Origin: Armatimonadota bacterium
GTDB lineage: Bacteria; Armatimonadota; UBA5829
Length of the DNA: 64,000 bases
Direction: 5' to 3'
Assembly: GCA_039679645.1 (NCBI GenBank)
Contig: JBDKUO010000065.1
Span: forward strand, 1-64,000
The notes beneath the pieces were generated by a model. That model ran no database searches. It saw nothing but the letters and a program-made list of their open reading frames with translations, and was not told where the DNA came from. Positions 1-64,000 of this stretch are shown here, piece after piece (the stretch's first letter is position 1; each line of letters begins with the position of its first letter). The position numbers and the translations under genes were made by a program.

Positions 1-33
1 ACAAGAGAATCGATCAACTCAAGCTATGTTGAT

Positions 34-116
34 GCCGCCTTGGGCGGCTCATAAATGACGAACAGATAACCGCTTTGAGCGGTTCCTATATTCCAAGCCT
101 CCGGCTTTGCCGGAGG
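34..116. repeat. Cluster of three mini-hairpins
   Basis: Three perfect hairpins follow one another with 3-nt loops: GCCGCC/GGCGGC (34-39/43-48, loop TTG), AACCGCT/AGCGGTT (68-74/78-84, loop TTG) and CCTCCGGC/GCCGGAGG (98-105/109-116, loop TTT). No convincing gene lies between 1 and 307. The arrangement resembles a compound palindromic intergenic repeat. Function is unknown; it could act at the RNA level or be a non-autonomous repeat family. Confidence 0.7.
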
Positions 117-211
117 TTACTGACTCTGCTCGACTTTCGATTTTTGAGACAGCCTCATACGCTCTCGAAGCATCACTGCAAAGGGAAGAAATTGCATATA
201 TAAAAAACAGC

Positions 212-264
212 CAAAACGAACTCCTCACGCTCAATAATCTAAATTTCACGCTCAGTTCGTTTTG
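212..264. repeat. Inverted repeat CAAAACGAACT / AGTTCGTTTTG
   Basis: An 11-bp perfect inverted repeat (212-222 and 254-264) brackets a 31-nt AT-rich interior that also carries CACGCTCA twice in direct orientation. It sits just beyond the terminator of the GH94-like gene. It may be the edge of a small repeat element; nothing coding is seen in it. Confidence 0.5.
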
Positions 265-273
265 ACAAAACAC

Positions 274-299
274 AAAAAAAGAGGAGCCTTTCAGCTCCT
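274..299 (-). terminator. Rho-independent terminator of the GH94-like gene
   Basis: On the minus strand a hairpin with stem AGGAGC/GCTCCT (282-287/294-299) and a 6-nt loop is followed by a run of seven T (complement of the A-run 274-280). It begins 9 nt beyond the stop codon of the minus-strand gene ending at 308, so it is well placed to end that transcript. Confidence 0.85.
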
Positions 300-307
300 A
301 TTAATTC

Positions 308-3196
308 TCAACAATATGTCCGCACAATTTCCATCTCAATCCCTTTGCCCGAGTATGAAATAAGGTCTCGCACGGCAGCTTCATCGACTTCCTGTCCGTT
401 TATTAGAATCCTACTAGATGCAAGCCTGTCACCATCGCCTTCACGCCGAACTCGAAGGGTGAACGGCATAACTGTATATTCGCCGTTGTCTGTGCGAATA
501 AAGAGCCTGCGTCGGAATGTGATATTGTCCTTGAGCATTGCAGGCAGGTTCGGCGATACAGTGAGGTCCGGCACTGACGGATCGTGAAGATTTAACCTGA
601 GACCGGCTATACTCTGGAAGACCTCGATGATCCAGTCAGTCGAGCCGGACAGCCCGAAGTACATAGCCTGCCCGAAATGAGGATCGTCCACATCGGATAC
701 ATATGACGTGCATGGTGTCTCAAACGGCCCACCGATAGACTCATCCCGGAGTGCGGACATCATAGGCTTGAACTCTCTCCATACCGTATCCGCCTGGCCG
801 GCCACATTTAGCCGGAACCGGTGCATCATAACCTGAGCGTGATGATATTCACCGTTTTCAGCAGCGCCCGACGGCACCACTCCCATCCTGCCCACCAGCC
901 GAACTGCCTCCCGGTTGTTGCCTATCGGGACAGTGAACAGAGCCAGCCCCAGCTTTTCATGATAGAAGAGAGTATCTATCGTGTTTAGCAGAGATTGTAT
1001 TTTGCGCTCGGCATCGGGAACAGGCGTCAGATACGGTCGTTTGAGGTTAAGCATTTCAAGTCCATAAGCCTGGCTGGTAAGGTCACGGCGCTTGGCTCCG
1101 TCAAAGTCGCTGCCGGACATAGAACCCAGCGTATATCCGGTCTCGCCTTTATCATAAGCAGGCACGCTGCCGTCTTTTTTCAGCTCATGAATTACATTGA
1201 CGAATCCAGGCTTGTCTCCGTCTTCCCAGGCTGTTTTTATCACGGCCTGACGCAGTTTGTCCGCGAAGGATTCAAGCCTCTGAACATCGGGATGGATGCC
1301 TTCACCGGCCAGATAATCCGACACATGCTTAGTCCTCAAAATGTCGATGAACTCGGCCAGAGTCAGCACGACATGCGCCGAGAGACGTGTATGTGATCCG
1401 CGTCCCATCCCGCGAGTAGAGCTGTCACCGACTACCGAGGTGCCGAACATATCCACCGGGTCGCACCACTCACCATAAAGGATCTGAGCCATCTTGTACG
1501 GCGAGTCCAGCACATGCCGCTCGAATGAGGCGAATACTTCCATCGCAACTTCGAGAATACTATGTGTCTTATCGCAGCCGACTATACCCGATTTTTCCGG
1601 GTTGTCCGGGTCAGTGAGCCGTATTGTTTCAACATTTTCAAGCAGCAGCGAGATGTCACCCGTTTCTCTGATCAGCATGCAAAGTGAGTTGATCAGCCAC
1701 AGAGGGCTGTCCGTATACGGCCGGTTGTCGTTAAAGACTTCCTGATCACGGTTTCGCCATGCGCTGGGATACTGGCGGGGAAACATGCCATGTAGCTTTT
1801 CACGTAGAGTCAGGCGGCTTGCCGATGGGTCAGGAGTATAGTCTACAGTCTGGTACATAAAACTCATAGCATGAATCAGATCGGCTCGGACGCGTCCCGG
1901 GTCTTCTTTCATTTTTGGCCACATATCCTGCCCGCGGTCACGCGTGCCGAGTTCTATTCCGTCAGCAAGCATTGCGCCGTGAGCGCGGCAATTTTCGTAT
2001 ATCTCACTGACGCCTGTCCATACCGAGTTGGCATACTGGGCTACAACCGGGTCACTAGGTATCCGAATATCAAAATCAGGATGCGCCTCACCATCCTTTG
2101 TCCCTCGACGGCTGCGGGCAGCATCCAATACTGCATCCGGCGCCGAACTCACAAGCATTTCTGCTGCAGTCTTGAATGCGTTGGATATTGCGCTATAGGT
2201 AGGCGCGTCTGCTAAGGAGCATTTTCTGAATGCTTCGATGATATCGGGGTCTGTAACATAGAGCAGGCTCTGGAACAATGCAGCGGATTCTCCAGCCTTA
2301 AGGTCGAATGAGTAGCCGTTTGCAGCAATAGTAGGTGATGAAAACCGGTTCATTCTATCGCCCGCGCCTTCAGACAGAAGTTCACCACGCAGCACCGCCT
2401 GCGGCGTAATTATACTCGCTGAAGAGCTGCCGACAAAACTCATATAGTCGCATGTCTGAGCTAATGGCTTGAACCCTTCAAAGCGGGACGACTGCCGCTT
2501 GATTTGCAATATATCGCTATATGGCACAACTGCCGAGGCCACTGTTTCAGTATCAGATAAAGGTAAACCGGAGTCATACCAGAGGTCTTTGTTGTAGACA
2601 AATCGCTGGGTGCCGTGCAGATTAAAATGTGTCCACAATGATCCTTGAACGGATTCTGCACCCGCATTTTTGACCATCATCTGGCGAAAGATTGCAGGCC
2701 CCTGATCCAGATATACCAGCGACAGCCGCACCGCGGTACGTATTTTTACTCCATTGGGCTTTAAGAACTCGGCGAAATACCAATACGCCCGGTCCGGTTC
2801 ACCCATCTTTACCAGTCTGTGGGCTGTCGGTTCCAACGAGCGATTATTTAACGGGTTGATGATAGATGCAATGCAGGGTTGGCCGTCGATTTCGAGTCGA
2901 AGCCAGACATTGGATGATGGTGTGCCTGTCTCGCGTTTTGCTGTGGTGTCAAAGTGAGATTCCAGGATATTGACTTCAAGTCCTTCCTCGATCTTGACTA
3001 AAAACCCTAACGATCCGTTGGACATAAACGTGGCAGTAGCATTTTGCTTCTGGTCTACCAGCACTGATGGGCAGGCAACAGGCGGGGCATCATATATCAC
3101 TTCTCCGTCTTTGCCGTAGCCGCCGATCTTGTTGACTCGATCAGCTATTTCCATACCGAACAAGCGCTCTGCTTCATTTTTGAACTCTACAAACAT
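308..3196 (-). CDS. GH94-like glycoside phosphorylase / GT36-type protein
   Basis: The 962-residue protein has the layout of GH94 (former GT36) cellobiose/cellodextrin phosphorylase-like enzymes: an N-terminal beta-sandwich (about 1-330), an (alpha/alpha)6 toroid (about 380-850) and a C-terminal beta lid. The toroid shows GTRDRGQDMWP near residue 418, matching the family's RD-Q-D element, and GEWCDPVDMFG near 580, at the place of the family general-acid Asp motif. Members split beta-glucosides with phosphate. There is no signal peptide, so it is cytoplasmic. GAGG lies 5 nt before the ATG, and a terminator follows the stop. It appears monocistronic. Substrate cannot be read from sequence; the altered acid motif (EWCD rather than DWND) makes a non-cellobiose substrate or a divergent role possible. 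Confidence 0.75.
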   Translation of the reverse strand: MFVEFKNEAERLFGMEIADRVNKIGGYGKDGEVIYDAPPVACPSVLVDQKQNATATFMSNGSLGFLVKIEEGLEVNILESHFDTTAKRETGTPSSNVWLRLEIDGQPCIASIINPLNNRSLEPTAHRLVKMGEPDRAYWYFAEFLKPNGVKIRTAVRLSLVYLDQGPAIFRQMMVKNAGAESVQGSLWTHFNLHGTQRFVYNKDLWYDSGLPLSDTETVASAVVPYSDILQIKRQSSRFEGFKPLAQTCDYMSFVGSSSASIITPQAVLRGELLSEGAGDRMNRFSSPTIAANGYSFDLKAGESAALFQSLLYVTDPDIIEAFRKCSLADAPTYSAISNAFKTAAEMLVSSAPDAVLDAARSRRGTKDGEAHPDFDIRIPSDPVVAQYANSVWTGVSEIYENCRAHGAMLADGIELGTRDRGQDMWPKMKEDPGRVRADLIHAMSFMYQTVDYTPDPSASRLTLREKLHGMFPRQYPSAWRNRDQEVFNDNRPYTDSPLWLINSLCMLIRETGDISLLLENVETIRLTDPDNPEKSGIVGCDKTHSILEVAMEVFASFERHVLDSPYKMAQILYGEWCDPVDMFGTSVVGDSSTRGMGRGSHTRLSAHVVLTLAEFIDILRTKHVSDYLAGEGIHPDVQRLESFADKLRQAVIKTAWEDGDKPGFVNVIHELKKDGSVPAYDKGETGYTLGSMSGSDFDGAKRRDLTSQAYGLEMLNLKRPYLTPVPDAERKIQSLLNTIDTLFYHEKLGLALFTVPIGNNREAVRLVGRMGVVPSGAAENGEYHHAQVMMHRFRLNVAGQADTVWREFKPMMSALRDESIGGPFETPCTSYVSDVDDPHFGQAMYFGLSGSTDWIIEVFQSIAGLRLNLHDPSVPDLTVSPNLPAMLKDNITFRRRLFIRTDNGEYTVMPFTLRVRREGDGDRLASSRILINGQEVDEAAVRDLISYSGKGIEMEIVRTYC

Positions 3197-3244
3197 GCTT
3201 ACCTCTACAGGGGATTGTGAATAATAACAGTATACTCTATAGAG

Positions 3245-3265
3245 GCTGAAAGCTGAAAGTGGAAA
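3245..3265. repeat. Three degenerate heptamers (GCTGAAA)
   Basis: GCTGAAA GCTGAAA GTGGAAA run in tandem in the spacer upstream of the GH94-like gene. It is short, but matches the style of the 7-8 nt degenerate arrays at 4469, 23579 and 28972. Confidence 0.5.
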
Positions 3266-3311
3266 GCCCGGAATGAGCGGTCGCAGTCAGATATCGCGCC
3301 CAGTCACGATA

Positions 3312-4460
3312 TTAGTAATAATTTACTTCGACTGTCTTGTCCTCATCTCTCAATAATGCAGCAAGAGTCTCGACGACAGAGCGCCGTAGGAGCATTTCAG
3401 GGGGGAAGCTTGCATTCTGGTGAGCTGCATTGCGAGCAGTACCGACCATAAACGTGATGCCGTCGCATGATTTCAAAATATCATATAGCTTTGTGGCGGC
3501 GTTTTCCTCGCCATCGGGCACGCCGCGCTTCATGTAATCGACAACGCGATTGAGTGTGAGCATGCCTTCTGTAACAATATCTATTCCTTCGATCTTGGCA
3601 GTCGGCGGGAGACCTGTGTCCAGGTATTTCAGCTCGATCTCAACTTCTTTGCCCATCTTTTCGGCCACAAGATGCGATGTCGTGCCTCCCGCGACGATCT
3701 TTATCCCGGGAGCGGACAGAAAATCGTTGAGCATGCGAGGCATGTCCTTCGGATCGCCCGCCGGACCGGTTATAACTACAGCGTTCCGCGCCTTTCTGTA
3801 GCGTGTCGCAACGACCGTTCCGTCATCGCCCGGTGACGATTCCCACAGTTCATTCGCCTGCTTGAGGACTATATCCGCCAACCTCTCAGGGTCGCCTTCA
3901 GCCAGGTGTGCGACATGGCTCAGATAGCTCTGAACGCCTTCCTCCTGCCAGCCCATGCGCATCGTCGTGCCGACCCCGGCATGGATGATTCCGTCCGACA
4001 TCTGCAGGATAACATCATTCGGTTTGAGCCTGAAGTGAGTCTCGCGGATCGTTTTGTCGAGGACTTCAACTTCAGAGCCTATGGCCGGACTGACCTTGAC
4101 ACCGCCTCTGAGTCTTAATGAGATCGGAGAGTCATACTCGACCAGAGTCGCCTGACCTGTGTCATATATTCGCAGAATCGAAAAAGTAGAGTAAGCAATG
4201 CCGCGCCATTTGCAAACAGGCAGGGTCGCGACCAATGTCTCGACCATTTCATGCGTACTCAGGTTGCCGCTCGCAAGACCACCGACAATTTCGACCGTGA
4301 GCGTCGAGAGCACATTTGCCTTAACACCGCTGCCCAGGCCGTCCGAGAGCACGATTACCATTGAATCAGGCGCACGAAAGACCTTGAACGAGTCGCCGCA
4401 GGTGTCCTCGCCCTTCTTAGAAAAACTCTTTCCGATTACATCTACCGTATATTGCTTCAT
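3312..4460 (-). CDS. SpoIIE/PP2C-type serine phosphatase linked to sensory hydrogenase
   Basis: 382 residues. The first 220 form a SpoIIE-type PP2C domain with metal-binding signatures SDGLGSG (39-45), ILQMSDGI (about 150) and SPGDDGT (about 209). The C-terminal 155 residues form a separate alpha/beta domain not assigned here (starts VVITGPAGD, contains VAGGTTSHLVAEK). SpoIIE phosphatases normally dephosphorylate a serine on STAS-domain antagonists. The gene is third in an operon after a [2Fe-2S] protein and a PAS-containing [FeFe] hydrogenase, an arrangement known for group C sensory hydrogenases. It is therefore the likely output of a redox or H2 sensor. Two STAS proteins elsewhere in the window (16.1 and 52.2 kb) are candidate substrates. 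Confidence 0.85.
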   Translation of the reverse strand: MKQYTVDVIGKSFSKKGEDTCGDSFKVFRAPDSMVIVLSDGLGSGVKANVLSTLTVEIVGGLASGNLSTHEMVETLVATLPVCKWRGIAYSTFSILRIYDTGQATLVEYDSPISLRLRGGVKVSPAIGSEVEVLDKTIRETHFRLKPNDVILQMSDGIIHAGVGTTMRMGWQEEGVQSYLSHVAHLAEGDPERLADIVLKQANELWESSPGDDGTVVATRYRKARNAVVITGPAGDPKDMPRMLNDFLSAPGIKIVAGGTTSHLVAEKMGKEVEIELKYLDTGLPPTAKIEGIDIVTEGMLTLNRVVDYMKRGVPDGEENAATKLYDILKSCDGITFMVGTARNAAHQNASFPPEMLLRRSVVETLAALLRDEDKTVEVNYY

Positions 4461-4468
4461 ATCTGTAC

Positions 4469-4561
4469 AGTCAAAAAGTCAAAAGGCCGAAAAGTCAAAA
4501 AGTTGGGTAATGCGATTTTAAGACGGGTCTTTTTGACTTTCTAACTTTTTGACTTTCAAAC
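4469..4561. repeat. Degenerate octamer arrays forming an inverted pair
   Basis: The spacer between the hydrogenase and phosphatase genes is largely short tandem words. AGTCAAAA AGTCAAAA GGCCGAAA AGTCAAAA spans 4469-4500, and the mirror set TTTTTGAC TTTCTAAC TTTTTGAC TTTCAAAC spans 4530-4561. The two halves give a perfect 14-bp inverted repeat (4491-4504 with 4543-4556) that could fold in the operon mRNA. Confidence 0.75.
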
Positions 4562-4562
4562 T

Positions 4563-6284
4563 CTATTTACTCTCTTCCACATCCTGCGCCAACTGCGTAA
4601 GCTTGCGCAGCAGCACGCGAGTCTCACTTGTAGTCTCGCCGAGGATACTTGCGATCTCCTGGGCCATCCGCATTTGCTTTTCAATCACGCTTTCCGCGTT
4701 GGAAAGCGTCTCAGAGCGAATGCGCGCTATCCGTTCCTCTTCTTCCCTTGTCTTTGTGAGGTTTGCGAAGATCCCGATCATAACGTCCTCGCCGTCGAGC
4801 CTATATATGCTCTCACTTGTGATCAGGTTATACTGCTGAAAAGAGACCGGTTTGCCGCTGATCCTCGGGATAACCTCAGCCGCCACTTTTTCAAAGTCTT
4901 CGGGGTCCATAAGCGTGCTAATGGGTCTGCCGACGAGCTTGTCTGTCGCGCTGAACATGCAGGCGAACGCCGGGTTGAACGAGACTATGTTGAACTGGGC
5001 ATCTACCATGACAATGCCGTTGGGGCTGTTATCTATGATCTGATCGGTCTTGCGCTCGGCAAGCTGGCGCATCCACGGCAGGCACATGCTTCTTTCCGCC
5101 ATGCCCGAGAGCACCGCGAGCGCATTCTCCCTGCACGACGAATATCCGCATGCGCCGCAGTTCAGCTCGTCTTCGAGTGCATATTTGCCTGTTTCGGCCA
5201 AAACCGCCTTGACCGCCGTCTCGCTGAACTGAGGCTGCGTTAGTATCTGTGGGCTGATCTCACGCGCCAGGTCTATCTTTGGTGCACCGGCTATATCAAA
5301 TTCTTTTTCAGCCTCATACGTCTTTCTCTTGTGATATTGAAGTACCTTGTTCCGGCGGGCAAATATGTCTTTGGTGGGGCCCATACATGCGCCGTTTATG
5401 CATCCTCCTGCGCAGAAAAGTGCCTCAAATAACCTGATAGGAGTATTGTCGGATAGGTGGTCTATCATCTCACCTACATGCCTGCTGCCGGATAGAGTTA
5501 TGAAATCCTCGCGCAGCAGGCCCGACGCAATCGAAGCCGTTTTAGCCAGCCCGCCCTCCAATGGGAAAAGCTGAGCATCTTTTGGACGAACATCGTCAAA
5601 GGCTGTAGGCTGCAGCGCGCTCTTTTTGATCCCTGCGTCGGCCAGTGCCTGGTGGAGTTCTTCAAATGTGAGCACCGCATCTACGCTGCGCTCCATATCT
5701 TCATCAGCTTCACCCTTCTTTGCCGAACATGGTCCTATGAAGACGACTTTTGAATCCTCGCCATATTTCTTCTTCAGATATCTTGCATGCGCGATCATAG
5801 GAGAGATAAGAGGCGTTATATTTTCACAGACCTCGGGGTGGTATTTCTCAACGTAGTTCACCACCACAGGACATGCGGAGGTTACCAGTGTATTGTTATT
5901 CTTGTCCATAAGCCCGGCGGTGGCGTGCGCGACCAGTTCAGCGCCGACGGATGTCTCGGTCACCATATCGAACCCGAGTTTCTTTAATGCAGCAGGAAGC
6001 AGACCGTTGCCGTAATCGCCGAATGCAGCGGGAAATGATGGCGCCACGGAGGCGATTTTGTTACCCGATAAGGAGAGAATCTGCATTACTTTCTGCACGT
6101 CATCGCGCACGTGTTTGGCCTGCTGAGGACATTCGCGGACGCATGTGCCGCAGAGTATGCACCTGTCTGCGTCGACACGCGCCTGACCGTCAGCGAACCT
6201 GATAGCCTTTACCGGACAGACTCTAACGCACCTGTAGCAGTCCCTGCACTTAGCTTTATCTGTAGAGATAATGGAGTTTTTCAC
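4563..6284 (-). CDS. hydS: Group C-like sensory [FeFe] hydrogenase with PAS domain (HydS-like)
   Basis: 573 residues. Order: two [4Fe-4S] ferredoxin motifs (C13-C16-C19-C23 and CILCGTCVRECP near 45-56), an H-cluster domain, a CGACGYSSC iron-sulfur motif (about 376), a PAS domain (about 405-500) and a coiled-coil tail. The four H-cluster cysteines are present in TSACP (about 135), GPCSAKKGE (about 186) and FCAGGCINGAC (about 290). The proton-relay Cys of catalytic enzymes (TSCCP) is Ala here, as in sensory-type homologues. No transmembrane segment is seen. The start is GTG, whose GTGA overlaps the stop of the preceding gene, implying translational coupling. Probable role: sensing H2 or redox state and signalling through the downstream SpoIIE phosphatase. 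The hydF/E/G maturases must lie elsewhere. Confidence 0.88.
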   Translation of the reverse strand: MKNSIISTDKAKCRDCYRCVRVCPVKAIRFADGQARVDADRCILCGTCVRECPQQAKHVRDDVQKVMQILSLSGNKIASVAPSFPAAFGDYGNGLLPAALKKLGFDMVTETSVGAELVAHATAGLMDKNNNTLVTSACPVVVNYVEKYHPEVCENITPLISPMIAHARYLKKKYGEDSKVVFIGPCSAKKGEADEDMERSVDAVLTFEELHQALADAGIKKSALQPTAFDDVRPKDAQLFPLEGGLAKTASIASGLLREDFITLSGSRHVGEMIDHLSDNTPIRLFEALFCAGGCINGACMGPTKDIFARRNKVLQYHKRKTYEAEKEFDIAGAPKIDLAREISPQILTQPQFSETAVKAVLAETGKYALEDELNCGACGYSSCRENALAVLSGMAERSMCLPWMRQLAERKTDQIIDNSPNGIVMVDAQFNIVSFNPAFACMFSATDKLVGRPISTLMDPEDFEKVAAEVIPRISGKPVSFQQYNLITSESIYRLDGEDVMIGIFANLTKTREEEERIARIRSETLSNAESVIEKQMRMAQEIASILGETTSETRVLLRKLTQLAQDVEESK

Positions 6285-6541
6285 GATTGCACCCGCGGCA
6301 GAATCTCATTGTTGAAGAATTCCTCGGTCCTCTCCGGCGTCACTCCGCCGTGAACCTTGCCGTCGATGACGACATTGGGCGCGTCCAGACAGTTTCCGAG
6401 GCATAAGTCGGCCTTGAGTTCCACTCTGCCGTCGAGGTGTTCTCGCTCAATCAGCATCTCAAGTGTTCTCAGGGTCTTGCTGCCGCCTTTGACGTGGCAC
6501 GAACTGCCCACACATACTTTGATTTCAAGCTTATCGGACAT
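6281..6541 (-). CDS. Thioredoxin-like [2Fe-2S] ferredoxin (NuoE/HndA C-domain type)
   Basis: 86 residues, a stand-alone thioredoxin-fold [2Fe-2S] domain. The cluster cysteines lie in CVGSSC and, about 35 residues on, LCLGNC, the spacing of the NuoE/HndA C-terminal domain. It lacks the N-terminal helical part of NuoE. AGGAG precedes the ATG by 7 nt. It is first in the operon and overlaps the hydrogenase start by 4 nt. It probably exchanges electrons with the hydrogenase iron-sulfur domains. Stand-alone versions are common beside multimeric and sensory [FeFe] hydrogenases. Confidence 0.85.
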   Translation of the reverse strand: MSDKLEIKVCVGSSCHVKGGSKTLRTLEMLIEREHLDGRVELKADLCLGNCLDAPNVVIDGKVHGGVTPERTEEFFNNEILPRVQS

Positions 6542-6772
6542 AGGGGAACTCCTGACTCGGGGCCAGCCATTGTTACACCGCTGTGACCTACTAATACATT
6601 CTCCACGCAGAATATTGCTTTGTCAAGAGATTATGTTCAAAAGATTAGCTTGCAAATGTTAAAAACAATCAGCCAACTCCGTGCCGTTGACGCAAACCTG
6701 AGGTCATCAATCTTAAACGCACTTTGGCCAGGGCGAACGCATCAAAATGTCATTCACCTTGTTTTTGCCTCT

Positions 6773-6928
6773 GCGGTTAAAACCGCGACTAAGAAAAATA
6801 CGAAGTGTCCCTTCGGACACTGAGATTTCAGTCGGCGAAGGCCGACTTCGTGTTTTTGTAGCAGTGACTTTAGTCGCCTGGCGGTTAAAACCGCGGCAAC
6901 AACTACACAAAGTCCCCCTGCGAGGACT
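6773..6928. repeat. Composite palindromic repeat with two inverted half-elements
   Basis: Six hairpins are packed into 156 bp: GCGGTT-AA-AACCGC (6773-6786), AGTGTCC/GGACACT (6804-6821), AGTCGGC/GCCGACT (6830-6847), GTGACT/AGTCGC (6864-6877), GCGGTT-AA-AACCGC again (6881-6894) and AGTCC/GGACT (6911-6928). The left part (GCGGTTAAAACCGC, GACTAA, ACGAAGT) is repeated inverted on the right (ACTTCGTG, TTTAGTCGC, GCGGTTAAAACCGC), so two half-elements face each other. It resembles the small non-coding palindromic repeats dispersed in several phyla. The rest of 6542-7027 has no gene. Confidence 0.75.
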
Positions 6929-6958
6929 AGATCTGTAGCTCAATCCATATTACACATA

Positions 6959-6967
6959 TGATATAAT
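6959..6967 (+). promoter_or_regulatory. Extended -10 promoter for prfC
   Basis: TGaTATAAT gives a consensus extended -10 element about 60 nt upstream of the prfC start. No good -35 hexamer is seen, which is usual for extended -10 promoters. Confidence 0.5.
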
Positions 6968-7027
6968 AATATAAGCCTTTCCCGTCTCGGCGGCAGGAGA
7001 GGCGATTTTTATGTCCTGGAGTTTGTA

Positions 7028-8617
7028 TTGGCTGATAATATCCGCGATGAGATCCGCAGACGGCGGACCTTCGCTATCATATCTCACCCTGATGCGGGAA
7101 AGACCACCCTTACAGAAAAACTGCTGCTCTATTCTGGCGCAATAGACCTTGCAGGCTCGGTCCGTGCGAAAAAGGACCAGCGGCACGCCACGTCCGACTG
7201 GATGGAGCTCGAGCGGCAGAGGGGGATATCGGTCACATCCACCGTGCTGCAGTTCGACTATGAAGGGTATGTGCTGAATCTGCTGGACACTCCCGGTCAT
7301 GAGGACTTCAGTGAGGACACATATCGCACGCTGACCGCTGCGGACAATGCTGTGATGCTTATAGATGCCGCCAAGGGAATCGAGCCGCAGACACGCAAGC
7401 TCTTTGAGGTCTGCCGGATGCGCGGAATCCCGATTTTTACCCTAATCAACAAGATGGACCGCCCGGCTCGCGACCCGCTTGATCTGCTCGATGAACTAGA
7501 AAAAGTATTCGGTATCGCGACTCATGCCATGAACTGGCCTCTGGGTAATGGCGCGAATTTCCGTGGAGTATATGATCGTCACGGTCGCAAGATGCATCTC
7601 TTTGAGCGGACAGAACACGGCGCAAAGCGCGCACCCGTGATCGTTACGGACCCAGACAGCCCGGAGTGCGCGAAACTGGTGGACAAAGAGACTCACGCCA
7701 GGTTTCTGGAAGAGATGGAACTGTTGGATATGGCCGGCGACAAGTTTGACCCCGAACTGCTGCGCACAGGAAAGCTTACTCCGGTATACTTCGGCAGCGC
7801 AGTAAACAATTTCGGCGTCAGGCTGTTTTTAGACTCGTTTCTCAAGTTGGGGCTTGAGCCTGGTGCCAGAGAGACCACGCAGGGCAGGATCGAACCCGAT
7901 TACCCGCACTTTACAGGCTTTGTCTTTAAGATTCAGGCGAACATGGACCCCAAACACAGGGACAGTGTCGCGTTTTTGAGGGTGTGTTCGGGCAAGTTCG
8001 AGAAGGATATGCAGGTCCACCATTCGCGGCTCGGGACAAAAATGCGCCTCTCCCGTCCGCATAAGCTCTTTGCAAGGGACAGGGATACTGTTGAAGAAGC
8101 GTATCCCGGTGATATACTCGGCCTGGTGAACCCCGGCGCATTTGCGATAGGGGACAGTGTGAGCGCAGACGGGCCGGTTGCATACGGCGGTATTCCAAGG
8201 TTTGCGCCCGAGCATTTCGGCGTGCTTCGATGTCCTGATCCGTCTAACTACAAGAAGTTTCGAAACGGCCTGGATCAGCTCAAAGCTGAGGGCGCGCTGC
8301 AACTATTTTATGCGGCGGGCGCAGGTTCCGCTCATGAGCCGATTATAGCAGTGGTAGGTCGGCTTCAGTTCGATGTGATTACGTTCAGGCTCAAGAGCGA
8401 ATATAATGTGGACACTATATTTGAGCCGATGCATATGAAGTATGCGCGCTGGATTACCGGCAGCGATGAAGATATTGCCAATATTTCACTCTCGATAGGC
8501 ACGCGGCTTGTCGAAGACCCTGAGGGCAGACCTGCTGTGTTGTTCGATGACGACTGGAGCCTGTCTCGCGTTATCGAAAAGAACCCGAATCTCAAGTTTG
8601 ACAGCGTTGCTTCTTAA
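7028..8617 (+). CDS. prfC: Peptide chain release factor 3
   Basis: 529 residues, the same length as E. coli RF3. The GTPase domain carries HPDAGKTT (P-loop, about 20-27), RGISVTST (switch I), DTPGHEDF (G3) and NKMD (G4), followed by the RF3 domain II and III. RF3 removes RF1/RF2 from the ribosome after termination and helps quality control. The start is TTG, supported by TGGAG 6 nt upstream and alignment of the N-terminus with the family. The gene appears to stand alone behind its own extended -10 promoter. A decayed copy of its 3' end lies at about 11.74 kb. Confidence 0.95.
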   Translation: MADNIRDEIRRRRTFAIISHPDAGKTTLTEKLLLYSGAIDLAGSVRAKKDQRHATSDWMELERQRGISVTSTVLQFDYEGYVLNLLDTPGHEDFSEDTYRTLTAADNAVMLIDAAKGIEPQTRKLFEVCRMRGIPIFTLINKMDRPARDPLDLLDELEKVFGIATHAMNWPLGNGANFRGVYDRHGRKMHLFERTEHGAKRAPVIVTDPDSPECAKLVDKETHARFLEEMELLDMAGDKFDPELLRTGKLTPVYFGSAVNNFGVRLFLDSFLKLGLEPGARETTQGRIEPDYPHFTGFVFKIQANMDPKHRDSVAFLRVCSGKFEKDMQVHHSRLGTKMRLSRPHKLFARDRDTVEEAYPGDILGLVNPGAFAIGDSVSADGPVAYGGIPRFAPEHFGVLRCPDPSNYKKFRNGLDQLKAEGALQLFYAAGAGSAHEPIIAVVGRLQFDVITFRLKSEYNVDTIFEPMHMKYARWITGSDEDIANISLSIGTRLVEDPEGRPAVLFDDDWSLSRVIEKNPNLKFDSVAS

Positions 8618-8711
8618 AGTGACGCATCAATAATATATTTCCACCTCCACCGAACCCGCTAGCCTCAAAGCGGCTCTTATATATAGAACATATAGAGGGA
8701 GTCGAACGGCA

Positions 8712-9293
8712 ATGCTTCTGCTGCGTGATCTGCTCAAATTGTGCGAGACGGGCAATAACGATGCTGTTGCGGAGCTTGTCCGCCGCTTCCGGCCATGGGC
8801 GCTGGATTTCGCATCTGCAATCCTGGACGATCATGACCTCGCGGAAGACGCCGTGCAGGAAGCATTCATAACCGCAATCACACACCTATGCGATCTTCGT
8901 GAGCCAAATGCATTTCCGGGCTGGTTCCGGCAGATCATCCGCACGCAGGCCAGTCGTATTCTTCGTATACGCAAAGAACTGCCGATTGAACAGGGTGATC
9001 TACTCGCTTCATATGACTGTTCGGCGCAGGACCAACTTCAATCTAAAGAACTCCGCGTCGTGGTCCGTGATGCTTTAAGGTCGCTTCCAAGCATAGGACG
9101 TGATGCAGCGGAAATGTTCTATCTTGAAGAGATGAGCTGTGCGAGCATATCGGACCTGCTTGCAGTGCCGGAAGGCACTGTGAGACGCCGGCTCTTCGAT
9201 GCCAGGGCTCGGCTTAGAGATTTGCTGCTTGGCTATGTCCAAGGTGAAGAGCCGGATCGCGAAGAGCACAAGGACCCAGGATTCCCCCTGTGA
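8712..9293 (+). CDS. ECF-type RNA polymerase sigma factor
   Basis: 193 residues. Region 2 (about 18-90) contains the core-binding segment DLAEDAVQEAFITA, and region 4 (about 125-180) contains a helix-turn-helix reading CASISDLLAVPEGTVRRRL. This is the layout of group IV (ECF) sigma factors, which redirect RNA polymerase. GGGAG lies about 10 nt before the ATG. No anti-sigma gene follows. Instead a PilT-like ATPase starts 12 nt downstream, so the pair is probably one transcript. The acidic C-terminal extension (about 180-193) is a possible control site, though this is inference. Confidence 0.85.
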   Translation: MLLLRDLLKLCETGNNDAVAELVRRFRPWALDFASAILDDHDLAEDAVQEAFITAITHLCDLREPNAFPGWFRQIIRTQASRILRIRKELPIEQGDLLASYDCSAQDQLQSKELRVVVRDALRSLPSIGRDAAEMFYLEEMSCASISDLLAVPEGTVRRRLFDARARLRDLLLGYVQGEEPDREEHKDPGFPL

Positions 9294-9305
9294 AAGGAGA
9301 CTGAA

Positions 9306-10340
9306 ATGTCAGAACAATCGTCTGTTGAGCTTGAGAAGTTGGTTATGATGGCTTATTCGCGCGGGGCAAGTGACCTGCACCTGCTCGTTGGTGAGCCGCC
9401 GACACTCCGTATTGATGGCGTGCTGGAGCGTACAGACATTACACCACTTACCGCTAATGAGACCAGGGCAATAGCATCTGCTGTTATGTCGAGTGACAAG
9501 ATCGAGCAGATAGAACGCGAAGGCGGAGCGGTAGAAAGGTCTATAACCTTTGGAGAAGTTGCGGCGAGGTTTTGTGTAGCTCGTGTTTCAGGTGATATCA
9601 GTATTTCAGTTCGCTTGATTCCTACAAGCGTTCCATCTGTCGATATGCTGGGTCTGCCTAAGGGGCTGATTGAGGCAGGAAAAGCTCCCATGGGGCTTAT
9701 AGTATTTTCCGGTCGCATAGGTTCCGGCAAGTCAACTGCAGCGTACAGCCTCCTCGACCACATCAACTCGAACAGCAGCGCTAACATCCATACTCTGGAA
9801 GACCCGATTATGTATCGGCTCATACCGAAGAAATCACTGGTGCAGCAAAGAGAGGTGGGTGTGGATATCCCTGATACTATCTCGGGACTCAGGCAATTGA
9901 TTCATATGGACCCGGATGTCATATTCATGAGCGAGGTGAAAACGCTGGAGGACCTGCAGGCAGTCATAACCGCTGCTGAGACAGGGCATCTGGTCATCAT
10001 GGTAATGCATGCAGACTCACCCGAGGAAGCAATCCAACGAATAGGGGATGTCTTCTCAGAACAAATACGCCCGTTCTATCGGAAAGCGCTTGCTGGTGTG
10101 CTCCGGTGTGTGTCATGCCAGCGCCTCATACCTAAGATAGGTGGAGGGCGAGTCGCGGTATTCGGGGTATTGGTTCCTGATGAAGAGATGAGGACAGCAA
10201 TTGCTGAAGGTGAGGATGTCTTTTCTAGGAAAACTCCACTACCCGAAAATTGCATCCGCATGCCCGACGAGATCAATCGTATGGCCAGGGAGGGGATTAT
10301 CAGCGAGGAGACAGCTAAAGCCTATTTGGCGGATATTTAG
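9306..10340 (+). CDS. PilT-like type IV pilus retraction ATPase
   Basis: 344 residues of PilT/GspE family ATPase: N-terminal PAS-like domain (about 1-100), Walker A GRIGSGKST (137-145), Asp box LEDPIMY, Walker B DPDVIFMSEV (about 201-210, Glu kept) and His box TGHLVIMVMHA (about 225). Hexamers of this family power pilus retraction from the cytoplasmic membrane base. AAAGGAG precedes the ATG. Walker A has R-I in place of the usual P-T, and the Walker B flank (SEVKTLED versus GEMRDLET) is divergent, so it may be a PilT paralogue rather than the main motor. No other pilus motor gene is in the window. Confidence 0.82.
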   Translation: MSEQSSVELEKLVMMAYSRGASDLHLLVGEPPTLRIDGVLERTDITPLTANETRAIASAVMSSDKIEQIEREGGAVERSITFGEVAARFCVARVSGDISISVRLIPTSVPSVDMLGLPKGLIEAGKAPMGLIVFSGRIGSGKSTAAYSLLDHINSNSSANIHTLEDPIMYRLIPKKSLVQQREVGVDIPDTISGLRQLIHMDPDVIFMSEVKTLEDLQAVITAAETGHLVIMVMHADSPEEAIQRIGDVFSEQIRPFYRKALAGVLRCVSCQRLIPKIGGGRVAVFGVLVPDEEMRTAIAEGEDVFSRKTPLPENCIRMPDEINRMAREGIISEETAKAYLADI

Positions 10341-10350
10341 CTGAGTATAC

Positions 10351-10390
10351 TGCGCTTTGCTCTTGCGAAAGCATGCAAGAGCAAAGCGCA
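10351..10390. terminator. Perfect 16-bp hairpin after the PilT-like gene
   Basis: TGCGCTTTGCTCTTGC (10351-10366) pairs perfectly with 10375-10390 around an 8-nt loop, 10 nt after the PilT-like stop. There is no T-run on either side, so it may be a Rho-dependent terminator aid or an mRNA 3'-end stabiliser. Confidence 0.6.
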
Positions 10391-10486
10391 GGAAAATGAC
10401 TGCCGTGCGCATAATTATCTACTTACAGCTAGCGCATACAACGTGACGCATCCGAACATTGCTGCTCTTCCTGGAGGACCTGACCC

Positions 10487-11035
10487 ATGATCCCCAACGC
10501 TTTTTTGATAGGTGAAAAAATATATCTAAGGCCGTTCGAGAAAAGTGACCTCGACTATATCCGCAAGTGGTATAACGATCCCGAACTCAGAGGGTCTATC
10601 TGTGTGACTGAGCCTTATAATGCTGTGAAGACCGAGCAGTGGTTCGACGATATCTGCAAGGACGAGCAGCGTATATGGTTTGCGATTGCTGTGAAAGAAA
10701 ATGACGAAGTGATCGGTGAGTGCGGGCTGCTGCGAATGTTTGTCGCCTGGAAGACCACAGACCTGACCATGATCATAGGCGAACGCGACGCGCATGGCAA
10801 GGGCTATGGGTCTGAAGCGATCCGGCTGCTGCTGGACTATGCATTCGGCTATCTGGGTTTTCATAGAGTAGCTGTTGGAGTGGCCGGTTTCAATGAGGAT
10901 GCGGTCAGATTCTATGAGAAAAACGGCTTCAAACGCGAGGGCATCCAGAGAGACGGCTATTATTATAATTACGAATATCACGATTTTGTGATGATGAGTA
11001 TTCTGGAAGACGAGTATCGGCACACTGCCTCTTGA
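10487..11035 (+). CDS. GNAT-family N-acetyltransferase (RimJ/RimL/SpeG-like)
   Basis: 182 residues spanning one GNAT fold. The acetyl-CoA loop appears as ERDAHGKGYGSEAIRLLLDYAF (about 96-117), the Q/RxxGxG/A motif variant GKGYGS, and NEDAVRFYEKNGFKREG (about 141-157) closes the fold. Similarity is to the RimJ/RimL and SpeG group that acetylates protein N-termini, polyamines or small molecules. Substrate is unknown. TGGAGG lies about 10 nt upstream of the ATG. It faces a PAP2 gene tail to tail, with 12 nt between. Confidence 0.85.
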   Translation: MIPNAFLIGEKIYLRPFEKSDLDYIRKWYNDPELRGSICVTEPYNAVKTEQWFDDICKDEQRIWFAIAVKENDEVIGECGLLRMFVAWKTTDLTMIIGERDAHGKGYGSEAIRLLLDYAFGYLGFHRVAVGVAGFNEDAVRFYEKNGFKREGIQRDGYYYNYEYHDFVMMSILEDEYRHTAS

Positions 11036-11047
11036 TGCCAGCCACGT

Positions 11048-11572
11048 TTACCATTTCCATTGATACCCTATACCTTGAGGTGAAACCATCACATGGTCGC
11101 CGGTGAAGCGCTTGCCTATGAAATATCCAAGAGCAGCGCCGCCGATTACATCGCGCCAATAATGCGATCCGGCTTCTACCCGTGAGTATCCGATTGTGGA
11201 CGCGGTTATATAGGCGGGCCATTTATACTCAGGTCTGTAATCAGCAAGAACGGTGGCCATTGCGAATGCGGCAGCCGTATGACCGCTCGGGAAGCTGGTC
11301 CCGGAATCGCTGTTCGGGCGTTTTTCTCCGACAGCATACTTCAATGCTTCCGTGGCAATGCAGGTAGCTGCGACCGCTTTTGCACACTGTGTAAACTCGT
11401 GCTTATCGGACAGCAAGGATAGCCCACCTGCAGCGAGAAATGGTGTTACCGTACCAGATATTGAGCGTGCAAGAGGTTCTCTGATTACCTCGGAACTCCA
11501 AGCATGTGCGGAGCAGACCATCAGCAAAAAGATCATTAGCGGCACAAATGAACAAGTTGAATTCCTTTTCAT
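11048..11572 (-). CDS. Secreted/membrane PAP2-family phosphatase
   Basis: 174 residues with an N-terminal signal sequence (hydrophobic FVPLMIFLLMVCSAHA). All three PAP2 motifs are present: KYAVGEKRP (about 79), PSGHTAA (about 95) and SRVEAGSHYWRD (about 130), holding the catalytic His pair. Family members dephosphorylate lipid phosphates or undecaprenyl pyrophosphate at the outer face of the membrane. It is shorter and less hydrophobic than six-helix PAP2 enzymes, so it may be periplasmic. Substrate cannot be deduced. Confidence 0.85.
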   Translation of the reverse strand: MKRNSTCSFVPLMIFLLMVCSAHAWSSEVIREPLARSISGTVTPFLAAGGLSLLSDKHEFTQCAKAVAATCIATEALKYAVGEKRPNSDSGTSFPSGHTAAAFAMATVLADYRPEYKWPAYITASTIGYSRVEAGSHYWRDVIGGAALGYFIGKRFTGDHVMVSPQGIGYQWKW

Positions 11573-11738
11573 ATTAAGTTGCAGTTCTCCAAAGTCTGGG
11601 CTTTGCGAATCGATTCAGTGTTTCATCCATGAGTTTATACTGCCAGGGCAGCATTCCGTGTTCCCGGACGATGAGATGAGATGAATGCTGTGATATCTGA
11701 ATAGTGTCATTACAAAGGAAAAAGGCTGTCAGGCACCG

Positions 11739-11832
11739 AATACATTACTTTCAATCGGCACACGACTCGTTCGAGGATCCTGAAGGCAGGCCGACGGTGT
11801 TATTCCGATGATGACTGAAGCCTGTCGCGCTT
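11739..11832 (+). pseudogene. Decayed fragment of the 3' end of prfC
   Basis: This stretch aligns along its length with prfC positions 8480-8572, at about 70% identity by eye. In-frame pieces read NTLLSIGTRLV against NISLSIGTRLV, then EDPEGRPTVLF against EDPEGRPAVLF, then DDD-stop-SL where prfC has DDDWSL. Relative to prfC there are two single-base insertions (near 11770 and 11806), one deletion (near 11826), and the Trp codon is TGA. It has no start and cannot be a gene. The flanks do not match prfC. It is a remnant of an old partial duplication or of a second, lost prfC copy. Confidence 0.8.
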
Positions 11833-11859
11833 GGTACACAATACAAGGGGAGAAATGAT

Positions 11860-14082
11860 ATGTCGAACTCTTTCTTGCGCCGCATAACATTTTGCATTAT
11901 CCTGGCTGTGATCTGCGCTACGGGCTTGTTTGCGGATACAACAGAAAGGACGTCTTCCAATATGTGTGTGCCTAATCTGGCCGCTCATCCGCGCCTGCTA
12001 ATGACGGCTCAGAACATTACAGAGATGAAGAGCCGTATCGAGCACTGCGATTGGGCTCGCGAACAGTGGAGATCAGTCAAGGAAAAAGCTGATGAAGCCC
12101 TGAACGAGGAGATAATCCTGCCGCCTCGCGGAGGCAACTGGCCCCACTGGTATGCGTGTCCGGTGCATGATTGCCCGCTTAGTAAAGGCAAACAGATCGG
12201 TTCGTGGCGCTGGGAACATAAATGCCCGGTCGGCGGCGAGACGCTTTTGGGTGATCCGAGCACACCGAGTAAGGACTACGACAGCTGCGTTCTTGCTGAT
12301 ATTCACACCAAATGGGCACTGGCTATACTCGATCTCGGCATTGCATATCAGATTACTGACGATACCCGTTATTCTTCAAAGGCACGCGACATTTTACTTG
12401 CCTATTCAAAGAAATACCTTGCTTACCCGCTCCACGACATTTACGGGAGAATCGGTCCGCAGAATCTGGGCAAAGACGACAAACCGGCACTTGGCGGTGG
12501 TAGAGTTGGTCCTCAAAATCTGGACGAGGCTGTCTGGCTGATTCCGGTCTGCCAAGGTGCAGACCTCGTGTGGGATACTCTTACTCAGGCCGACCGAGAC
12601 ACGATATCGAATAATATGCTCATGCCTGCCGTAAAAGATGTGTTGATGCCCAATCCGCTCGGTATTCACAACATCCAGTGTTGGCGAAACAGTGCGATAG
12701 GGCTTGTCGGTTTTCTCTTAGGCGATAAAGACCTCATAAGTTACGCAATCGATAATCCCGATACGGGCTTCCGGGCGCAGATAACCAAGGGCGTTACGGC
12801 TGACGGCCAGTGGTGGGAGGGTGCGTGGAGTTATCATTTCTATACCGTATCGGCTATCTGGAGCCTTACCGAAGCTGCGCGCAATTGCGGAATCGACCTC
12901 TATTGTCGGGAGTTCAAGTCGATGTTCGATGCACCTTTGGCAATGGCAATGCCGAACATGTATCTGCCTGCTTTCAATGACAGTGGCGAGGTCAATCTCG
13001 AATCCGAAGAGGACCTATACGAACTGGCTTACGCTCGCTACAAGAATCCTGTTTATCTCGGCCTGCTTGATAAATCCGACAGGCACAACAACTTTGCACT
13101 GTTCTACGGTGAACCAAAGCTGCCTGCAGTGTCGCCAATGAACTGGAAAAGCACTGATTATCCTCACAGTGGCTATGCAGTGCTCACCAAAGGTAAGCGC
13201 GAGATGGCGACGTGGCTTTGTATGAAATATGGGCCGTACGGCACTAGTCATGGTCACCCTGACAAGCTGAGCTTTGTCCTTTATGCAAAAGGACACGTGC
13301 TCGGTATCGATTCGGGCACATCTCGTTATGGTCTGCCGATCCACTCCGCATGGTATAAGACAACTCTTTCGCATAATACGCTCACCGTGGATGAAGAATC
13401 TCAGAAGCCTGTGGAAGGACGCGTGATCTCATTCGGAACCGAGAAAGGCGTGGACTTTGCTTTGTGCGATGCCGGGCCGATCCAAGATGGCGTCCACTTC
13501 ACGCGCGCGGCGGTGATGCTGGATGAAAACCTGATCATCTTTATCGACCAGATACGCTCGGACAAGGACCACATTTATGACATAGCCTATCACCAGTGCG
13601 GCAAGTGGACCAACATCCATCAAGGCACAGCCTGGAACCCACCCGACAAGCTGGGTTACAGCTATTTGAAAGATGCAATAATATGCGGTCTGGGTAAAGG
13701 AATCAATCTAGGCGTCGACGTCGCGCCGGGCAATAAGGTCATGCTTGGCGCGGAAGCCGAAAATGATGCGGAGGTCATCACGGCCACCGGAGTCGGTGCG
13801 AATATTGCGGACCGCGTGCTCGCCGTGATCTTCCGCAAGCATGCGAAGGATATGTCGCTGGCATGGTATATTTCACTGGATGGATCTGCGGTTCGTATCG
13901 AGCGACTGAGCGTGAATGACGAAGGTGGAACCGATATAGCCTCACCAGCGGTAGCCGTCATGGTAACTGATGCGACCGGCAAAAAGTGGTGTCTGCTTTC
14001 CAACCCCGAAAAACGCGAAGTTGCAGTGCTGCTGCCGGACGGCTCTATGTGGCGGGGCAGGTCATTGTTCGCAGTGAAATAG
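11860..14082 (+). CDS. Secreted heparinase II/III-family polysaccharide lyase-like protein
   Basis: 740 residues with a signal peptide (cleavage near LFA-DT, residue 26). The layout is that of heparinase II/III-like proteins: an (alpha/alpha) toroid (about 40-390) and a C-terminal beta-sandwich (about 410-740) holding the family's His-rich signature HGHPDKLSFVLYAKG near 461 and SHNTLTVD near 505. Known members cleave uronic-acid polysaccharides (heparin, alginate, hyaluronan) by beta-elimination. AGGGGAG precedes the ATG by 8 nt. It is preceded by the prfC remnant and appears monocistronic. A CPVHDC-KCPVGG cysteine stretch near 95-125 is an odd insert, possibly metal- or disulfide-bound. Substrate is unknown. 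Confidence 0.8.
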   Translation: MSNSFLRRITFCIILAVICATGLFADTTERTSSNMCVPNLAAHPRLLMTAQNITEMKSRIEHCDWAREQWRSVKEKADEALNEEIILPPRGGNWPHWYACPVHDCPLSKGKQIGSWRWEHKCPVGGETLLGDPSTPSKDYDSCVLADIHTKWALAILDLGIAYQITDDTRYSSKARDILLAYSKKYLAYPLHDIYGRIGPQNLGKDDKPALGGGRVGPQNLDEAVWLIPVCQGADLVWDTLTQADRDTISNNMLMPAVKDVLMPNPLGIHNIQCWRNSAIGLVGFLLGDKDLISYAIDNPDTGFRAQITKGVTADGQWWEGAWSYHFYTVSAIWSLTEAARNCGIDLYCREFKSMFDAPLAMAMPNMYLPAFNDSGEVNLESEEDLYELAYARYKNPVYLGLLDKSDRHNNFALFYGEPKLPAVSPMNWKSTDYPHSGYAVLTKGKREMATWLCMKYGPYGTSHGHPDKLSFVLYAKGHVLGIDSGTSRYGLPIHSAWYKTTLSHNTLTVDEESQKPVEGRVISFGTEKGVDFALCDAGPIQDGVHFTRAAVMLDENLIIFIDQIRSDKDHIYDIAYHQCGKWTNIHQGTAWNPPDKLGYSYLKDAIICGLGKGINLGVDVAPGNKVMLGAEAENDAEVITATGVGANIADRVLAVIFRKHAKDMSLAWYISLDGSAVRIERLSVNDEGGTDIASPAVAVMVTDATGKKWCLLSNPEKREVAVLLPDGSMWRGRSLFAVK

Positions 14083-14314
14083 CAAATATCCCATACTCTG
14101 GTTCTTCGATTCGTTTTTTGTATTAGGCTTTTTCGTTTTGGGGACAAGTTCCAGAATAATCAAAAAGTGAGTTTGTTTGTTGTTATAGGAGGTCGACAGA
14201 TCGCATATGTCAAACCACCTGAGACCCAGAGTACAAAACTACTAACCAAAACCATGCTAGTGCTTTCGCAATTGGGGCTTGGCTGGCTTTGGATAGCCCA
14301 ATTAAAGCTATTCC

Positions 14315-14348
14315 AGATGGACCGGGAGGTCAATGTCCCGGTCCATCT
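14315..14348. terminator. 13-bp perfect hairpin downstream of the DUF362 gene
   Basis: AGATGGACCGGGA (14315-14327) pairs with TCCCGGTCCATCT (14336-14348) around an 8-nt loop. It lies 15 nt beyond the stop of the minus-strand DUF362 gene. The T-run is weak, so it may be a bidirectional terminator between convergent transcripts. The rest of 14083-14314 shows no gene. Confidence 0.65.
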
Positions 14349-14363
14349 AAGCTGCGCTCTGGT

Positions 14364-15458
14364 CTATTCTACTTCTACCAACGCGTAATCCTGACTTCCC
14401 AAACCGATCTTAGCCGATTCCACGCATTGCAAATATGGGTCCTTGCTGTGGATTTTATGGAGCAAGTGACCGTCGATGTCGTCGCGGACAATAAGCGGGT
14501 GGGGCAGTGAGCCCTCTATGAAGTTTTCAGTTTTGATTGAGTCTATCGATGCTTGCTCGACCGAGACGATGTCGGTTCCCGCGAAGACCCCCACGTCCGG
14601 GACAATGGCGGGCGACGAAAATCCCCAGCAATCGCAAAAAGGCGTGACGTTGAGCACATGGTTAATATAGAGCACACGGTCTTGATCGAATGTATCAAGG
14701 CAGGCCTTGGTTGCACGGGCCATGCCGGTCTGGAAGTTACGGATTGCTTCCTGATGCATCTTGATTGCGCCCACGGGGCACGCGAGCACGCAGTGCATGC
14801 AATACCGGCAGTGGTGTGAAAAGATATTCAAAATGCCGTCTTCATTGAATGTGAGCGCGCCGGTCGGGCAGTTGTCGCGGCAGAGGTGACAGTGAGTGCA
14901 CAGCTCTGAGTTCCACTCGAAATCAGTATCTCCGAGAGCGTGTATAGACCCTCGTGTCTTGCAGGTGAAGTTGCCCATGGCGATGTTTTTGATGGCGCCG
15001 CCCCATCCGCACATGCCGTGGCCCTTACCGTGGCTGTAGACGATCATGGCATCGGCATTGTATATTTCACCACACATCTGGGCTTCTTTGAAGCTGAGGT
15101 AATCTATCGGTACAGTGACGAAATATTTCTCATTGAAGCCTGCGGCAGGCACAATCGGCGCGCCGAGGACTTCCTGAGTGTAGCCCCTTGCGATTGCTTC
15201 CGGTATTGCCGGTGTGCCGTCCGTGATGAACGGGTTTCCTCCGGCATCTTTTATCTCCCGGACCAGCATTCTCACAAATAACGGCGGGATAGTAGTGTAG
15301 CCATAGTGACCTCCAAGATGCATCTTGATGGCGACTGTCTTTCCTCCGAACATATCCTTGAGCGGATATCCCTCGAGCAGTCTCTTGAATTTGGCGGGCA
15401 GGCTGGCGTCCGCGCGCAGTTGCTTGAGTTTTGCTGAAGCGAAATGAACCTTACTCAC
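14364..15458 (-). CDS. DUF362-family protein with 2[4Fe-4S] ferredoxin domain
   Basis: 364 residues. An N-terminal DUF362 domain (about 1-175, with KMHLGGHYGYTTIPP and the internal GKGHGMCGWGGAIKN) is followed by a bacterial-type ferredoxin insert with CTHCHLCRDNCP (about 184) and CRYCMHCVLACP (about 218), and a C-terminal DUF362 part ending near SAKIGLGSQDY. Family members are cytoplasmic iron-sulfur proteins of unknown activity, frequent in anaerobes. ATG start. It is divergent from yjbQ across a 210-bp spacer and ends near a strong hairpin. It probably carries electrons for an unknown reaction. Confidence 0.88.
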   Translation of the reverse strand: MSKVHFASAKLKQLRADASLPAKFKRLLEGYPLKDMFGGKTVAIKMHLGGHYGYTTIPPLFVRMLVREIKDAGGNPFITDGTPAIPEAIARGYTQEVLGAPIVPAAGFNEKYFVTVPIDYLSFKEAQMCGEIYNADAMIVYSHGKGHGMCGWGGAIKNIAMGNFTCKTRGSIHALGDTDFEWNSELCTHCHLCRDNCPTGALTFNEDGILNIFSHHCRYCMHCVLACPVGAIKMHQEAIRNFQTGMARATKACLDTFDQDRVLYINHVLNVTPFCDCWGFSSPAIVPDVGVFAGTDIVSVEQASIDSIKTENFIEGSLPHPLIVRDDIDGHLLHKIHSKDPYLQCVESAKIGLGSQDYALVEVE

Positions 15459-15668
15459 GTATCATAGACCTCTCAAAACAATATCGGTGTTTCTCTATAT
15501 TCCGTGCTTTCATTATTTGAAAACCATGAAATAACTTCCGCCGATCTCTGTGAGTAACCTTCGTGAGCGCGGAAATTCGGGCAGGAAGATATCAGCGAGT
15601 GTCGAAGTCCTAATTATACTGAGCGCTTATAAGTTCGGGCTCTCAGCTATTTTGATGGAGTAATTATC

Positions 15669-16070
15669 ATGGAGATATTTCCGGTAAGGACAACGAAACG
15701 GCACCAGTTTGTGGACGTAACTGCCCAGGTGCAAAAATGTGTGGATGAAGCGGGGTTCAAAGATGGTCTGGTGTGTGTGTTTGTCCCGCATACCACTGCC
15801 GGGATCACCATGAACGAAAATGCCGACCCTGATGTCGTGACCGATGTGCTGGAAACACTGGCGAAGGTGATACCCGAACGAGCGGGGTATCGTCATGTGG
15901 AGGGAAACTCGGACTCGCATGTCAAATCGAGCCTTATCGCACCGTCGCTCATCGCGATTGTTGAAGACGGACGTCTTAAGCTCGGAACATGGCAGGCTAT
16001 CTATTTTGCAGAGTTCGATGGTCCCAGAAACAGGCAGTGCTGGGTTAAGATGATTGGAGACGGAAAGTAA
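15669..16070 (+). CDS. yjbQ: YjbQ/UPF0047 family protein
   Basis: 133 residues, the full family length. Conserved features include VPHTTAGITMNENADPDV, the RHVEGNSDSHVKSSLIAPS block and the C-terminal GTWQAIYFAEFDGPR. E. coli YjbQ has weak thiamine-phosphate synthase activity, but the true role of the family is uncertain. TGGAG lies before the ATG at 15669. The downstream gene is convergent, with a bidirectional terminator between. Confidence 0.92.
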   Translation: MEIFPVRTTKRHQFVDVTAQVQKCVDEAGFKDGLVCVFVPHTTAGITMNENADPDVVTDVLETLAKVIPERAGYRHVEGNSDSHVKSSLIAPSLIAIVEDGRLKLGTWQAIYFAEFDGPRNRQCWVKMIGDGK

Positions 16071-16084
16071 GAGATAAATGTGAT

Positions 16085-16111
16085 CGTCGGGGGAGAATCC
16101 ATCCCCCGACG
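16085..16111. terminator. Bidirectional terminator between yjbQ and the STAS gene
   Basis: CGTCGGGGGA (16085-16094) pairs with TCCCCCGACG (16102-16111) around a 7-nt loop. It sits between convergent stop codons at 16070 and 16116 and can serve both strands, although T-runs are short. Confidence 0.75.
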
Positions 16112-16115
16112 TTTA

Positions 16116-16469
16116 CTACGCCTTTACAGCTTCAAGCGCTTCGTCGAGGCTGTCATATATTCCAAACACGGTATTGAGCCGGGTAATTTTCAAGATTCTG
16201 TCGATGGAACCACAGCATTTGATCAGGTTTACGGTTCCGCCGGCCGGCTTTAATTGCTTGGTAGCTGAAAGCAGCGCTCCGAAGCCACTGCTGTCCATAT
16301 AGGTTACTTGCGCGAAATTAATGATTAGATGCTTCTGACCACCGGAAAGAACGGAGTTGATCGCCTCCTTGAACTGGGGAGCGGTGTAGACATCAATTTC
16401 CCCTGTTACGTCCAATACATTCACTCCGTCAACATCACGAACATTTGTCTCTAGACGGATACCCTCCAA
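16116..16469 (-). CDS. STAS-domain anti-sigma factor antagonist
   Basis: 117 residues forming one STAS domain like SpoIIAA/RsbV. The phosphorylatable serine lies in TYMDSSGFGALLSA. In partner switching, such proteins free a target from an anti-sigma kinase when a SpoIIE-type phosphatase removes the phosphate. I chose the TTG start at 16469 because AGGAGG lies 7 nt upstream. A GTG two codons earlier would be only 1 nt from the SD. The reading frame stays open upstream into the next gene, but that part is a shadow. No kinase gene is adjacent. Confidence 0.85.
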   Translation of the reverse strand: MEGIRLETNVRDVDGVNVLDVTGEIDVYTAPQFKEAINSVLSGGQKHLIINFAQVTYMDSSGFGALLSATKQLKPAGGTVNLIKCCGSIDRILKITRLNTVFGIYDSLDEALEAVKA

Positions 16470-16522
16470 TGTCACTCCTCCTGTCTGAAGTTCCAAAAGT
16501 ATACACCCCCTACCAGGCAATG

Positions 16523-17218
16523 TCAACCACTGTGTGGACGCCCGGCGACTATCAGTAAATCGAACGTGATAGATGCGAGCCAGTGCAATACGAAGCCGGG
16601 CACAAATGATTTTGCGTTCAAAGCTATGATACCTAGAATTACTCCGGCGCCAAACGACGCTATGACTTCGATGCCCGGCTTGCCTGCATGCAAAATTCCA
16701 AACGCAATTGCCTGCACAAGAATAGCCGACCACCCGATCGACCGCTGCAGCCCGAAGAGCAGATAGCCTCTGAAGAAAAACTCCCAGCAAAACAGATACA
16801 TGCCGTAGCTGAGTTCCGCATAAATCATCATCATTGGGGCAACCAGAAACGGGTTCTGCTGGGGATAACCGGCAAATGCGGCGGCGAAGTCAGGATATCG
16901 TCTGAATATTGGATAGTAGTCCTGGAAACCCTGCATTCGGCTTGCATAGAGCATCATGAAAAAGAGCGCTGCGAATGCTATTACTAAAACAATCCATATC
17001 CGCCGCCAAGAGCCGAGTAAGAACCCGAATTTGTCCGGTTCCTCACCAAAGAAAAACAGAACCGTGAGCATAGGGATCCAGAATATTCCGATCAGGTTGC
17101 CGACCAAATATTGATTGTAGCTGGTGGCGGCGAAATTGAAGCGCAGAAGCGCCGCGACTATCACCGCTCCCACTATCGCAACCACAACCGTGATAAATCT
17201 GTTCTTTCCCTTGACCAA
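16523..17218 (-). CDS. CPBP-family intramembrane protease-like protein
   Basis: 231 residues with about 6-7 transmembrane helices. The CPBP (Abi/CAAX-like) motifs are visible: WEFFFRGYLLFG (about 142-153), FGILHAGKP (about 173) and HWLASITFDLL (about 214). The first Glu of the usual EExxxR motif is Trp here; the second Glu and Arg are kept. Family members are membrane proteases or scaffolds with varied roles. It begins 2 nt from the stop of the amidohydrolase, so the two are likely co-transcribed, with the STAS gene downstream. Confidence 0.82.
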   Translation of the reverse strand: MVKGKNRFITVVVAIVGAVIVAALLRFNFAATSYNQYLVGNLIGIFWIPMLTVLFFFGEEPDKFGFLLGSWRRIWIVLVIAFAALFFMMLYASRMQGFQDYYPIFRRYPDFAAAFAGYPQQNPFLVAPMMMIYAELSYGMYLFCWEFFFRGYLLFGLQRSIGWSAILVQAIAFGILHAGKPGIEVIASFGAGVILGIIALNAKSFVPGFVLHWLASITFDLLIVAGRPHSG

Positions 17219-17219
17219 A

Positions 17220-18527
17220 TCAACTGCTCCTGACGCCGAGTTTGGCTTTGTATTCGTCCATATCGATATTGACCGGCCTGCCGTCTTTTACGATCTCTGC
17301 TCCGTCTACCATAACCATTACTACATCAGATGGGCTGCGTGAGATCACTGCCAGAGATAAATCCTCATCAGGCAGAGTATCGCTGAGGTCGATTACACTC
17401 ATATCGGCGCGCTTGCCGATCTCAAGTGTTCCTACGAGTCCTTCAAGCCCCAGCGTTTCCGCGCCGCCTATTGTGGCCAGCCTTAGAATATCATTCGCCG
17501 TCATCACAGCCGCATCCTGCCTGCTTGCGCGTGCCATACCTAATGCAAATCGCATTTCTTCAAAGAAATCAAAGCGCATGCAACTGCCTTCGCTGTCAGT
17601 GCCCAGACCGACCGCCGCGCCCGCCGATATAAGCTTTGTTACCGGCGCAATCCCACAGCCGAGATATGCATTTGACCTCGGACAATGCGCGACTGACGCT
17701 CCCGAATGTGCAATAATATCGATATCATCATCAGAGACATGAACACAGTGCGCCAGGCTCACGCCTTTTCTCAGCAGACCAGCTTTCTTGAGCGTAAGGG
17801 TAGGGGAAAGGCCGGTTATCATTGGCGGATACCCCATACCAACGCGCCAGTCGGCTATGGGACCGGCGCCATACATTGTATAATCAGCCTCTGCCCATGT
17901 CTCAGCCAGGTGAAGCGAAATCGGAATGCCAATTTCAGAGCATGACTTGGCGCACAGCTCAAGCACCTCAATATTGGAAGTATATACGGTGTGCGGCGAC
18001 AGACCGACCTTTACAAGCGCAGATGATCGAGCCTGCAGTTCATAAAGATTGTTCAGCTTTGCGGCATAATCTTGAGCATAGTTATCACCCATGCTCTGGC
18101 CGAAGAGTTCGCAATAAGCTATTCCACGCAGTCCGACCAAGCTCATTGCTTCTGCCGCAGCGCCCGTTAGTGTCGAATCGCCAAGGCATGTTATCCCTGA
18201 GTAAGCGCATTCTGCGGTTCCAAACGTTGCTGACACAAGAGCTTTATCGTATTCCGGGCGACCATTTTTATAGCCGACGTTGTCCAACCAATTCCATAAG
18301 TTTAGCGCATCGTATTGGTTGCGGCTCCAGGTGTAGTCTACATGTGAATGTGCGTTTACAAACCCCGGCAAGATCACGCAATTGCCGAAATCGCATATCG
18401 GCTCATCGAGATATTTTTCAGACAGGCGGATTCCAATATCGCAAATAAGGCCATCCTTGATCAGGACCTCGCCTTTTTCTATCGGATCGCCCGCCATTGT
18501 CATTATATATGCAGCCTTGTAGATCAT
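17220..18527 (-). CDS. Amidohydrolase, MtaD/SsnA-type deaminase
   Basis: 435 residues of metal-dependent amidohydrolase. The metal ligands lie in NAHSHVDY (about 59-66), HLAE (about 205), HCVHV (about 262) and GTDS (about 311), with the C-terminal beta-sandwich rejoining the N-terminal strand (GKRADMSVIDL). The closest subgroup by motif is the MtaD / S-adenosylhomocysteine / 5'-methylthioadenosine deaminases and chlorohydrolases, which replace an exocyclic amine by oxygen. A 6-oxopurine-type methylthio-nucleoside phosphorylase at 51.0 kb would fit as the next step. ATG start. It is first in an operon with the CPBP gene. Substrate is inferred, not shown. Confidence 0.8.
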   Translation of the reverse strand: MIYKAAYIMTMAGDPIEKGEVLIKDGLICDIGIRLSEKYLDEPICDFGNCVILPGFVNAHSHVDYTWSRNQYDALNLWNWLDNVGYKNGRPEYDKALVSATFGTAECAYSGITCLGDSTLTGAAAEAMSLVGLRGIAYCELFGQSMGDNYAQDYAAKLNNLYELQARSSALVKVGLSPHTVYTSNIEVLELCAKSCSEIGIPISLHLAETWAEADYTMYGAGPIADWRVGMGYPPMITGLSPTLTLKKAGLLRKGVSLAHCVHVSDDDIDIIAHSGASVAHCPRSNAYLGCGIAPVTKLISAGAAVGLGTDSEGSCMRFDFFEEMRFALGMARASRQDAAVMTANDILRLATIGGAETLGLEGLVGTLEIGKRADMSVIDLSDTLPDEDLSLAVISRSPSDVVMVMVDGAEIVKDGRPVNIDMDEYKAKLGVRSS

Positions 18528-18713
18528 ATCAACTCTAGATTATTCGGCTTGCGGGACTTTTCCTTCGGAGAATATGGGAACACTACACATATGTTAGGCG
18601 AAGCATTTGCGCATGAGAAATCATTTGTAAACCTGATCTTAACCCAATATATGTCTTACATTATTGAATGGCAAATGCTTCGCCCCTGCGAAGATAGAAC
18701 AATCGGAAATACA

Positions 18714-19661
18714 ATGGACCGAAAAGTAAGAGCCGCATCCTTATCGGTATTATCGAATACATTCCTGCTGGCGCTGAAGCTGGTTGTGGGCTTGATTACA
18801 GGCTCGATCAGTATCATATCAGCGGCGGCGGACTCACTCAACGACCTGACCGCTTCAATCATAGCGTTATTGAGTGTACGCGCATCAGCCGCGCCTGCCG
18901 ATGAGGAGCATCCGTTCGGCCATGGCAAGATAGAGAACATATCTGCTGCTGCCCAGGCTCTGCTTATATTCGGCGCGGCGCTGTATATTATCTACGAGGC
19001 TGTTGATAAGATTTTAAGCCCAAAGCCGCTGCAATCACTGCCTCTGGGGCTGATGGTAATTGGGATGACGGCGGCGCTGGATGTATTCGTATCGCGATAC
19101 CTGCTTAGAGTCGCGCGAGAAACCGATTCCGCCGCCATTCGAGCAGATGCTTATCACCTTACTACAGATGTCTGGACATCAATTGGGGTATTTGCCGGGC
19201 TGATATTGATCGAAGTAACCGGGCTATTGATATTCGACCCTATAGTCGCGCTGGGCGTAGCGGCGACTATCCTTTGGGTGGCGTTTACTCTTACAAGGGA
19301 ATCAGCCGGACTGCTGCTCGATAGACGCCTGCCGACGGATGAGATTACAAAGATAGGGCAGATAGTGATGAGCACGCCAAAAGTTGTGGGTTTTCACAAG
19401 CTCAGAACGCGCAAATCGGGATCTGCCAGGCAGATCGACTATCATTTGATCGTGCCTGCGGATATGCCTGTGCTTGAAGCTCACAATATAGCTCAGGAGA
19501 TCGAGAACAGGATGAAAACGGTGTTGCCTGATGCGACTGTCGTCACGCACATCGAACCGGACACTCTGGATATGACAAGCGAGCCGGACACCCGGATCAG
19601 GCATCCGGCTCTGCGAATGGTTCGAGTCCACGCTTGGAGGCTTCGAAGGAGGCTTCGGTAA
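18714..19661 (+). CDS. Cation diffusion facilitator transporter
   Basis: 315 residues, six transmembrane helices plus a C-terminal cytoplasmic ferredoxin-like domain (about 215-300, VVTHIEPD). CDF landmarks are SAAADSLNDLTAS, HPFGHGKIENIS and the metal-site AYHLTTDVWTS (H-x3-D). These antiporters export Zn2+, Co2+, Fe2+ or Mn2+ against protons. In the first metal-site half the usual HSxSD is ADSLND. I chose the ATG at 18714 because family similarity begins there; the open frame upstream lies antisense to the amidohydrolase. A basic Arg-rich tail (about 300-315) is unusual. Confidence 0.87.
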   Translation: MDRKVRAASLSVLSNTFLLALKLVVGLITGSISIISAAADSLNDLTASIIALLSVRASAAPADEEHPFGHGKIENISAAAQALLIFGAALYIIYEAVDKILSPKPLQSLPLGLMVIGMTAALDVFVSRYLLRVARETDSAAIRADAYHLTTDVWTSIGVFAGLILIEVTGLLIFDPIVALGVAATILWVAFTLTRESAGLLLDRRLPTDEITKIGQIVMSTPKVVGFHKLRTRKSGSARQIDYHLIVPADMPVLEAHNIAQEIENRMKTVLPDATVVTHIEPDTLDMTSEPDTRIRHPALRMVRVHAWRLRRRLR

Positions 19662-21254
19662 CTAATGTGAATCAGGCAAAACTCGCCATGAAATTCTGTC
19701 GTACTTGCCCGTTGTGGGGTAGTATGGCGGAGGCCGCTGAGCCATACGCGGGTCATATACATAGTTTTTGGAATAACCGGTGGAAATAGCTCCCGTTGAA
19801 GTGCTGAAAGTGCCGACCGGTCCTCTTGCTTTTTGGATGATCCCTCCGAGGATTTTCAGTGTACCGGTAGGCTTTTTGGAACCGTAATTCTTGACGCTGA
19901 AGCTGCCGTCCGAAGTATTTTTGCCTCCTGCGAGGCATACTCCATCTATCTCCAGGTTTGCCGGAGCAGAGGAACCGATTGTAATATTTCGGCCGACCAG
20001 ACCCAGTGTGCCTGCGGCCAAATTGGCCGGGGCGTCGGAATCTAGAGTCTTATCGGGCCGTGTATGATATATGATGTTGCCTGTTATCGTTATGTCGTCT
20101 ATGTTGTCGTCATTGCTGACATCGGTTGCTATAGTCAGTTCGGATCTTGTGGTGATCTCATCGCCACTATATAGATTGTCTGCTACCTCGCCTTTAAGCG
20201 ACGTGATATTTCCTGTACAATAGATCACCCCATTGATAAGTGACGACATGCTCGTTGCGCTATCTGGACCGACTGTTCCAGTTGCGGTCGTCGTTTTGTT
20301 GTATCTATCAAGAGTAACAACAGTCGTCTGCGTGCCGCCGCCGATGACCTGCTTTATAGTCATCTGCTGGTTGCCGCAGCCATCAAGCGACAAGTCAATT
20401 GCAGCATCGCCGACAATATATAGTCCACTGCCGCTTGTGCCTCTGAGATAGACTCCATTGGTGGTTGGGTAGCCCGATGAACCGCCCCATGCTGCCTGCT
20501 TTTGAATATCGGTGGTTTCCGGCAAGTCTATTGGGTCCACGCCCAATCTCAGGCCTTTGCTGCCGTTCGCGAATATCTTCTTATAGGTCGTCTCATTACC
20601 CGGTGTGCCGGGGGTATAGTTGATTTTGCTTGCGGCGGATGTCACCATGTCCAGGAATATCGGCTTGGTGGAGCCGGTATAGTATATATTGAATTTGGAA
20701 TTGTTTCTGTTGTTGCTGTGGACAGGTCCATCGACGGACTCACCCGTTCTCCACCAGATTTCTCCCCCGCCTGCGCTGGAGGTCTCACTATCGGTGAAAT
20801 AAGCGTACCTGCCGAACGAGGCCTGCCGTATTACTATTTCTACCGTTTTTGAGACCCCGTTATAGGTCCCGACAGACGTAATCACAAATGTTTTCAGCGT
20901 ATCGTTTGTTGCATTATCTTCATCAGGATCAATGGTTACACAGTAATGCCCGCCATTGAGCGTCACAGGCCCATTGAAGGGGTCAAAGGATTCGGTAATG
21001 TTTGGCGCGCTGTTAAACTTGTAGAGATACAAAGCGCCGTCCTCAGCGCCTGATTCGGCGATGTTGAGAGCCATTGCGCGCGACTGCTGCTGACTGTTCA
21101 TATAAAGCGCTGTGCTTGTGATGCTGATGACCGCTATCGCGAGAGTCGTTACCATAAAGAGAGCGATTATCGTGATCAGAAGAAGACTACCTTTATTTAT
21201 ATGACCTGTATATTGATTTGATTGCATTCTAGTCATATCACGATTTCCCCGCAT
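19662..21254 (-). CDS. PilX-like large pseudopilin / pilus-assembly protein
   Basis: 530 residues. A hydrophilic 20-residue lead is followed by one hydrophobic helix (LLLITIIALFMVTTLAIAVI, about 24-43) and a helix reading QQSRAMALNIAESGAEDG, the hallmark of PilX/GspK-type minor pilins. The remaining 450 residues are beta-rich, with many Thr/Ser/Gly and Asn, suggesting a secreted adhesin-like or polymer-forming domain. It is third in an operon with two prepilins and overlaps the middle gene by 17 nt. It is much larger than PilX (about 190 residues), close in style to the large DUF4900-type proteins. Function beyond pilus-tip or secretion-system association is unknown. Confidence 0.75.
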   Translation of the reverse strand: MRGNRDMTRMQSNQYTGHINKGSLLLITIIALFMVTTLAIAVISITSTALYMNSQQQSRAMALNIAESGAEDGALYLYKFNSAPNITESFDPFNGPVTLNGGHYCVTIDPDEDNATNDTLKTFVITSVGTYNGVSKTVEIVIRQASFGRYAYFTDSETSSAGGGEIWWRTGESVDGPVHSNNRNNSKFNIYYTGSTKPIFLDMVTSAASKINYTPGTPGNETTYKKIFANGSKGLRLGVDPIDLPETTDIQKQAAWGGSSGYPTTNGVYLRGTSGSGLYIVGDAAIDLSLDGCGNQQMTIKQVIGGGTQTTVVTLDRYNKTTTATGTVGPDSATSMSSLINGVIYCTGNITSLKGEVADNLYSGDEITTRSELTIATDVSNDDNIDDITITGNIIYHTRPDKTLDSDAPANLAAGTLGLVGRNITIGSSAPANLEIDGVCLAGGKNTSDGSFSVKNYGSKKPTGTLKILGGIIQKARGPVGTFSTSTGAISTGYSKNYVYDPRMAQRPPPYYPTTGKYDRISWRVLPDSH

Positions 21255-21780
21255 AATTTCTTAGATACACAACGCGCTCAGTAAGCTCAGTCGGTTCCAT
21301 ATCGCTATTACATTGAGGCAATACACGCACTGTTATTGCAATCGAATCGTCTGTTTTGCGCTCGAAATTCAGATAAGTCACATCTTTCATAATTGGGCGG
21401 CGATCATTATTATTTTTGCCTCTCCAAAGCCATGTCCCATCGTGTCCGGGTGTGCCGGTAGAGTCAGAAAGGTAATAATCAAATTGATTAGCATTATCCG
21501 GTTTATACCTGTTATAGTAATCATGACCCTCAACAGTTTTTGGGGGTATGATTCTTAGTCTGTTACCGTCCGCGATGAATTTGACATCGCTTGCCTCTCG
21601 CACGTCGGATACAATTTTCTGCATCGCGGTGGATGCATCTGTGTCCATATAGGTTCGTGCCGTGGCGCGATCATAGCAGCGCATTGTAGCGACTGTCATA
21701 GCTCCGACAGATACAAGCATGAACGCCATAATACCGCTCACCATTAACACTTCCAAAAGAGTAAAGCCGCGATTATTCAT
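21238..21780 (-). CDS. Type IV prepilin-like minor pilin (PilW/PulJ type)
   Basis: 180 residues. The prepilin peptidase site and hydrophobic helix read NNRG-FTLLEVLMVSGIMAFMLV: cleavage after Gly with Phe +1 and Glu +5. The globular part resembles PilW/PulJ (CYDRATARTYMDTDASTAMQKIVSDVREAS). I prefer the ATG at 21780, giving a 4-residue leader; GAGGG lies just upstream, whereas the ATG 12 codons earlier lies inside the preceding gene. It is the middle gene of three. Confidence 0.82.
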   Translation of the reverse strand: MNNRGFTLLEVLMVSGIMAFMLVSVGAMTVATMRCYDRATARTYMDTDASTAMQKIVSDVREASDVKFIADGNRLRIIPPKTVEGHDYYNRYKPDNANQFDYYLSDSTGTPGHDGTWLWRGKNNNDRRPIMKDVTYLNFERKTDDSIAITVRVLPQCNSDMEPTELTERVVYLRNYAGKS

Positions 21781-21787
21781 TTGGCCC

Positions 21788-22291
21788 TCATTCCACATTT
21801 GTGATAATTGCTGCAAGTGTTACAGTGTTAGTCTTGTTCTGGTAGGCTGCAGGATGCCATGTTATGGTAACGGTTACTCTAGCTTTGCTCGTATCGCCGT
21901 CATAAGGTTTCTCGATTGCCAGCGTTGCCGCTTCGGGTCGGGGAAGGTAGTCCGCAACGCTGTCCTGATCAGCAAACGAGTATACTGAGTCGCCAATAAC
22001 GGAATCGACAATTTCTCCGGTTAGAAGTGATTCATCATTAAGCTGTCCGAAGCCGACGGCTCTCGCCTGGTCAATCTTGTGCTGACAAAGGCTGATCGCT
22101 TGCGCGTATTGACCATTGACGTGGGCGCTCTTTTCGGCCATTAGAACAGAGCTTGCGAATATCACTACAACGACCGAGAAAGCCAGCAATGAGACAGCTA
22201 CCTCAACAAGAGTGAAACCCCTCGATTGCTTGCGCTTGATGTATATGTTGGATCTATTGTTGATTTTCATACCGGTTCTCATGAATGACAA
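21788..22291 (-). CDS. Type IV prepilin-like minor pilin (PilV/PulI type)
   Basis: 167 residues. The prepilin signature is RKQSRG-FTLVEVAVSLLAFSVVVVIFA: cleavage after Gly, Phe +1, Glu +5. A helix with HVNGQYAQAISLCQHKIDQARAVG follows, typical of PilV/PulI minor pseudopilins that prime the tip of a pilus or type II secretion fibre. It is first of three genes; the next starts 8 nt after its stop. An ATG at codon 8 is an alternative start. No assembly ATPase or secretin is adjacent. Confidence 0.82.
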   Translation of the reverse strand: MSFMRTGMKINNRSNIYIKRKQSRGFTLVEVAVSLLAFSVVVVIFASSVLMAEKSAHVNGQYAQAISLCQHKIDQARAVGFGQLNDESLLTGEIVDSVIGDSVYSFADQDSVADYLPRPEAATLAIEKPYDGDTSKARVTVTITWHPAAYQNKTNTVTLAAIITNVE

Positions 22292-22508
22292 GCGTGTGAA
22301 ATATTGATTTTCATTCTCGTATAATTCATCTATGCCACGTTTTGCTGTCTTGCACGCCTGGTACTACTGCATGATTATCGGGTCATTAACTGTATCGCAT
22401 TACATATTGAAGTCACATTATTGTGTAATCTTCTTACTTTGGGCTGCATGACAATGGTGTACAGCCAGTAGACTCCCACGCACCCAGGATCACATAGCTT
22501 ATCACCAC

Positions 22509-22537
22509 TGGACAATGTAACCGTTTACATATATAAT
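22509..22537 (+). promoter_or_regulatory. Sigma-70-type promoter with LacI-type operator in the spacer
   Basis: TGGACA (-35, 22509-22514) and TATAAT (-10, 22532-22537) are 17 bp apart, so transcription should start near 22544. The spacer holds TGTAACCGTTTACA (22516-22529), a full match to the TGnAAnCGnTnnCA operator pattern of LacI/GalR/CcpA-family repressors. A protein bound there would block RNA polymerase. The downstream gene is the 2-hydroxyacid dehydrogenase at 22567. Confidence 0.7.
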
Positions 22538-22566
22538 TTGGTTGAAAAGTTATGTGAGGTGCATGC

Positions 22567-23547
22567 ATGTCTAGACCCAAAGTATTTGTGACCAGGGTGC
22601 TGCCGCAGGCGGCGCTCGATAAGATTGCCGAAGTTGCCGATATGGAAGTTTGGCAGGACGAACTGCCGCCGCCGCGCGAAGTCCTTATGGAGAAAGTCAA
22701 GGACATCGACGGCTTGCTCTGCCTGCTTACCGACAAGATCGACCCTGAACTGATGGACACAGCGGCCAAGGTCAAAGTGATATCAAACTATGCTGTCGGT
22801 TACGACAACATCGATATTCCCGCCGCCACGCAGCGCGGCATTCCGATAGGCAACACTCCTGGGGTTCTCACCGAAACCACCGCCGACCTTGCGTTTACTC
22901 TGCTGATGTCGTCCGCTCGCAGGATTGTCGAAGCCGACAAATATACGCGCGCAGGCAAATGGAAGACTTGGGGCCCGATGCTCTTTTTAGGCCGCGATAT
23001 CCACCATGCCACCCTTGGAATTGTTGGCCTGGGCAGGATCGGAGCCGAGATGGCCAAGCGCGGCAAGGGTTTCGATATGAACGTGATCTACTTTGATGAG
23101 TATCGCAACGAACAGCGAGAGAAAGAACTCGGCATCAAATATGTCGATCTAGATACTCTGCTCAAGGAAAGCGATTTCGTCTCGATGCACGTTCCGCTCA
23201 TGGAATCGACTCATCACCTAATCGGCGAGCGCGAGTTCAAGATGATGAAGAAGACCGCTATCCTGATAAATTCATCCAGAGGTCCGGTTGTCGATCAGAA
23301 AGCTCTTTATACAGCTCTCAAGGATGGCGAGATCGCACACGCGGGGCTTGACGTCTTCGATCCTGAGCCTGTTGCAGTTGATGATCCGCTGCTTACTCTG
23401 AGTAACATAACAGTCGTGCCGCATATCGCATCGGCGTCGGTCGCCACACGCACAAAAATGGCTATGATGGCCGCCGATAACCTGATTGCGGGTATCACAG
23501 GAAAACCTCTTCCGAACCCGGTCAATCCTGAGGTGAAGAAGCGTTAA
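22567..23547 (+). CDS. D-2-hydroxyacid dehydrogenase (glyoxylate/hydroxypyruvate reductase type)
   Basis: 326 residues. The Rossmann NAD(P) site is GIVGLGRIGAEMAKRGKGF (about 148-166), and the catalytic triad is seen as Arg in NSSRG (about 238), Glu in FDPEP (about 267) and His in PHIAS (about 285). Closest by motif is the GyaR/GRHPR group reducing glyoxylate and hydroxypyruvate to glycolate and D-glycerate. GTGAGGTG lies before the ATG. Glycerate kinase follows 107 nt later, so the pair would turn hydroxypyruvate or tartronate-semialdehyde-derived glycerate into 2-phosphoglycerate. A LacI-type operator in its promoter suggests sugar-responsive control. Confidence 0.88.
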   Translation: MSRPKVFVTRVLPQAALDKIAEVADMEVWQDELPPPREVLMEKVKDIDGLLCLLTDKIDPELMDTAAKVKVISNYAVGYDNIDIPAATQRGIPIGNTPGVLTETTADLAFTLLMSSARRIVEADKYTRAGKWKTWGPMLFLGRDIHHATLGIVGLGRIGAEMAKRGKGFDMNVIYFDEYRNEQREKELGIKYVDLDTLLKESDFVSMHVPLMESTHHLIGEREFKMMKKTAILINSSRGPVVDQKALYTALKDGEIAHAGLDVFDPEPVAVDDPLLTLSNITVVPHIASASVATRTKMAMMAADNLIAGITGKPLPNPVNPEVKKR

Positions 23548-23555
23548 GAGTTAAC

Positions 23556-23655
23556 GGGTTATGAGTTGTGGATACAAAACCCACAACCCATAACCCAAAA
23601 CTCATAACTCATAACTCATAACCCATAACCCAAAACCTATAACATATAACTCACA
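23556..23655. repeat. Degenerate heptamer array running into the garK start codon
   Basis: Eleven heptamers in one register span 23579-23655: ACCCACA, ACCCATA, ACCCAAA, ACTCATA three times, ACCCATA, ACCCAAA, ACCTATA, ACATATA, ACTCACA. The last A is the A of the glycerate kinase ATG. The first units also pair with 23556-23571 (a 16-bp stem with one mismatch, 23581-23596). No Shine-Dalgarno sequence is left before garK. It is reminiscent of the short tandemly repeated heptamers known in some cyanobacteria. Confidence 0.85.
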
Positions 23656-24782
23656 TGAAAGTTGTAATTTGTCCTGACTCATTCAAAGGCAGTCTGTCAT
23701 CCATTGAGGCTGCAGAGGCTATAGCGCGAGGTATTGAGCTTGGCGCGCCCGGCACGCAGACGGTGAGCATTCCCATCGCAGATGGTGGTGAGGGCACGGT
23801 CGATGCGCTGGTCAGCGCCACAGGCGGCGAACTGCGTCGTGTCAGGGTTCATGATCCGCTGATGCGGGAGATCAACTCATTCTATGGCGTAATGGGCGGC
23901 GGCAAAACAGCCGCGATTGAGATGGCTGCAGCTTCCGGTCTGGTCCTCTTGTCTGATAATGAACGAAACCCTCTGGTTACGAGCACCTATGGCGTCGGCG
24001 AGTTGATATCCGCCGCTATCGATTCTGGCGCTAAAAAGATAGTGATCGGAATCGGCGGGAGTGCAACCAACGACGGCGGCACAGGCGCTATGAGAGCATT
24101 GGGCGCAAGATTCCTGGACAAAAACGGAGATGATCTGCCTCACGGCGGCGTTGCACTTGCAGATCTCGCTCATATCGATATGGATGCTTTTAAGTTTCCT
24201 ATGGAGTCGATCAAAGTCGAGGTAGCGTGCGATGTTACGAATCCCTTGTGCGGACCCACAGGCGCATCAGCCGTATACGGCCCGCAAAAAGGCGCGACGC
24301 CTGAAATGGTCGCAAAGCTTGATGAAGCACTGTGCAACTATGCACAGGTTTTGCACAAAGACTTAAACAAAGACGTCGCGCAAATGCCCGGCGCGGGCGC
24401 TGCCGGTGGAATGGGCGCAGGTTTGGCGGCGTTTCTAAATGCCGAACTTCGGTCAGGGATAGATATGGTCCTTGATACAGCAGGGTTCGATGATGCCCTG
24501 ATAGGCGCTGATCTTGTTATAACAGGCGAGGGTAAGCTCGACGAACAGACTGCCTATGGCAAGACTATAGGCGGCGTATTGAAGAGAGCCTCGGCAAACG
24601 GAGTGCCGGTCGTTGCGATAGCCGGTTCCGTCTCGGCAGATATCCGCGCATTGCTGGACTCCGGCCTCATCGCATTCAGCATTGTATCCGGCCCGGTCAG
24701 TTTGGATTACGCTATGTCGCATGCACCCGAGCTGATAGAATCAGTGTCTGCAAACATTATCAGACTTGTTTGGCATATCTGA
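23655..24782 (+). CDS. garK: Glycerate kinase (GarK/GlxK family)
   Basis: 375 residues, the normal length. Family marks: VICPDSFKGSLSS at the N-terminus, PIADGGEGTVDAL (about 40-52), IGIGGSATNDGGTGA (about 136-150), PGAGAAGGMGAGL and ITGEGKLDEQTAYGKT. These enzymes phosphorylate D-glycerate, usually to 2-phosphoglycerate. The gene follows the hydroxyacid dehydrogenase, giving a glyoxylate/glycerate salvage pair. It has no visible ribosome-binding site because a heptamer array abuts the ATG, so translation may depend on coupling, an unstructured leader or the array itself. Confidence 0.93.
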   Translation: MKVVICPDSFKGSLSSIEAAEAIARGIELGAPGTQTVSIPIADGGEGTVDALVSATGGELRRVRVHDPLMREINSFYGVMGGGKTAAIEMAAASGLVLLSDNERNPLVTSTYGVGELISAAIDSGAKKIVIGIGGSATNDGGTGAMRALGARFLDKNGDDLPHGGVALADLAHIDMDAFKFPMESIKVEVACDVTNPLCGPTGASAVYGPQKGATPEMVAKLDEALCNYAQVLHKDLNKDVAQMPGAGAAGGMGAGLAAFLNAELRSGIDMVLDTAGFDDALIGADLVITGEGKLDEQTAYGKTIGGVLKRASANGVPVVAIAGSVSADIRALLDSGLIAFSIVSGPVSLDYAMSHAPELIESVSANIIRLVWHI

Positions 24783-24900
24783 CATATGATCGTAAATTTC
24801 CGCATGCTTGCACAGATCCTCAATGGATGCAGTAATCTGCTATTAACCCAAGCCCCCGAATCTGGTAGAATATACATAGTAATTTTCGATGGAGGAATTG

Positions 24901-25641
24901 ATGACAATTGATCTCGCGCGTCCATTGGCGGGACAGATAAGTGTTTGGATGCAAAATCAGGTCCGGGAAGCCGGGACAAAGGGGCTTGTTTTTGGAATGA
25001 GCGGCGGAATAGATTCGTCCGTCGTTGCTGTGCTCTCCAAGATGGCCTGTGGGGATAATGTCTTGGGTATGATAATGCCCTGCCACTCAAACCCTGCATC
25101 AGCCGAAGACGCGAAACTGGTCGCGCGCAAGTTCGGCATCAAGGCCCACTTTGCCGATCTTACCGCCACATATGACGTGCTTGTTCCCAGGATTCCCCAT
25201 ATCGAGGGCTTCGAGCTTACCAACGTCAGACCCCGCCTTAGGATGACCGCGCTCTATTGCGCGGCTCAGGCTTTAGGTTATCTCGTGGCAGGCACCAGCA
25301 ACAGGACTGAGATCGAGATCGGCTACTATACCAAATGGGGCGACGGCGGCAGCGATCTTTTGCCTTTGGGTAATTTCTATAAACATCAGGTATATCAGAT
25401 TGCCAATGAGTTGGATATGCCGCAGGAAATAATCGACAAGGCTCCTACGGCTGACCTTTGGGAGGGTCAGACCGATGAAAACGAGATCGGTATGACCTAT
25501 GAAGATCTTGACTCAATACTGGCGGCGTTGAATAAGGGCGAGCTTTCAGGCTTTGATCCTGACTCGGTCGAGCGCGTGCGCAAGCTCATTGCGGATTCAG
25601 AGCACAAACGTGTTTCAATTCCCAGGTTTGTGCCGATTTAG
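24901..25641 (+). CDS. nadE: NH3-dependent NAD+ synthetase
   Basis: 246 residues. The ATP-pyrophosphatase P-loop is FGMSGGIDSSVVA (about 30-42). Other family blocks are MPCHSNPASAEDAKLVARKFG, GTSNRTEIEIGYYTKWGDGG and KAPTADLWEGQTDENEIGMTYEDLD. It amidates deamido-NAD+ with ammonia. There is no glutaminase domain, so it uses free NH3. I chose the ATG at 24901 because GGAGG sits 5 nt upstream; an ATG at 24889 overlaps that SD. It appears monocistronic behind its own promoter. Confidence 0.94.
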   Translation: MTIDLARPLAGQISVWMQNQVREAGTKGLVFGMSGGIDSSVVAVLSKMACGDNVLGMIMPCHSNPASAEDAKLVARKFGIKAHFADLTATYDVLVPRIPHIEGFELTNVRPRLRMTALYCAAQALGYLVAGTSNRTEIEIGYYTKWGDGGSDLLPLGNFYKHQVYQIANELDMPQEIIDKAPTADLWEGQTDENEIGMTYEDLDSILAALNKGELSGFDPDSVERVRKLIADSEHKRVSIPRFVPI

Positions 25642-25859
25642 GGAACCTCAGACGCGCATAGCTAGTCCCATAATAGAGATATGCAATCAGTCAACTGCTG
25701 CTTGCAATAAGACAATTAGTATGATCGTTTATCGTTTGTGTAGGCGAGTGCATTGTAACCAATATCAACGATCTACGCTCCACGATCATACGATTTATTG
25801 ACTTGCCCGCTATGAATGTAGTACCATTTCAGCGTTAAGCATCACTTTGGAGTGTGCAG

Positions 25860-27179
25860 ATGTCTCGTAGCTACAATAAGTTGTTTTCGTGTGTCTTCTC
25901 GACGATCATTCTGATGGCGCTGGTTGTGCCCAGTCATGCCATGACGATATATTGGCCTAAGCAGGATCAGATAGTTCGAGAAAATGTAAAGATATCTATC
26001 CCAGGCTCATCCGTCCCTAAAGACACTTTCATCTCGATATTAGTCGGTGAGAAGGGCAAGGAAAATTTTGTCCTGGCCGTCAATTCGGAGAACGTGCGCT
26101 CAAAGAATGGGACTATTAACATTTTTTGGGACAGCAAGTCTCCATACCGCACTGTGTCCAACCCCAAAGAAGATCACAACTTCAAGGACGGTAAGTACAA
26201 TATAAAAATCGATATCCACAGACAAGGTGGAAACTCATCAGATATTATTGATACAGGCAGCGTACCTGTGGTGTTGAAGAATATGATTGCAAGACCTAAT
26301 CCCGCGCCGGGTGTCAGGCTTGTGAACAGACTGAGCTTTGGCCAGTTAAATACATATAAAATAACATCGGCTGTGCAGGTCTTTGAGGTCGTTTCAGGTA
26401 TTGCTCTACCGATTGTAGGCGAACTGGGTATGTCGGGAGAGTTTAAGGTTGCTCAGAGTGTCGAAGATGTGCGCAGCACAGGCGAATATCTGCTCAGATA
26501 CAGGATTGATGGCTCTCCTGTCGTTACACAGTTCGGGCAGAAGACGAAACTCTATGAAAATGACCCTATCAAACCGCAGCTCTACAGAGTGATGGACAAA
26601 TACGGCCATGTGACTGACCGCAATATGTTCAGCAAGCAGTCGCAGTTTATTATTACAGATATCTTACCTGTTTTGCCAAAACATGCCGTCAAAGAAGGAG
26701 ACTCCTGGCCCGATAAGATGAGTCTGAAGCTCGATGGCATAACTGATGTTATCGATCTGAAGGGCAATTGTTCTATGGACTCGTTCGAATGGCAGAGCGG
26801 CCGCGAGTGTGTAAAACTGGTTTCGAAGATGTCCGGCAAATCGACGATTTCTCTGGCGGACGGAAAGATACGCAGTTCGGATGATAATGTAAACGCAGAC
26901 GTTGTGACCTATTATGACTACAAAAATGAAAAGATGATCAGGCGAGACGTGATCCTTGAGTTTCGTGTGACCGTCGAGCCGGGTACAGGAGATGTAAGTG
27001 GGCAGCCGGCAGCAACTCCCCAATCATCTTCATCTCGAAGCCGGTACTATTCAGCTTCTCCTATAGCTGGCGATAACTATAGCCAACCCGGCATGTCACC
27101 GTCGTCCGGCAGCACACAAAATGCAGGTTTCAAGAAGGGCAAAGTGCAGATTACAGCCAGTATAGTGCCGGCGAGCTAG
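25860..27179 (+). CDS. Secreted protein of unknown function
   Basis: 439 residues that I do not recognise. A signal peptide (hydrophobic FSCVFSTIILMALVVP, cleavage near SHA-MT) precedes an Ig-like beta domain (about 30-150: IYWPKQDQIVRENVKISIPGSS), a central beta-rich region with INIFWDSKSPYR and FGQLNTYKI, and a Ser/Gly/Pro-rich tail (about 375-425) before a last strand (KGKVQITASIV). The central part has the flavour of beta-barrel lipid-carrier-like or surface proteins, but no family can be named. The ATG is preceded by GGAG at 7 nt; a GTG two codons earlier is possible. The helicase gene starts 8 nt after its stop. Confidence 0.7.
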   Translation: MSRSYNKLFSCVFSTIILMALVVPSHAMTIYWPKQDQIVRENVKISIPGSSVPKDTFISILVGEKGKENFVLAVNSENVRSKNGTINIFWDSKSPYRTVSNPKEDHNFKDGKYNIKIDIHRQGGNSSDIIDTGSVPVVLKNMIARPNPAPGVRLVNRLSFGQLNTYKITSAVQVFEVVSGIALPIVGELGMSGEFKVAQSVEDVRSTGEYLLRYRIDGSPVVTQFGQKTKLYENDPIKPQLYRVMDKYGHVTDRNMFSKQSQFIITDILPVLPKHAVKEGDSWPDKMSLKLDGITDVIDLKGNCSMDSFEWQSGRECVKLVSKMSGKSTISLADGKIRSSDDNVNADVVTYYDYKNEKMIRRDVILEFRVTVEPGTGDVSGQPAATPQSSSSRSRYYSASPIAGDNYSQPGMSPSSGSTQNAGFKKGKVQITASIVPAS

Positions 27180-27187
27180 CGCCCATT

Positions 27188-29521
27188 GTGAATGCAGCCG
27201 CTTTCCTGGATTCGATAAAAAACTCCAAGGACTACCGCGGTCAGATCGCTCACATCGAGCGAATCCCGGCAAGAGCTGCCGCCTGGCGGCCTGTTGATCC
27301 GCCGATTACCGGTCAGACAGCGGACGCGCTTGATCGCCTTGGTATCACTCGGCTGTATATTCATCAGGAAGATGCGATAGAGGCTGTGCGCGCCGGGCAG
27401 AACATAGTAGTCGTGACGGCCACGGCCAGCGGCAAGACTCTGTGCTACAATGTGCCGGTGATGGAGGCGCTTGAAAGCAGCCCCAAGTCTCGCGCGCTAT
27501 ATATATATCCCACCAAAGCGCTCGCGCAGGACCAGCTCGGCAAGATCAGGCAGTTCGGCCTTGACTTCATCAAGCCCGCGACATATGACGGCGACACGCC
27601 ACGTCAGGAGCGGCCGTTCATCAAAAGCACGGCTAATATTATCCTTACCAACCCGGATATGCTCCACATTGGCATATTGCCTTATCACTCCACCTGGTCT
27701 GAACTATTTCGCAACCTTAAGTTCGTAGTGATAGATGAGGTCCACACATATCGAGGCGTATTCGGGGCGCATGTGGCCAACGTGATCCGGCGTCTAAGAC
27801 GAATCGCAAATTACTATGGCTCGGACCCTCAGTTTATATGTGCGTCAGCTACCGTGAGCGACCCCGGCAGGCTTGTGCATGATCTTACAGGCATTGACGC
27901 CCGTGTGATCGACGATGACGGCTCGCCCTCAGGTCCCAAGTCATTCGTGTTTTGGAACCCGCCGTTTATTGCCGGTAAGGACGAACGTCGCAGTTCCAAT
28001 TCAGAGGCCGTAAAGCTCTTTGTAAAGATGGTCGAGTCGGGGGTCCGCACAATTGTATTTACCAAGGCAAGAAAGACAGCCGAACTGATATACCGATACG
28101 CCCGAACAGAGCTAAAGGACGAAAAATCGCCCATGGCAGATAAGATCATGGCTTACCGAGCGGGCTACAAGCCGGCCGAACGCCGTGAGATCGAACGTAG
28201 GCTCTTTACGGGTGATCTGATGGGCGTGACATCAACTACGGCGCTTGAGGTCGGTGTGGATATCGGCGGGCTGGATGCAGTCGTGATGACGGGCTATCCG
28301 GGCACGGTGGCGAGCACATGGCAGCAGGCTGGACGGTCGGGCAGGGGACTTGCCGAGTCGATGGCAGTCCTGATCGCTCTGGACAACCCCATAGACCAGT
28401 ATATGATGCGTAACCCCGGCTACTTCTTCACCTCCGCGAATGAGCGTGCGATAGTCGATTCACAAAACCCGTATATCCTGGCCGATCACCTGCTGTGCGC
28501 GGCATATGAGATACCTCTCAATAACGATGAAGTGACCTCTCTATTCGGTGAACGCGCTTGGGAACTGCTGGGTATTCTGGCAGACCTTGGCCAGATAGAG
28601 TATCGACGCAGATGGTATTGGGCAGGCTCGAACTACCCTGCAGCCGAGGTCAATATACGCTCCACAGGCGGGAGCAACTACAACATTGTATCAGTCGAAA
28701 ATGGCGGTACTCTGCTGGGAACAGTGGACGGATCGAGCGCATTTGACACGATTCACCCAGGCGCTGTCTATCTGCATGCGGGCGATAGCTATGTGGTTAC
28801 CAATCTCGATATTGACGAGAAGGTCGCCTATGTTGAAAAGAGCGAGGTAAACTTCTATACCACTCCCGCGGATCAGACAAAGATTCTGGTTGAACGGGAG
28901 CAGGAATCACGTAATCTGCTTTCGCCGGATGATGATCAACCTGCCGACTCATCGGAACGGGCATCCAGCCCCCAACACCCAACACCTATCACCCAAGTAT
29001 GTTTTGGTGATGTGATAGTGTCCAATCAGGTAACTCACTACTGGCGCAAACGGCTTTTCAGCGATGAGATTATCGAGAAGCGCCCACTTGACCTTCCGGA
29101 AACACAGCTTCATACCGAAGCGGTCTGGTTTGCTCTGACAGAAGATGTCGCGAACAAGATCATAGGCAGAGGCTTCGATCTTGCAGGGACAATTCATGCA
29201 ATAGAGCACGCGGCAATCGGGCTTCTGCCGCTGTTTGCGCTTTGCGACCGTCAGGATATAGGCGGCGTTTCGCATCCTAATCATCCTGACACGGATGGCG
29301 CGCCCGTGATCTTTATATATGACGGTCATGCGGGTGGGGTGGGTCTTGCTCGAACAGCTTACGAGCGGATCGAAGAGCTGCTTTCAGCCACACTTACGAC
29401 AATCCGTGACTGCCCGTGCGATGACGGCTGTCCGTCGTGCATTCAATCTCCAAAATGCGGCAACAATAATGAGCCTCTAGATAAGGCTGGTGCTGTTTTT
29501 GCGTTGAGTGAGATTTGTTAG
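27188..29521 (+). CDS. DEAD/H-box DNA helicase, MrfA (YprA)-like
   Basis: 777 residues. Helicase core: TATASGKTLCYN (Walker A, about 78), DEVH in VIDEVHTYRG (about 184), SATVSDP, then ALEVGVDIGGLDAVVMTGYPG and QQAGRSGRG (motif VI, about 380). The C-terminal DUF1998-type domain ends with four cysteines, CPCDDGCPSCIQSPKCG (about 738-754), the iron/zinc site of MrfA. MrfA-type 3'-5' helicases repair mitomycin-type DNA adducts, in Bacillus with the exonuclease MrfB, which is not next door. GTG start. A linker near 590-605 is encoded by an in-frame heptamer array (28972-28992). It is probably co-transcribed with the secreted protein upstream. Confidence 0.87.
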   Translation: MNAAAFLDSIKNSKDYRGQIAHIERIPARAAAWRPVDPPITGQTADALDRLGITRLYIHQEDAIEAVRAGQNIVVVTATASGKTLCYNVPVMEALESSPKSRALYIYPTKALAQDQLGKIRQFGLDFIKPATYDGDTPRQERPFIKSTANIILTNPDMLHIGILPYHSTWSELFRNLKFVVIDEVHTYRGVFGAHVANVIRRLRRIANYYGSDPQFICASATVSDPGRLVHDLTGIDARVIDDDGSPSGPKSFVFWNPPFIAGKDERRSSNSEAVKLFVKMVESGVRTIVFTKARKTAELIYRYARTELKDEKSPMADKIMAYRAGYKPAERREIERRLFTGDLMGVTSTTALEVGVDIGGLDAVVMTGYPGTVASTWQQAGRSGRGLAESMAVLIALDNPIDQYMMRNPGYFFTSANERAIVDSQNPYILADHLLCAAYEIPLNNDEVTSLFGERAWELLGILADLGQIEYRRRWYWAGSNYPAAEVNIRSTGGSNYNIVSVENGGTLLGTVDGSSAFDTIHPGAVYLHAGDSYVVTNLDIDEKVAYVEKSEVNFYTTPADQTKILVEREQESRNLLSPDDDQPADSSERASSPQHPTPITQVCFGDVIVSNQVTHYWRKRLFSDEIIEKRPLDLPETQLHTEAVWFALTEDVANKIIGRGFDLAGTIHAIEHAAIGLLPLFALCDRQDIGGVSHPNHPDTDGAPVIFIYDGHAGGVGLARTAYERIEELLSATLTTIRDCPCDDGCPSCIQSPKCGNNNEPLDKAGAVFALSEIC
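28972..28992 (+). repeat. In-frame heptamer array inside the helicase gene
   Basis: CCAACAC CCAACAC CTATCAC sits in a linker of the helicase, read as Pro/Gln/His/Thr residues. It is the same style of degenerate heptamer seen in spacers at 3245 and 23579, and falls between two folded parts of the protein. Confidence 0.55.
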
Positions 29522-29750
29522 GTGGCGCTATGCCATTATGTCGCATAGCAAGACAAGAACCGATGAAAGTCCACGTAAGTACATATCCCCTTTCATTGTG
29601 CTGGTTTATAAATAAAGAAGCCGGTGCTTCAGGTCGATCTAAATTTTGTACAAGAAATAAATAATCACTTGCGCGCATATCCCGGCACAAATCAATAAGT
29701 TCCATTGTGAATGACCATCCCTCATGTTAAGCTTAAAGCATTGCTGAGAT

Positions 29751-30866
29751 TTGGAGTTAGAACGGACCGTGGATTACAGGCGCGAACTCTCAAAGGTGCA
29801 TGAGTATTACAAGCGTAAACCCATTCCCTCCTGCCTCTTCCAAATGCTGGTGGATGAGCTTGAATTACCATCGCTGAATGTGTCATATCTGGACTTGCCT
29901 CTCAAGAACCCGTTGATAGTTGCGCCGGGTCAGATGACGCTGCGCACATCTCAGGTCGAATCGATCCACGAAGCTGGATTTGCAGGCTGCGTGCTGAAAT
30001 CGGTTGTTGGCGAAAGCCGGAACGGCTGCTGCTCTATGATCAACCAGCGAAAGCATGCGTCATATATAAGGACTTTCCACAAAGGTGATGATCCGGAAGG
30101 CAAGAGGCCTATTATCCACTGGGATGGGCGGTGCGACACGCGCACTCTGTCAGAATACATGGACTTTGCGAGGAAAGCTCACCTCTATAATAATCCGGAT
30201 GACTTTATAGTGATAGCATCCATTCTCTGCCACCTTCCGTTTCCTCATGAGGACTTTCTTGAAGAGGAATGGGTTCATACCACAAAAGTGCACTACGAAG
30301 CGGGGTTCAAGCATATCGAGATAGATTTCTGCCCGTTTCTTGCAAGCGATGATTATACCGAAAACCAGGAGAACGTGTTGAGATGGTATCGTACCTGCCC
30401 CGGCATTATGAAATCGGTGGCAAGTGACGTCAAGGTCTTTCCAAAGATGCTCAATCTTGATTGGGGCCTGGAATTTCAGCTAAAAATGGCTGAGGCAGCG
30501 TTCGACGGAGGCTCGGATGGGGTTGTTGTGGCCAATCGACACTACAACAGGCAGTATGCCTCGGGGCACGGCGGCGAAGAGCTGCGGCTGAGGAACCTGG
30601 AGCAGGTAAGGCATATCAAAGAACGCTTCCCCACACTCTCGATCTCGGCGACAGGCGGAGTTTATTCGGGCAGGGATATTTATAATTATCTAAAAGCCGG
30701 CGCGCAGAATGTCCAGTTTCTCAGCTATCTGATGGGGAAAGTGAACACACCCTTCGCCAGGACCGAGGGCAGCAGGTTCGATATGGTGTTTCACAAACTG
30801 ATATTGGACCCTGATGATGGTTTGCTTGCTTGCCTGCTAGAAGAAAAGAATGGAGTTACATTATGA
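29751..30866 (+). CDS. FMN TIM-barrel oxidoreductase, dihydroorotate-dehydrogenase-like
   Basis: 371 residues. The barrel resembles class 1 dihydroorotate/dihydropyrimidine dehydrogenases: substrate-entry strand NPLIVAPGQMTLRTSQV (about 50-66), GFAGCVLKSVVGES, and the FMN-phosphate end VVVANRHYNRQ ... ISATGGVYSGRDIYNYLKAGAQNVQFLS (about 300-330). It is longer than PyrD (about 310) and lies outside any pyrimidine cluster. It is first gene of a sugar-catabolic operon, with its stop overlapping the SDR start (ATGA). I infer an oxidoreductase for a carbohydrate-derived ring or lactone; no known enzyme can be named. TTG start, weakly supported; a GTG at 29769 is an alternative. Confidence 0.7.
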   Translation: MELERTVDYRRELSKVHEYYKRKPIPSCLFQMLVDELELPSLNVSYLDLPLKNPLIVAPGQMTLRTSQVESIHEAGFAGCVLKSVVGESRNGCCSMINQRKHASYIRTFHKGDDPEGKRPIIHWDGRCDTRTLSEYMDFARKAHLYNNPDDFIVIASILCHLPFPHEDFLEEEWVHTTKVHYEAGFKHIEIDFCPFLASDDYTENQENVLRWYRTCPGIMKSVASDVKVFPKMLNLDWGLEFQLKMAEAAFDGGSDGVVVANRHYNRQYASGHGGEELRLRNLEQVRHIKERFPTLSISATGGVYSGRDIYNYLKAGAQNVQFLSYLMGKVNTPFARTEGSRFDMVFHKLILDPDDGLLACLLEEKNGVTL

Positions 30867-31621
30867 GTAAAGTCGCTTGTGTTACCGGCGGCGCTTCAGG
30901 AATTGGATTCGCCATCGCACAGGAATTGGCAGGCGACGGCTATAAAGTCGTGATTGCTGATGTCAAGCCTGAAGCCGACGTTATTAGTAAGCTTACGGGT
31001 GACGGTCATAATTATATCTCGGCTGATCTGAGCAAGCCTGCTGACCGAGAAGCAATACTTGCCGAGATTCGCAGTCGCTATGGCCGCCTGGATGCCTTGG
31101 TCAACAACGCGGGAGTTGCCCCGCTTCAAAGACGGGACATTCTGGACACAAGCGAAGAAAGCTTCGACCGCGTTATGTCCATCAATCTGAAAGGCCCTTT
31201 CTTTCTGACCCAGTTGGCCGCGCGCTATATGATCGAGCTTGCCGACAAAGAGATTGTTTCCAAGCCCAAAATCGTTAACATGTCATCTAATTCCGCTTAC
31301 ACATCGTCTACATCACGTCCGGAATACTGCCTGTCCAAGGCTGGGGTCAGCATGATGACAAAGCTATACGCTGATCGTCTTGCCGAATACGGCATCAATG
31401 TCTACGAGATCAGGCCCGGAATTATTAGAACTCCTATGACTGAAACTGTGCAGGGTAAGTATGACAAGCTTATAAATGAGGATGGTCTGCTCCCTATCAG
31501 GAGATGGGGCGAGCCGAAAGATATCGCCCTGGCGGTGAAGGCAATACTCGGCGGCGCATTCGATTATTCGACCGGAGAGGTTTTCAATATAGATGGAGGC
31601 TTCCACCTCCAAAGACTGTAG
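30863..31621 (+). CDS. Short-chain dehydrogenase/reductase (possible uronate-reductase role)
   Basis: 252 residues of classical SDR: cofactor motif TGGASGIG (7-14), NNAG (about 81), and the catalytic Ser/Tyr/Lys with Tyr in PEYCLSKAG (YxxxK, about 153). Asp in IADVKPE after beta-2 suggests NAD(H). TGGAG precedes the ATG, which overlaps the upstream stop (ATGA). In uronate catabolism an SDR reduces 4-deoxy-5-hexosulose-uronate to 2-keto-3-deoxygluconate, and KDG kinase and KDPG aldolase are nearby. That role is a plausible inference, not visible in the sequence. A keto-sugar dehydrogenase is the alternative. Confidence 0.85.
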   Translation: MSKVACVTGGASGIGFAIAQELAGDGYKVVIADVKPEADVISKLTGDGHNYISADLSKPADREAILAEIRSRYGRLDALVNNAGVAPLQRRDILDTSEESFDRVMSINLKGPFFLTQLAARYMIELADKEIVSKPKIVNMSSNSAYTSSTSRPEYCLSKAGVSMMTKLYADRLAEYGINVYEIRPGIIRTPMTETVQGKYDKLINEDGLLPIRRWGEPKDIALAVKAILGGAFDYSTGEVFNIDGGFHLQRL

Positions 31622-31627
31622 ATATTT

Positions 31628-33610
31628 ATGGAAAAATCGACTATTACTCTCGAACCTGGAATTGATATAGACGTTTACCGGTGCCATACTCTGGTGGTTG
31701 GCAGCGGCGCGGCGGGCCTGACGTGCGCTCTGCGGCTGCACGATCTCGGCATTGAAGACGTTGCGATCCTGACCACGGATGCTCACGGCGGGACCTCATA
31801 CAGTTCCGGGTCGGACAAGCAAACATATTATAAGCTGAGCGTATTCGGAGACACTGCGGACAGCCCCATCGAGATGGCTCACAGTCTCTTTGACGGCGGC
31901 GCGATGCATGGCGACCAAGCCTATATCGAGAGCCTTTATTCCCTGCCTGCTTTTTACCATCTGGTTGGAAATGGCGTCCCGTTTCCTTATAACAGCTACG
32001 GGGCATTTGTGGGCTATAAAACGGACCACGATCCTCGCCAGCGCGCAACCAGCGCTGGACCAAAGACTTCCAGGTATATGGTGGAAACTTCAACACGCCG
32101 CATAAAGCAAAAGGGGATTCCCATAATCGAAGGAATCACCGTGGTCAGGCTGGTCAAGGATAATGAGCGAGTGGTGGGGATTGTCGGGTTAAAGAATGAT
32201 CAACTACACGGCAAAAACTTGGGCATCATTCTTTTCCATGCTGAGTGCATTGTGCTGGCCACCGGCGGACCAGGAGAACTCTATGCCGATTCGGTGTATC
32301 CCGCAGGACAGGTGAGCTGTCACGGCCCTGCTTTAGAAGCCGGAGCAAGCGCGGTGAACTTGGGCGAGTCCCAGTTCGGCATAGCATCTACCGAATTCCG
32401 TTGGAACCTCTCAGGCACGTATCAGCAGGTGCTTCCGGCATACTTCAGCCGGAGCGCCAGGGGAGACCAGCGTAATTTTCTTGCCCTGCACTACTCCAAT
32501 CTGCCCAAAATGGGGTCGGGCATATTCCTGAAGGGCTATCAATGGCCGTTTAGCGCATCGCGTGCAAGCGGCTACGGTTCCTCCCTGGTCGATATGGCAG
32601 TTTTTCAGGAGAAAGAAGCGGGGAGGGCTGTGTATCTGGATTTCATGCATAACCCTGAGCGTGATGGACAGCCAATAGACATGGAGGCTCTGATCCCTGA
32701 GGCAAAAGATTACCTAAGGCTATCGGGCGCTGTGCAGGAGACGCCTTACGACAGGCTCGCATGGATGAACCCCGAGAGCATAGAAATTTATACAGAGAAC
32801 GGCATCGATTTGCACGATCCGCTGGAAATCGCTGTGTGCTTCCAGCACAACAACGGCGGTCTGCGAGTCAACGATGTCTATCAGACTGACGTAATGAACT
32901 TGTTTGCGATAGGAGAAGTTGCGGGGGTCCACGGCGTGTCTAGACCGGGTGGGGCAGCGCTCAACTCCAGCCAGGTCGGTGCTATGCGTGTTGCCCAGTA
33001 TATCGCGGCGACCAAGCGAGACAGTCGCAGCGGCATCCACGATTCCGTGCTTCAGGAAGCGGCGATATCTGTGCTCAAAGAGAGCCGCGCGATGCTTGAA
33101 TCTTCTCAAAGTCATGAAGCGGTGCGATCTTTTGTCCAGAAACGAATGAGCGATGCTGCGGGCATGCTGCGCGCTCCAAGTCATGTGAGCGCTGCGCTAT
33201 CCGATGCTCTTTCGTTGGTTGCGGATTGCGAAAAGACACTGCCCGGAGCTTCCGACAGATCGCAACTGCCGCGAGCTTGGGAGACCAGAGGCCTGGCTCT
33301 CACGCATGCCGCGTTTCTGGCAAATATCGATGCGTATATCCGAAAAGGCGGGGGCAGCAGAGGTTCATATCTGGTTGTGGATGAGGATGAAGCTTCGGAT
33401 TCCGGGATTGTCGATTCGGCCAAAGGTGTGCTTATGCGCTACAAAAAAGAGCGAATAGAAGACCGGTCAGAGCGTGTGGTTGTCTCAGGCTCCAGTCTGC
33501 AGACTTCGGTGGAGCAGGTCAGGCCGATTCCCGAGGACAAGAGCTGGTTCGAAAGCACTTGGGCCATATGGCGAGACGGCAAGACTTTCTGCGACCGAGA
33601 GGGTAAGTGA
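31628..33610 (+). CDS. FAD-dependent oxidoreductase, succinate dehydrogenase/fumarate reductase-like flavoprotein
   Basis: 660 residues. The FAD-binding N-terminus is VVGSGAAGLTCALRL (about 23-37); VLATGGPGELYADS (about 213) and LFAIGEVAGVHGVSRPGGAALNSSQVGAMRVAQ (about 425-457) match the fumarate-reductase flavoprotein family. No iron-sulfur or membrane subunit is adjacent, so it is probably a soluble enzyme like aspartate oxidase or urocanate/ketosteroid reductases. It starts 6 nt after the SDR stop in the same operon. Substrate is unknown; oxidation or reduction of an unsaturated uronate or cyclitol intermediate is an inference from neighbours. Confidence 0.82.
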   Translation: MEKSTITLEPGIDIDVYRCHTLVVGSGAAGLTCALRLHDLGIEDVAILTTDAHGGTSYSSGSDKQTYYKLSVFGDTADSPIEMAHSLFDGGAMHGDQAYIESLYSLPAFYHLVGNGVPFPYNSYGAFVGYKTDHDPRQRATSAGPKTSRYMVETSTRRIKQKGIPIIEGITVVRLVKDNERVVGIVGLKNDQLHGKNLGIILFHAECIVLATGGPGELYADSVYPAGQVSCHGPALEAGASAVNLGESQFGIASTEFRWNLSGTYQQVLPAYFSRSARGDQRNFLALHYSNLPKMGSGIFLKGYQWPFSASRASGYGSSLVDMAVFQEKEAGRAVYLDFMHNPERDGQPIDMEALIPEAKDYLRLSGAVQETPYDRLAWMNPESIEIYTENGIDLHDPLEIAVCFQHNNGGLRVNDVYQTDVMNLFAIGEVAGVHGVSRPGGAALNSSQVGAMRVAQYIAATKRDSRSGIHDSVLQEAAISVLKESRAMLESSQSHEAVRSFVQKRMSDAAGMLRAPSHVSAALSDALSLVADCEKTLPGASDRSQLPRAWETRGLALTHAAFLANIDAYIRKGGGSRGSYLVVDEDEASDSGIVDSAKGVLMRYKKERIEDRSERVVVSGSSLQTSVEQVRPIPEDKSWFESTWAIWRDGKTFCDREGK

Positions 33611-33611
33611 G

Positions 33612-34364
33612 ATGATCCGAACGGGGCTGGTATCCGTAACATTTCGAGGCATGAGTCCCAGGCAGATCGTGGAGATCACGGCGAAAGCCGGGCTGGATGC
33701 CGTAGAGTGGGGCGGCGACATTCATGTGCCACATGGCAATCTGAGTGCTGCTCGTGAAGCCGGACAATTGACGACGGATGCCGGTCTTGCGGTCGCAGCA
33801 TACGGGTCTTACTATCGAGTTGGACAGGATGAATCCGGTTTCGAGAAAGTGCTTGAGGCGGCTATTGAGCTTGGAGCGCCGACTGTGCGCGTGTGGGCCG
33901 GAAGCAAGGGATCGAACGAAGCGGACGAGGCTTACCGCAAAAACATTGTTGAAGATTCACGCAGGATCGGCGATTTGGCGGATGCAGCGGGTCTGACGAT
34001 CTCATACGAGTTTCACGGCGGCACACTAACCGACACCAATCAAAGCGCCATAGAGTTGCTCAAGGAAGTGTCGCATAAATCCGTAAAAGCCTACTGGCAG
34101 CCAGCTATTGCCATGGACCCTGAATATCGGCTTGCCGGGCTGGAGGCCATACTTCCGTGGCTTAGCAATGTGCATGTTTTTCATTGGGGTGATGTCCCGA
34201 CAGATCGAAGACTACTTTCCGAAGGAGCCGTCGAATGGAAACGCTATCTCGAATGTGTCTCTTCGACGGAGAGGGATCACTTTGCGCTGATCGAGTTTGT
34301 TCAAGATGATGATCCAGATAAGTTTATTCAGGACGCCGAAACGCTAAAAAGGCTGGTAGCATAA
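33612..34364 (+). CDS. Sugar phosphate isomerase/epimerase-like TIM-barrel protein
   Basis: 250 residues of the AP-endonuclease-2-like TIM barrel shared by xylose-isomerase-like epimerases and IolE. Landmarks: AKAGLDAVEWGGDIHVP, APTVRVWAGSKG, ISYEFHGGTLTDT and LSNVHVFHW, giving the Glu and His metal ligands of the family. The ATG at 33612 (RBS GAGAGGG, AAG) follows the flavoprotein stop by 1 nt, so the operon is tight. It likely epimerises, isomerises or dehydrates a keto-sugar acid. Exact reaction is unknown. Confidence 0.82.
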   Translation: MIRTGLVSVTFRGMSPRQIVEITAKAGLDAVEWGGDIHVPHGNLSAAREAGQLTTDAGLAVAAYGSYYRVGQDESGFEKVLEAAIELGAPTVRVWAGSKGSNEADEAYRKNIVEDSRRIGDLADAAGLTISYEFHGGTLTDTNQSAIELLKEVSHKSVKAYWQPAIAMDPEYRLAGLEAILPWLSNVHVFHWGDVPTDRRLLSEGAVEWKRYLECVSSTERDHFALIEFVQDDDPDKFIQDAETLKRLVA

Positions 34365-34367
34365 CAT

Positions 34368-35597
34368 ATGCAGAGAATTGCAATTGTCGGAACCACAAAC
34401 TATGGCTGGCTGAGTATGCAGCTTCTTTTCAAACTGCCGGAGCAATATGTCATTATTGCCGCGATGGAACTGCCCGGCAAGGAAACGGAGGGGACGGCGG
34501 CCTGTCGTGAGCGTGGAATCCCGATCTACAACGACCTGGACCGGATGCTGACCGATCTTCAGGGTAAGTGCGATGTCATATATCTGCCAATTCCCATACC
34601 ACTGCATGCGAAGCTCGCGACCAAGTGTCTAAAGGCGGGATACAACGTATACCTCGAAAAACCGCCCGTGCCGACGGTTCAGGATTACGATGAACTGATT
34701 AAGGCAAGGGATGAGTCCGGCAAGCGCCTTGCGGTCTGCTTCCAGGCCATACACTCCGACACTATCCAGCGTCTGAAGCAATACATCAGCCAGGGCAAGT
34801 TTGGAAAAGTAAAGCGCATTCGCTCGATGGCGTGCTGGCCGAGACCAGACGCATATTACGCTCGAACCAACTGGGCTGGGCGAATAAAGACAGATGCGGG
34901 TTGGGTCCTCGACGGCCCCCTCAATAACGCTCTCGCGCACTGTGCTGCCATTGAGCTGTATCTTGCATCGAGCACCCCGGACCGCATGGCGTATCCCACA
35001 ACGATACAATCAGAGCTTTATCATGCACGCGATATCGAGAGTGAAGACACCAACAGCATACGCGTGATTACTGACGAAGAAGTCGAGATTATCTTCAATG
35101 CAACGCACTGCAGCGCGGAGCTTACTCCGGTCAGTATTCTATTGGAAGCGGAAAATGCCAGCGTCGAGTATTTTGATTTCGAAAAAGCGACTATCACCTG
35201 GGCGGACGGCAGAACAGAAGAATTATCCGATTCCGATGACATCCGGCTGGTGCTATATCGCCGACTTGCGCAGTCTCTTGAGCAGGGGACGCCGTTTTAC
35301 GGTGAGCTGGAGGTCTGCAGGCCGTTTACTGTAATGGTCAATGGAGCGTTTGAGTCCCCCGGGCAGATAACTCAAATCCCGTCCGAATACACAAGGCGCG
35401 AGGAAAAATACGACTCCATGGTGACCATCGTAGATGGAATGGATGATCTGCTCATTAAAGCCCACGCTGAGGGCAAACTGCTCTCCGAAGTCGGCGCGCC
35501 GTGGGCCAAGAAATCAAAGATAGTTAACATGACGGGATACAATCAATTCCCAAGCCGGGGATTTGGCGAGGAATCTACCATGAAGTTTTCTGCATAA
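34368..35597 (+). CDS. Gfo/Idh/MocA-family oxidoreductase
   Basis: 409 residues. Rossmann start RIAIVGTTNYGWLS, the family signature YLEKPPVPT with the catalytic Lys (about 99-107), and a C-terminal alpha/beta substrate domain. Family members oxidise or reduce sugars and inositols with NAD(P). Starts 3 nt after the isomerase stop. The glycine fingerprint GTTNYG is looser than GxGxxG. It is the last gene before the operon's internal hairpin. Substrate unknown, probably a product of the polysaccharide handled by this island. Confidence 0.83.
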   Translation: MQRIAIVGTTNYGWLSMQLLFKLPEQYVIIAAMELPGKETEGTAACRERGIPIYNDLDRMLTDLQGKCDVIYLPIPIPLHAKLATKCLKAGYNVYLEKPPVPTVQDYDELIKARDESGKRLAVCFQAIHSDTIQRLKQYISQGKFGKVKRIRSMACWPRPDAYYARTNWAGRIKTDAGWVLDGPLNNALAHCAAIELYLASSTPDRMAYPTTIQSELYHARDIESEDTNSIRVITDEEVEIIFNATHCSAELTPVSILLEAENASVEYFDFEKATITWADGRTEELSDSDDIRLVLYRRLAQSLEQGTPFYGELEVCRPFTVMVNGAFESPGQITQIPSEYTRREEKYDSMVTIVDGMDDLLIKAHAEGKLLSEVGAPWAKKSKIVNMTGYNQFPSRGFGEESTMKFSA

Positions 35598-35618
35598 TCA
35601 CTGGGGTATACAACCCAG

Positions 35619-35643
35619 GCTTCGGCCCCTTCGGAACCGAAGC
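35619..35643 (+). terminator. Intra-operon hairpin
   Basis: GCTTCGG (35619-35625) pairs with CCGAAGC (35637-35643) around an 11-nt loop, between the Gfo/Idh gene and the symporter. There is no T-run, so it may partly attenuate or mark an mRNA processing site between enzyme and transport genes. Confidence 0.4.
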
Positions 35644-35720
35644 AACTCTATGTATAACTGAGCGGTGGCTGTTCCGGGCTTCTTGGCTCTCCACTCTCAT
35701 CTGTTTTCGAGGAGGAAAGC

Positions 35721-37910
35721 ATGTTTGGGCTTAGTATAATCGACATTGCGGTCATAATTGGGTACTTTGCCGTCACGCTGGGTATCGGTTTCTGGACAAT
35801 GCGCCGCATCAAGAACCAGGAAGACTACTTCCTTGGCGGACGCTCGTTTGGAAAGATAATCCAGACTTTTGCCGCTTTTGGGCAGGCGACTTCCGTAGAT
35901 TCCGCGGTCGGAATGACAACCACGACATTCACTAATGGCGCTGCGGCCGTATGGAGTTCTGTCTGCACGGTATTTACAGTCCCAATATACTGGATGACCT
36001 GTCCCTGGTATCGACGGCTGCGATTGCTGAGTATGGGAGACTTCTTCCGCGAGCGCTACGGCTCCAAATATATGGCCATCGTCTATGCCCTGGTCGCCTC
36101 GGTCGGTATGATGTGCATCATCTCGATTGGTTTCAATGCCATGGGCAAGACCACGGTCGCGATGACACCCAAGACCGTCAGCCAAATGACGAGTGCGGAG
36201 CGCCATGAGTATCATATGGCAAAGGAACTCAACAAGCTGGAGGCAGCCGATTTCGATACTCTGAGCGATACGCAGAAATCCAGACTTAAGGAACTGCAAA
36301 TACTCAAACCGCAGGATGTGCATTCTCACATCAGTGAGAGTGCCATTATATATATCGTATGCTTTATTGTCCTGGTATATAGCGTCGTTGGTGGCTTGCA
36401 TGCGGCATTTCTTACTGACCTGATGCAGGGAGTATTTATAATTATTCTATCCGTGATCCTGCTGCCGTTCGGGTGGACGAAGCTCAATGCCACTTATGGC
36501 GGCGCCGGTGTATTGAATGCGTTTCAACTCCTGCACCATCGTATTCCGGAATCATTTTTTGAAATCTTTGGGTCGCCATCGACCATGGATTTTACCTGGT
36601 ATTATGTCCTTGCTCTTACCATAATGACCACTATCAACGTTGCCGCACAGCCTAACCAGCTAGTGGCAATCGGATCGGCAAAAGACGAGTATACTGCTCG
36701 GCTCGGGTTCACATCCGGCATATATCTCAAACGACTGTTGACGATTTTCTGGGGGCTCTTTGGACTCTTCGCCGTCTTGCTTTACACCGGAACGGTGAGA
36801 AACCCGGATATGGTGTGGGGATATGCAACCCTCGATCTGCTTGGACCTATGAAAATGGGGCTTGTAGGACTAATGATCGCGTGTCTAATGGCAGCCCTAA
36901 TGTCTACGGCAAGCTGTCTGATGATTACGGCGTCGGGTTTGCTGACTCACAATGTATATCGAGAGCTTCTGCCGAATTTGCCTGAGCGTCATTACGTGAT
37001 CGTCGGACGTGTAATTGGCGGGGTCGTGGTCATCGGCGGAGCTATAATAGCCACTCAGTTCGCGACGATATTTGCGCAGATGAAGTTTCTTATGGAGTTC
37101 TATTCGATATTCGCCGCCAGCTTCTGGCTCGGCATGCTGTGGCGTCCGGCGACTCGGGCGGGCGCATGGGCATCGATCTGTATCGCGCTTGTTTGTTTCT
37201 TCGTGTTGCCCCTGGCAGTTCCCGCTGTTTGTCCCAGCCTGCACACGAATCACTATCTGGCAAAGATGACTCATGCAAGAGTCGTCTCTCGTGGATACAT
37301 GGCGCATCCGATGGATATCGAAGAGCGCAATACGCTGATCGCCAAATGGGACACACTCAATAAGATTGGCAAGGCGAAGGGCGAGAGACCGAAACCTATT
37401 CACGTTGGAGAGCATTTCACAAAGAAGTATGAGCTGCCCGCGAAGGAGATTTTCTGGACCCAGGGACTGAAACCAAACGCTGCAGGTGTTCTTGAAGGTC
37501 ATGGAATGCTGAACCTCGACCTGCTGCTTCTTCAAAAACTTGGATTCGATCTCTCTAAGAATCCCTATGCAGTCAATGAGACCCTGCGTGTTGTTTTTCG
37601 CACCCTGATACCGATTTTCGCTATCTTTATCGTCAGCATGTTTACGAGGCACGATAATAAAGAGGCTATCAATCGCTTCTATGCCAAGATGAAAACACCG
37701 GCGCTGCCGGACCGTGAAGCGGACGAGCGGGAACTGGCTCTTTCATATGCCGAACCGCATCGCTTCGACCACACCAAGCTCTTTCCAAAGTCCAACTGGG
37801 AGTTTCATAAGTGGGACAAGGTGGACGCAGGGGGGTTCCTACTGGCGCTTGTTGTAGGGGCCGCGATAGTCGGAGTGTTCTTCCTGTTGATGTCTATAGG
37901 AGTAAGGTAG
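35721..37910 (+). CDS. Sodium:solute symporter family transporter
   Basis: 729 residues of the SSS family (LeuT fold, about 13 helices). The N-terminus SIIDIAVIIGYFAVTLGIGFW and the sodium-site region GRSFGKIIQTFAAFGQATSVDS are typical. Two unusual hydrophilic inserts occur: about 155-210 (ERHEYHMAKELNKLEAADFD and following, helical) and about 510-620 in the second half. SSS carriers import sugars, uronates or oligosaccharides with Na+. AGGAGG lies before the ATG. Its neighbours suggest it takes up the sugar-acid products released outside by the lyase-like proteins. Confidence 0.87.
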   Translation: MFGLSIIDIAVIIGYFAVTLGIGFWTMRRIKNQEDYFLGGRSFGKIIQTFAAFGQATSVDSAVGMTTTTFTNGAAAVWSSVCTVFTVPIYWMTCPWYRRLRLLSMGDFFRERYGSKYMAIVYALVASVGMMCIISIGFNAMGKTTVAMTPKTVSQMTSAERHEYHMAKELNKLEAADFDTLSDTQKSRLKELQILKPQDVHSHISESAIIYIVCFIVLVYSVVGGLHAAFLTDLMQGVFIIILSVILLPFGWTKLNATYGGAGVLNAFQLLHHRIPESFFEIFGSPSTMDFTWYYVLALTIMTTINVAAQPNQLVAIGSAKDEYTARLGFTSGIYLKRLLTIFWGLFGLFAVLLYTGTVRNPDMVWGYATLDLLGPMKMGLVGLMIACLMAALMSTASCLMITASGLLTHNVYRELLPNLPERHYVIVGRVIGGVVVIGGAIIATQFATIFAQMKFLMEFYSIFAASFWLGMLWRPATRAGAWASICIALVCFFVLPLAVPAVCPSLHTNHYLAKMTHARVVSRGYMAHPMDIEERNTLIAKWDTLNKIGKAKGERPKPIHVGEHFTKKYELPAKEIFWTQGLKPNAAGVLEGHGMLNLDLLLLQKLGFDLSKNPYAVNETLRVVFRTLIPIFAIFIVSMFTRHDNKEAINRFYAKMKTPALPDREADERELALSYAEPHRFDHTKLFPKSNWEFHKWDKVDAGGFLLALVVGAAIVGVFFLLMSIGVR

Positions 37911-37926
37911 TTTTGGAGGTTACGAA

Positions 37927-39267
37927 ATGATATCTATAATAAAACGGCATATACCGGCATTAATGGCCTGCTGTCTTTTGGGGCTAATCTTCGCGGGATC
38001 GGCTGCCGGTAAGGAGTCAAACGTGCTCGATAAGATTGATGTGGCGCCCGTGTGGGCAGGTCACAACGTTGGCTTTGCATTGCTTACTTACGGCGAAGAT
38101 CAGTTCGTAGCCTTCTACGACAAAGACAGGCAGATGACTCTCGCGCAGCGCAAACTGAGTGAGCACAAATGGAAGTTTGCCAAGCTGCCAGAGAAAGTAG
38201 GCTGGGACAGTCACAACTACATAACAATGACCATCGATCATGACGGCTATTTGCACGTCAGTGGAAATATGCACGTCCTGCCTCTCGTTTATTTCCGTTC
38301 TCGAAAGCCGCTTGATATAACGACCATGGAACGGGTCAAGCATATGACAGGCTCCCAGGAAGACCGGACCACATATCCGACTTTCTTTCAGGGGCCAGAT
38401 GATGAGCTGATCTTTACTTACCGCGATGGCGAGAGCGGTTCGGGTAATCAGATTTACAACGTCTATGATTTGAAAACGCAAACTTGGCATCGATTGCTCA
38501 ATACGCCTCTTATTGACGGCGAGGGCAAGAGCAACGCTTACATCGATGGCCCCGTCGTTGGGCCGGATGGGTGGTATCACATGTGCTGGGTCTGGCGTGA
38601 CACCTTTAATTGTGAGACAAATCACGACCCGTCTTATGCAAAAAGCCCGGATATGGTCCACTGGTATACAGCCGCCGGAAAGCCGCTGGATCTGCCCATT
38701 ACCTATAAAACGGCTGAAATCGTCGATCCGATCCCCATGCGTGATGGGCTGATCAATATGAATATAAAGATGGGCTTCGATTCACAAAAGAGACCGATCA
38801 TTACATATCACAAGTTCGATAAGGACGGTAACACGCAGGCATACAATGCCCGCTTTGAAGACGGCATGTGGAAGATATACCAGATTACCAACTGGAAATA
38901 CCGATGGTGGTTCGAAGGCGGCGGCTCAATAACTGCCGATATCAAGATATCGGAGGCAAAGCCCGGCGGACCGGGCCGGTTGTTGCAGACCTATAATCAC
39001 AAGAAATATGGCAGCAGGAAATTGGTGCTGGATGAGGCCACTATGGAAATAGTCTCAAACACCAAAATACCTACTGTGATCGAGCAAAAACCGGAAGGCA
39101 CGTTTCCCGGGTTGGCTGTCAGGACCCGCGACGACATTGGAAAGAGCCCGGAGGCCGGTATAAGATATATGCTTGACTGGGAGACGCTGGGCACAAACCG
39201 CGACCAACCGCGCGAAGGCGAGCTTCCGCCGCCGAGCATGCTGCGTGTCTATAAACTCAAGATGTAA
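37927..39267 (+). CDS. Secreted BNR-4 repeat beta-propeller (candidate polysaccharide lyase)
   Basis: 446 residues with a signal peptide (about 1-28). The body reads as a seven-bladed propeller of the BNR_4 type, with SPDMVHWYTAAGKPLDLPI and ITYHKFDKDGN blades and conserved HN/H residues (SHNYITMTIDHDGYLHVSGNMH, about 98-119). This family includes ulvan/uronan lyases (PL24/PL25-like) as well as uncharacterised proteins. Starts 16 nt after the symporter stop with TTGGAGG before the ATG. Predicted to act outside the cytoplasm on a uronic-acid-containing glycan. The lyase identity is an inference. Confidence 0.7.
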   Translation: MISIIKRHIPALMACCLLGLIFAGSAAGKESNVLDKIDVAPVWAGHNVGFALLTYGEDQFVAFYDKDRQMTLAQRKLSEHKWKFAKLPEKVGWDSHNYITMTIDHDGYLHVSGNMHVLPLVYFRSRKPLDITTMERVKHMTGSQEDRTTYPTFFQGPDDELIFTYRDGESGSGNQIYNVYDLKTQTWHRLLNTPLIDGEGKSNAYIDGPVVGPDGWYHMCWVWRDTFNCETNHDPSYAKSPDMVHWYTAAGKPLDLPITYKTAEIVDPIPMRDGLINMNIKMGFDSQKRPIITYHKFDKDGNTQAYNARFEDGMWKIYQITNWKYRWWFEGGGSITADIKISEAKPGGPGRLLQTYNHKKYGSRKLVLDEATMEIVSNTKIPTVIEQKPEGTFPGLAVRTRDDIGKSPEAGIRYMLDWETLGTNRDQPREGELPPPSMLRVYKLKM

Positions 39268-39385
39268 GTGGCAGGTCATGATTGATAATCGGTAAAAATA
39301 GCGTTATAAGACAATATTTGCATCGCGCTACCCCATGGTGTTCAGCATAATCTGACATGGTATGAATTAGGTGTGTTTCTCTTCA

Positions 39386-39394
39386 TGCTATACT
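39386..39394 (+). promoter_or_regulatory. Extended -10 promoter for the AraC-type gene
   Basis: TGcTATACT gives an extended -10 element just upstream of the AraC-family gene, placing the transcription start near 39401 and a very short leader before the ATG at 39416. Confidence 0.4.
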
Positions 39395-39415
39395 AAGTTT
39401 ATGAGGATGTCCCAT

Positions 39416-40285
39416 ATGACAAAAAGGATAGAATCCTACGATTACAAACCGGAAAAAACGTGGCAGGACCAGTTGCTGGAATCGCTTAATGAGCCGACAG
39501 TCATTTTCGGCCAGAACATGTCCGTGCATACCGCACGAATGGTCAGTGGACATACGCATGATTTCTGGCAGTTGGACTACGTAAGCAAAGGCAGCGGCAC
39601 TATAGGAATAGCAAGCACGGAGCAGCCCGTGAGACAGGGTGATTTGTTCGTATTGAATCCCGGCGACTTGCATGAATTCACTTCGTCAAAAGATCAGCCC
39701 ATCGAGCGAATCATGCTCAAGTTCTCATTGGGCAAAAAGTGGCTGAATGTACGCATTCCAAATTATCTCGGTAACCTGACGCGACTTCCGCGCGGCCAGC
39801 AGCGCGAGTTGGAGTTCTATCTGCGACGAGCGTGCATAGAGGCGAACAAGCCCGATAAGGCAAATATTCAAATTGCATCGGCTCTGCTCAAGGGATTTCT
39901 CATTAGCTCGATGCGCTACCTAAAGGAGGTCGACGTTGTCGCCGGCGAATGCGGGCAGCATGGAAGCAGCCAGCGTGTTCTCGACTACATTCGAAAGCAC
40001 TACGACAAGCGTCTGACTCTGAGCGAGCTTGCGAATATGTGCGGGCTGCATCCTCAATATTTTTGCCACAGGTTTTCGGTGGAGATAGGAATGTCGCCGA
40101 TGGTCGCACTGAGTAACGAGAGAATCGAGGCGGCGAAGAAGCTTCTTGCCAACACATATCTACCTATTGCTGAAGTAGCGGCCAGGGTCGGCTACAATGA
40201 CGCATATCACTTCTCAAAGCGATTCAAGCAGATCACCGGGCTGTCTCCCAAGCATTACAGGGATCAAAGCGACCATAATATCTGA
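39416..40285 (+). CDS. AraC-family transcriptional regulator
   Basis: 289 residues: an N-terminal cupin-type sensor domain (about 30-150, HTHDFWQLDYVSKGSGT and NPGDLHEFTSS) and a C-terminal double helix-turn-helix (about 185-285) with TLSELANMCGLHPQYFCHRF and IAEVAARVGYNDAYHFSKRFKQITGLSP. This build suits a sugar-binding activator. It lies between the two convergent operons of the uronate island and probably controls one or both. Start chosen at 39416, with GAGG 9 nt upstream; ATGs at 39401 and 39407 are alternatives. It abuts the heparinase-like gene with no gap. Confidence 0.9.
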   Translation: MTKRIESYDYKPEKTWQDQLLESLNEPTVIFGQNMSVHTARMVSGHTHDFWQLDYVSKGSGTIGIASTEQPVRQGDLFVLNPGDLHEFTSSKDQPIERIMLKFSLGKKWLNVRIPNYLGNLTRLPRGQQRELEFYLRRACIEANKPDKANIQIASALLKGFLISSMRYLKEVDVVAGECGQHGSSQRVLDYIRKHYDKRLTLSELANMCGLHPQYFCHRFSVEIGMSPMVALSNERIEAAKKLLANTYLPIAEVAARVGYNDAYHFSKRFKQITGLSPKHYRDQSDHNI

Positions 40286-42133
40286 TCATTTCCACGCATC
40301 CAATGCTGTCAACTCAGGCAGCTTATCCATCTTGCTGTGCGGGCTGAATATTACCACGACTCGTGTTTTTGCGGTCTTTTCGGGCATCCGAATGAGGAGC
40401 TTTCTCTCATTGGTGAGCGGCCTGTAAGGTCTGTTGAGCTTGACCTCTTCCACTATAAAATGCGTTCCTGCAGGGCTGAGCAAATATACATGCATTGTCT
40501 TGCCGGCCAGAGTGAGGGTGGCATGGGTGCCTGCCGGATCGATATTTACTACTGCGCTGGTATGTATGGACCAAACGATATTTGCAGACTCCTGCACCTC
40601 GATTTCGTCCTGGACCAGTACTTGGCGTCTCTTGTCTCGAAGGGCAATTCCGCGAATAACTTGCTTTGCGCCATTTTGAGTATATGCGCTAGTCAGATCG
40701 GCGATTGCAAATGCGTGATCTTTCACCGAGACATACTTCGTGATCGGGGCAGTGGCGTTCAGGTCCTGGTTTGCGCCGTCGAACGTGATGGTGTTGTGAC
40801 CTGGGGTGGATAATCGATAGTAGGACCAGCGCTTTACGGGGACAAAATAGTATGGCAGGTTGTAACTGTCCGAGCCAAGGTCATCGGCCCAACGCACACC
40901 GTCAGCATCAAGAACAAAACTGCCGAGGTCCAAATGAGCATGGTTCGCGCTGTTTGAACCCGCCTTGAACCCTACAAATATTGCATTTGGATCGGTCCAT
41001 GATGATCTGAATGTTGCCACGCCAACATTAGAGTAGAGTGTGTCCAGAGGTGTTGAGGCAATATCTTGTTCACTTCCGCTCGGGTCAAACCATATGAGGT
41101 CGAATGCGCTGATGTCTCCAGCTTTTGGGGCCTTGCGAGCGAGATATGCATACGCTGGGTCAGCATACCATCGGGCAAGACCGTAAAGACATGTGCGCAT
41201 GTTGATGCCGGTGGCCGAATCGGCAAAATCAAATTCTTTTCCCGTTGAGCCGGTAAGAATCTGCGGGTAGTAGCCGGTTTTGCGCATCCCCGGATACTCC
41301 ATCACTCCCATATCCGTTCCCAAGGCAGAGCGAAGGGCATATGCCGCGAAAAGAGTGTAGTGGGTCGCATATTCCCAGTAGTTGGTTCCTTCGGGCCACG
41401 CGCCATCGGGCGCATACGTAGCCATGGCCAGCGGCAGGCTCTTTAAGGCATACGAGATAATCTTTTTCGCAAGCGAGGGCTCTTCGTCCGCGACGGCCAG
41501 CGCCCCAAGTATCATTCCGCCGTTGCACACGTTGTTCCAATTGAAAGGTGACTTTGTCCACCACTCATTCGTTCTATAAAGTGCAAGCGCCGGGTCAAGG
41601 CCTTTCTTAACAATAGCGGTCCTGATGAGTGCTCGATCCTCGGGCGTCATAGCATCGTACAGCCAATCGTAGCCAAAAGCCATGGCAGCCGTCATTTCCG
41701 CCACATCCAGAAAATGAGGCGAGTTCCAGTCGACAAATACAGCGGCTGCGCGCATCTCTTTGATTGCCCTTGCGGCCCACTTAGGGTCGTTGTCGAGCCT
41801 GTACAGCAGGCCCAGCGTGGTCACTCGATCAAGCACCGCGCGGCTCACATACAACAGTCGCGGGCCATTGAGTATTCTCTCAACCGGCTTTGCATCGAGA
41901 ATGGCGTCACCATGTTTGCTGAGACTTTCCAGATAACCGGCGGCAATGGGGTTTTGTTTTACGGTTTTCCGAATCACATGTATATCGGATTGTGTGAGTA
42001 TGATTCTAGGATGAGACTTGAGCGGATTACCCGGAAGATTCCCAGCGTCTTGCGCAAATGAATCGCCAGATGCGCTAATGGTAACCATCAACAAGAACAG
42101 ACATATAGCAACGAAGAGACTGTGATTATACAT
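40286..42133 (-). CDS. Secreted heparinase II/III-like lyase
   Basis: 615 residues with a signal peptide (about 1-27). An (alpha/alpha) toroid (about 45-350; WWTKSPFNWNNVCNGGMILGALA, YWEYATHYTLFAAYALRSALG) and a beta-sandwich with NHAHLDLGSFVLDADGVRWADDLG (about 395) match heparinase II/III and alginate-lyase-like enzymes. It differs from the 11.9-kb homologue (740 residues). GGAGG is 4 nt from the ATG at 42133; the upstream ATG lies within the kinase gene. Last of the KDPG aldolase-KDG kinase operon, so the lyase probably releases unsaturated uronates that end as KDG. Confidence 0.82.
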   Translation of the reverse strand: MYNHSLFVAICLFLLMVTISASGDSFAQDAGNLPGNPLKSHPRIILTQSDIHVIRKTVKQNPIAAGYLESLSKHGDAILDAKPVERILNGPRLLYVSRAVLDRVTTLGLLYRLDNDPKWAARAIKEMRAAAVFVDWNSPHFLDVAEMTAAMAFGYDWLYDAMTPEDRALIRTAIVKKGLDPALALYRTNEWWTKSPFNWNNVCNGGMILGALAVADEEPSLAKKIISYALKSLPLAMATYAPDGAWPEGTNYWEYATHYTLFAAYALRSALGTDMGVMEYPGMRKTGYYPQILTGSTGKEFDFADSATGINMRTCLYGLARWYADPAYAYLARKAPKAGDISAFDLIWFDPSGSEQDIASTPLDTLYSNVGVATFRSSWTDPNAIFVGFKAGSNSANHAHLDLGSFVLDADGVRWADDLGSDSYNLPYYFVPVKRWSYYRLSTPGHNTITFDGANQDLNATAPITKYVSVKDHAFAIADLTSAYTQNGAKQVIRGIALRDKRRQVLVQDEIEVQESANIVWSIHTSAVVNIDPAGTHATLTLAGKTMHVYLLSPAGTHFIVEEVKLNRPYRPLTNERKLLIRMPEKTAKTRVVVIFSPHSKMDKLPELTALDAWK

Positions 42134-42146
42134 GATGCCTCCGGCG

Positions 42147-43178
42147 TTATCGCTGGACCCTTCCGGAAGCATCGCCTCCGGCGAGCTTTTCGACCTCAGA
42201 AACAGTCACTCGGTTGAAGTCGCCGATGATCGAGTGTTTCAGGCAGCTCGCCGCGACTGCGAACTCCAGTGCTTCCTGATGTCCCATCTCGGTCACAAGA
42301 CCATATATAAGCCCGGCCGCGAACGAATCACCGCCGCCCACTCGATCGACAATATCGGTGATGTCATAATGTTTGCTTGTGTGAAATTCCTTGCGATCGT
42401 GAAGACACGCCGACCAGCCGTTGTGGTCAGCGCTTTTGCTTTCCCTGAGTGTGATTGCAATCATCTTCAGATTAGGAAACTCATCCAAAACCTTGCCTGC
42501 CAGGGACTCATAGCTCGACTTGTCGAGTTGGCCTCGTTCAACCTCTACATCTATCTTGACGCCAAGCGATTTCTGACAGTCTTCCTCGTTCGCAATACCG
42601 ACGTCCACGTATTTGACCAGCTCTCGCATCACTTCGGGAGCCGATTTGCCGTATTTCCACAGTTTACCGCGATAGTTGAAATCGCAGGAGACAGTGAGCC
42701 CCATCTCCCTGGCTGTCTTCACCGCCTCCATAGAAAGCTCAGCCGCCGATGCACTCAAGGCCGGTGTGATGCCCGAGATATGGAACCATTTTGCGCCGGA
42801 AAATGCGCTTTTCCAATCTATTGTCCCAGGTTGGGCAATAGCTATGGCTGATCCTGCGCGGTCATAGACGACCTTTGATGCCCGCTGGTTTGCTCCACTT
42901 TCCAGAAAGTAAATTCCGACCCTGCCTGCGCCGCGCGCGATCAGTGAAGTGTCGACATTGAAACGGCGCAGTTCTCCGATGCACGCATCCGCGATATCGT
43001 TGTCCGGCAAGACTGTTGCGAATGCCGCATCCAGACCGAAGTTGGCGAGTGATACCGCGACATTCGCCTCACCGCCTCCGAACGTCGCTTCCAAGACCGG
43101 CGATTGAAATAACCTTTCAGCCCCGGGAGACTTGAGCCTGAGCATTACCTCGCCAAAAGTGATTATACGCTGTGCCAT
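42147..43178 (-). CDS. kdgK: 2-keto-3-deoxygluconate kinase (PfkB family)
   Basis: 343 residues of ribokinase/PfkB type: [13 protein letters not shown] at the N-terminus (KdgK-like opening), [12 protein letters not shown], and the ATP-site with catalytic Asp in [13 protein letters not shown] (about 282-294). The substrate loop [22 protein letters not shown] matches KDG kinases. It phosphorylates 2-keto-3-deoxygluconate to KDPG. The aldolase gene upstream and the lyase gene downstream make the pathway assignment strong. Stop lies 13 nt before the heparinase-like start. Slightly longer than the usual 310-320 residues. Confidence 0.9.
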
Positions 43179-43226
43179 TCTATATCTTGCCTTTCTACTT
43201 TTTATGCAGCAGATGAAATGTAAACC

Positions 43227-43862
43227 CTAACGTGCTGACGATACTATAGCAACCGCCTCGCGCGTTATGCGGGTGATTTCATTGAAGTTGCCGCTCTTAA
43301 TCAGATCGGCCTTCACCATCCAACTACCGCCGCAGGCAAGAACCTTGCCGAACGATAGGTAATCCTTCAAGTTTGCTGCGTTAATGCCGCCTGTCGGAAT
43401 AAATTTCATCATTGAATACGGAGCGCATATAGCCTTGAGAGTTTTGACTCCTCCAAAAGCTTCAGCCGGAAAGAATTTGACCACATCAAGATTTAGGCCA
43501 AGAGCCATTTCTATTTCGGTTGGAGTGCTGCAGCCGGGCGTTACAGCAACACCCTTTTCTTGGCAAAACTTAACGACAGCCGGGTTAAGACCGGGGCTGA
43601 CTATGAACCGAGCGCCTGCCATAATTGCTTTATCAGCCTGCTGGGTCGTAAGCACTGTCCCGGCGCCGACAAGAACCTCGGGCAGTTCGGATGATACGGC
43701 CCGTATGGCGTCTTCGGCGGCGGCAGTTCTAAAAGTAATTTCGGCCAGGGGCAGGCCGCCATCTTTGAGTGCTCGGCAAAGTGGGACGGCGTCCTTTGCA
43801 TTCTCAATCACAACGACGGGCACTATGCCCAATTGTTCTATGGTTCTTAAGACATCGTGCAT
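43227..43862 (-). CDS. eda: KDPG/KHG aldolase
   Basis: 211 residues, class I aldolase barrel. Marks: LGIVPVVVIENA, Glu in LAEITFRTAAA, GAGTVLTTQQADKAIMAGA, FIVSPGLNPAVVKFCQ, TPGCSTPTEIEMAL, and the Schiff-base Lys in LDVVKFFPAEAFGG. It splits KDPG into pyruvate and glyceraldehyde-3-phosphate. I start at 43862 (AGGA 7 nt upstream, family-length N-terminus); an ATG at 43898, giving 12 more residues, is possible. First gene of the KDG operon, behind a clear promoter. Confidence 0.9.
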   Translation of the reverse strand: MHDVLRTIEQLGIVPVVVIENAKDAVPLCRALKDGGLPLAEITFRTAAAEDAIRAVSSELPEVLVGAGTVLTTQQADKAIMAGARFIVSPGLNPAVVKFCQEKGVAVTPGCSTPTEIEMALGLNLDVVKFFPAEAFGGVKTLKAICAPYSMMKFIPTGGINAANLKDYLSFGKVLACGGSWMVKADLIKSGNFNEITRITREAVAIVSSAR

Positions 43863-43919
43863 TGATTTATCCTGAATCTCCGCGGTTTTTCCGCTCATGA
43901 TGTATACCTGTTGTATTCC

Positions 43920-43948
43920 AGTATATTGCACATGAGCATTGACTACAA
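43920..43948 (-). promoter_or_regulatory. Sigma-70-type promoter of the KDG operon
   Basis: Read on the minus strand: TTGTAG (43948-43943), a 17-bp spacer, TATACT (43925-43920). Transcription would start near 43913. A five-of-six match to both hexamers and the right spacing support it. Confidence 0.65.
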
Positions 43949-44288
43949 TGGATTTTTGTAAGGATAAACAAATACTCGATGTAAAATTGTGATGTGGCGG
44001 ACGGAACATATCGAACTATTTATCTCAAGGAGTGCAAGCTACCCATGAAGCGCCACAGATCAATGCAAACACTTCGCAAACTTATCGCGCACAGGTTGAG
44101 ATAACACTGTCTGTGGGGAGCTGTGCTGAGAAGAAACGATTGGTGAGGTTGTAAAAAATAGCTCCGGACGATCTCGAAGTTGAAATCAACCGAAGCCATT
44201 GATGAATACAGTGGGAGCGGCAGAAGAGCTTATTGCGAACTATCCACCACTTAGAATGCGTGCTCTTGAGGTTAGAAGGGCGAAGTCT
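43949..44288. other. Spacer without a recognised gene
   Basis: Between the KDG operon promoter and the PEP-CTERM gene (about 340 nt) I see no ORF with family features, no strong hairpin and no tRNA. A very short plus-strand ORF beginning ATGAAGCGCCACAG (44045) has no support. Confidence 0.5.
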
Positions 44289-44861
44289 CTACGCCATCTT
44301 TCGTCGCCACATGATGCAACCTACTCCACTGATGCCACAAAGCAAGGCGAGAATGGAGGAAGGCTCGGGGATAACAGTAATGAGGACGTCGGTTGCATTT
44401 AGAGGGACTGAATACCCAACGTTGCCATAAGGAACCCAATGATCAAATGCATATGATTCCTCCATTGAGTTGTTCCACCTGGTTATATAGGCGCAAACAC
44501 CAACACTACTGTATGAATACGTGGTGCCCGTTCGGACGGAAGGCACATCGAATGTAAACAAAGTGAACGTCCTGCTCTGGTTAATCCTGATCTCCTGAGA
44601 ATCGTAGACGGGGACATATGTCAATGGTGGATCACCGCCTTTTTGTCCATAAATTGATCCGATTCTACATATGCTCAACGTGGGGTCCTGAGATATGCTT
44701 GTGACAGTGAACGAGATATTGAGGCGTTGTCCTGGTGACCCAGCCAGATGGATTGACGTAGGAGTTACACTAGCAAATGGAGTGAGATCATCTGCTAGAG
44801 CTGGATTAAGTGCTGCAATTCCTAGAAACGCAAACAATATCGCAATTGATATGGGTTTCAT
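44289..44861 (-). CDS. Secreted PEP-CTERM anchored protein
   Basis: 190 residues. Signal peptide (ISIAILFAFLGIAALNPALA), a Thr/Ser-rich beta-type body with four cysteines, then a PEP-CTERM tail: IPEPSSILALLCGISGVGC followed by WRRK. Such tails are processed by an exosortase and the proteins are sent to the cell surface or extracellular matrix. The exosortase is not in the window. AAGGAG lies 5 nt from the ATG at 44861; an ATG six codons earlier is possible. Function of the body is unknown. Confidence 0.85.
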   Translation of the reverse strand: MKPISIAILFAFLGIAALNPALADDLTPFASVTPTSIHLAGSPGQRLNISFTVTSISQDPTLSICRIGSIYGQKGGDPPLTYVPVYDSQEIRINQSRTFTLFTFDVPSVRTGTTYSYSSVGVCAYITRWNNSMEESYAFDHWVPYGNVGYSVPLNATDVLITVIPEPSSILALLCGISGVGCIMWRRKMA

Positions 44862-45000
44862 TGAATCTCCTTCGCTCATTTTGGAGCCTATTGAAGTGTT
44901 ATGATAATAAAGAAGCCTAGTACTCGAGTAATCCCGAAACTGCTGGGCTTTATTTGCATTATATCACATGGCTGGCAGGCATTGGGTTGGCATACAACAA

Positions 45001-45032
45001 AAAAAGCCGACCCTTACGGATCGGCTTTTTTT
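45001..45032 (-). terminator. Terminator downstream of the initiator tRNA
   Basis: AGCCGA...TCGGCT stem (45005-45010/45021-45026, with one mismatch and a CC/GG extension) around a TTAC loop, flanked by A-run and T-run on both sides. It follows the minus-strand tRNA end by 6 nt and could act in both directions. Confidence 0.85.
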
Positions 45033-45037
45033 GTTCG

Positions 45038-45114
<77 letters not shown>

Positions 45115-45125
45115 TCGACTTAAAT

Positions 45126-45154
45126 AGTATACCACTCTGGAGAGTTTCTGTAAA
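45126..45154 (-). promoter_or_regulatory. Sigma-70-type promoter for tRNA-fMet
   Basis: Minus strand: TTTACA (45154-45149), 17-bp spacer, TATACT (45131-45126). The start point would fall a few bases before the tRNA 5' end. Confidence 0.8.
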
Positions 45155-45248
45155 GCGTTTCTGGATCGACTTTTCTAATAAATGGCCGCCTGCTGAAAAT
45201 TAACGCGCAGAAGAGCTAGAAACTCTTCCGCGCGTTACGATTATTGCA

Positions 45249-45875
45249 CTATTTCTGTTTGCCCATCTGGCGGTTTTGCAGTAGCTCATTAAACTTCTTC
45301 AACTGGTCGAGTGTGAGCTGCTCTTTGATCCGACTGATTGTGTCTTCACGAACCTCTTTGCATTTTGCCTGCCTGACTTCGGGAGTTAGGGTTGTGTCCT
45401 GCCTGATGGCCTTAATCTTCTCATCGCTGGCTTTCACTACCGACTTAATGGATGCCTTTTGCTCTTGTGTAAGATCAAGTTTTGCAAGAATACCAAGTAG
45501 AGGAGATGCAGGTCTGCGATTCAAAAGCCTGTCGATAAGCTTCATCTTTTTGGCTTTTACCTGTTGATCAGAGTTCAGCACGTTCATGATCGATTTGCCC
45601 GCGCTCTGCCTTAATGCTTTAATCTTCGATTGTTTTTCCTCTTGGTTGACATTGGATTTTCTTACATCTCCGGCGTCGGCATGAAATTCCTTTACTATAC
45701 CGGCGATGCTCTTGACCTGGTCTTTTGTGAGATCGAGCTGTTTTGCGATCCTGCCCATATTTACTTTTTGACCGCCAGCCCTGCCGTATGGTCCGCTCTT
45801 ACCCTTTTGTGCAAATGAGGCACATGAGAGCATAAAGACTGCCAGCAACGCAATGACTGCTGTTTTTCGGTTCAT
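45249..45875 (-). CDS. Periplasmic Spy/CpxP-like (LTxxQ) protein
   Basis: 208 residues. Signal peptide (AVIALLAVFMLSCASFA) and an all-helical body with repeated LTxxQ-type motifs: LDLTKDQVKSI, LNSDQQVKAKK, LDLTQEQKASI, LTLDQLKKF. These helical proteins act as periplasmic chaperones or stress sensors in envelope stress. ATG start, with AAGGAG about 7 nt upstream. Monocistronic. Highly basic (many Lys), unlike some Spy proteins. Function here is inferred from motif pattern. Confidence 0.72.
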   Translation of the reverse strand: MNRKTAVIALLAVFMLSCASFAQKGKSGPYGRAGGQKVNMGRIAKQLDLTKDQVKSIAGIVKEFHADAGDVRKSNVNQEEKQSKIKALRQSAGKSIMNVLNSDQQVKAKKMKLIDRLLNRRPASPLLGILAKLDLTQEQKASIKSVVKASDEKIKAIRQDTTLTPEVRQAKCKEVREDTISRIKEQLTLDQLKKFNELLQNRQMGKQK

Positions 45876-46141
45876 TTTAGATTACTCCTTTGTAGTAGAT
45901 ATGTGCGTTCCGAAAGAACAGACGTATGCTATGATTTGTGGTTACAATATCCTGCATGGTTTTTGCGGCAATCTACTGCACATATTTGCATCAAATAACG
46001 GCATATAGGTTTAATTTGGGTCTTGGTTGGAGATAATATATATGGATGTGCTATGCTTGCGGACAACTTCTGCAATATTCACTTTCATTCGCAGTTGGAA
46101 CCATTATGCCGGCGCCTCGAAAGTACAAAGGAGGCGTCATT

Positions 46142-46378
46142 ATGAGAACTATAAGAGATGAAGCACTCATACAGCTTGTGCAGTCGCGGCTGAACCAGAA
46201 CAGGCTTACCGGCGGAGAGACGATTTATGTGACGCTGGAAAACGGCAATGTAATTCTGGTTGGCTGGTGCGATCACGAAGAACAGAAAATCGCCGCCGAG
46301 AGGATAGTATCAGGCACTTTCGGAGTTACGCACGTTGTGTCGAGGATCAGGATCCGCAAGATAAGGCAATCAATTTGA
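46142..46378 (+). CDS. BON-domain protein
   Basis: 78 residues forming one BON domain: IQLVQSRLNQNRLTGGETIYVTLENGNVILVGWCDHEEQKIAAERIVSGTFGVTHVVSRIRI. No signal peptide, so cytoplasmic. BON domains bind phospholipid or act in osmotic-stress proteins. AAAGGAGG precedes the ATG by 7 nt. Its last 9 nt overlap, tail to tail, the M48 gene on the other strand. Confidence 0.85.
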   Translation: MRTIRDEALIQLVQSRLNQNRLTGGETIYVTLENGNVILVGWCDHEEQKIAAERIVSGTFGVTHVVSRIRIRKIRQSI

Positions 46379-47563
46379 GGTGCCGGCCAATTCTCGCGCT
46401 GCGACACAATTGTTACTCAGCCAATCGGCCCACGCTGCGCGATTGAGCGCTGATTTGGCTTGTGTCAAAAGTGCTTGGTTGCTATTTTTTTGCGCTCGGC
46501 GATCCTCAGGTTCAACTTTCAGTATTTCAATATTCCCCGCTACAAGACAGCTTTGAGCGGTATTTTGGGTAATAGCTCTTGCGCAGACACCTGAGTCGAG
46601 CATGGTATTGATGCGTTTTGCAATAACCTCTGCACGATCCTTGGATGTCATGCCGTTGGACAGTGGGGCGGGTGTGCATACATCGCGATCACAGATAATG
46701 ACTTTATATTGGTCGCTGCCTTCGCTGATAGGGATTGCTTGCGCATAAGCTACTCCGCGTATCTTTCGCACATTCGGAGCCAGACCTTCGGCGACCATGG
46801 CATCCACTACTGCTTCCACGCGTCGAAACGGCAAAGGGTGATCCTGATAGATACCCATTGGCAGGGTGGGGTTCTCGGTATGCTTCTTGTCCAGTTTCTG
46901 CATGAATGCCAGAAGTCCGTCGGGCTTATATGTAGACTTGGCAAGGTATGCTACGGCTGTCCTGTCCGCGTCGCGTTCGGCATTCATTGTGTGACCGCTG
47001 GCGCTCCCGACTTTAAGCATCTGTGCGCCGAGAAGCAAATTATTTAGATCTGTGTTTTTGACCTTACCGAATATCCCTGCAAGCGCAATCAATGCCACAT
47101 ATTTGTCGAGTTTGGATTGCTCTTTGATGAGTTTTGTAGCGTGATGATGCGCTACATGGGCAATCTCATGTGCGAGGACTCCCGCTAGTTCATCATCCGA
47201 ATCGACCATCTCCAGCAGTCCCGTGTTGACGTATATGTAACCACCCGGCAGCGCGAATGCATTGACATCAGGATCATCGACAACCTTAAAGCGATATTCA
47301 AACCGGGCTATTTTCGAATCGCCATATGATGCGCGGACTTCATTCTCATTGGCAATTTTGGCTAGGGTTTCGCCGATTGTTTTCACCCTCTCGACAATGG
47401 ACTGGTCATCAACAAAACTCATCTCTTTTTCCATGCGTTCGGCATACTCGCGTCCCATCTTCTCCTCGTCCTTATATGTGTCGGAGATAACAGGTGACAT
47501 GGCTGCCGCCAGGAGGGAAACTGCGCACAGGATGAGCGCAAGAGTCTGTCTCGCCCTTTTCAT
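46370..47563 (-). CDS. Secreted M48-family metalloprotease
   Basis: 397 residues with a signal peptide (about 1-27). The zinc site HEIAH lies in GVLAHEIAHVAHHHATK (about 131-147), with the third ligand Glu in NAERDADRTAVAYL (about 194). This is the BepA/LoiP-like M48C group, which controls quality of outer-membrane proteins. ATG start. C-terminal part (about 270-397) is not assigned. It overlaps the BON gene tail to tail and lies downstream of an STN-like secreted protein. Confidence 0.88.
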   Translation of the reverse strand: MKRARQTLALILCAVSLLAAAMSPVISDTYKDEEKMGREYAERMEKEMSFVDDQSIVERVKTIGETLAKIANENEVRASYGDSKIARFEYRFKVVDDPDVNAFALPGGYIYVNTGLLEMVDSDDELAGVLAHEIAHVAHHHATKLIKEQSKLDKYVALIALAGIFGKVKNTDLNNLLLGAQMLKVGSASGHTMNAERDADRTAVAYLAKSTYKPDGLLAFMQKLDKKHTENPTLPMGIYQDHPLPFRRVEAVVDAMVAEGLAPNVRKIRGVAYAQAIPISEGSDQYKVIICDRDVCTPAPLSNGMTSKDRAEVIAKRINTMLDSGVCARAITQNTAQSCLVAGNIEILKVEPEDRRAQKNSNQALLTQAKSALNRAAWADWLSNNCVAARELAGTSN

Positions 47564-47650
47564 GGTCGGTCCACCTCAGGCTCTGACCCGGAGTCATTGC
47601 TACTAAGGGTTACCCCCGGTGAAACAAGGGCAAAACATATGCGAGGCAGA

Positions 47651-49420
47651 CTATTTCATTGGTTTAGCCGTGCTATTGTTTGTGAGACCATAGATGCCGG
47701 AGGACAGTTTGAACTCCACAATCGGTTTGTCGGGGCCCGGTACATAATCGAATTTATAGTCTATAAGGTCCGTGCCTGTTTGAGTAAGCTGAATGAACTG
47801 CGAGCCTTTACCGGCAGAGACATATGCCGCGTCTTTTGTGGCCAGGGCCTTCTGAAGAATGGCCCATTGATCGTCCGATAGGGAGCTTACCACCAGAGAC
47901 TTCGTTGCCATGTCTTTCTGCTGGTCGTAGCTTAGTGACGCATAGAAACGCAGTATATCTCTGTTGCGAGCCACCACGACAGTACTTAGCCCTGCGAGCA
48001 CTTGATCGGTAATTATCGTGTTGTCTATCTGAGCATCCCTAAGCATAGCGATCTGCACCATGTCTTCCAGCAGTAGTCCATTGTTGGCTTTGGCGCGTGA
48101 AGCCCAGTAGTCCATCCATACACGGGGCACTTCCCATGACCGCTTTATAAACCATTCGCTGTCGCGGAAACGCAATATGTTGCCGGATTTTTCCCAGTTT
48201 GAACCGTAAGCTCTCCTTATTGCCTCCAATTGCTCACCCAGCGGCCTGCTGCCGCCTGCGATCACTGGAGACTTGCCGGGCAGGCAGTCGGATATTACGT
48301 TCAGTCCAGTCCAGTATGCAATTAATTTGAGCGTGTCCTTTAGCGCCGTGGGAGTATCGATATCATACAAAACGATTCCTCTCTTGAGCGATGGATCGGA
48401 GGCAATGTCACGCCCTGATTCGCCCGGCTGCGCGGCATCGGTCTTGGATTTCAACTCAGATTGCAGGAGCTTGCCGACTTCTTCTTTTGAAAGACCGCTC
48501 TGGAGCCTTACTATTGCGCGGCCAAGTGACTTGGCAATATCACTTGAGGGATCAAATATGGGCACATAAATCGACTCCGATGCCGTGCCTACGTCTATTC
48601 CACCGAGGAGCCCGTTTGCCAACACGGCTGATGCGCTTGTCGAAGCGTTTCGGTTTATTGTTACCTGGAGCTTATCGAACTTGCTGAGCAGATCCGAATG
48701 ATCTTCAGAGGCTCCAATTCTCTGCTGCAATGAATCATATGATTGGGCCATGCTGCGCACCGTTGCCTGAAGATCGGTTGAAAGTTGAGAGACAGGGAAG
48801 CTTACTTCCGTGCCCTGCAAAAAGGCATTGCGGACGTCGGCAAATGAGCCTAGAAACTTGGCGAGGTTTCGCCCCAGAGGCTCGCTTGCCAGAACATATT
48901 TCCAGGGATCGGTGTTAGCGAGGCTCGCGGCATCCTGCCTGCTCAGCGAACCGAGGTTTGCCATCTCAGCTAGCACATTCTCCCGCTTGGCACGGAGTTG
49001 CTTTGCCTGCGTATCCATGGCCGAGTCGCGCAGAGACCGCTCTTCTTTTGCCTGATCGTCGGTCTGCAAAATCGCATATTTGATTTCGGAGCCGCTGCCT
49101 GCTGTTATCCAATCGAAGTGGAGTATCGAGCCAATCTCTCGCATCAGGTTACGAAGAGGCATACCTTTGACGTGAATTATGATCCTGCGGTCGCGCACCA
49201 TCCAGTCGTTATCATTTACGCCGGCCGCCATGTTTACGCCCGTCTTGAGGGCAAGGCTGCCCAGCGCTTCGGAGACGCGCAGTCCGTCGGCGTCGAAGTC
49301 GACTTTCTGATTCAGCCTGGAGTCGGTGCTTTGAGAGAGAACATCGCTGCTTGCCAACACTGCCGTAGCGCTGATAGCAACGATGAAAACTGCAAACGAG
49401 AACATACGGTGAAGATTCAT
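47651..49420 (-). CDS. Secreted protein with STN-like N-terminus, unknown function
   Basis: 589 residues. Signal peptide (about 1-24), then an STN/secretin-like domain (about 38-115: VDFDADGLRVSEALGSLALKTGVN, IIIHVKGMPLRNLMREIGSILHFDW). The rest is mixed helix and has a second STN-like stretch near 350-415 (DIDTPTALKDTLKLIAYWTGLNVIS ... FRDSEWFIKRSWEVP). Secretins and TonB receptors use such modules to meet partners in the periplasm, but no beta-barrel follows here. ATG start. I do not recognise the overall family; a periplasmic structural or regulatory role is a guess. Confidence 0.65.
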   Translation of the reverse strand: MNLHRMFSFAVFIVAISATAVLASSDVLSQSTDSRLNQKVDFDADGLRVSEALGSLALKTGVNMAAGVNDNDWMVRDRRIIIHVKGMPLRNLMREIGSILHFDWITAGSGSEIKYAILQTDDQAKEERSLRDSAMDTQAKQLRAKRENVLAEMANLGSLSRQDAASLANTDPWKYVLASEPLGRNLAKFLGSFADVRNAFLQGTEVSFPVSQLSTDLQATVRSMAQSYDSLQQRIGASEDHSDLLSKFDKLQVTINRNASTSASAVLANGLLGGIDVGTASESIYVPIFDPSSDIAKSLGRAIVRLQSGLSKEEVGKLLQSELKSKTDAAQPGESGRDIASDPSLKRGIVLYDIDTPTALKDTLKLIAYWTGLNVISDCLPGKSPVIAGGSRPLGEQLEAIRRAYGSNWEKSGNILRFRDSEWFIKRSWEVPRVWMDYWASRAKANNGLLLEDMVQIAMLRDAQIDNTIITDQVLAGLSTVVVARNRDILRFYASLSYDQQKDMATKSLVVSSLSDDQWAILQKALATKDAAYVSAGKGSQFIQLTQTGTDLIDYKFDYVPGPDKPIVEFKLSSGIYGLTNNSTAKPMK

Positions 49421-49481
49421 ATGCGGACCCGTCCAAATAAATATGAGTTTATGCCACGGTTATCATACGATTTCCAGAACG

Positions 49482-49904
49482 CTATTGTTCCGCCGGTGTC
49501 CTTGTTCCAGTAACCGCCAGAAGCAGAAGTATACCAAAGATAACCCGGACAATACCGGCGATCCAGAGTATTTTGAGCTGTGCATACTGTGGACGATTCA
49601 GGAATATTGTACCCATCAGTCCGCTTATACGCTCAGGATTTATCAGCATTACAATCCCAAACACAAGCGCGACTACCCCTAAAGCTGCGACAAAAGGTAT
49701 CAGAGCAACCGCTCTCTTTATGGCAGCAAGGAGCATGACCGCTCCAAACAACACCGCCACAACCCCGAATATCCTGATCTGTGATTCTGACTCTACAATT
49801 CCCTGTGATATACGAATCCAAAATCCAGGTAATAACGGCTGGCTGATCCCCACTAAAATCAGGATGAGTCCCAGCAAGAACACAACTGCTCGCAAAAAGC
49901 GCAT
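49482..49904 (-). CDS. Small membrane protein, four helices, unknown
   Basis: 140 residues with four predicted transmembrane helices (RAVVFLLGLILILVGI, IFGVVAVLFGAVMLLAAI, FVAALGVVALVFGIVMLI, LWIAGIVRVIFGILLLLAV). No family recognised. Start at 49904 avoids overlap with the preceding DapA homologue and lies 16 nt after its stop; the ATG 33 nt earlier lies inside that gene. Confidence 0.6.
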   Translation of the reverse strand: MRFLRAVVFLLGLILILVGISQPLLPGFWIRISQGIVESESQIRIFGVVAVLFGAVMLLAAIKRAVALIPFVAALGVVALVFGIVMLINPERISGLMGTIFLNRPQYAQLKILWIAGIVRVIFGILLLLAVTGTRTPAEQ

Positions 49905-49920
49905 CAGGACCACCTCACTC

Positions 49921-50970
49921 TTATTGAGCGAGGCCATCCCAAATAGAACCGTCCGAAAGCCTCGCTTCTACATCGACACCGTAATACTCACCCACCGGCG
50001 CCAGGAACTCGGGAGCCTTCGTCCAAACGCTCCTGGCGGCATCCCTTACAACCTCTACGCCCGCGCGCGACATCTTGCCCAGCGGTTTTCTGCATGGGCC
50101 CGACGGCATTCCAAGGCCATTCATCAGGACCTTGATCGCAGCCGGGTTACGATATCTGTCCGTGACGGCTACTCTTTTGCCGTTGGGTAAGATCCGCTCA
50201 TTGTCTACCCTGACTGTTACGATGCCAAACAATGGGGCAAGGCCTTCATAGACCTTACGTGCAGCGTCCTGGTCGCCCGACAGGATAAACTTCACCATCT
50301 TTGACAGTGCAGCGGGAGCTACGTTGGATATGACTGATATCACGCCGTTTGCGCGAACATCGGCAAGAGTCATCATATCGAATGTGAGATCATCGTCACC
50401 GCTCATAATCGAAAAACCGTCGCCGAGCAGACTTCTGGTCCGGGCCATTCTGTGAAGGTCGCCTGTAGCTTCCTTAACAGTATTTACATTCGGGAATTTG
50501 GCATTCAGCAGCGCCAAATCTTCGGCGGCGAGAGCGGTCCCGGACCTGCCGGGAATGATATAGGGGACAACTGTGGTGTTTGGAAATTCTGACGCGATAG
50601 CGCCGTAGTATTCATCTCGAAGTTCGCTTGAAGACGGACCGTTATAATAGCAATCGACCAGCAATACGGCATCTGCGCCCGATTTTACCGCGTGCCTTGT
50701 GCTGGCAATCGCCTCGGATGTGCAGTTACTGCCGGAACCGGCAAGAATACCGCAACGGCCTTTACACAGAGATATGACACTCTCTATAACCCTGCCATGC
50801 TCGTCCCAGTCGAGTGTAGGTGACTCTCCGGTCGTGCCTGCCGGCACCACACCCGTAATCCCCTGCGATATCTGGAACTCGATGTTTTTCTTGAGTCCAT
50901 CCCAGTCCACACATAAATCATGCGTCAGCGGGGTGACTGCGGCTGTCCAGGTGCCTTCCAGCATCTTCAT
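49921..50970 (-). CDS. DapA-family (dihydrodipicolinate synthase-like) lyase/aldolase
   Basis: 349 residues. Class I aldolase barrel: VVPAGTTGESPTLDWDE (about 40-56), catalytic Tyr in VVPYIIPGRSGT (about 135-146) and Schiff-base Lys in NTVKEATGDLHR (about 160). DapA joins pyruvate and aspartate semialdehyde in lysine synthesis; related enzymes cleave N-acetylneuraminate or keto-sugar acids. Start at 50970 has GGAGG 6 nt upstream; the upstream frame overlaps mtnP and is not supported. Length exceeds DapA (about 292) by a C-terminal 55-residue tail (from KAPEFLAPVGEYYGV). Role uncertain between DapA and a keto-acid aldolase. Confidence 0.8.
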   Translation of the reverse strand: MKMLEGTWTAAVTPLTHDLCVDWDGLKKNIEFQISQGITGVVPAGTTGESPTLDWDEHGRVIESVISLCKGRCGILAGSGSNCTSEAIASTRHAVKSGADAVLLVDCYYNGPSSSELRDEYYGAIASEFPNTTVVPYIIPGRSGTALAAEDLALLNAKFPNVNTVKEATGDLHRMARTRSLLGDGFSIMSGDDDLTFDMMTLADVRANGVISVISNVAPAALSKMVKFILSGDQDAARKVYEGLAPLFGIVTVRVDNERILPNGKRVAVTDRYRNPAAIKVLMNGLGMPSGPCRKPLGKMSRAGVEVVRDAARSVWTKAPEFLAPVGEYYGVDVEARLSDGSIWDGLAQ

Positions 50971-51046
50971 TAGAATCCTCCAAAAAAAGCTATTATTATA
51001 TTTTAGAGTGGATTCGTTTTTTTGGCAATGCCTCACGTAATGTACA

Positions 51047-51823
51047 TCACGTAATGACAAGCGCGCTATTTGAAGCGCACGTGCATCCGCGAGTCTTCGG
51101 TAATGTCCTAATTGCATCGCGCAGCACATCCGCCAGACTTTTAGATGTGGAGGCTATTGCCTCGCGTACCTCATCGTGCGAAAGTGGAGTGGGGGAGATG
51201 CCGCTGGCCATATTGGTAATAACACCTATTGCGCCGTAACAGAGTCCCGCTTCTTTTGCCAGCACAACTTCAGGGATATTCGTCATGCCGATCACATGAG
51301 CGCCCCATGATGCGTACAAACGTATTTCGGCGGGGCTTTCATATCTCGGCCCTTCGACTCCGGCATAAACCGCGTCCGGCACAAACGCGACACCAGCCTC
51401 GCCGCATGCCGAACTCAGCGTACTAGATATCTCAGGACAATACGGATGCGAAAAATCGGTATGCACTACAGGCCCCTCGGGATCGTCAAAAAAAGTATCG
51501 ATACGCTTTTTTGTGAGATCGATAAAATCGCCGAGCACGGCAAATGAGCCGGGCGGCATATCTTTTCTGACTGAACCCACTGCGCATATTCCTATAACAC
51601 GCTGCACACCGAGTTTTTTTATTGCCGCGATTTGTGCGCGATAGTTTATCCTGCTCGGGGAAATATTGTGGCTGCTTCCGTGTCTGGGGACAAACAGAAG
51701 ACGAATATCATCCAGCCGTCCGTCTATGATCTGGGCCTCTCCGAAACGGGTCGTCAGCGTCGAAATCGAATCGATATCTATTATTTCGTCAATGCCTGTC
51801 CCGCCGATTATCGCAATATTCAC
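51047..51823 (-). CDS. mtnP: 5'-methylthioadenosine/methylthioinosine phosphorylase
   Basis: 258 residues, PNP/MTAP family. Marks: AIIGGTGID, phosphate site PRHGSSHNISPSRINYRA, VYAGVEGPRYESPAEIR, and GMTNIPEVVLAKEAGLCYGAIGVITNMASG. The base-recognition segment has Asn (ITNMASG) where adenine-specific MTAPs have Asp, which favours 6-oxopurines, as in the methylthioinosine phosphorylase of Pseudomonas. Thus it may follow a deaminase such as the amidohydrolase at 17.2 kb. GTG start with GGAGG 7 nt before it. The DapA gene begins 76 nt beyond its stop. Confidence 0.88.
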   Translation of the reverse strand: MNIAIIGGTGIDEIIDIDSISTLTTRFGEAQIIDGRLDDIRLLFVPRHGSSHNISPSRINYRAQIAAIKKLGVQRVIGICAVGSVRKDMPPGSFAVLGDFIDLTKKRIDTFFDDPEGPVVHTDFSHPYCPEISSTLSSACGEAGVAFVPDAVYAGVEGPRYESPAEIRLYASWGAHVIGMTNIPEVVLAKEAGLCYGAIGVITNMASGISPTPLSHDEVREAIASTSKSLADVLRDAIRTLPKTRGCTCASNSALVIT

Positions 51824-52188
51824 TCATATACCTCCAAGATGCAAATTCCATTGAAGAGCGTATTTCTCCTTCTATGAGAGGGCGGGTCTATGGAAAATAG
51901 CAGATGATGTGATTGTTTGCGCTAGGTAGACTAGTCCGAAATATAGTATAATTGATGCACGGCATGTTATGTGAGGTGTTTATTTCTCAAGGAAGGGAAA
52001 AATACACATAGCGTCTAAGATTGAAATTGTCCATTGGACATGCTGGCGACTGTTCAATTTTTTATGTCACGACCCCGGACGGGTGCATGTATGTACTGGG
52101 GGAGCCTGAACCATTGGATAAATTGGGTGGGTTTGGACTTCTGGGCTGTAGTTTGGGCCGTCGTAGTCGAGAAAGGAGTTCATCGGCA
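51824..52188. other. Spacer before the STAS operon
   Basis: 365 nt between divergent genes hold the SD of mtnP, a TATAAT at 51947-51952 without a clear -35, and no gene. The STAS reading frame is open upstream to 52021, but codon content and the good SD at 52172 argue that it is not coding. No known riboswitch pattern was recognised. Confidence 0.45.
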
Positions 52189-52581
52189 ATGGAAATGGAT
52201 TTACAAATAAACGTCCGTAAGAATGGCACCACAAGAATTATTGAGCTAAACGGGGAAGTGGACGCATATACGTCTGCGCGTTTCAGAGAGATCATGCTTG
52301 AGTTGATAGACGACGGAGGCATTGATCTGATTATCAATATGTGTAAAGTCGAATATATAGACAGCTCAGGGCTTGGCGCTCTTGTCGGCGGATTGAAGAG
52401 GGTAAGCGAGCGCGACGGAAAGATTATGATCGTCAGCGACGGACCTCAAATCAAGAAAGTATTCGAGATTACGGGGCTGGAAAAAGTGTTTCCCATCTTT
52501 GACGCGGAGCACGCTGCCGTTACGGCATTAGATCAAATCACGAACAGGAATCGAGGTCTTGTTGTTGATGGCGAAAACTGA
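52189..52581 (+). CDS. STAS-domain anti-sigma factor antagonist
   Basis: 130 residues, one STAS domain. Phospho-Ser motif VEYIDSSGLGALVGGL, and NGEVDAYTSARFREIM as the typical beta-1/helix entry. Similar to but distinct from the 16.1-kb protein. AAAGGAG precedes the ATG by 10 nt. Its stop overlaps the following glycosyltransferase start by 14 nt, so translation is coupled. No anti-sigma kinase or sigma factor is next to it. It may regulate enzyme activity or gene expression of a glycan operon; it is a candidate substrate of the SpoIIE phosphatase at 3.3 kb. Confidence 0.87.
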   Translation: MEMDLQINVRKNGTTRIIELNGEVDAYTSARFREIMLELIDDGGIDLIINMCKVEYIDSSGLGALVGGLKRVSERDGKIMIVSDGPQIKKVFEITGLEKVFPIFDAEHAAVTALDQITNRNRGLVVDGEN

Positions 52582-53869
52582 TGAGAAGGCAGTCCCGCAT
52601 GTGGACATATCTGTCCCGGAAGAATTTGCTCTACGAGACGAAGTAAGATGGCTCAAAAGTGAAGACTTGAGTCTGTTCAGGTATCTTCGCGAAACCATGA
52701 ACAAGATCGAGCCCGCATATATAGCAACTTATCCGCCCAGTGAGTGCGGAATTGCCACCTTTACCAAAGACCTCTCTTCCTCTGTTGCAAAGTATACTCC
52801 GTTTTCAAAACCCAATATCATAGCGGTAAAACGCGAGCATGAGATTGAGCCGTATGAGCGCGTCGTGCGGTTCCAGATACTTCGTGAAAACAAGCAGTCG
52901 TATTTGGACGCGGCGAAGTTTATAAACGATTCCACAATTGATATCGTAAGCATTCAACACGAATTCGGGATATACGGCGGAGACGACGGCGAATACATAC
53001 TAGATTTTCTTGAAGCGCTCGAAAAGCCTGCCATTGCCACGTTGCATACGGTCCTTCAAAGGCCGAGCCCCAACCAGAAAAGGATAATTCAGGAAATCGG
53101 CAGAATGTGTGAGGCCATGGTCGTCATGGTCCGCACGGGAAGAAATATTCTGCTGGATGTATACGATGTCGACCCCAAAAAAGCTACGGTAATCCCGCAT
53201 GGAGTGCCCAATGTCCACAGAGTCTCAGCGGGAAGTGTGAAGAGGGCGCTTGGGCTGGCAGATAAATCGATCCTGTCTACATTCGGGCTTATTAGCCGGG
53301 GCAAAGGGATCGAGCATGTTATTCGAGCAATGCCTAAGATCCTTGAAAAGCACCCGAATGTGATATATCTGGTGCTCGGTGAAACGCATCCGGGCGTAAG
53401 AAAGAACGAAGGCGAGTCATACAGAAACATGCTCGTCGAGACCGCGAGTGAGTTGGGAATCGAGGACAGTGTCCGGTTCAACAACCGTTTCCTCTCTCTC
53501 AACGAGTTGGTGCGATACCTGTGCGCAACTGATGTATATGTGACGCCGTATCTGAGCAAGGACCAGATCACCAGCGGCACGCTGGCTTATGCTCTCGGCT
53601 GCGGTAAGGCTATCGCAAGCACACCTTATCTTTATGCGGAAGAAGTGCTCTCGGAAGGTCGCGGCATGCTTGTGGACTTTGAGTCGCCTGACAGCATTGC
53701 AAATGCAGTCAATACTATACTCGACAACAAAGAGTTGAAGGAGTCCATGGAAAACGCTGCGTACGCATACGGCAGGCGTGCGGCATGGTTTAATGTGGCA
53801 GTCGATTATATGGACCTGTTCCACAGGATCCTCACTCGCCAACGAGCTAAGATGGGTGAAGTCGAATGA
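52568..53869 (+). CDS. GT4-type glycosyltransferase
   Basis: 433 residues, GT-B fold. N-terminal acceptor part contains TYPPSECGIATFTKDLS (about 55-71), an opening common to this subgroup. The donor-binding part has STFGLISRGKGIEHVIRAMPKIL, and the family loop with the nucleotide-sugar Glu appears as SGTLAYALGCGKAIASTPYLYAEEV (about 340-364). Start at ATG 52568; several TTG codons lie before it. ATGA overlap with the next gene. With the neighbouring toroid protein it forms a set seen in other phyla with mannan- or glycan-related enzymes. Acceptor and donor are unknown. Confidence 0.85.
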   Translation: MAKTDEKAVPHVDISVPEEFALRDEVRWLKSEDLSLFRYLRETMNKIEPAYIATYPPSECGIATFTKDLSSSVAKYTPFSKPNIIAVKREHEIEPYERVVRFQILRENKQSYLDAAKFINDSTIDIVSIQHEFGIYGGDDGEYILDFLEALEKPAIATLHTVLQRPSPNQKRIIQEIGRMCEAMVVMVRTGRNILLDVYDVDPKKATVIPHGVPNVHRVSAGSVKRALGLADKSILSTFGLISRGKGIEHVIRAMPKILEKHPNVIYLVLGETHPGVRKNEGESYRNMLVETASELGIEDSVRFNNRFLSLNELVRYLCATDVYVTPYLSKDQITSGTLAYALGCGKAIASTPYLYAEEVLSEGRGMLVDFESPDSIANAVNTILDNKELKESMENAAYAYGRRAAWFNVAVDYMDLFHRILTRQRAKMGEVE

Positions 53870-54909
53870 CATATCCTCCAATCGTATTTGAGCACCTGGA
53901 GACTCTGACAGACTCGACAGGGGTCATTCAGCATGCGATATTTTCGATCCCTAACCGCAGGACCGGCTACACGACAGATGACAATGCTAGGGCGCTGATT
54001 TCAGCTATTATGGAGTTCGAGCGGACGGGTTCGCGACAGGTATTGCAGCTTGTCAGCAAATATCTGAGCTTTCTGCATTATGCGCAGACTCCGTCAGGAC
54101 ACTTTCATAACTTCATGGCTTACGATCAGGTATGGCTGGACGATCAGAGCAGTGACGACTGTTTTGGCCGCGTGATGTGGGCATGCGGATACGCACTATC
54201 CGCCGAACTGCACTCTAACATCAAGAAAGTGGCAAGACAGCTATTTGATGCCGGAAAACGATGGATCAACCCGAATCAGAGCCTGCGCGCGCGCGCATAT
54301 ATGATCATGGGCTGCCATTACTATCTCAAGAATGTTCCGGACAGCGAAGACGCCCGCCAGATCATGGAGTCGCTTGCCGATTCGCTCTGTGAGGCTTTTC
54401 ACTGGAATGCAAAGCCGGACTGGATGTGGTTCGAAACCGTTCTGACGTACGCGAACGGAATGCTGCCCAGGGCGCTCTTTATGGCATATCAGACACTTGG
54501 AAAGAAAGAATATCTCGAAGTAGCGACCACGAGTCTCGATTTTATCACAACGGTGTGTATACTCGATGGCATGCTCTATCCTGTCGGCTGCAACGGTTGG
54601 TATGTAAAAGGCTATGAGAGAGCCTATTACGATCAGCAGCCGGTGGACCCACTGGATCATACATTGTCGTACCTGGCAGCATATGACGCTACCGGTGAAG
54701 AGAGATATCTTGGTCTGGCAAAAGTATGCTTTGACTGGTTCTTTGGTCACAACTCAGTCGGAGCGCCGCTTTACGATCCGGTTACGGGTGGGTGCTATGA
54801 TGCTCTCGGCCCGGATGGTTCCAACCTTAACCAGGGTTCGGAATCCACAATCTGCTGCCTCTTGGCGCAGTTAGCGATGCAGCCATATCTGGACAAACTG
54901 GACACTTAG
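53866..54909 (+). CDS. (Alpha/alpha)6-toroid glycosidase-like protein
   Basis: 347 residues. Repeated helix pairs with acidic active-site-like stretches: RRTGYTTDDNARALISAIMEFERT (about 29-52), DDQSSDDCFGRVMWACGYALS, KPDWMWFETVLTYANGMLPRALFMAY, LDHTLSYLAAYDATGEERY. The pattern matches six-hairpin glycosidases, but no GH family can be assigned. Start overlaps the glycosyltransferase stop as ATGA, so the two act together, probably making and trimming a glycan or acting on one oligosaccharide. No signal peptide, so cytoplasmic. Confidence 0.75.
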   Translation: MTYPPIVFEHLETLTDSTGVIQHAIFSIPNRRTGYTTDDNARALISAIMEFERTGSRQVLQLVSKYLSFLHYAQTPSGHFHNFMAYDQVWLDDQSSDDCFGRVMWACGYALSAELHSNIKKVARQLFDAGKRWINPNQSLRARAYMIMGCHYYLKNVPDSEDARQIMESLADSLCEAFHWNAKPDWMWFETVLTYANGMLPRALFMAYQTLGKKEYLEVATTSLDFITTVCILDGMLYPVGCNGWYVKGYERAYYDQQPVDPLDHTLSYLAAYDATGEERYLGLAKVCFDWFFGHNSVGAPLYDPVTGGCYDALGPDGSNLNQGSESTICCLLAQLAMQPYLDKLDT

Positions 54910-54939
54910 CAAATAACACAAAAGTAATCCCGGGAGCAT

Positions 54940-56460
54940 ATGGTGAGCAGACTATTTGCAAAGAAACCACTGAGTTTGTTGCTGGAAGAGATGGCGGGCG
55001 ATAATCGTCTGCGCAGAGTCCTGGGACCATTGGAACTCACCAGCTTAGGGATCGGATGCATAATCGGGGCCGGGATATTTGTCGTTACGGGCATAGTAGC
55101 GCACGACAAGACAGGCCCTGCTCTCATTCTCTCATTCGTTGTGGCCGGGATTGCATGTGTTTTCGCCGCGCTCTGCTATGCTGAGTTCGCTTCACTTGCG
55201 CCAGTCGCGGGATCGGCTTACACATATGCATATGCGACACTCGGCGAACTATTTGCATGGATCATAGGTTGGGACCTTGTGATCGAGTATACAGTCGCCT
55301 CTGCTTCTATTGCTCAAGGTTGGTCCAAATATGCGCAGGACTTCTTGAGCATATTTAATATACATCTGCCTGCCGCACTTACAAACGCTCCATTCGATTA
55401 TAGCCCATCACTAGGTCACCTTGTTTCGACCGGGACTTTATTGGATCTGCCTGCGATTATTATAGCGGCCCTAGTCACATCAATCCTGGTGATAGGCATA
55501 AAAGAAAGCGCAAGGTTCAATGCAACCATTGTCGCTATCAAACTGGCAATTGTGCTCTTTGTAATTGCTGTAGGCGCGTTTTATGTAAATCCTGCAAACT
55601 GGAAGCCGTTTGCCCCTTATGGAATGACAGGCTTCGGTTTCTTCGGTAAGACAATACTGGGCATGTCCGGCAAAGGCGGAGAACCGCTTGGGATGCTCGC
55701 AGGCGCGGCTATTATGTTCTTTGCGTATATAGGATTTGATTCCGTCTCGACCCACGCCGAGGAGGCAAGAAACCCTCAGAGAGACGTGCCGATCGGCATC
55801 ATAGCCTCACTTATCGTCTGCACGATTTTATATATTGCAGTTGCCGCCATTCTGACCGGCATGGTGCCATACAACAAGATAGATGTGAATGCGCCGGTGG
55901 CGTCGGCATTTGGGCAGGTCGGCCTTCCGTGGGCAAGATTTCTTGTGTCAATGGGAGCCGTTGCCGGGATCACATCCGTACTGCTTGTCCTGATGCTCAG
56001 CCAGCCGCGCGTTCTGCTTGCTATGGCGAGAGATGGCCTGCTGCCGGTCAAGTTTTTCGGCGCAGTGCACAAACGCTTTAAGACGCCATGGAAATCGACA
56101 ATACTTACCGGGTGCCTTGTAGCGCTAATGTCTGCCCTAATACCACTGAGAATTTTGGCTGAACTGGTCAATATCGGAACGCTGCTTGCATTTGTGATTG
56201 TGTGCCTAGCGGTGCTGATAATGCGAAGAACACATCCGAATGTCTCGAGGCCGTTCAGGTGCCCGATGGTGCCGTTGGTGCCTATTCTGGGTATTGCATT
56301 TTGTCTGCTTCTGATGTTCTCTTTGCCCTGGGAAAACTGGTTGAGGCTGGGCGTTTGGCTGGCGATAGGTTTGGTCATCTATTTTAGCTATGGGCGGCGT
56401 AATAGTGTTATGGCAAAGATACGCGCCCGTGAAAAAGTAAGGGAGAGAGTCAAGCGCTAA
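54940..56460 (+). CDS. APC-family amino acid permease
   Basis: 506 residues with about 12 membrane helices. APC signature near the N-terminus: LTSLGIGCIIGAGIFVVTGIVAHDKTGPA (about 26-54), and the conserved FFAYIGFDSVSTHAEEARNPQRDVPIGI (about 264-291). This resembles the YfnA/CAT group of cationic or branched-chain amino acid transporters. Start at ATG 54940, with GGGAG 5 nt upstream, 30 nt after the previous gene. Probably transcribed with the glycan genes or from its own promoter; substrate unknown. Confidence 0.9.
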   Translation: MVSRLFAKKPLSLLLEEMAGDNRLRRVLGPLELTSLGIGCIIGAGIFVVTGIVAHDKTGPALILSFVVAGIACVFAALCYAEFASLAPVAGSAYTYAYATLGELFAWIIGWDLVIEYTVASASIAQGWSKYAQDFLSIFNIHLPAALTNAPFDYSPSLGHLVSTGTLLDLPAIIIAALVTSILVIGIKESARFNATIVAIKLAIVLFVIAVGAFYVNPANWKPFAPYGMTGFGFFGKTILGMSGKGGEPLGMLAGAAIMFFAYIGFDSVSTHAEEARNPQRDVPIGIIASLIVCTILYIAVAAILTGMVPYNKIDVNAPVASAFGQVGLPWARFLVSMGAVAGITSVLLVLMLSQPRVLLAMARDGLLPVKFFGAVHKRFKTPWKSTILTGCLVALMSALIPLRILAELVNIGTLLAFVIVCLAVLIMRRTHPNVSRPFRCPMVPLVPILGIAFCLLLMFSLPWENWLRLGVWLAIGLVIYFSYGRRNSVMAKIRAREKVRERVKR

Positions 56461-56538
56461 AGGGTGGGGGAGCTATACCTGTGGGTTTTGACATATTCTG
56501 CCGAAAACTATTCTGTAGAAAGTGTGCAGTTGCATTAA

Positions 56539-56568
56539 TTGACCACAGGACTGCCCTCGTGATATACT
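56539..56568 (+). promoter_or_regulatory. Promoter for the receiver-domain gene
   Basis: TTGACC (56539-56544), 18-bp spacer, TATACT (56563-56568) with an extended TGa. Start point near 56575, 28 nt before the GTG start of the response regulator. Confidence 0.75.
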
Positions 56569-56602
56569 TGAAGTCGATGGAGAACAATAAGGAGGTCCCA
56601 GC

Positions 56603-57016
56603 GTGGCGAGAAAGATTCTAGCCGTTGATGATGAAAAGCACATTGTGCGCTTAGTTCAGGTGAACCTTGAGCGGGCTGGGTATGAAGTAGTTACAGCTAA
56701 TGACGGGAAAGAGGCGCTGGAGAAGGTCGCGTCTGAACGGCCAGACCTAATGGTGCTCGACGTTATGATGCCCTACATGGACGGGTTTGAAGTCCTGCAA
56801 AATTTGCGCAGAAATCCGGCCACACGAGATATTCCAGTTATTATGTTAACCGCAAAGGCGCAGGATGCGGATGTTTTCAAGGGTTGGCAGTCTGGTGTTG
56901 ATTGTTACCTTACCAAGCCGTTCAACCCAATGGAGTTGCTCTCCTTTGTAAAGAGGATTTTTGATTCAATGGACGGCGGCCCCAATGGCGACGTGCGTTA
57001 TGAGATCAAGCTCTAA
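56603..57016 (+). CDS. Single-domain response regulator
   Basis: 137 residues, only a receiver domain: acidic pair in VDDE (8-11), phosphoacceptor Asp in MVLDVMMPYMDGFE (about 53), Thr in MLTAKAQ and Lys in YLTKPFNP. No output domain, so it works by protein contact, as CheY- or Spo0F-like proteins do. GTG start with GGAGG 8 nt upstream. A YtxH-like gene follows 28 nt later. No histidine kinase is near. A GGDEF/HD-GYP protein at 59 kb could be a downstream partner, though nothing shows this. Confidence 0.9.
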   Translation: MARKILAVDDEKHIVRLVQVNLERAGYEVVTANDGKEALEKVASERPDLMVLDVMMPYMDGFEVLQNLRRNPATRDIPVIMLTAKAQDADVFKGWQSGVDCYLTKPFNPMELLSFVKRIFDSMDGGPNGDVRYEIKL

Positions 57017-57044
57017 CAAACTTACACTAAGGAGAAAAAAGGCT

Positions 57045-57242
57045 GTGAGTGACAAGAAAACAATGGCTATCGTATTAGGGACGGTTGTTGGAGTTGCTGC
57101 TGTGGCTACTGCCGTCAGTGTCTATATCTCCAAGCACAATGAGCCTGCGGTTTACAATATTAACGATGTTTTTGAAAAAGCAAAGCAGACAGTGCGCAGA
57201 CTAGATGAAGCCGTTGACAACCTGCGAAAATCCGCAGCCTGA
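57045..57242 (+). CDS. Small YtxH-like single-helix protein
   Basis: 65 residues: short charged start, one transmembrane helix (MAIVLGTVVGVAAVATAVSVYI), then an amphipathic coiled-coil-like tail (VFEKAKQTVRRLDEAVDNLRKSA). This is the layout of YtxH-type stress-related membrane proteins. GTG at 57045 with AAGGAG about 10 nt upstream. It shares the transcript with the receiver gene and ends before a strong terminator. Confidence 0.75.
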   Translation: MSDKKTMAIVLGTVVGVAAVATAVSVYISKHNEPAVYNINDVFEKAKQTVRRLDEAVDNLRKSAA

Positions 57243-57267
57243 CAACGCAACATAAGCTACATATAAT

Positions 57268-57301
57268 AGCGGCGGAGGATTATTGCCTCTGCCGCTTTTT
57301 G
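57268..57301 (+). terminator. Rho-independent terminator of the receiver/YtxH operon
   Basis: AGCGGCGGAGG (57268-57278) pairs with CCTCTGCCGCT (57286-57296), 11 bp with one G-U, loop ATTATTG, followed by TTTTT. It is 26 nt after the last stop. Confidence 0.92.
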
Positions 57302-57420
57302 TACATTCATTATTCCTTGCTCTAGGTTAATATTTCTGATGCATCGCAGGTTTTAATGCGCGCACCATAATATATGTTATGTTAACCATTCTCTTAAATA
57401 AACATCTGCATGCCCTTCTC

Positions 57421-57756
57421 TCATGAGACAGTATCGTTGATTCTTTCGGGCCGGCATCTTATTGCTGTCCAGTATTCTTCTCTAGCATCTTCGTCTAAAC
57501 AGACAGGCTCGGCGTCACCCCATGGATACCGGTCCTGGCCGTTCTTTTTACAGCCTGATATCCAATACTCATCACCAGTGTCGATGTCATAATAGTTTCC
57601 GCAAGTACTTGGACGTCCTCGTTGGAAACTCTTTCCATTGTAGTAAATTGTTCTGCCGGTCTTTGAAAATGTGACGCGGCCAATTCTAGCCGGTCCGCGA
57701 TCATTGTGTCCGCCGGGATGGGTCTTCAATTCAATATACATGATTCGAGATTGCAT
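57421..57756 (-). CDS. Conserved small protein, unknown function
   Basis: 111 residues. Matches in style a small widespread family beginning MYIELKTHPGGHNDRGPARIG, with GRTIYYNGKSFQR, GNYYDIDTGDEYWISGCKKNGQDRY and DEDAREEYWTAIR. Such proteins are sometimes mislabelled in databases as DXP synthase, which they are far too short to be. Start at ATG 57756; codon 6 (MYIELK) is an equally possible start. No signal or membrane segment. Function is unknown. Confidence 0.7.
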   Translation of the reverse strand: MQSRIMYIELKTHPGGHNDRGPARIGRVTFSKTGRTIYYNGKSFQRGRPSTCGNYYDIDTGDEYWISGCKKNGQDRYPWGDAEPVCLDEDAREEYWTAIRCRPERINDTVS

Positions 57757-57824
57757 TTTTCTGCCGCCAATTTATTACTGATATAAATATATAGAATACA
57801 ACTTTGCTTTTGATAAACTTTGAC

Positions 57825-58901
57825 TTACAAGCGCATGTTTAGATTCTCGTAATCGACAGAGCATTTGCCTTCGGAAGTTACTCCAACAATCTGTGTGGTA
57901 TATCCCGATCTTCTCACAGCCAGACTTCCGCACTTCGGGCAATATGTGTTTTCGCCTGTCTCGGTGACCATGTTACCGAGATAGACAAACTTAAGCCCTG
58001 CCTGTTTACCGATCTTGACGGCTGCCTCCAATGTATCAGGCGGCGTCGGAGGGATATCAGAAAGCTCACCATATGGAAAGAACCGCGTGACATGCCACGG
58101 CGTATCCGTGCCGAGAGAATCGGCTATCCAGCGAGCGGTTTTGGTGAGGTTCTCCTCGCTGTCATTCCAGCCGGGGATAATGTTTGTCACACATTCGACA
58201 TGCATCCCCCACTCTACTTTTGCTCGAACCGAGACATCCAGAATTCCCTGCATTGACGGCACTTTGATAAGCTGTTTGTAGAAATTGTCGTCCATGGATT
58301 TTATGTCCACTCGATATACATCAAGGTAGGGACCAATTAGATCGAGAGCCTCCGGTGTGGAGTAACCATTGGTCACATATACGGTATAAAGACCGTTTTG
58401 TTTGCAGAGCTTTGCGCAATCCAGGGTATAATTAAGCCAAATTGACGGCTCATTATATGTCCAGGCTACGCCCTCGCAGTGGCTTTCTTTTGCCGTTCGG
58501 ACCAGTATTTCCGGGCTTACGCCGGTCTTGCAATACCCGCATGCAGACTCTACAGCATCGGCGTAAGCTATCTCCCAGTTTTGGCAAAAGATGCACCTGA
58601 AATTACACCCAAGCGTTCCAACAGAATAGCAAAGGCTGCCTGGCCTGTAATGAAACACAGGCTTCTTTTCAATTGGATCGGCTGCTGCAGAGGATATTAC
58701 GCCGTAGATTGTGTCATATAGTATGCCATCATAATTGACTTTTGTGCGACAATATCCTACCCCACCCTTGGATATCCGGCACCTGCGCTGGCATATATTG
58801 CATCCTATACGCCCATCACCCAGATTTTCTGCCAAGAGTGCTTCTTTTAGCGCACCGGCAGAACGCAGCGATTCTATTCGACTCTCAAGTTTGTCGATCA
58901 T
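57825..58901 (-). CDS. amrS: AmmeMemoRadiSam-system radical SAM protein
   Basis: 358 residues. Radical SAM CxxxCxxC cluster in GTLGCNFRCIFCQNWEIAYADA (about 93-114), an N-terminal pair of cysteine motifs (CNICQRRCRIS, GYCRT) and a C-terminal zinc-ribbon-like CPKCG. This is the AmrS / PFL-activating-enzyme-like group, whose usual partners are the Memo and AMMECR1 proteins; neither is adjacent. It generates a 5'-deoxyadenosyl radical, target unknown. ATG start. Divergent from the GGDEF/HD-GYP gene by 92 nt. Confidence 0.88.
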   Translation of the reverse strand: MIDKLESRIESLRSAGALKEALLAENLGDGRIGCNICQRRCRISKGGVGYCRTKVNYDGILYDTIYGVISSAAADPIEKKPVFHYRPGSLCYSVGTLGCNFRCIFCQNWEIAYADAVESACGYCKTGVSPEILVRTAKESHCEGVAWTYNEPSIWLNYTLDCAKLCKQNGLYTVYVTNGYSTPEALDLIGPYLDVYRVDIKSMDDNFYKQLIKVPSMQGILDVSVRAKVEWGMHVECVTNIIPGWNDSEENLTKTARWIADSLGTDTPWHVTRFFPYGELSDIPPTPPDTLEAAVKIGKQAGLKFVYLGNMVTETGENTYCPKCGSLAVRRSGYTTQIVGVTSEGKCSVDYENLNMRL

Positions 58902-58993
58902 TAGTTAGCCTTATCTTGCTGACATATATTTACTGTTTCAATCAAGTTGTTTGCACTAAAAACTAGCAGGCAAGTGCCAATAATAATACTATC

Positions 58994-61297
58994 GTGGAAA
59001 TACGCAGACTTGCAAAAAGTATACATTGTGTTGTTACTCAAAATATTGCATTTATCCTTGTTACCATTCTTGCGCTAGGATTAACCGTGTACGCTGCAAT
59101 ATGCCGCAGCTTATTCGTAACACTGTCTATTGGCCTGTGCTGTATCTGCCTGACTATCTTGAAGCTCCGAAAACACGACAGCAAGGATGCGCATGAAGAT
59201 TACGATGAAGCTGCCGCCCAGGCTTTGTGCAAACTTCGTCAAGTGTTCGCTGTCATGTCGGATTTCGGTCCGCACGCACGCCTGAGCGACGTAAAAACGG
59301 GAATCCTGTCCGCAGCACAAAATGCGCTTGATACCGATCTTGTTGCCCTCTTTACTATCGACCCGTGCCTTGGAGGCATTGAATGCGTGTGCACCGATGA
59401 AGTAAATGGCAGCTTGCAGACGGCATTTCTCAACCTGGCCGGCAATCTTGTTACCGACAGGGAATGTAAAGAACCGCTGGTAATCGACAGCACATCAGTT
59501 GGGCCGGACAACGAGACAATGCGTGAACTTATCGGCTGTGGCGTCGGAATTATTCTGGCCTGCCCGATAAGGTCCGAAGTTGGGGCAAGCGGCGCTCTTG
59601 CCGCTTTTTATCCTGCCGGTCAAAGTGTCAATAGCCTGATCCATCTTGCAGAGGCAGTGGCGGCACAGGCATCCGCGATGATCTCATATGCTCTGTCAAT
59701 CGAGCAGTCTTCCAACTTACTTGATGACCTTGCAGGTGCTAATCAGGAGCTTTCAGTGCAGGCCACGATAGATGGACTCACGGGGCTGGCAAATCACCGG
59801 ACTTTTCAGCAGACTCTGCACGAATTATGCCGTTATGCTTCTTCCACGCGCGGAAATCGGAAGTTTTGCCTTGTAATGGCGGATGTCGACAATTTCAAAA
59901 ACTATAACGACACCTACGGACATCAGGCCGGTGATGTCGTCCTCATGACGGTTGCCAGAGTTATGAATGCTAAAGTGAGGCAGGGAGATCTGGCCGCGCG
60001 CTATGGCGGTGAAGAGTTTGCTCTGCTTTTGAAGGGTGCCAATAAGGAAGAGGCGCAGGCAATTGCCGACAGGATCAGGAGTTCCGTCGCAACACAGTCA
60101 TATGATCGCGGCACTATTACTATAAGTATGGGTATCGCGGAATATCCGACGGATTCCAATGACATGACTGAGCTGATCGAGAAAGCCGATAGAGCGCTCT
60201 ATCATGCCAAGATTACCGGACGCAATCGTATAGTCGTTTGGGGAAGCTCAAGCGCCACCGTAAACCATGACAATACGAACGGATCGACTTTGATGGGTGA
60301 TGGGCGCAAGAAAGTGTTGGTAGTTGAAAACCCGAATGAGCAACACGCAGGCGATATCTACAATACACTTGCTGCTCAGTCGTGTGAAGTAAGGGCTGCC
60401 GCCAATTCAATTGAAGCTGTTGAGATTCTTCGCACTCAGGTCTTTGACATATCATTTGTAAGTATCGAAGCGCTGCCTGACAGAAATCTTACAGCGCTGA
60501 GCGATTTGACGTCGATTCATCCGCAGATGCCGGTGGTCCTTGTAACTGAAAGCCATCTCCTTGAAGAGAGCCGAGTGGCGCTACAGCGCGGAGCCTCCGA
60601 TGTGCTTCTCAGGCCGTTTAATCCGATGGAACTGCCGATACTTGTGGAGCGGAATGTAGAGCGCTGCCGCCTTGAGCGCGAACGAATGACGCAGAAGGGC
60701 ATCGGCCTTGTGCTGCAATCCATTGATGCGCTTGTTTCCGCAATTGACGCAAAGGACCACTACACAGCAGGCCACAGTCAGCGTGTTACAGGGCTGGCGC
60801 TTGCGATAGCAGATGAGCTGAATATCCCCGTACAGGAGCGCAGCGCATTGGAGTTTGCATCACGTCTGCACGATATAGGTAAGCTCATACTTCCCGACAG
60901 CGCGCTAAACAAGCAGACACAGCTTAACGATCAGGAATGGGCTGCGATGCGCCAGCATCCTGTAGCGGGCTGCAAGATCGTAGGGGCAATAGATGAGCTT
61001 GCTTATGTGAGCACGATTATTAGACATCATCATGAGCGGCTGAATGGAACAGGGTATCCAGACGGGCTGCGAGGCGAGGCAATCCCCTACCCGTCGCGAA
61101 TAATCGCGGTCGCGGACGCATACGAGGCAATGACTTCTGAACGTTCGTACAGGGCAAAGAGGTCTCCACTGGAAGCATTCGATGAGCTGACGCAAAACAC
61201 CGGTACATTTTATGCTCATGAAATCGTGAAAGCGCTTGGCAAAGTGCTCATGGCATCAGGAGAACTTTGTCAGAGGAATGATCGCAGAGCAGCATAG
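58994..61297 (+). CDS. GAF-GGDEF-REC-HD-GYP c-di-GMP turnover protein
   Basis: 767 residues. Two N-terminal membrane helices (about 18-55), a GAF-like domain (about 85-235), GGDEF with intact GGEEF (ARYGGEEFALL, about 335-345) and RQGD inhibitory site five residues before it, a receiver-like region (about 435-555), then HD-GYP with HSQRV, HDIGK and HHERLNGTGYPDGL (about 590-700). It can plausibly both make and break c-di-GMP. The receiver lacks the phosphoacceptor Asp (FVSIEA), so it is probably a pseudoreceiver. GTG start with no clear SD. Sits beside pilus and secreted-glycan genes, in keeping with surface control. Confidence 0.88.
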   Translation: MEIRRLAKSIHCVVTQNIAFILVTILALGLTVYAAICRSLFVTLSIGLCCICLTILKLRKHDSKDAHEDYDEAAAQALCKLRQVFAVMSDFGPHARLSDVKTGILSAAQNALDTDLVALFTIDPCLGGIECVCTDEVNGSLQTAFLNLAGNLVTDRECKEPLVIDSTSVGPDNETMRELIGCGVGIILACPIRSEVGASGALAAFYPAGQSVNSLIHLAEAVAAQASAMISYALSIEQSSNLLDDLAGANQELSVQATIDGLTGLANHRTFQQTLHELCRYASSTRGNRKFCLVMADVDNFKNYNDTYGHQAGDVVLMTVARVMNAKVRQGDLAARYGGEEFALLLKGANKEEAQAIADRIRSSVATQSYDRGTITISMGIAEYPTDSNDMTELIEKADRALYHAKITGRNRIVVWGSSSATVNHDNTNGSTLMGDGRKKVLVVENPNEQHAGDIYNTLAAQSCEVRAAANSIEAVEILRTQVFDISFVSIEALPDRNLTALSDLTSIHPQMPVVLVTESHLLEESRVALQRGASDVLLRPFNPMELPILVERNVERCRLERERMTQKGIGLVLQSIDALVSAIDAKDHYTAGHSQRVTGLALAIADELNIPVQERSALEFASRLHDIGKLILPDSALNKQTQLNDQEWAAMRQHPVAGCKIVGAIDELAYVSTIIRHHHERLNGTGYPDGLRGEAIPYPSRIIAVADAYEAMTSERSYRAKRSPLEAFDELTQNTGTFYAHEIVKALGKVLMASGELCQRNDRRAA

Positions 61298-61313
61298 CAA
61301 TTAGACGCTTTTG

Positions 61314-63449
61314 TCATAAGCACCGCAGTTTATATACATGCCGCTGATACCCTTCAAAATGGTCAGTAAAGCGCCCATGCTTGACACCTAGTTTCCTGTT
61401 TTCAAACAGGACTTCAGTCTTGAACCGGTCTGCCCCCGGCACGGTAAATGAAACAGTAATCGGATTTGGACGCTCGTTGACTGCAATCAGGTATACTTCA
61501 CCCTTGTAGCGCTTAACAGCCAGGTGAACAGCCTTCTTATCAACACAGGCCCCAGAGACTTTTTCGAGTGAGTATAAAACAGGTGTAAGAGTCCGCACTT
61601 CAAATGCAAGCTGCTTCATCTCATTCCACAGTTCATTGCTGTGCGGTTTCTGCGCAAAATAGCTGATACCTCTGGCTCCATGGATGAGGGCGAGATAAGT
61701 CATGCACTCTTCTTCGGGGCCTGTAGGCTCGCGCGAATAGCAGTAAGCATAACCATGAGCCTGCAGCCATATCCAAGTCGGCTTGCCGGATTCGATCGCG
61801 CATCTCTCGAGCATATCTGCGTCCCCCGCAATCGCTGCTGGAGAAGACTCGGGAATAGGGTAATCATCCAGTGAGGCTATGTCGCCGAGTTTGTTCAGGT
61901 TGTATATAGTGTAGTTGATGTATACCGGTCTGGTCGGGTCCAGCTTCTTGACCAGGTCATACCTGTCTTGTATTTGGGGGGTTATCTTTTCCGGTTCGTC
62001 GCAAATATACCATGCAAGCAGCGCGGGATGGTCCTTTAGGCCATTGATCCATTGCTGCAGCATATCGTTATCGGTGGCGCTGCCAACCCAGAGTATTACT
62101 CTCATTCCATCATCGCGAATAACATCGAAAAGCTTACGAATGTCTTCTACCGGCTGCGACCCGGCCATAATGCACACCGTGTTAAAGCCGGCATGCGCGA
62201 TCTCATGAATTATCTCGGGCTGGGGAACGGACTCCCATCCCATTGCAAAAGGAATAAATGGCTTGCCATTGACCAGGAACCGCCGGTTTTCATCTATCTT
62301 AACCTGCACCTTATCCGGATACGGTTCAATTTTGGCTGATTGCGGATTCTTGACCTTACGATGGACGATTTCGCCTGCAAAGCTCTTGTCTGTAATCGCG
62401 GAACGATATTCTGATGGCATTATGCCGGCTTCGAACTGAGTGTCGTCAATCCACACAGTGCCCGCATCAAGCGGCATAATTCTGCATGTGGCAAGTGCGC
62501 TGTCGACTTTGCCGGTAACGCAGAAGCGCTGCCATTCCTTTCCAACCGATATTTTTTCAGTCTTAGATCCGGAGAAAGCCAGCGCAACGGGCATATCCGG
62601 ATTATCGCTTTTTATCCATGCCGAAAAAACGTATGAATCGCCCGGATTCGCATGGACCCAGTTGGAACATGCCTGCATCTCCGGAACAGCGCCCTCTCGC
62701 TCAATGCGCAGGCTGCGTTTGCCGGAGTGAATGACCTTATTGTCAACCGTCCAGCGCCTGCGCCAATCGCCGGTATTCGTCACAGTCTCGACAGAACCAA
62801 TGCCCCAATGCCCCGTACCCCAATAATCGGGAATAGATTCTGTATTGCACAACTCGAACCCGCTGTTTGGAAGAATGTTCCTGATCCCATCCGATTTCTG
62901 CGCACTAAAGTCGGCAATTGAAACGGCGGCGTCCTCCATATATGACTGCCATACGGATATACGCACCGTACGTATGTCGTTCCAGCCCGGACACGGTGAT
63001 TCGGCATACAGCGTGCTTTTCGGAATGATAATGGTGTGCCACTTTTCGGTCACGTTCCGGATGGCCTCTGTCCTGCCGTACCATCCGTTGCCTGCGCCGC
63101 TCTTAAAATAGACAGAGACCATTCTGATTGCAGAGGGGTTGTCGAATTTAATTTTGATGCTGAAGTAGTCGTAATCGGAGAGATTAAGGTCGACCTGTTT
63201 GTCCCATATAGCCCTGGTCGTATCTTTACGAAACCGACATGGCAGACGTAAGCACTTGACACCTTCAACAACAGCGGGCTCGGGCGATAATGCCGCACCG
63301 TCAGGCTTCCAGACCGCAAAAGCGGCATCAGTAGTAGTATATTGAAAGCCATCAATACTGAGTTGTTCGCATGCACAAATTGAGGGTATCAACAAAACAA
63401 GTAATACAATTGCCAAAGCCCGAAAATGCCCGCATGACATTTTCCTCAT
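61314..63449 (-). CDS. Secreted multidomain glycosidase-like protein
   Basis: 711 residues. Signal peptide (LAIVLLVLLIPSICAC, a possible lipoprotein site at IPSICAC), two beta-sandwich carbohydrate-binding-like domains (about 25-195 and 205-365), then a TIM-barrel glycosidase-like region (about 385-640): RFLVNGKPFIPFAMGWESVP, DHPALLAWYICDEPEK with acid residues, PTWIWLQAHGYAYC, and a C-terminal beta-sandwich. No GH family can be named with confidence (GH2/GH42-like outline). Start at 63449; an ATG at 63473 is possible. It lies 27 nt beyond the H-X9-DG gene stop, so the two are probably one operon. Confidence 0.72.
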   Translation of the reverse strand: MRKMSCGHFRALAIVLLVLLIPSICACEQLSIDGFQYTTTDAAFAVWKPDGAALSPEPAVVEGVKCLRLPCRFRKDTTRAIWDKQVDLNLSDYDYFSIKIKFDNPSAIRMVSVYFKSGAGNGWYGRTEAIRNVTEKWHTIIIPKSTLYAESPCPGWNDIRTVRISVWQSYMEDAAVSIADFSAQKSDGIRNILPNSGFELCNTESIPDYWGTGHWGIGSVETVTNTGDWRRRWTVDNKVIHSGKRSLRIEREGAVPEMQACSNWVHANPGDSYVFSAWIKSDNPDMPVALAFSGSKTEKISVGKEWQRFCVTGKVDSALATCRIMPLDAGTVWIDDTQFEAGIMPSEYRSAITDKSFAGEIVHRKVKNPQSAKIEPYPDKVQVKIDENRRFLVNGKPFIPFAMGWESVPQPEIIHEIAHAGFNTVCIMAGSQPVEDIRKLFDVIRDDGMRVILWVGSATDNDMLQQWINGLKDHPALLAWYICDEPEKITPQIQDRYDLVKKLDPTRPVYINYTIYNLNKLGDIASLDDYPIPESSPAAIAGDADMLERCAIESGKPTWIWLQAHGYAYCYSREPTGPEEECMTYLALIHGARGISYFAQKPHSNELWNEMKQLAFEVRTLTPVLYSLEKVSGACVDKKAVHLAVKRYKGEVYLIAVNERPNPITVSFTVPGADRFKTEVLFENRKLGVKHGRFTDHFEGYQRHVYKLRCL

Positions 63450-63475
63450 ATTTAGTACGGCGCAGCCTATCATTA

Positions 63476-64000
63476 CTACATCTTCACATAAAACGTGTTG
63501 CTTGACCACTGGGCGCTTTCCATTTCTTTCAACAACTGCTTCTGGCTCCCCCACTTGCAGTGACCGTCCACATACGAAACTGTTGTTCCCAAATTGTGCA
63601 CAGTGCCTGGTATATCCCATGCATTGCCCCAACTGAAGAAGCCATCGTTAATACGCCCGCGAGACTCATGAATAAATAAAAGAATCCTGGATGAACGCCC
63701 GGAGCTTTCTTTGTCAAGATTTGATTTGCTCAACAAGTAATAAGGATTATCGGCGGCAATGCCGGGGACAGAGCCTATCCGGGCATTCATAGAGTAGGAT
63801 ATTGGAAAGTTAGTAGGTTGGTTGGTAACTCCTGCAGCGGGTGAGTTAAAATCACTGGGGCATTTATATACGTCACTGTTGCGTGTGTATTTCCAAAGTC
63901 CGCCGTCTCTGACCGAGCATACGACGTTACTTCCGCCAACATTATGCAGGCACCCTGCCCAATCACGTCTTTCAGGACTTACATAATATCCGAGAACAAT
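63476..64000 (-). CDS. Pseudopilin-like H-X9-DG protein, N-terminus beyond the window
   Basis: Open from the window end; 174 residues are visible. Translation continues from the end through GYYVSPERRDWAGCLHNVGG, DGGLWKYTRNSDVYKCPSD and PISYSMNARIG, and reaches HNLGTTVSYVDGH, where His is followed nine residues later by Asp-Gly: the H-X9-DG signature of DUF1559-type processing-associated pseudopilins, abundant in Planctomycetes and Armatimonadota. The prepilin leader must lie outside the window. The ATG at 63790 is internal, not the start. Its neighbour is a secreted glycosidase-like gene. Confidence 0.88.
   Translation of the reverse strand: MVLGYYVSPERRDWAGCLHNVGGSNVVCSVRDGGLWKYTRNSDVYKCPSDFNSPAAGVTNQPTNFPISYSMNARIGSVPGIAADNPYYLLSKSNLDKESSGRSSRILLFIHESRGRINDGFFSWGNAWDIPGTVHNLGTTVSYVDGHCKWGSQKQLLKEMESAQWSSNTFYVKM

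Follow-up and report, generated by a model that had tools for sequence, protein, structure and literature searches.

How do fermenting bacteria read H2, and how does this reading reach the choice among H2, acetate and ethanol? This long-standing question, which bears on interspecies H2 transfer, rumen methane and bioethanol, is raised by an operon of an Armatimonadota bacterium (assembly GCA_039679645.1), in which the gene of a sensory-type [FeFe] hydrogenase (HydS) precedes that of a SpoIIE-type phosphatase. We analysed this operon in a window of 64,000 nucleotides (contig JBDKUO010000065.1, positions 1 to 64,000), in the source genome and in related loci.

The three genes are located on the minus strand in the order [2Fe-2S] protein (6281..6541), HydS (4563..6284) and phosphatase (3312..4460), and the GTG start of HydS overlaps the TGA stop of the first gene as GTGA. 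This confirms the operon of the original prediction in order and coordinates; all parts of it mentioned below are on the minus strand, too. The first gene encodes a thioredoxin-like protein of 86 amino acids (PF01257, 49.9 bits). The phosphatase gene is not tightly packed. The 102 bp between it and HydS form a long A/T-rich hairpin (4461..4562; -29.6 kcal/mol, z -5.0), and a similar hairpin is found at the same position in a genome of the same genus (G251). Neither a hydrogenase gene nor adhE adjoins the module in the window; the gene downstream of the operon (308-3196) is GH94-like, and no HfsD-type hydrogenase is encoded there.

HydS was characterized with Pfam and NCBIfam families and by alignment with 91 relatives. 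Two N-terminal [4Fe-4S] motifs (C13, C16, C19, C23 and C42, C45, C48, C52; 6117..6269) match Fer4 families, are kept in the relatives, and are followed by the H-cluster domain (Fe_hyd_lg_C, PF02906, residues 77-299, 173 bits; 5388..6056). All H-cluster ligands (C138, C186, C291 and C295) are present as predicted and are invariant in the 92 HydS sequences, indicating that the metal site is under selection. The predicted replacement of the proton-relay cysteine by alanine in TSACP (5868-5882) is real: A137 occupies the position of C299 of CpI, while G184 and L289 stand at the M353 and M497 positions. Altered C299 and M353 positions are found in group C (M2f) as well, and the M353-aligned position is Gly in 88 of the 92 related HydS. 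The Cys-to-Ala change is not general among the relatives (52/92 carry Cys at the C299-aligned position), and loss of the proton-relay cysteine was thus rejected as a mark of the family. A further group C feature is a C-terminal FeS motif of exactly Cx2Cx4Cx16C (C376, C379, C384, C401; PF04060, residues 374-403; 5076..5165) that is followed by a PAS domain (residues 414-507; PAS_9, PAS and sensory_box above cut-offs; 4764..5045). This FeS motif has been described for groups C and D (PMC8163306). Behind the PAS domain follows a conserved tail, KQMRMAQEIASILGETTSETRVLLRKL (4599..4679), with the consensus KQMxxAQEIAxxLGETTxET, which comparison with hydrogenase-free PAS proteins marks as a candidate output segment. 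At the protein level HydS resembles TmHydS of Thermotoga maritima, a group C enzyme likewise possessing Ala at C299, a C-terminal FeS cluster and PAS (PMC10055695) as well as Gly at M353 (PMC8163306), whereas at the M497 position TmHydS has Ser and the window HydS Leu. In the literature, enzymes of group C are regarded only as putative H2 sensors (PMC8924675).

The phosphatase (382 amino acids; PF07228, 57 bits) has a PP2C fold according to AlphaFold2 and Foldseek. Its catalytic domain (SpoIIE, residues 32-221; 3798..4367) has SpoIIE and RsbU domains as top Foldseek matches, and the five Asp of metal-ligand type (D23, D40, D156, D212, D213) are invariant in 103 sequences. The C-terminal domain (residues 224-382; 3315..3791), already noticed as unassigned in the original prediction, belongs to no Pfam family and is predicted to adopt a Rossmann-like fold (pLDDT 90). 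A Pfam search of 62 members of the phosphatase family gave no credible match for this domain, a PDB sequence search revealed no solved relative, and Foldseek returned nothing below an E value of 0.001 for its model; the E value was at best 0.014, and other folds ranked first. VIA yielded a Z of 10.6 to NuoG 371-532 compared to 5.9 for the next unrelated fold, and its ten best matches (Z 8.2-10.6 for nine of them, 7.2 for the tenth) all belong to the molybdopterin oxidoreductase superfamily (NuoG, FwdB/FhcB). What is new here is that this domain lacks relatives by sequence beyond the family and that, among known folds, the NuoG/FwdB Rossmann-like domain appears to come nearest to its predicted structure.

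The coupling of a group C-type sensory hydrogenase to a SpoIIE-type phosphatase, as originally proposed, is supported by a survey of 80 loci retrieved through their similarity to the phosphatase. Directly upstream of the phosphatase gene, 79 of 79 testable loci carry a HydS-type gene, although linkage may be looser in more distant relatives, since the loci were picked by this similarity. These 79 include one hydrogenase-free version (L119) and one locus (L117) that a distance cut-off had flagged as lacking HydS, the ORF of which overlaps the phosphatase ORF. The linked loci span many Clostridia, Paenibacillus, Calditrichales, a Planctomycetota MAG and Thermoanaerobacter; HydS and phosphatase are encoded on different contigs in a further genome of the same genus (G252). 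In the sampled part of the family the phosphatase is almost exclusively a partner of HydS. HydS is immediately preceded by the [2Fe-2S] gene in 61/74 testable loci (it was not detected in the Thermoanaerobacter locus L118), and a hydrogenase gene follows the module in 46/74. Within the fetched flanks, adhE was found in 10/80 loci and a bifurcating-type HydB in 16/80. Since flank lengths vary among the loci, these neighbour counts are lower bounds.

Judged by its genes, the operon is of an already known kind, the putative "C3, phosphatase-linked" type of HydDB, which occurs in clostridia of the gut and in heat-loving ones. This group was named in 2016 for PAS-bearing sensory-type [FeFe] hydrogenases adjoining a serine/threonine phosphatase gene (PMC5037454). 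The same arrangement occurs in hfsABCD of Thermoanaerobacterium, where HfsB, a HydS with PAS, is followed by the serine phosphatase HfsC (PMC5707799, PMC11837493); the likeness is drawn for HfsB and HfsC. HfsA is a possible counterpart of the [2Fe-2S] protein, and no equivalent of the hydrogenase HfsD follows the window operon. Deletion of hfsA or hfsB leads to higher adhE expression and ethanol yield (PMC5707799). In the hydS cluster of Ruminococcus albus 7, a PAS-bearing HydS is likewise combined with a putative Ser/Thr phosphatase, but there hydS is co-transcribed with hydA2 and adhE, neither of which adjoins the window copy (PMC6776011). In co-culture with an H2 consumer, the R. albus HydS/HydA2/AdhE cluster was down 111-fold (PMC6776011). 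The original remark that few such outputs have been traced holds for the direct substrate, but the link to a phosphatase was already named by HydDB (PMC5037454), and hfsB genetics and R. albus hydS expression are published (PMC5707799, PMC6776011). A literature search on SpoIIE together with sensory hydrogenases found no paper.

Compared to the HydDB type, the source genome is distinguished by three HydS-phosphatase pairs from three old lineages; no other SpoIIE protein of the genome is as divergent as the phosphatases of these pairs. One paralogous pair (C9) adjoins rex-hydB-hydA. The other (C32) adjoins adhE and is accompanied by a TIGR04105-type hydrogenase (521 bits). The maturases HydE, HydF and HydG, whose lack the original prediction had named as evidence against itself, are all encoded elsewhere in the genome (above curated cut-offs).

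In two genomes we detected a version consisting of [2Fe-2S] protein, PAS protein and phosphatase without the hydrogenase, and no [FeFe] hydrogenase was detectable in either genome. These PAS proteins share 17-19 of 27 residues of the post-PAS tail with HydS, compared to 22-30 of 94 in the PAS domain itself. Such a hydrogenase-free version keeping the conserved tail is new here. It points to the phosphatase switch as the central part of the system, with hydrogen sensing as an addition, and suggests that this part can function as a redox switch by itself. No relative of the hydrogenase-free phosphatase was found in a scan of viral contigs.

We consider it probable that the operon is a phosphatase-linked sensory [FeFe] hydrogenase module of the HydDB C3/hfs type which steers fermentative electron disposal via its phosphatase. 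At its H-cluster, HydS would sense either H2 or the redox state of the FeS chain, most likely swapping electrons with the [2Fe-2S] protein. PAS domain and tail may relay the state of HydS to the phosphatase, which would dephosphorylate some Ser/Thr-phosphoprotein and so adjust electron disposal between H2 and ethanol. The module as such is documented by its domains, intact metal ligands, near-absolute linkage, the maturases and the hydBA/rex/adhE neighbourhood in its own genome and in relatives; a direct HydS-phosphatase contact via the tail, the dependence on H2, the target and the sign of the response are what we infer. Against the model stand the putative status of H2 sensing in group C, the window copy without a neighbouring hydrogenase or adhE gene, the separate contigs in G252, and the hydrogenase-free relatives, in which the phosphatase manages without an H2 sensor. 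These relatives also lead to a more general reading, which is possible but which on balance we doubt: the real unit may be a phosphatase switch under redox control, made up of the [2Fe-2S] protein, a PAS domain and its conserved tail, and a PP2C with NuoG-like Rossmann domain, and the [FeFe] hydrogenase may be one built-in input, absent where organisms have none, that in hydrogenase bearers opposes an RsbW-like kinase tied to a group D sensor. It is rather unlikely that what HydS senses is not H2 but a redox carrier, either ferredoxin or the [2Fe-2S] protein, with the H-cluster as a slow redox buffer; retention of the other components in genomes without detectable [FeFe] hydrogenase fits this idea, but the invariant H-cluster ligands and the R. 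albus data, which fit a response to H2 (PMC6776011), do not. HydS might also be mainly a catalytic hydrogenase of low turnover with a phosphatase that merely shares its transcript. TmHydS, with the same Ala, is still measurably active (PMC10055695), and the hairpin sets the phosphatase gene apart, yet the linkage in every testable locus and the persistence of PAS and tail beside the phosphatase in versions that have no hydrogenase domain make this explanation very improbable.

SpoIIE-type phosphatases classically act on STAS proteins, and the original prediction took two orphan STAS proteins of the window as targets in an H2-responsive partner switch. In an Rsb-type switch of this kind, the two proteins, once acted on by the phosphatase, would bind an RsbW-like kinase and free a sigma factor. 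Both proteins exist (16116..16790, minus strand, anti-sigma-factor-antagonist type; 52021..52581, plus strand; both NCBIfam ant_ant_sig), and the genome encodes many RsbW-like ATPases. Their role as targets is unsupported, however. The two genes lie about 12 and 48 kb from the operon and are two of 13 STAS genes in the genome, which also encodes nine further SpoIIE phosphatases of canonical type, including at least two that adjoin fused STAS-kinase genes. In 80 related loci, no STAS gene was found up to a distance of about 8 kb from the module, and 2 of 40 module-bearing genomes, including Anaerorhabdus furcosa ATCC 25662, contain no PF01740 match. STAS targets were accordingly rejected as the general mechanism, and this Rsb-type switch is the least probable of the explanations considered. 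Like RsbU/RsbV/RsbW and SpoIIE/SpoIIAA/SpoIIAB, the window operon employs a SpoIIE-type PP2C catalytic domain, but it differs from them in having no STAS or anti-sigma kinase gene beside it, in the extra C-terminal domain of the phosphatase and in having a hydrogenase as sensor in trans. In another candidate mechanism, the phosphatase is the counterpart of an RsbW-like Ser/Thr kinase, whose gene adjoins that of a group D-type sensory hydrogenase within the hydABC operon (C40), and the two enzymes act on one shared substrate. The group D (M2e) protein TamHydS, whose equivalent here is the separate C40 protein, resembles the window HydS in an H-domain without the C299 cysteine and in the C-terminal FeS motif (PMC8163306, PMC13104023) but lacks PAS and is linked to an ATPase/kinase gene in a hydABC neighbourhood. 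Kinase and group D-type protein are paired in the source genome and in 7/7 others examined, among them the two without a STAS match. Within the phylum 9 genomes have both phosphatase and group D protein, 11 the phosphatase only, 4 group D only and 231 neither (9/1/4/12 within the class, Fisher p 0.004), a co-occurrence confounded by kinship and by the common need for [FeFe] hydrogenase maturation. The kinase gene is not located beside the window operon, but lies about 3-8 kb from the module in four relatives (L203, L064, L065, L079). As an obligate partner the group D kinase pair was not upheld, because at the cut-off used the group D protein is missing from 11 of the phylum's 20 genomes with the module (the count covers this protein only), and we consider a shared substrate improbable.

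For the sampled part of the family of phosphatase-linked sensory hydrogenases, these results make STAS proteins unlikely as the general target of the phosphatase. With the hydrogenase-free versions, the step from PAS to phosphatase can be approached in a small system that needs no H-cluster maturation. What is missing is the step that follows HydS, and the family survey narrows the search for it.

The minus-strand operon at 3312-6541 encodes a thioredoxin-like [2Fe-2S] protein (86 aa), the [FeFe] hydrogenase-type protein HydS (573 aa) and a SpoIIE/PP2C-type phosphatase (382 aa). The first two genes overlap in GTGA, and 102 bp separate the end of the HydS gene from the start of the phosphatase gene. 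In HydS a pair of N-terminal [4Fe-4S] motifs is followed by the H-domain, in which all four ligand cysteines are kept, and then by a Cx2Cx4Cx16C motif, a PAS domain and a tail in the C-terminal part. C299, M353 and M497 of CpI are replaced by Ala, Gly and Leu. The phosphatase model matches the phosphatase domains of SpoIIE and RsbU, and all five metal-ligand-type Asp, invariant in an alignment of 103 sequences, are kept. The original prediction had read gene order, overlap, H-cluster cysteines, Ala for the proton-relay Cys, PAS domain and phosphatase correctly from the sequence. The maturases HydE, HydF and HydG, whose lack would have counted against it, are all encoded in the genome and exceed the curated cut-offs.

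The gap between HydS and phosphatase (4461-4562) forms a long A/T hairpin (-29.6 kcal/mol, z -5.0). G251, a genome of the same genus, has a similar one at the equivalent position. The hairpin motif AAAGTCAAAAAG is almost missing from the rest of the window. Directly downstream on the same strand lies a gene for a glycosyl-hydrolase-94-like protein (962 aa, 308-3196), which was not found at that place in G251.

HydDB labels class C3 "phosphatase-linked (putative)" (PMC5037454), and in R. albus a putative Ser/Thr phosphatase belongs to the HydS cluster, which drops 111-fold when an H2 consumer is co-cultured with R. albus (PMC6776011). In Thermoanaerobacterium, HfsC is a serine-phosphatase homologue, and deletions of hfsA and hfsB raise adhE expression and ethanol yield (PMC5707799, PMC11837493). 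The window operon therefore is of a known kind, a phosphatase-linked HydS, but lacks the HfsD hydrogenase of the hfs operon.

The genome measures 3.41 Mb in 69 contigs and is 99.7% complete. It encodes ten proteins with Fe_hyd_lg_C domains and 12 SpoIIE proteins, and the three most divergent of the latter adjoin HydS-type genes. Besides the window pair, one HydS-phosphatase pair immediately follows rex-hydB-hydA (contig C9) and another is followed by a TIGR04105-type hydrogenase and adjoins a divergently oriented adhE (contig C32, adhE at L042:12894-15554). As the three phosphatases share only 32-33% identity and branch apart from one another in the family tree, they are old lineages rather than recent duplicates.

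With these three phosphatases as queries, 84,980 species genomes yielded at least 554 relatives, and 80 of their loci were fetched. In all 79 testable loci the next gene upstream, on the same strand, is of HydS type, counting the hydrogenase-free L119 and also L117, where the two ORFs overlap although outside the distance cut-off; L067 is cut by a contig end. The [2Fe-2S] gene immediately precedes HydS in 61/74 loci and a hydrogenase gene immediately follows the phosphatase in 46/74. The fetched flanks contain adhE in 10 and HydB in 16 of the 80 loci. As loci were picked by similarity, all these fractions apply to the nearer members of the family. Of 255 genomes of the window's own phylum, 20 encode the phosphatase. 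G252, of the same genus, retains both halves of the operon intact on two contigs ([2Fe-2S]-HydS, L196:3318-5443; phosphatase, L197:5985-7130).

The C-terminal domain of the phosphatase has no credible sequence relatives in Pfam or PDB. Its AlphaFold2 model from 62 sequences (pLDDT 90, pTM 0.85) gave no significant Foldseek match. VIA-align superposed it on E. coli NuoG 371-532 (Z 10.6, rmsd 3.0, 119 residues, 11% identity); NuoG/75-kDa or FwdB/FhcB filled the ten top rows, ahead of the next fold at Z 5.9. According to the model, the domain is likely Rossmann-like and akin to a molybdopterin oxidoreductase domain.

The phosphatase was proposed to act on two orphan STAS proteins (16.1 and 52.2 kb). 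Both exist, but the proposal is not supported: STAS targets are conceivable in this one genome, yet nothing points to them. STAS proteins number 13 in the genome, which also encodes nine other, canonical SpoIIE proteins; at least two of these have genes that adjoin fused STAS-HATPase genes (contigs C24, C53). No STAS gene was found in any of the 80 loci, and two of 40 module-carrying genomes have no STAS match, Anaerorhabdus furcosa ATCC 25662 (draft) and Erysipelotrichaceae UBA2227 (MAG), in which STAS absence is likely, not certain. An RsbW-like kinase opposing the phosphatase is a lead, not a result. On contig C40, in a hydABC neighbourhood, an RsbW-like ATPase/kinase gene is overlapped by the gene of a group D-type sensory hydrogenase that has Ala at the C299 position and lacks a PAS domain (L044:3005-4874); an ATPase gene adjoining TamHydS was noted before (PMC8163306). 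The pair occurs in 7/7 other genomes examined, including both without STAS match, whose group D-type proteins (L141:6388-7569, L142:7194-8369) have lost PCxxK, a motif at the H-cluster site; these Erysipelotrichia proteins may have lost H2 chemistry and retained the kinase partner. Across the phylum, the group D-type protein and the phosphatase occur together in nine genomes, the phosphatase alone in 11, the group D-type protein alone in four and neither in 231; within the class the values are 9/1/4/12 (Fisher p 0.004, kinship not corrected for). The closest kinase-phosphatase neighbourhood seen was in G256, where HydS, phosphatase, RsbW-like kinase and PHP-like genes span about 7 kb on one strand (L203:5588-12853).

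Four operons encode a hydrogenase-free version (L201:6016-7975 and L200:5786-7737, minus strand; L210:1195-3178 and L119:3042-5048, plus strand). In L119 (a MAG labelled Ilyobacter polytropus) and the genomes G063, G091 and G092, the product of the middle gene is short, about 165-190 aa, and consists of just a PAS domain plus tail, and the [2Fe-2S] gene and the phosphatase, including its C-terminal domain, are intact. G063 also has one full copy; no Fe_hyd_lg_C was found in the whole genomes of G091 (98% complete) and G092 (92%). Literature searches, with most subscription papers outside their reach, found no description of this version. The four phosphatases group together (SH-aLRT 86) amid hydrogenase-bearing clades of an unrooted tree, so that the hydrogenase-free version may stem from one loss or may be ancestral. 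Compared to window HydS, 17-19 of 27 tail residues and 22-30 of 94 PAS residues are identical. In the simplest reading, the HydS tail would make the output contact with the phosphatase, and the hydrogenase would be an optional input to the phosphatase switch.
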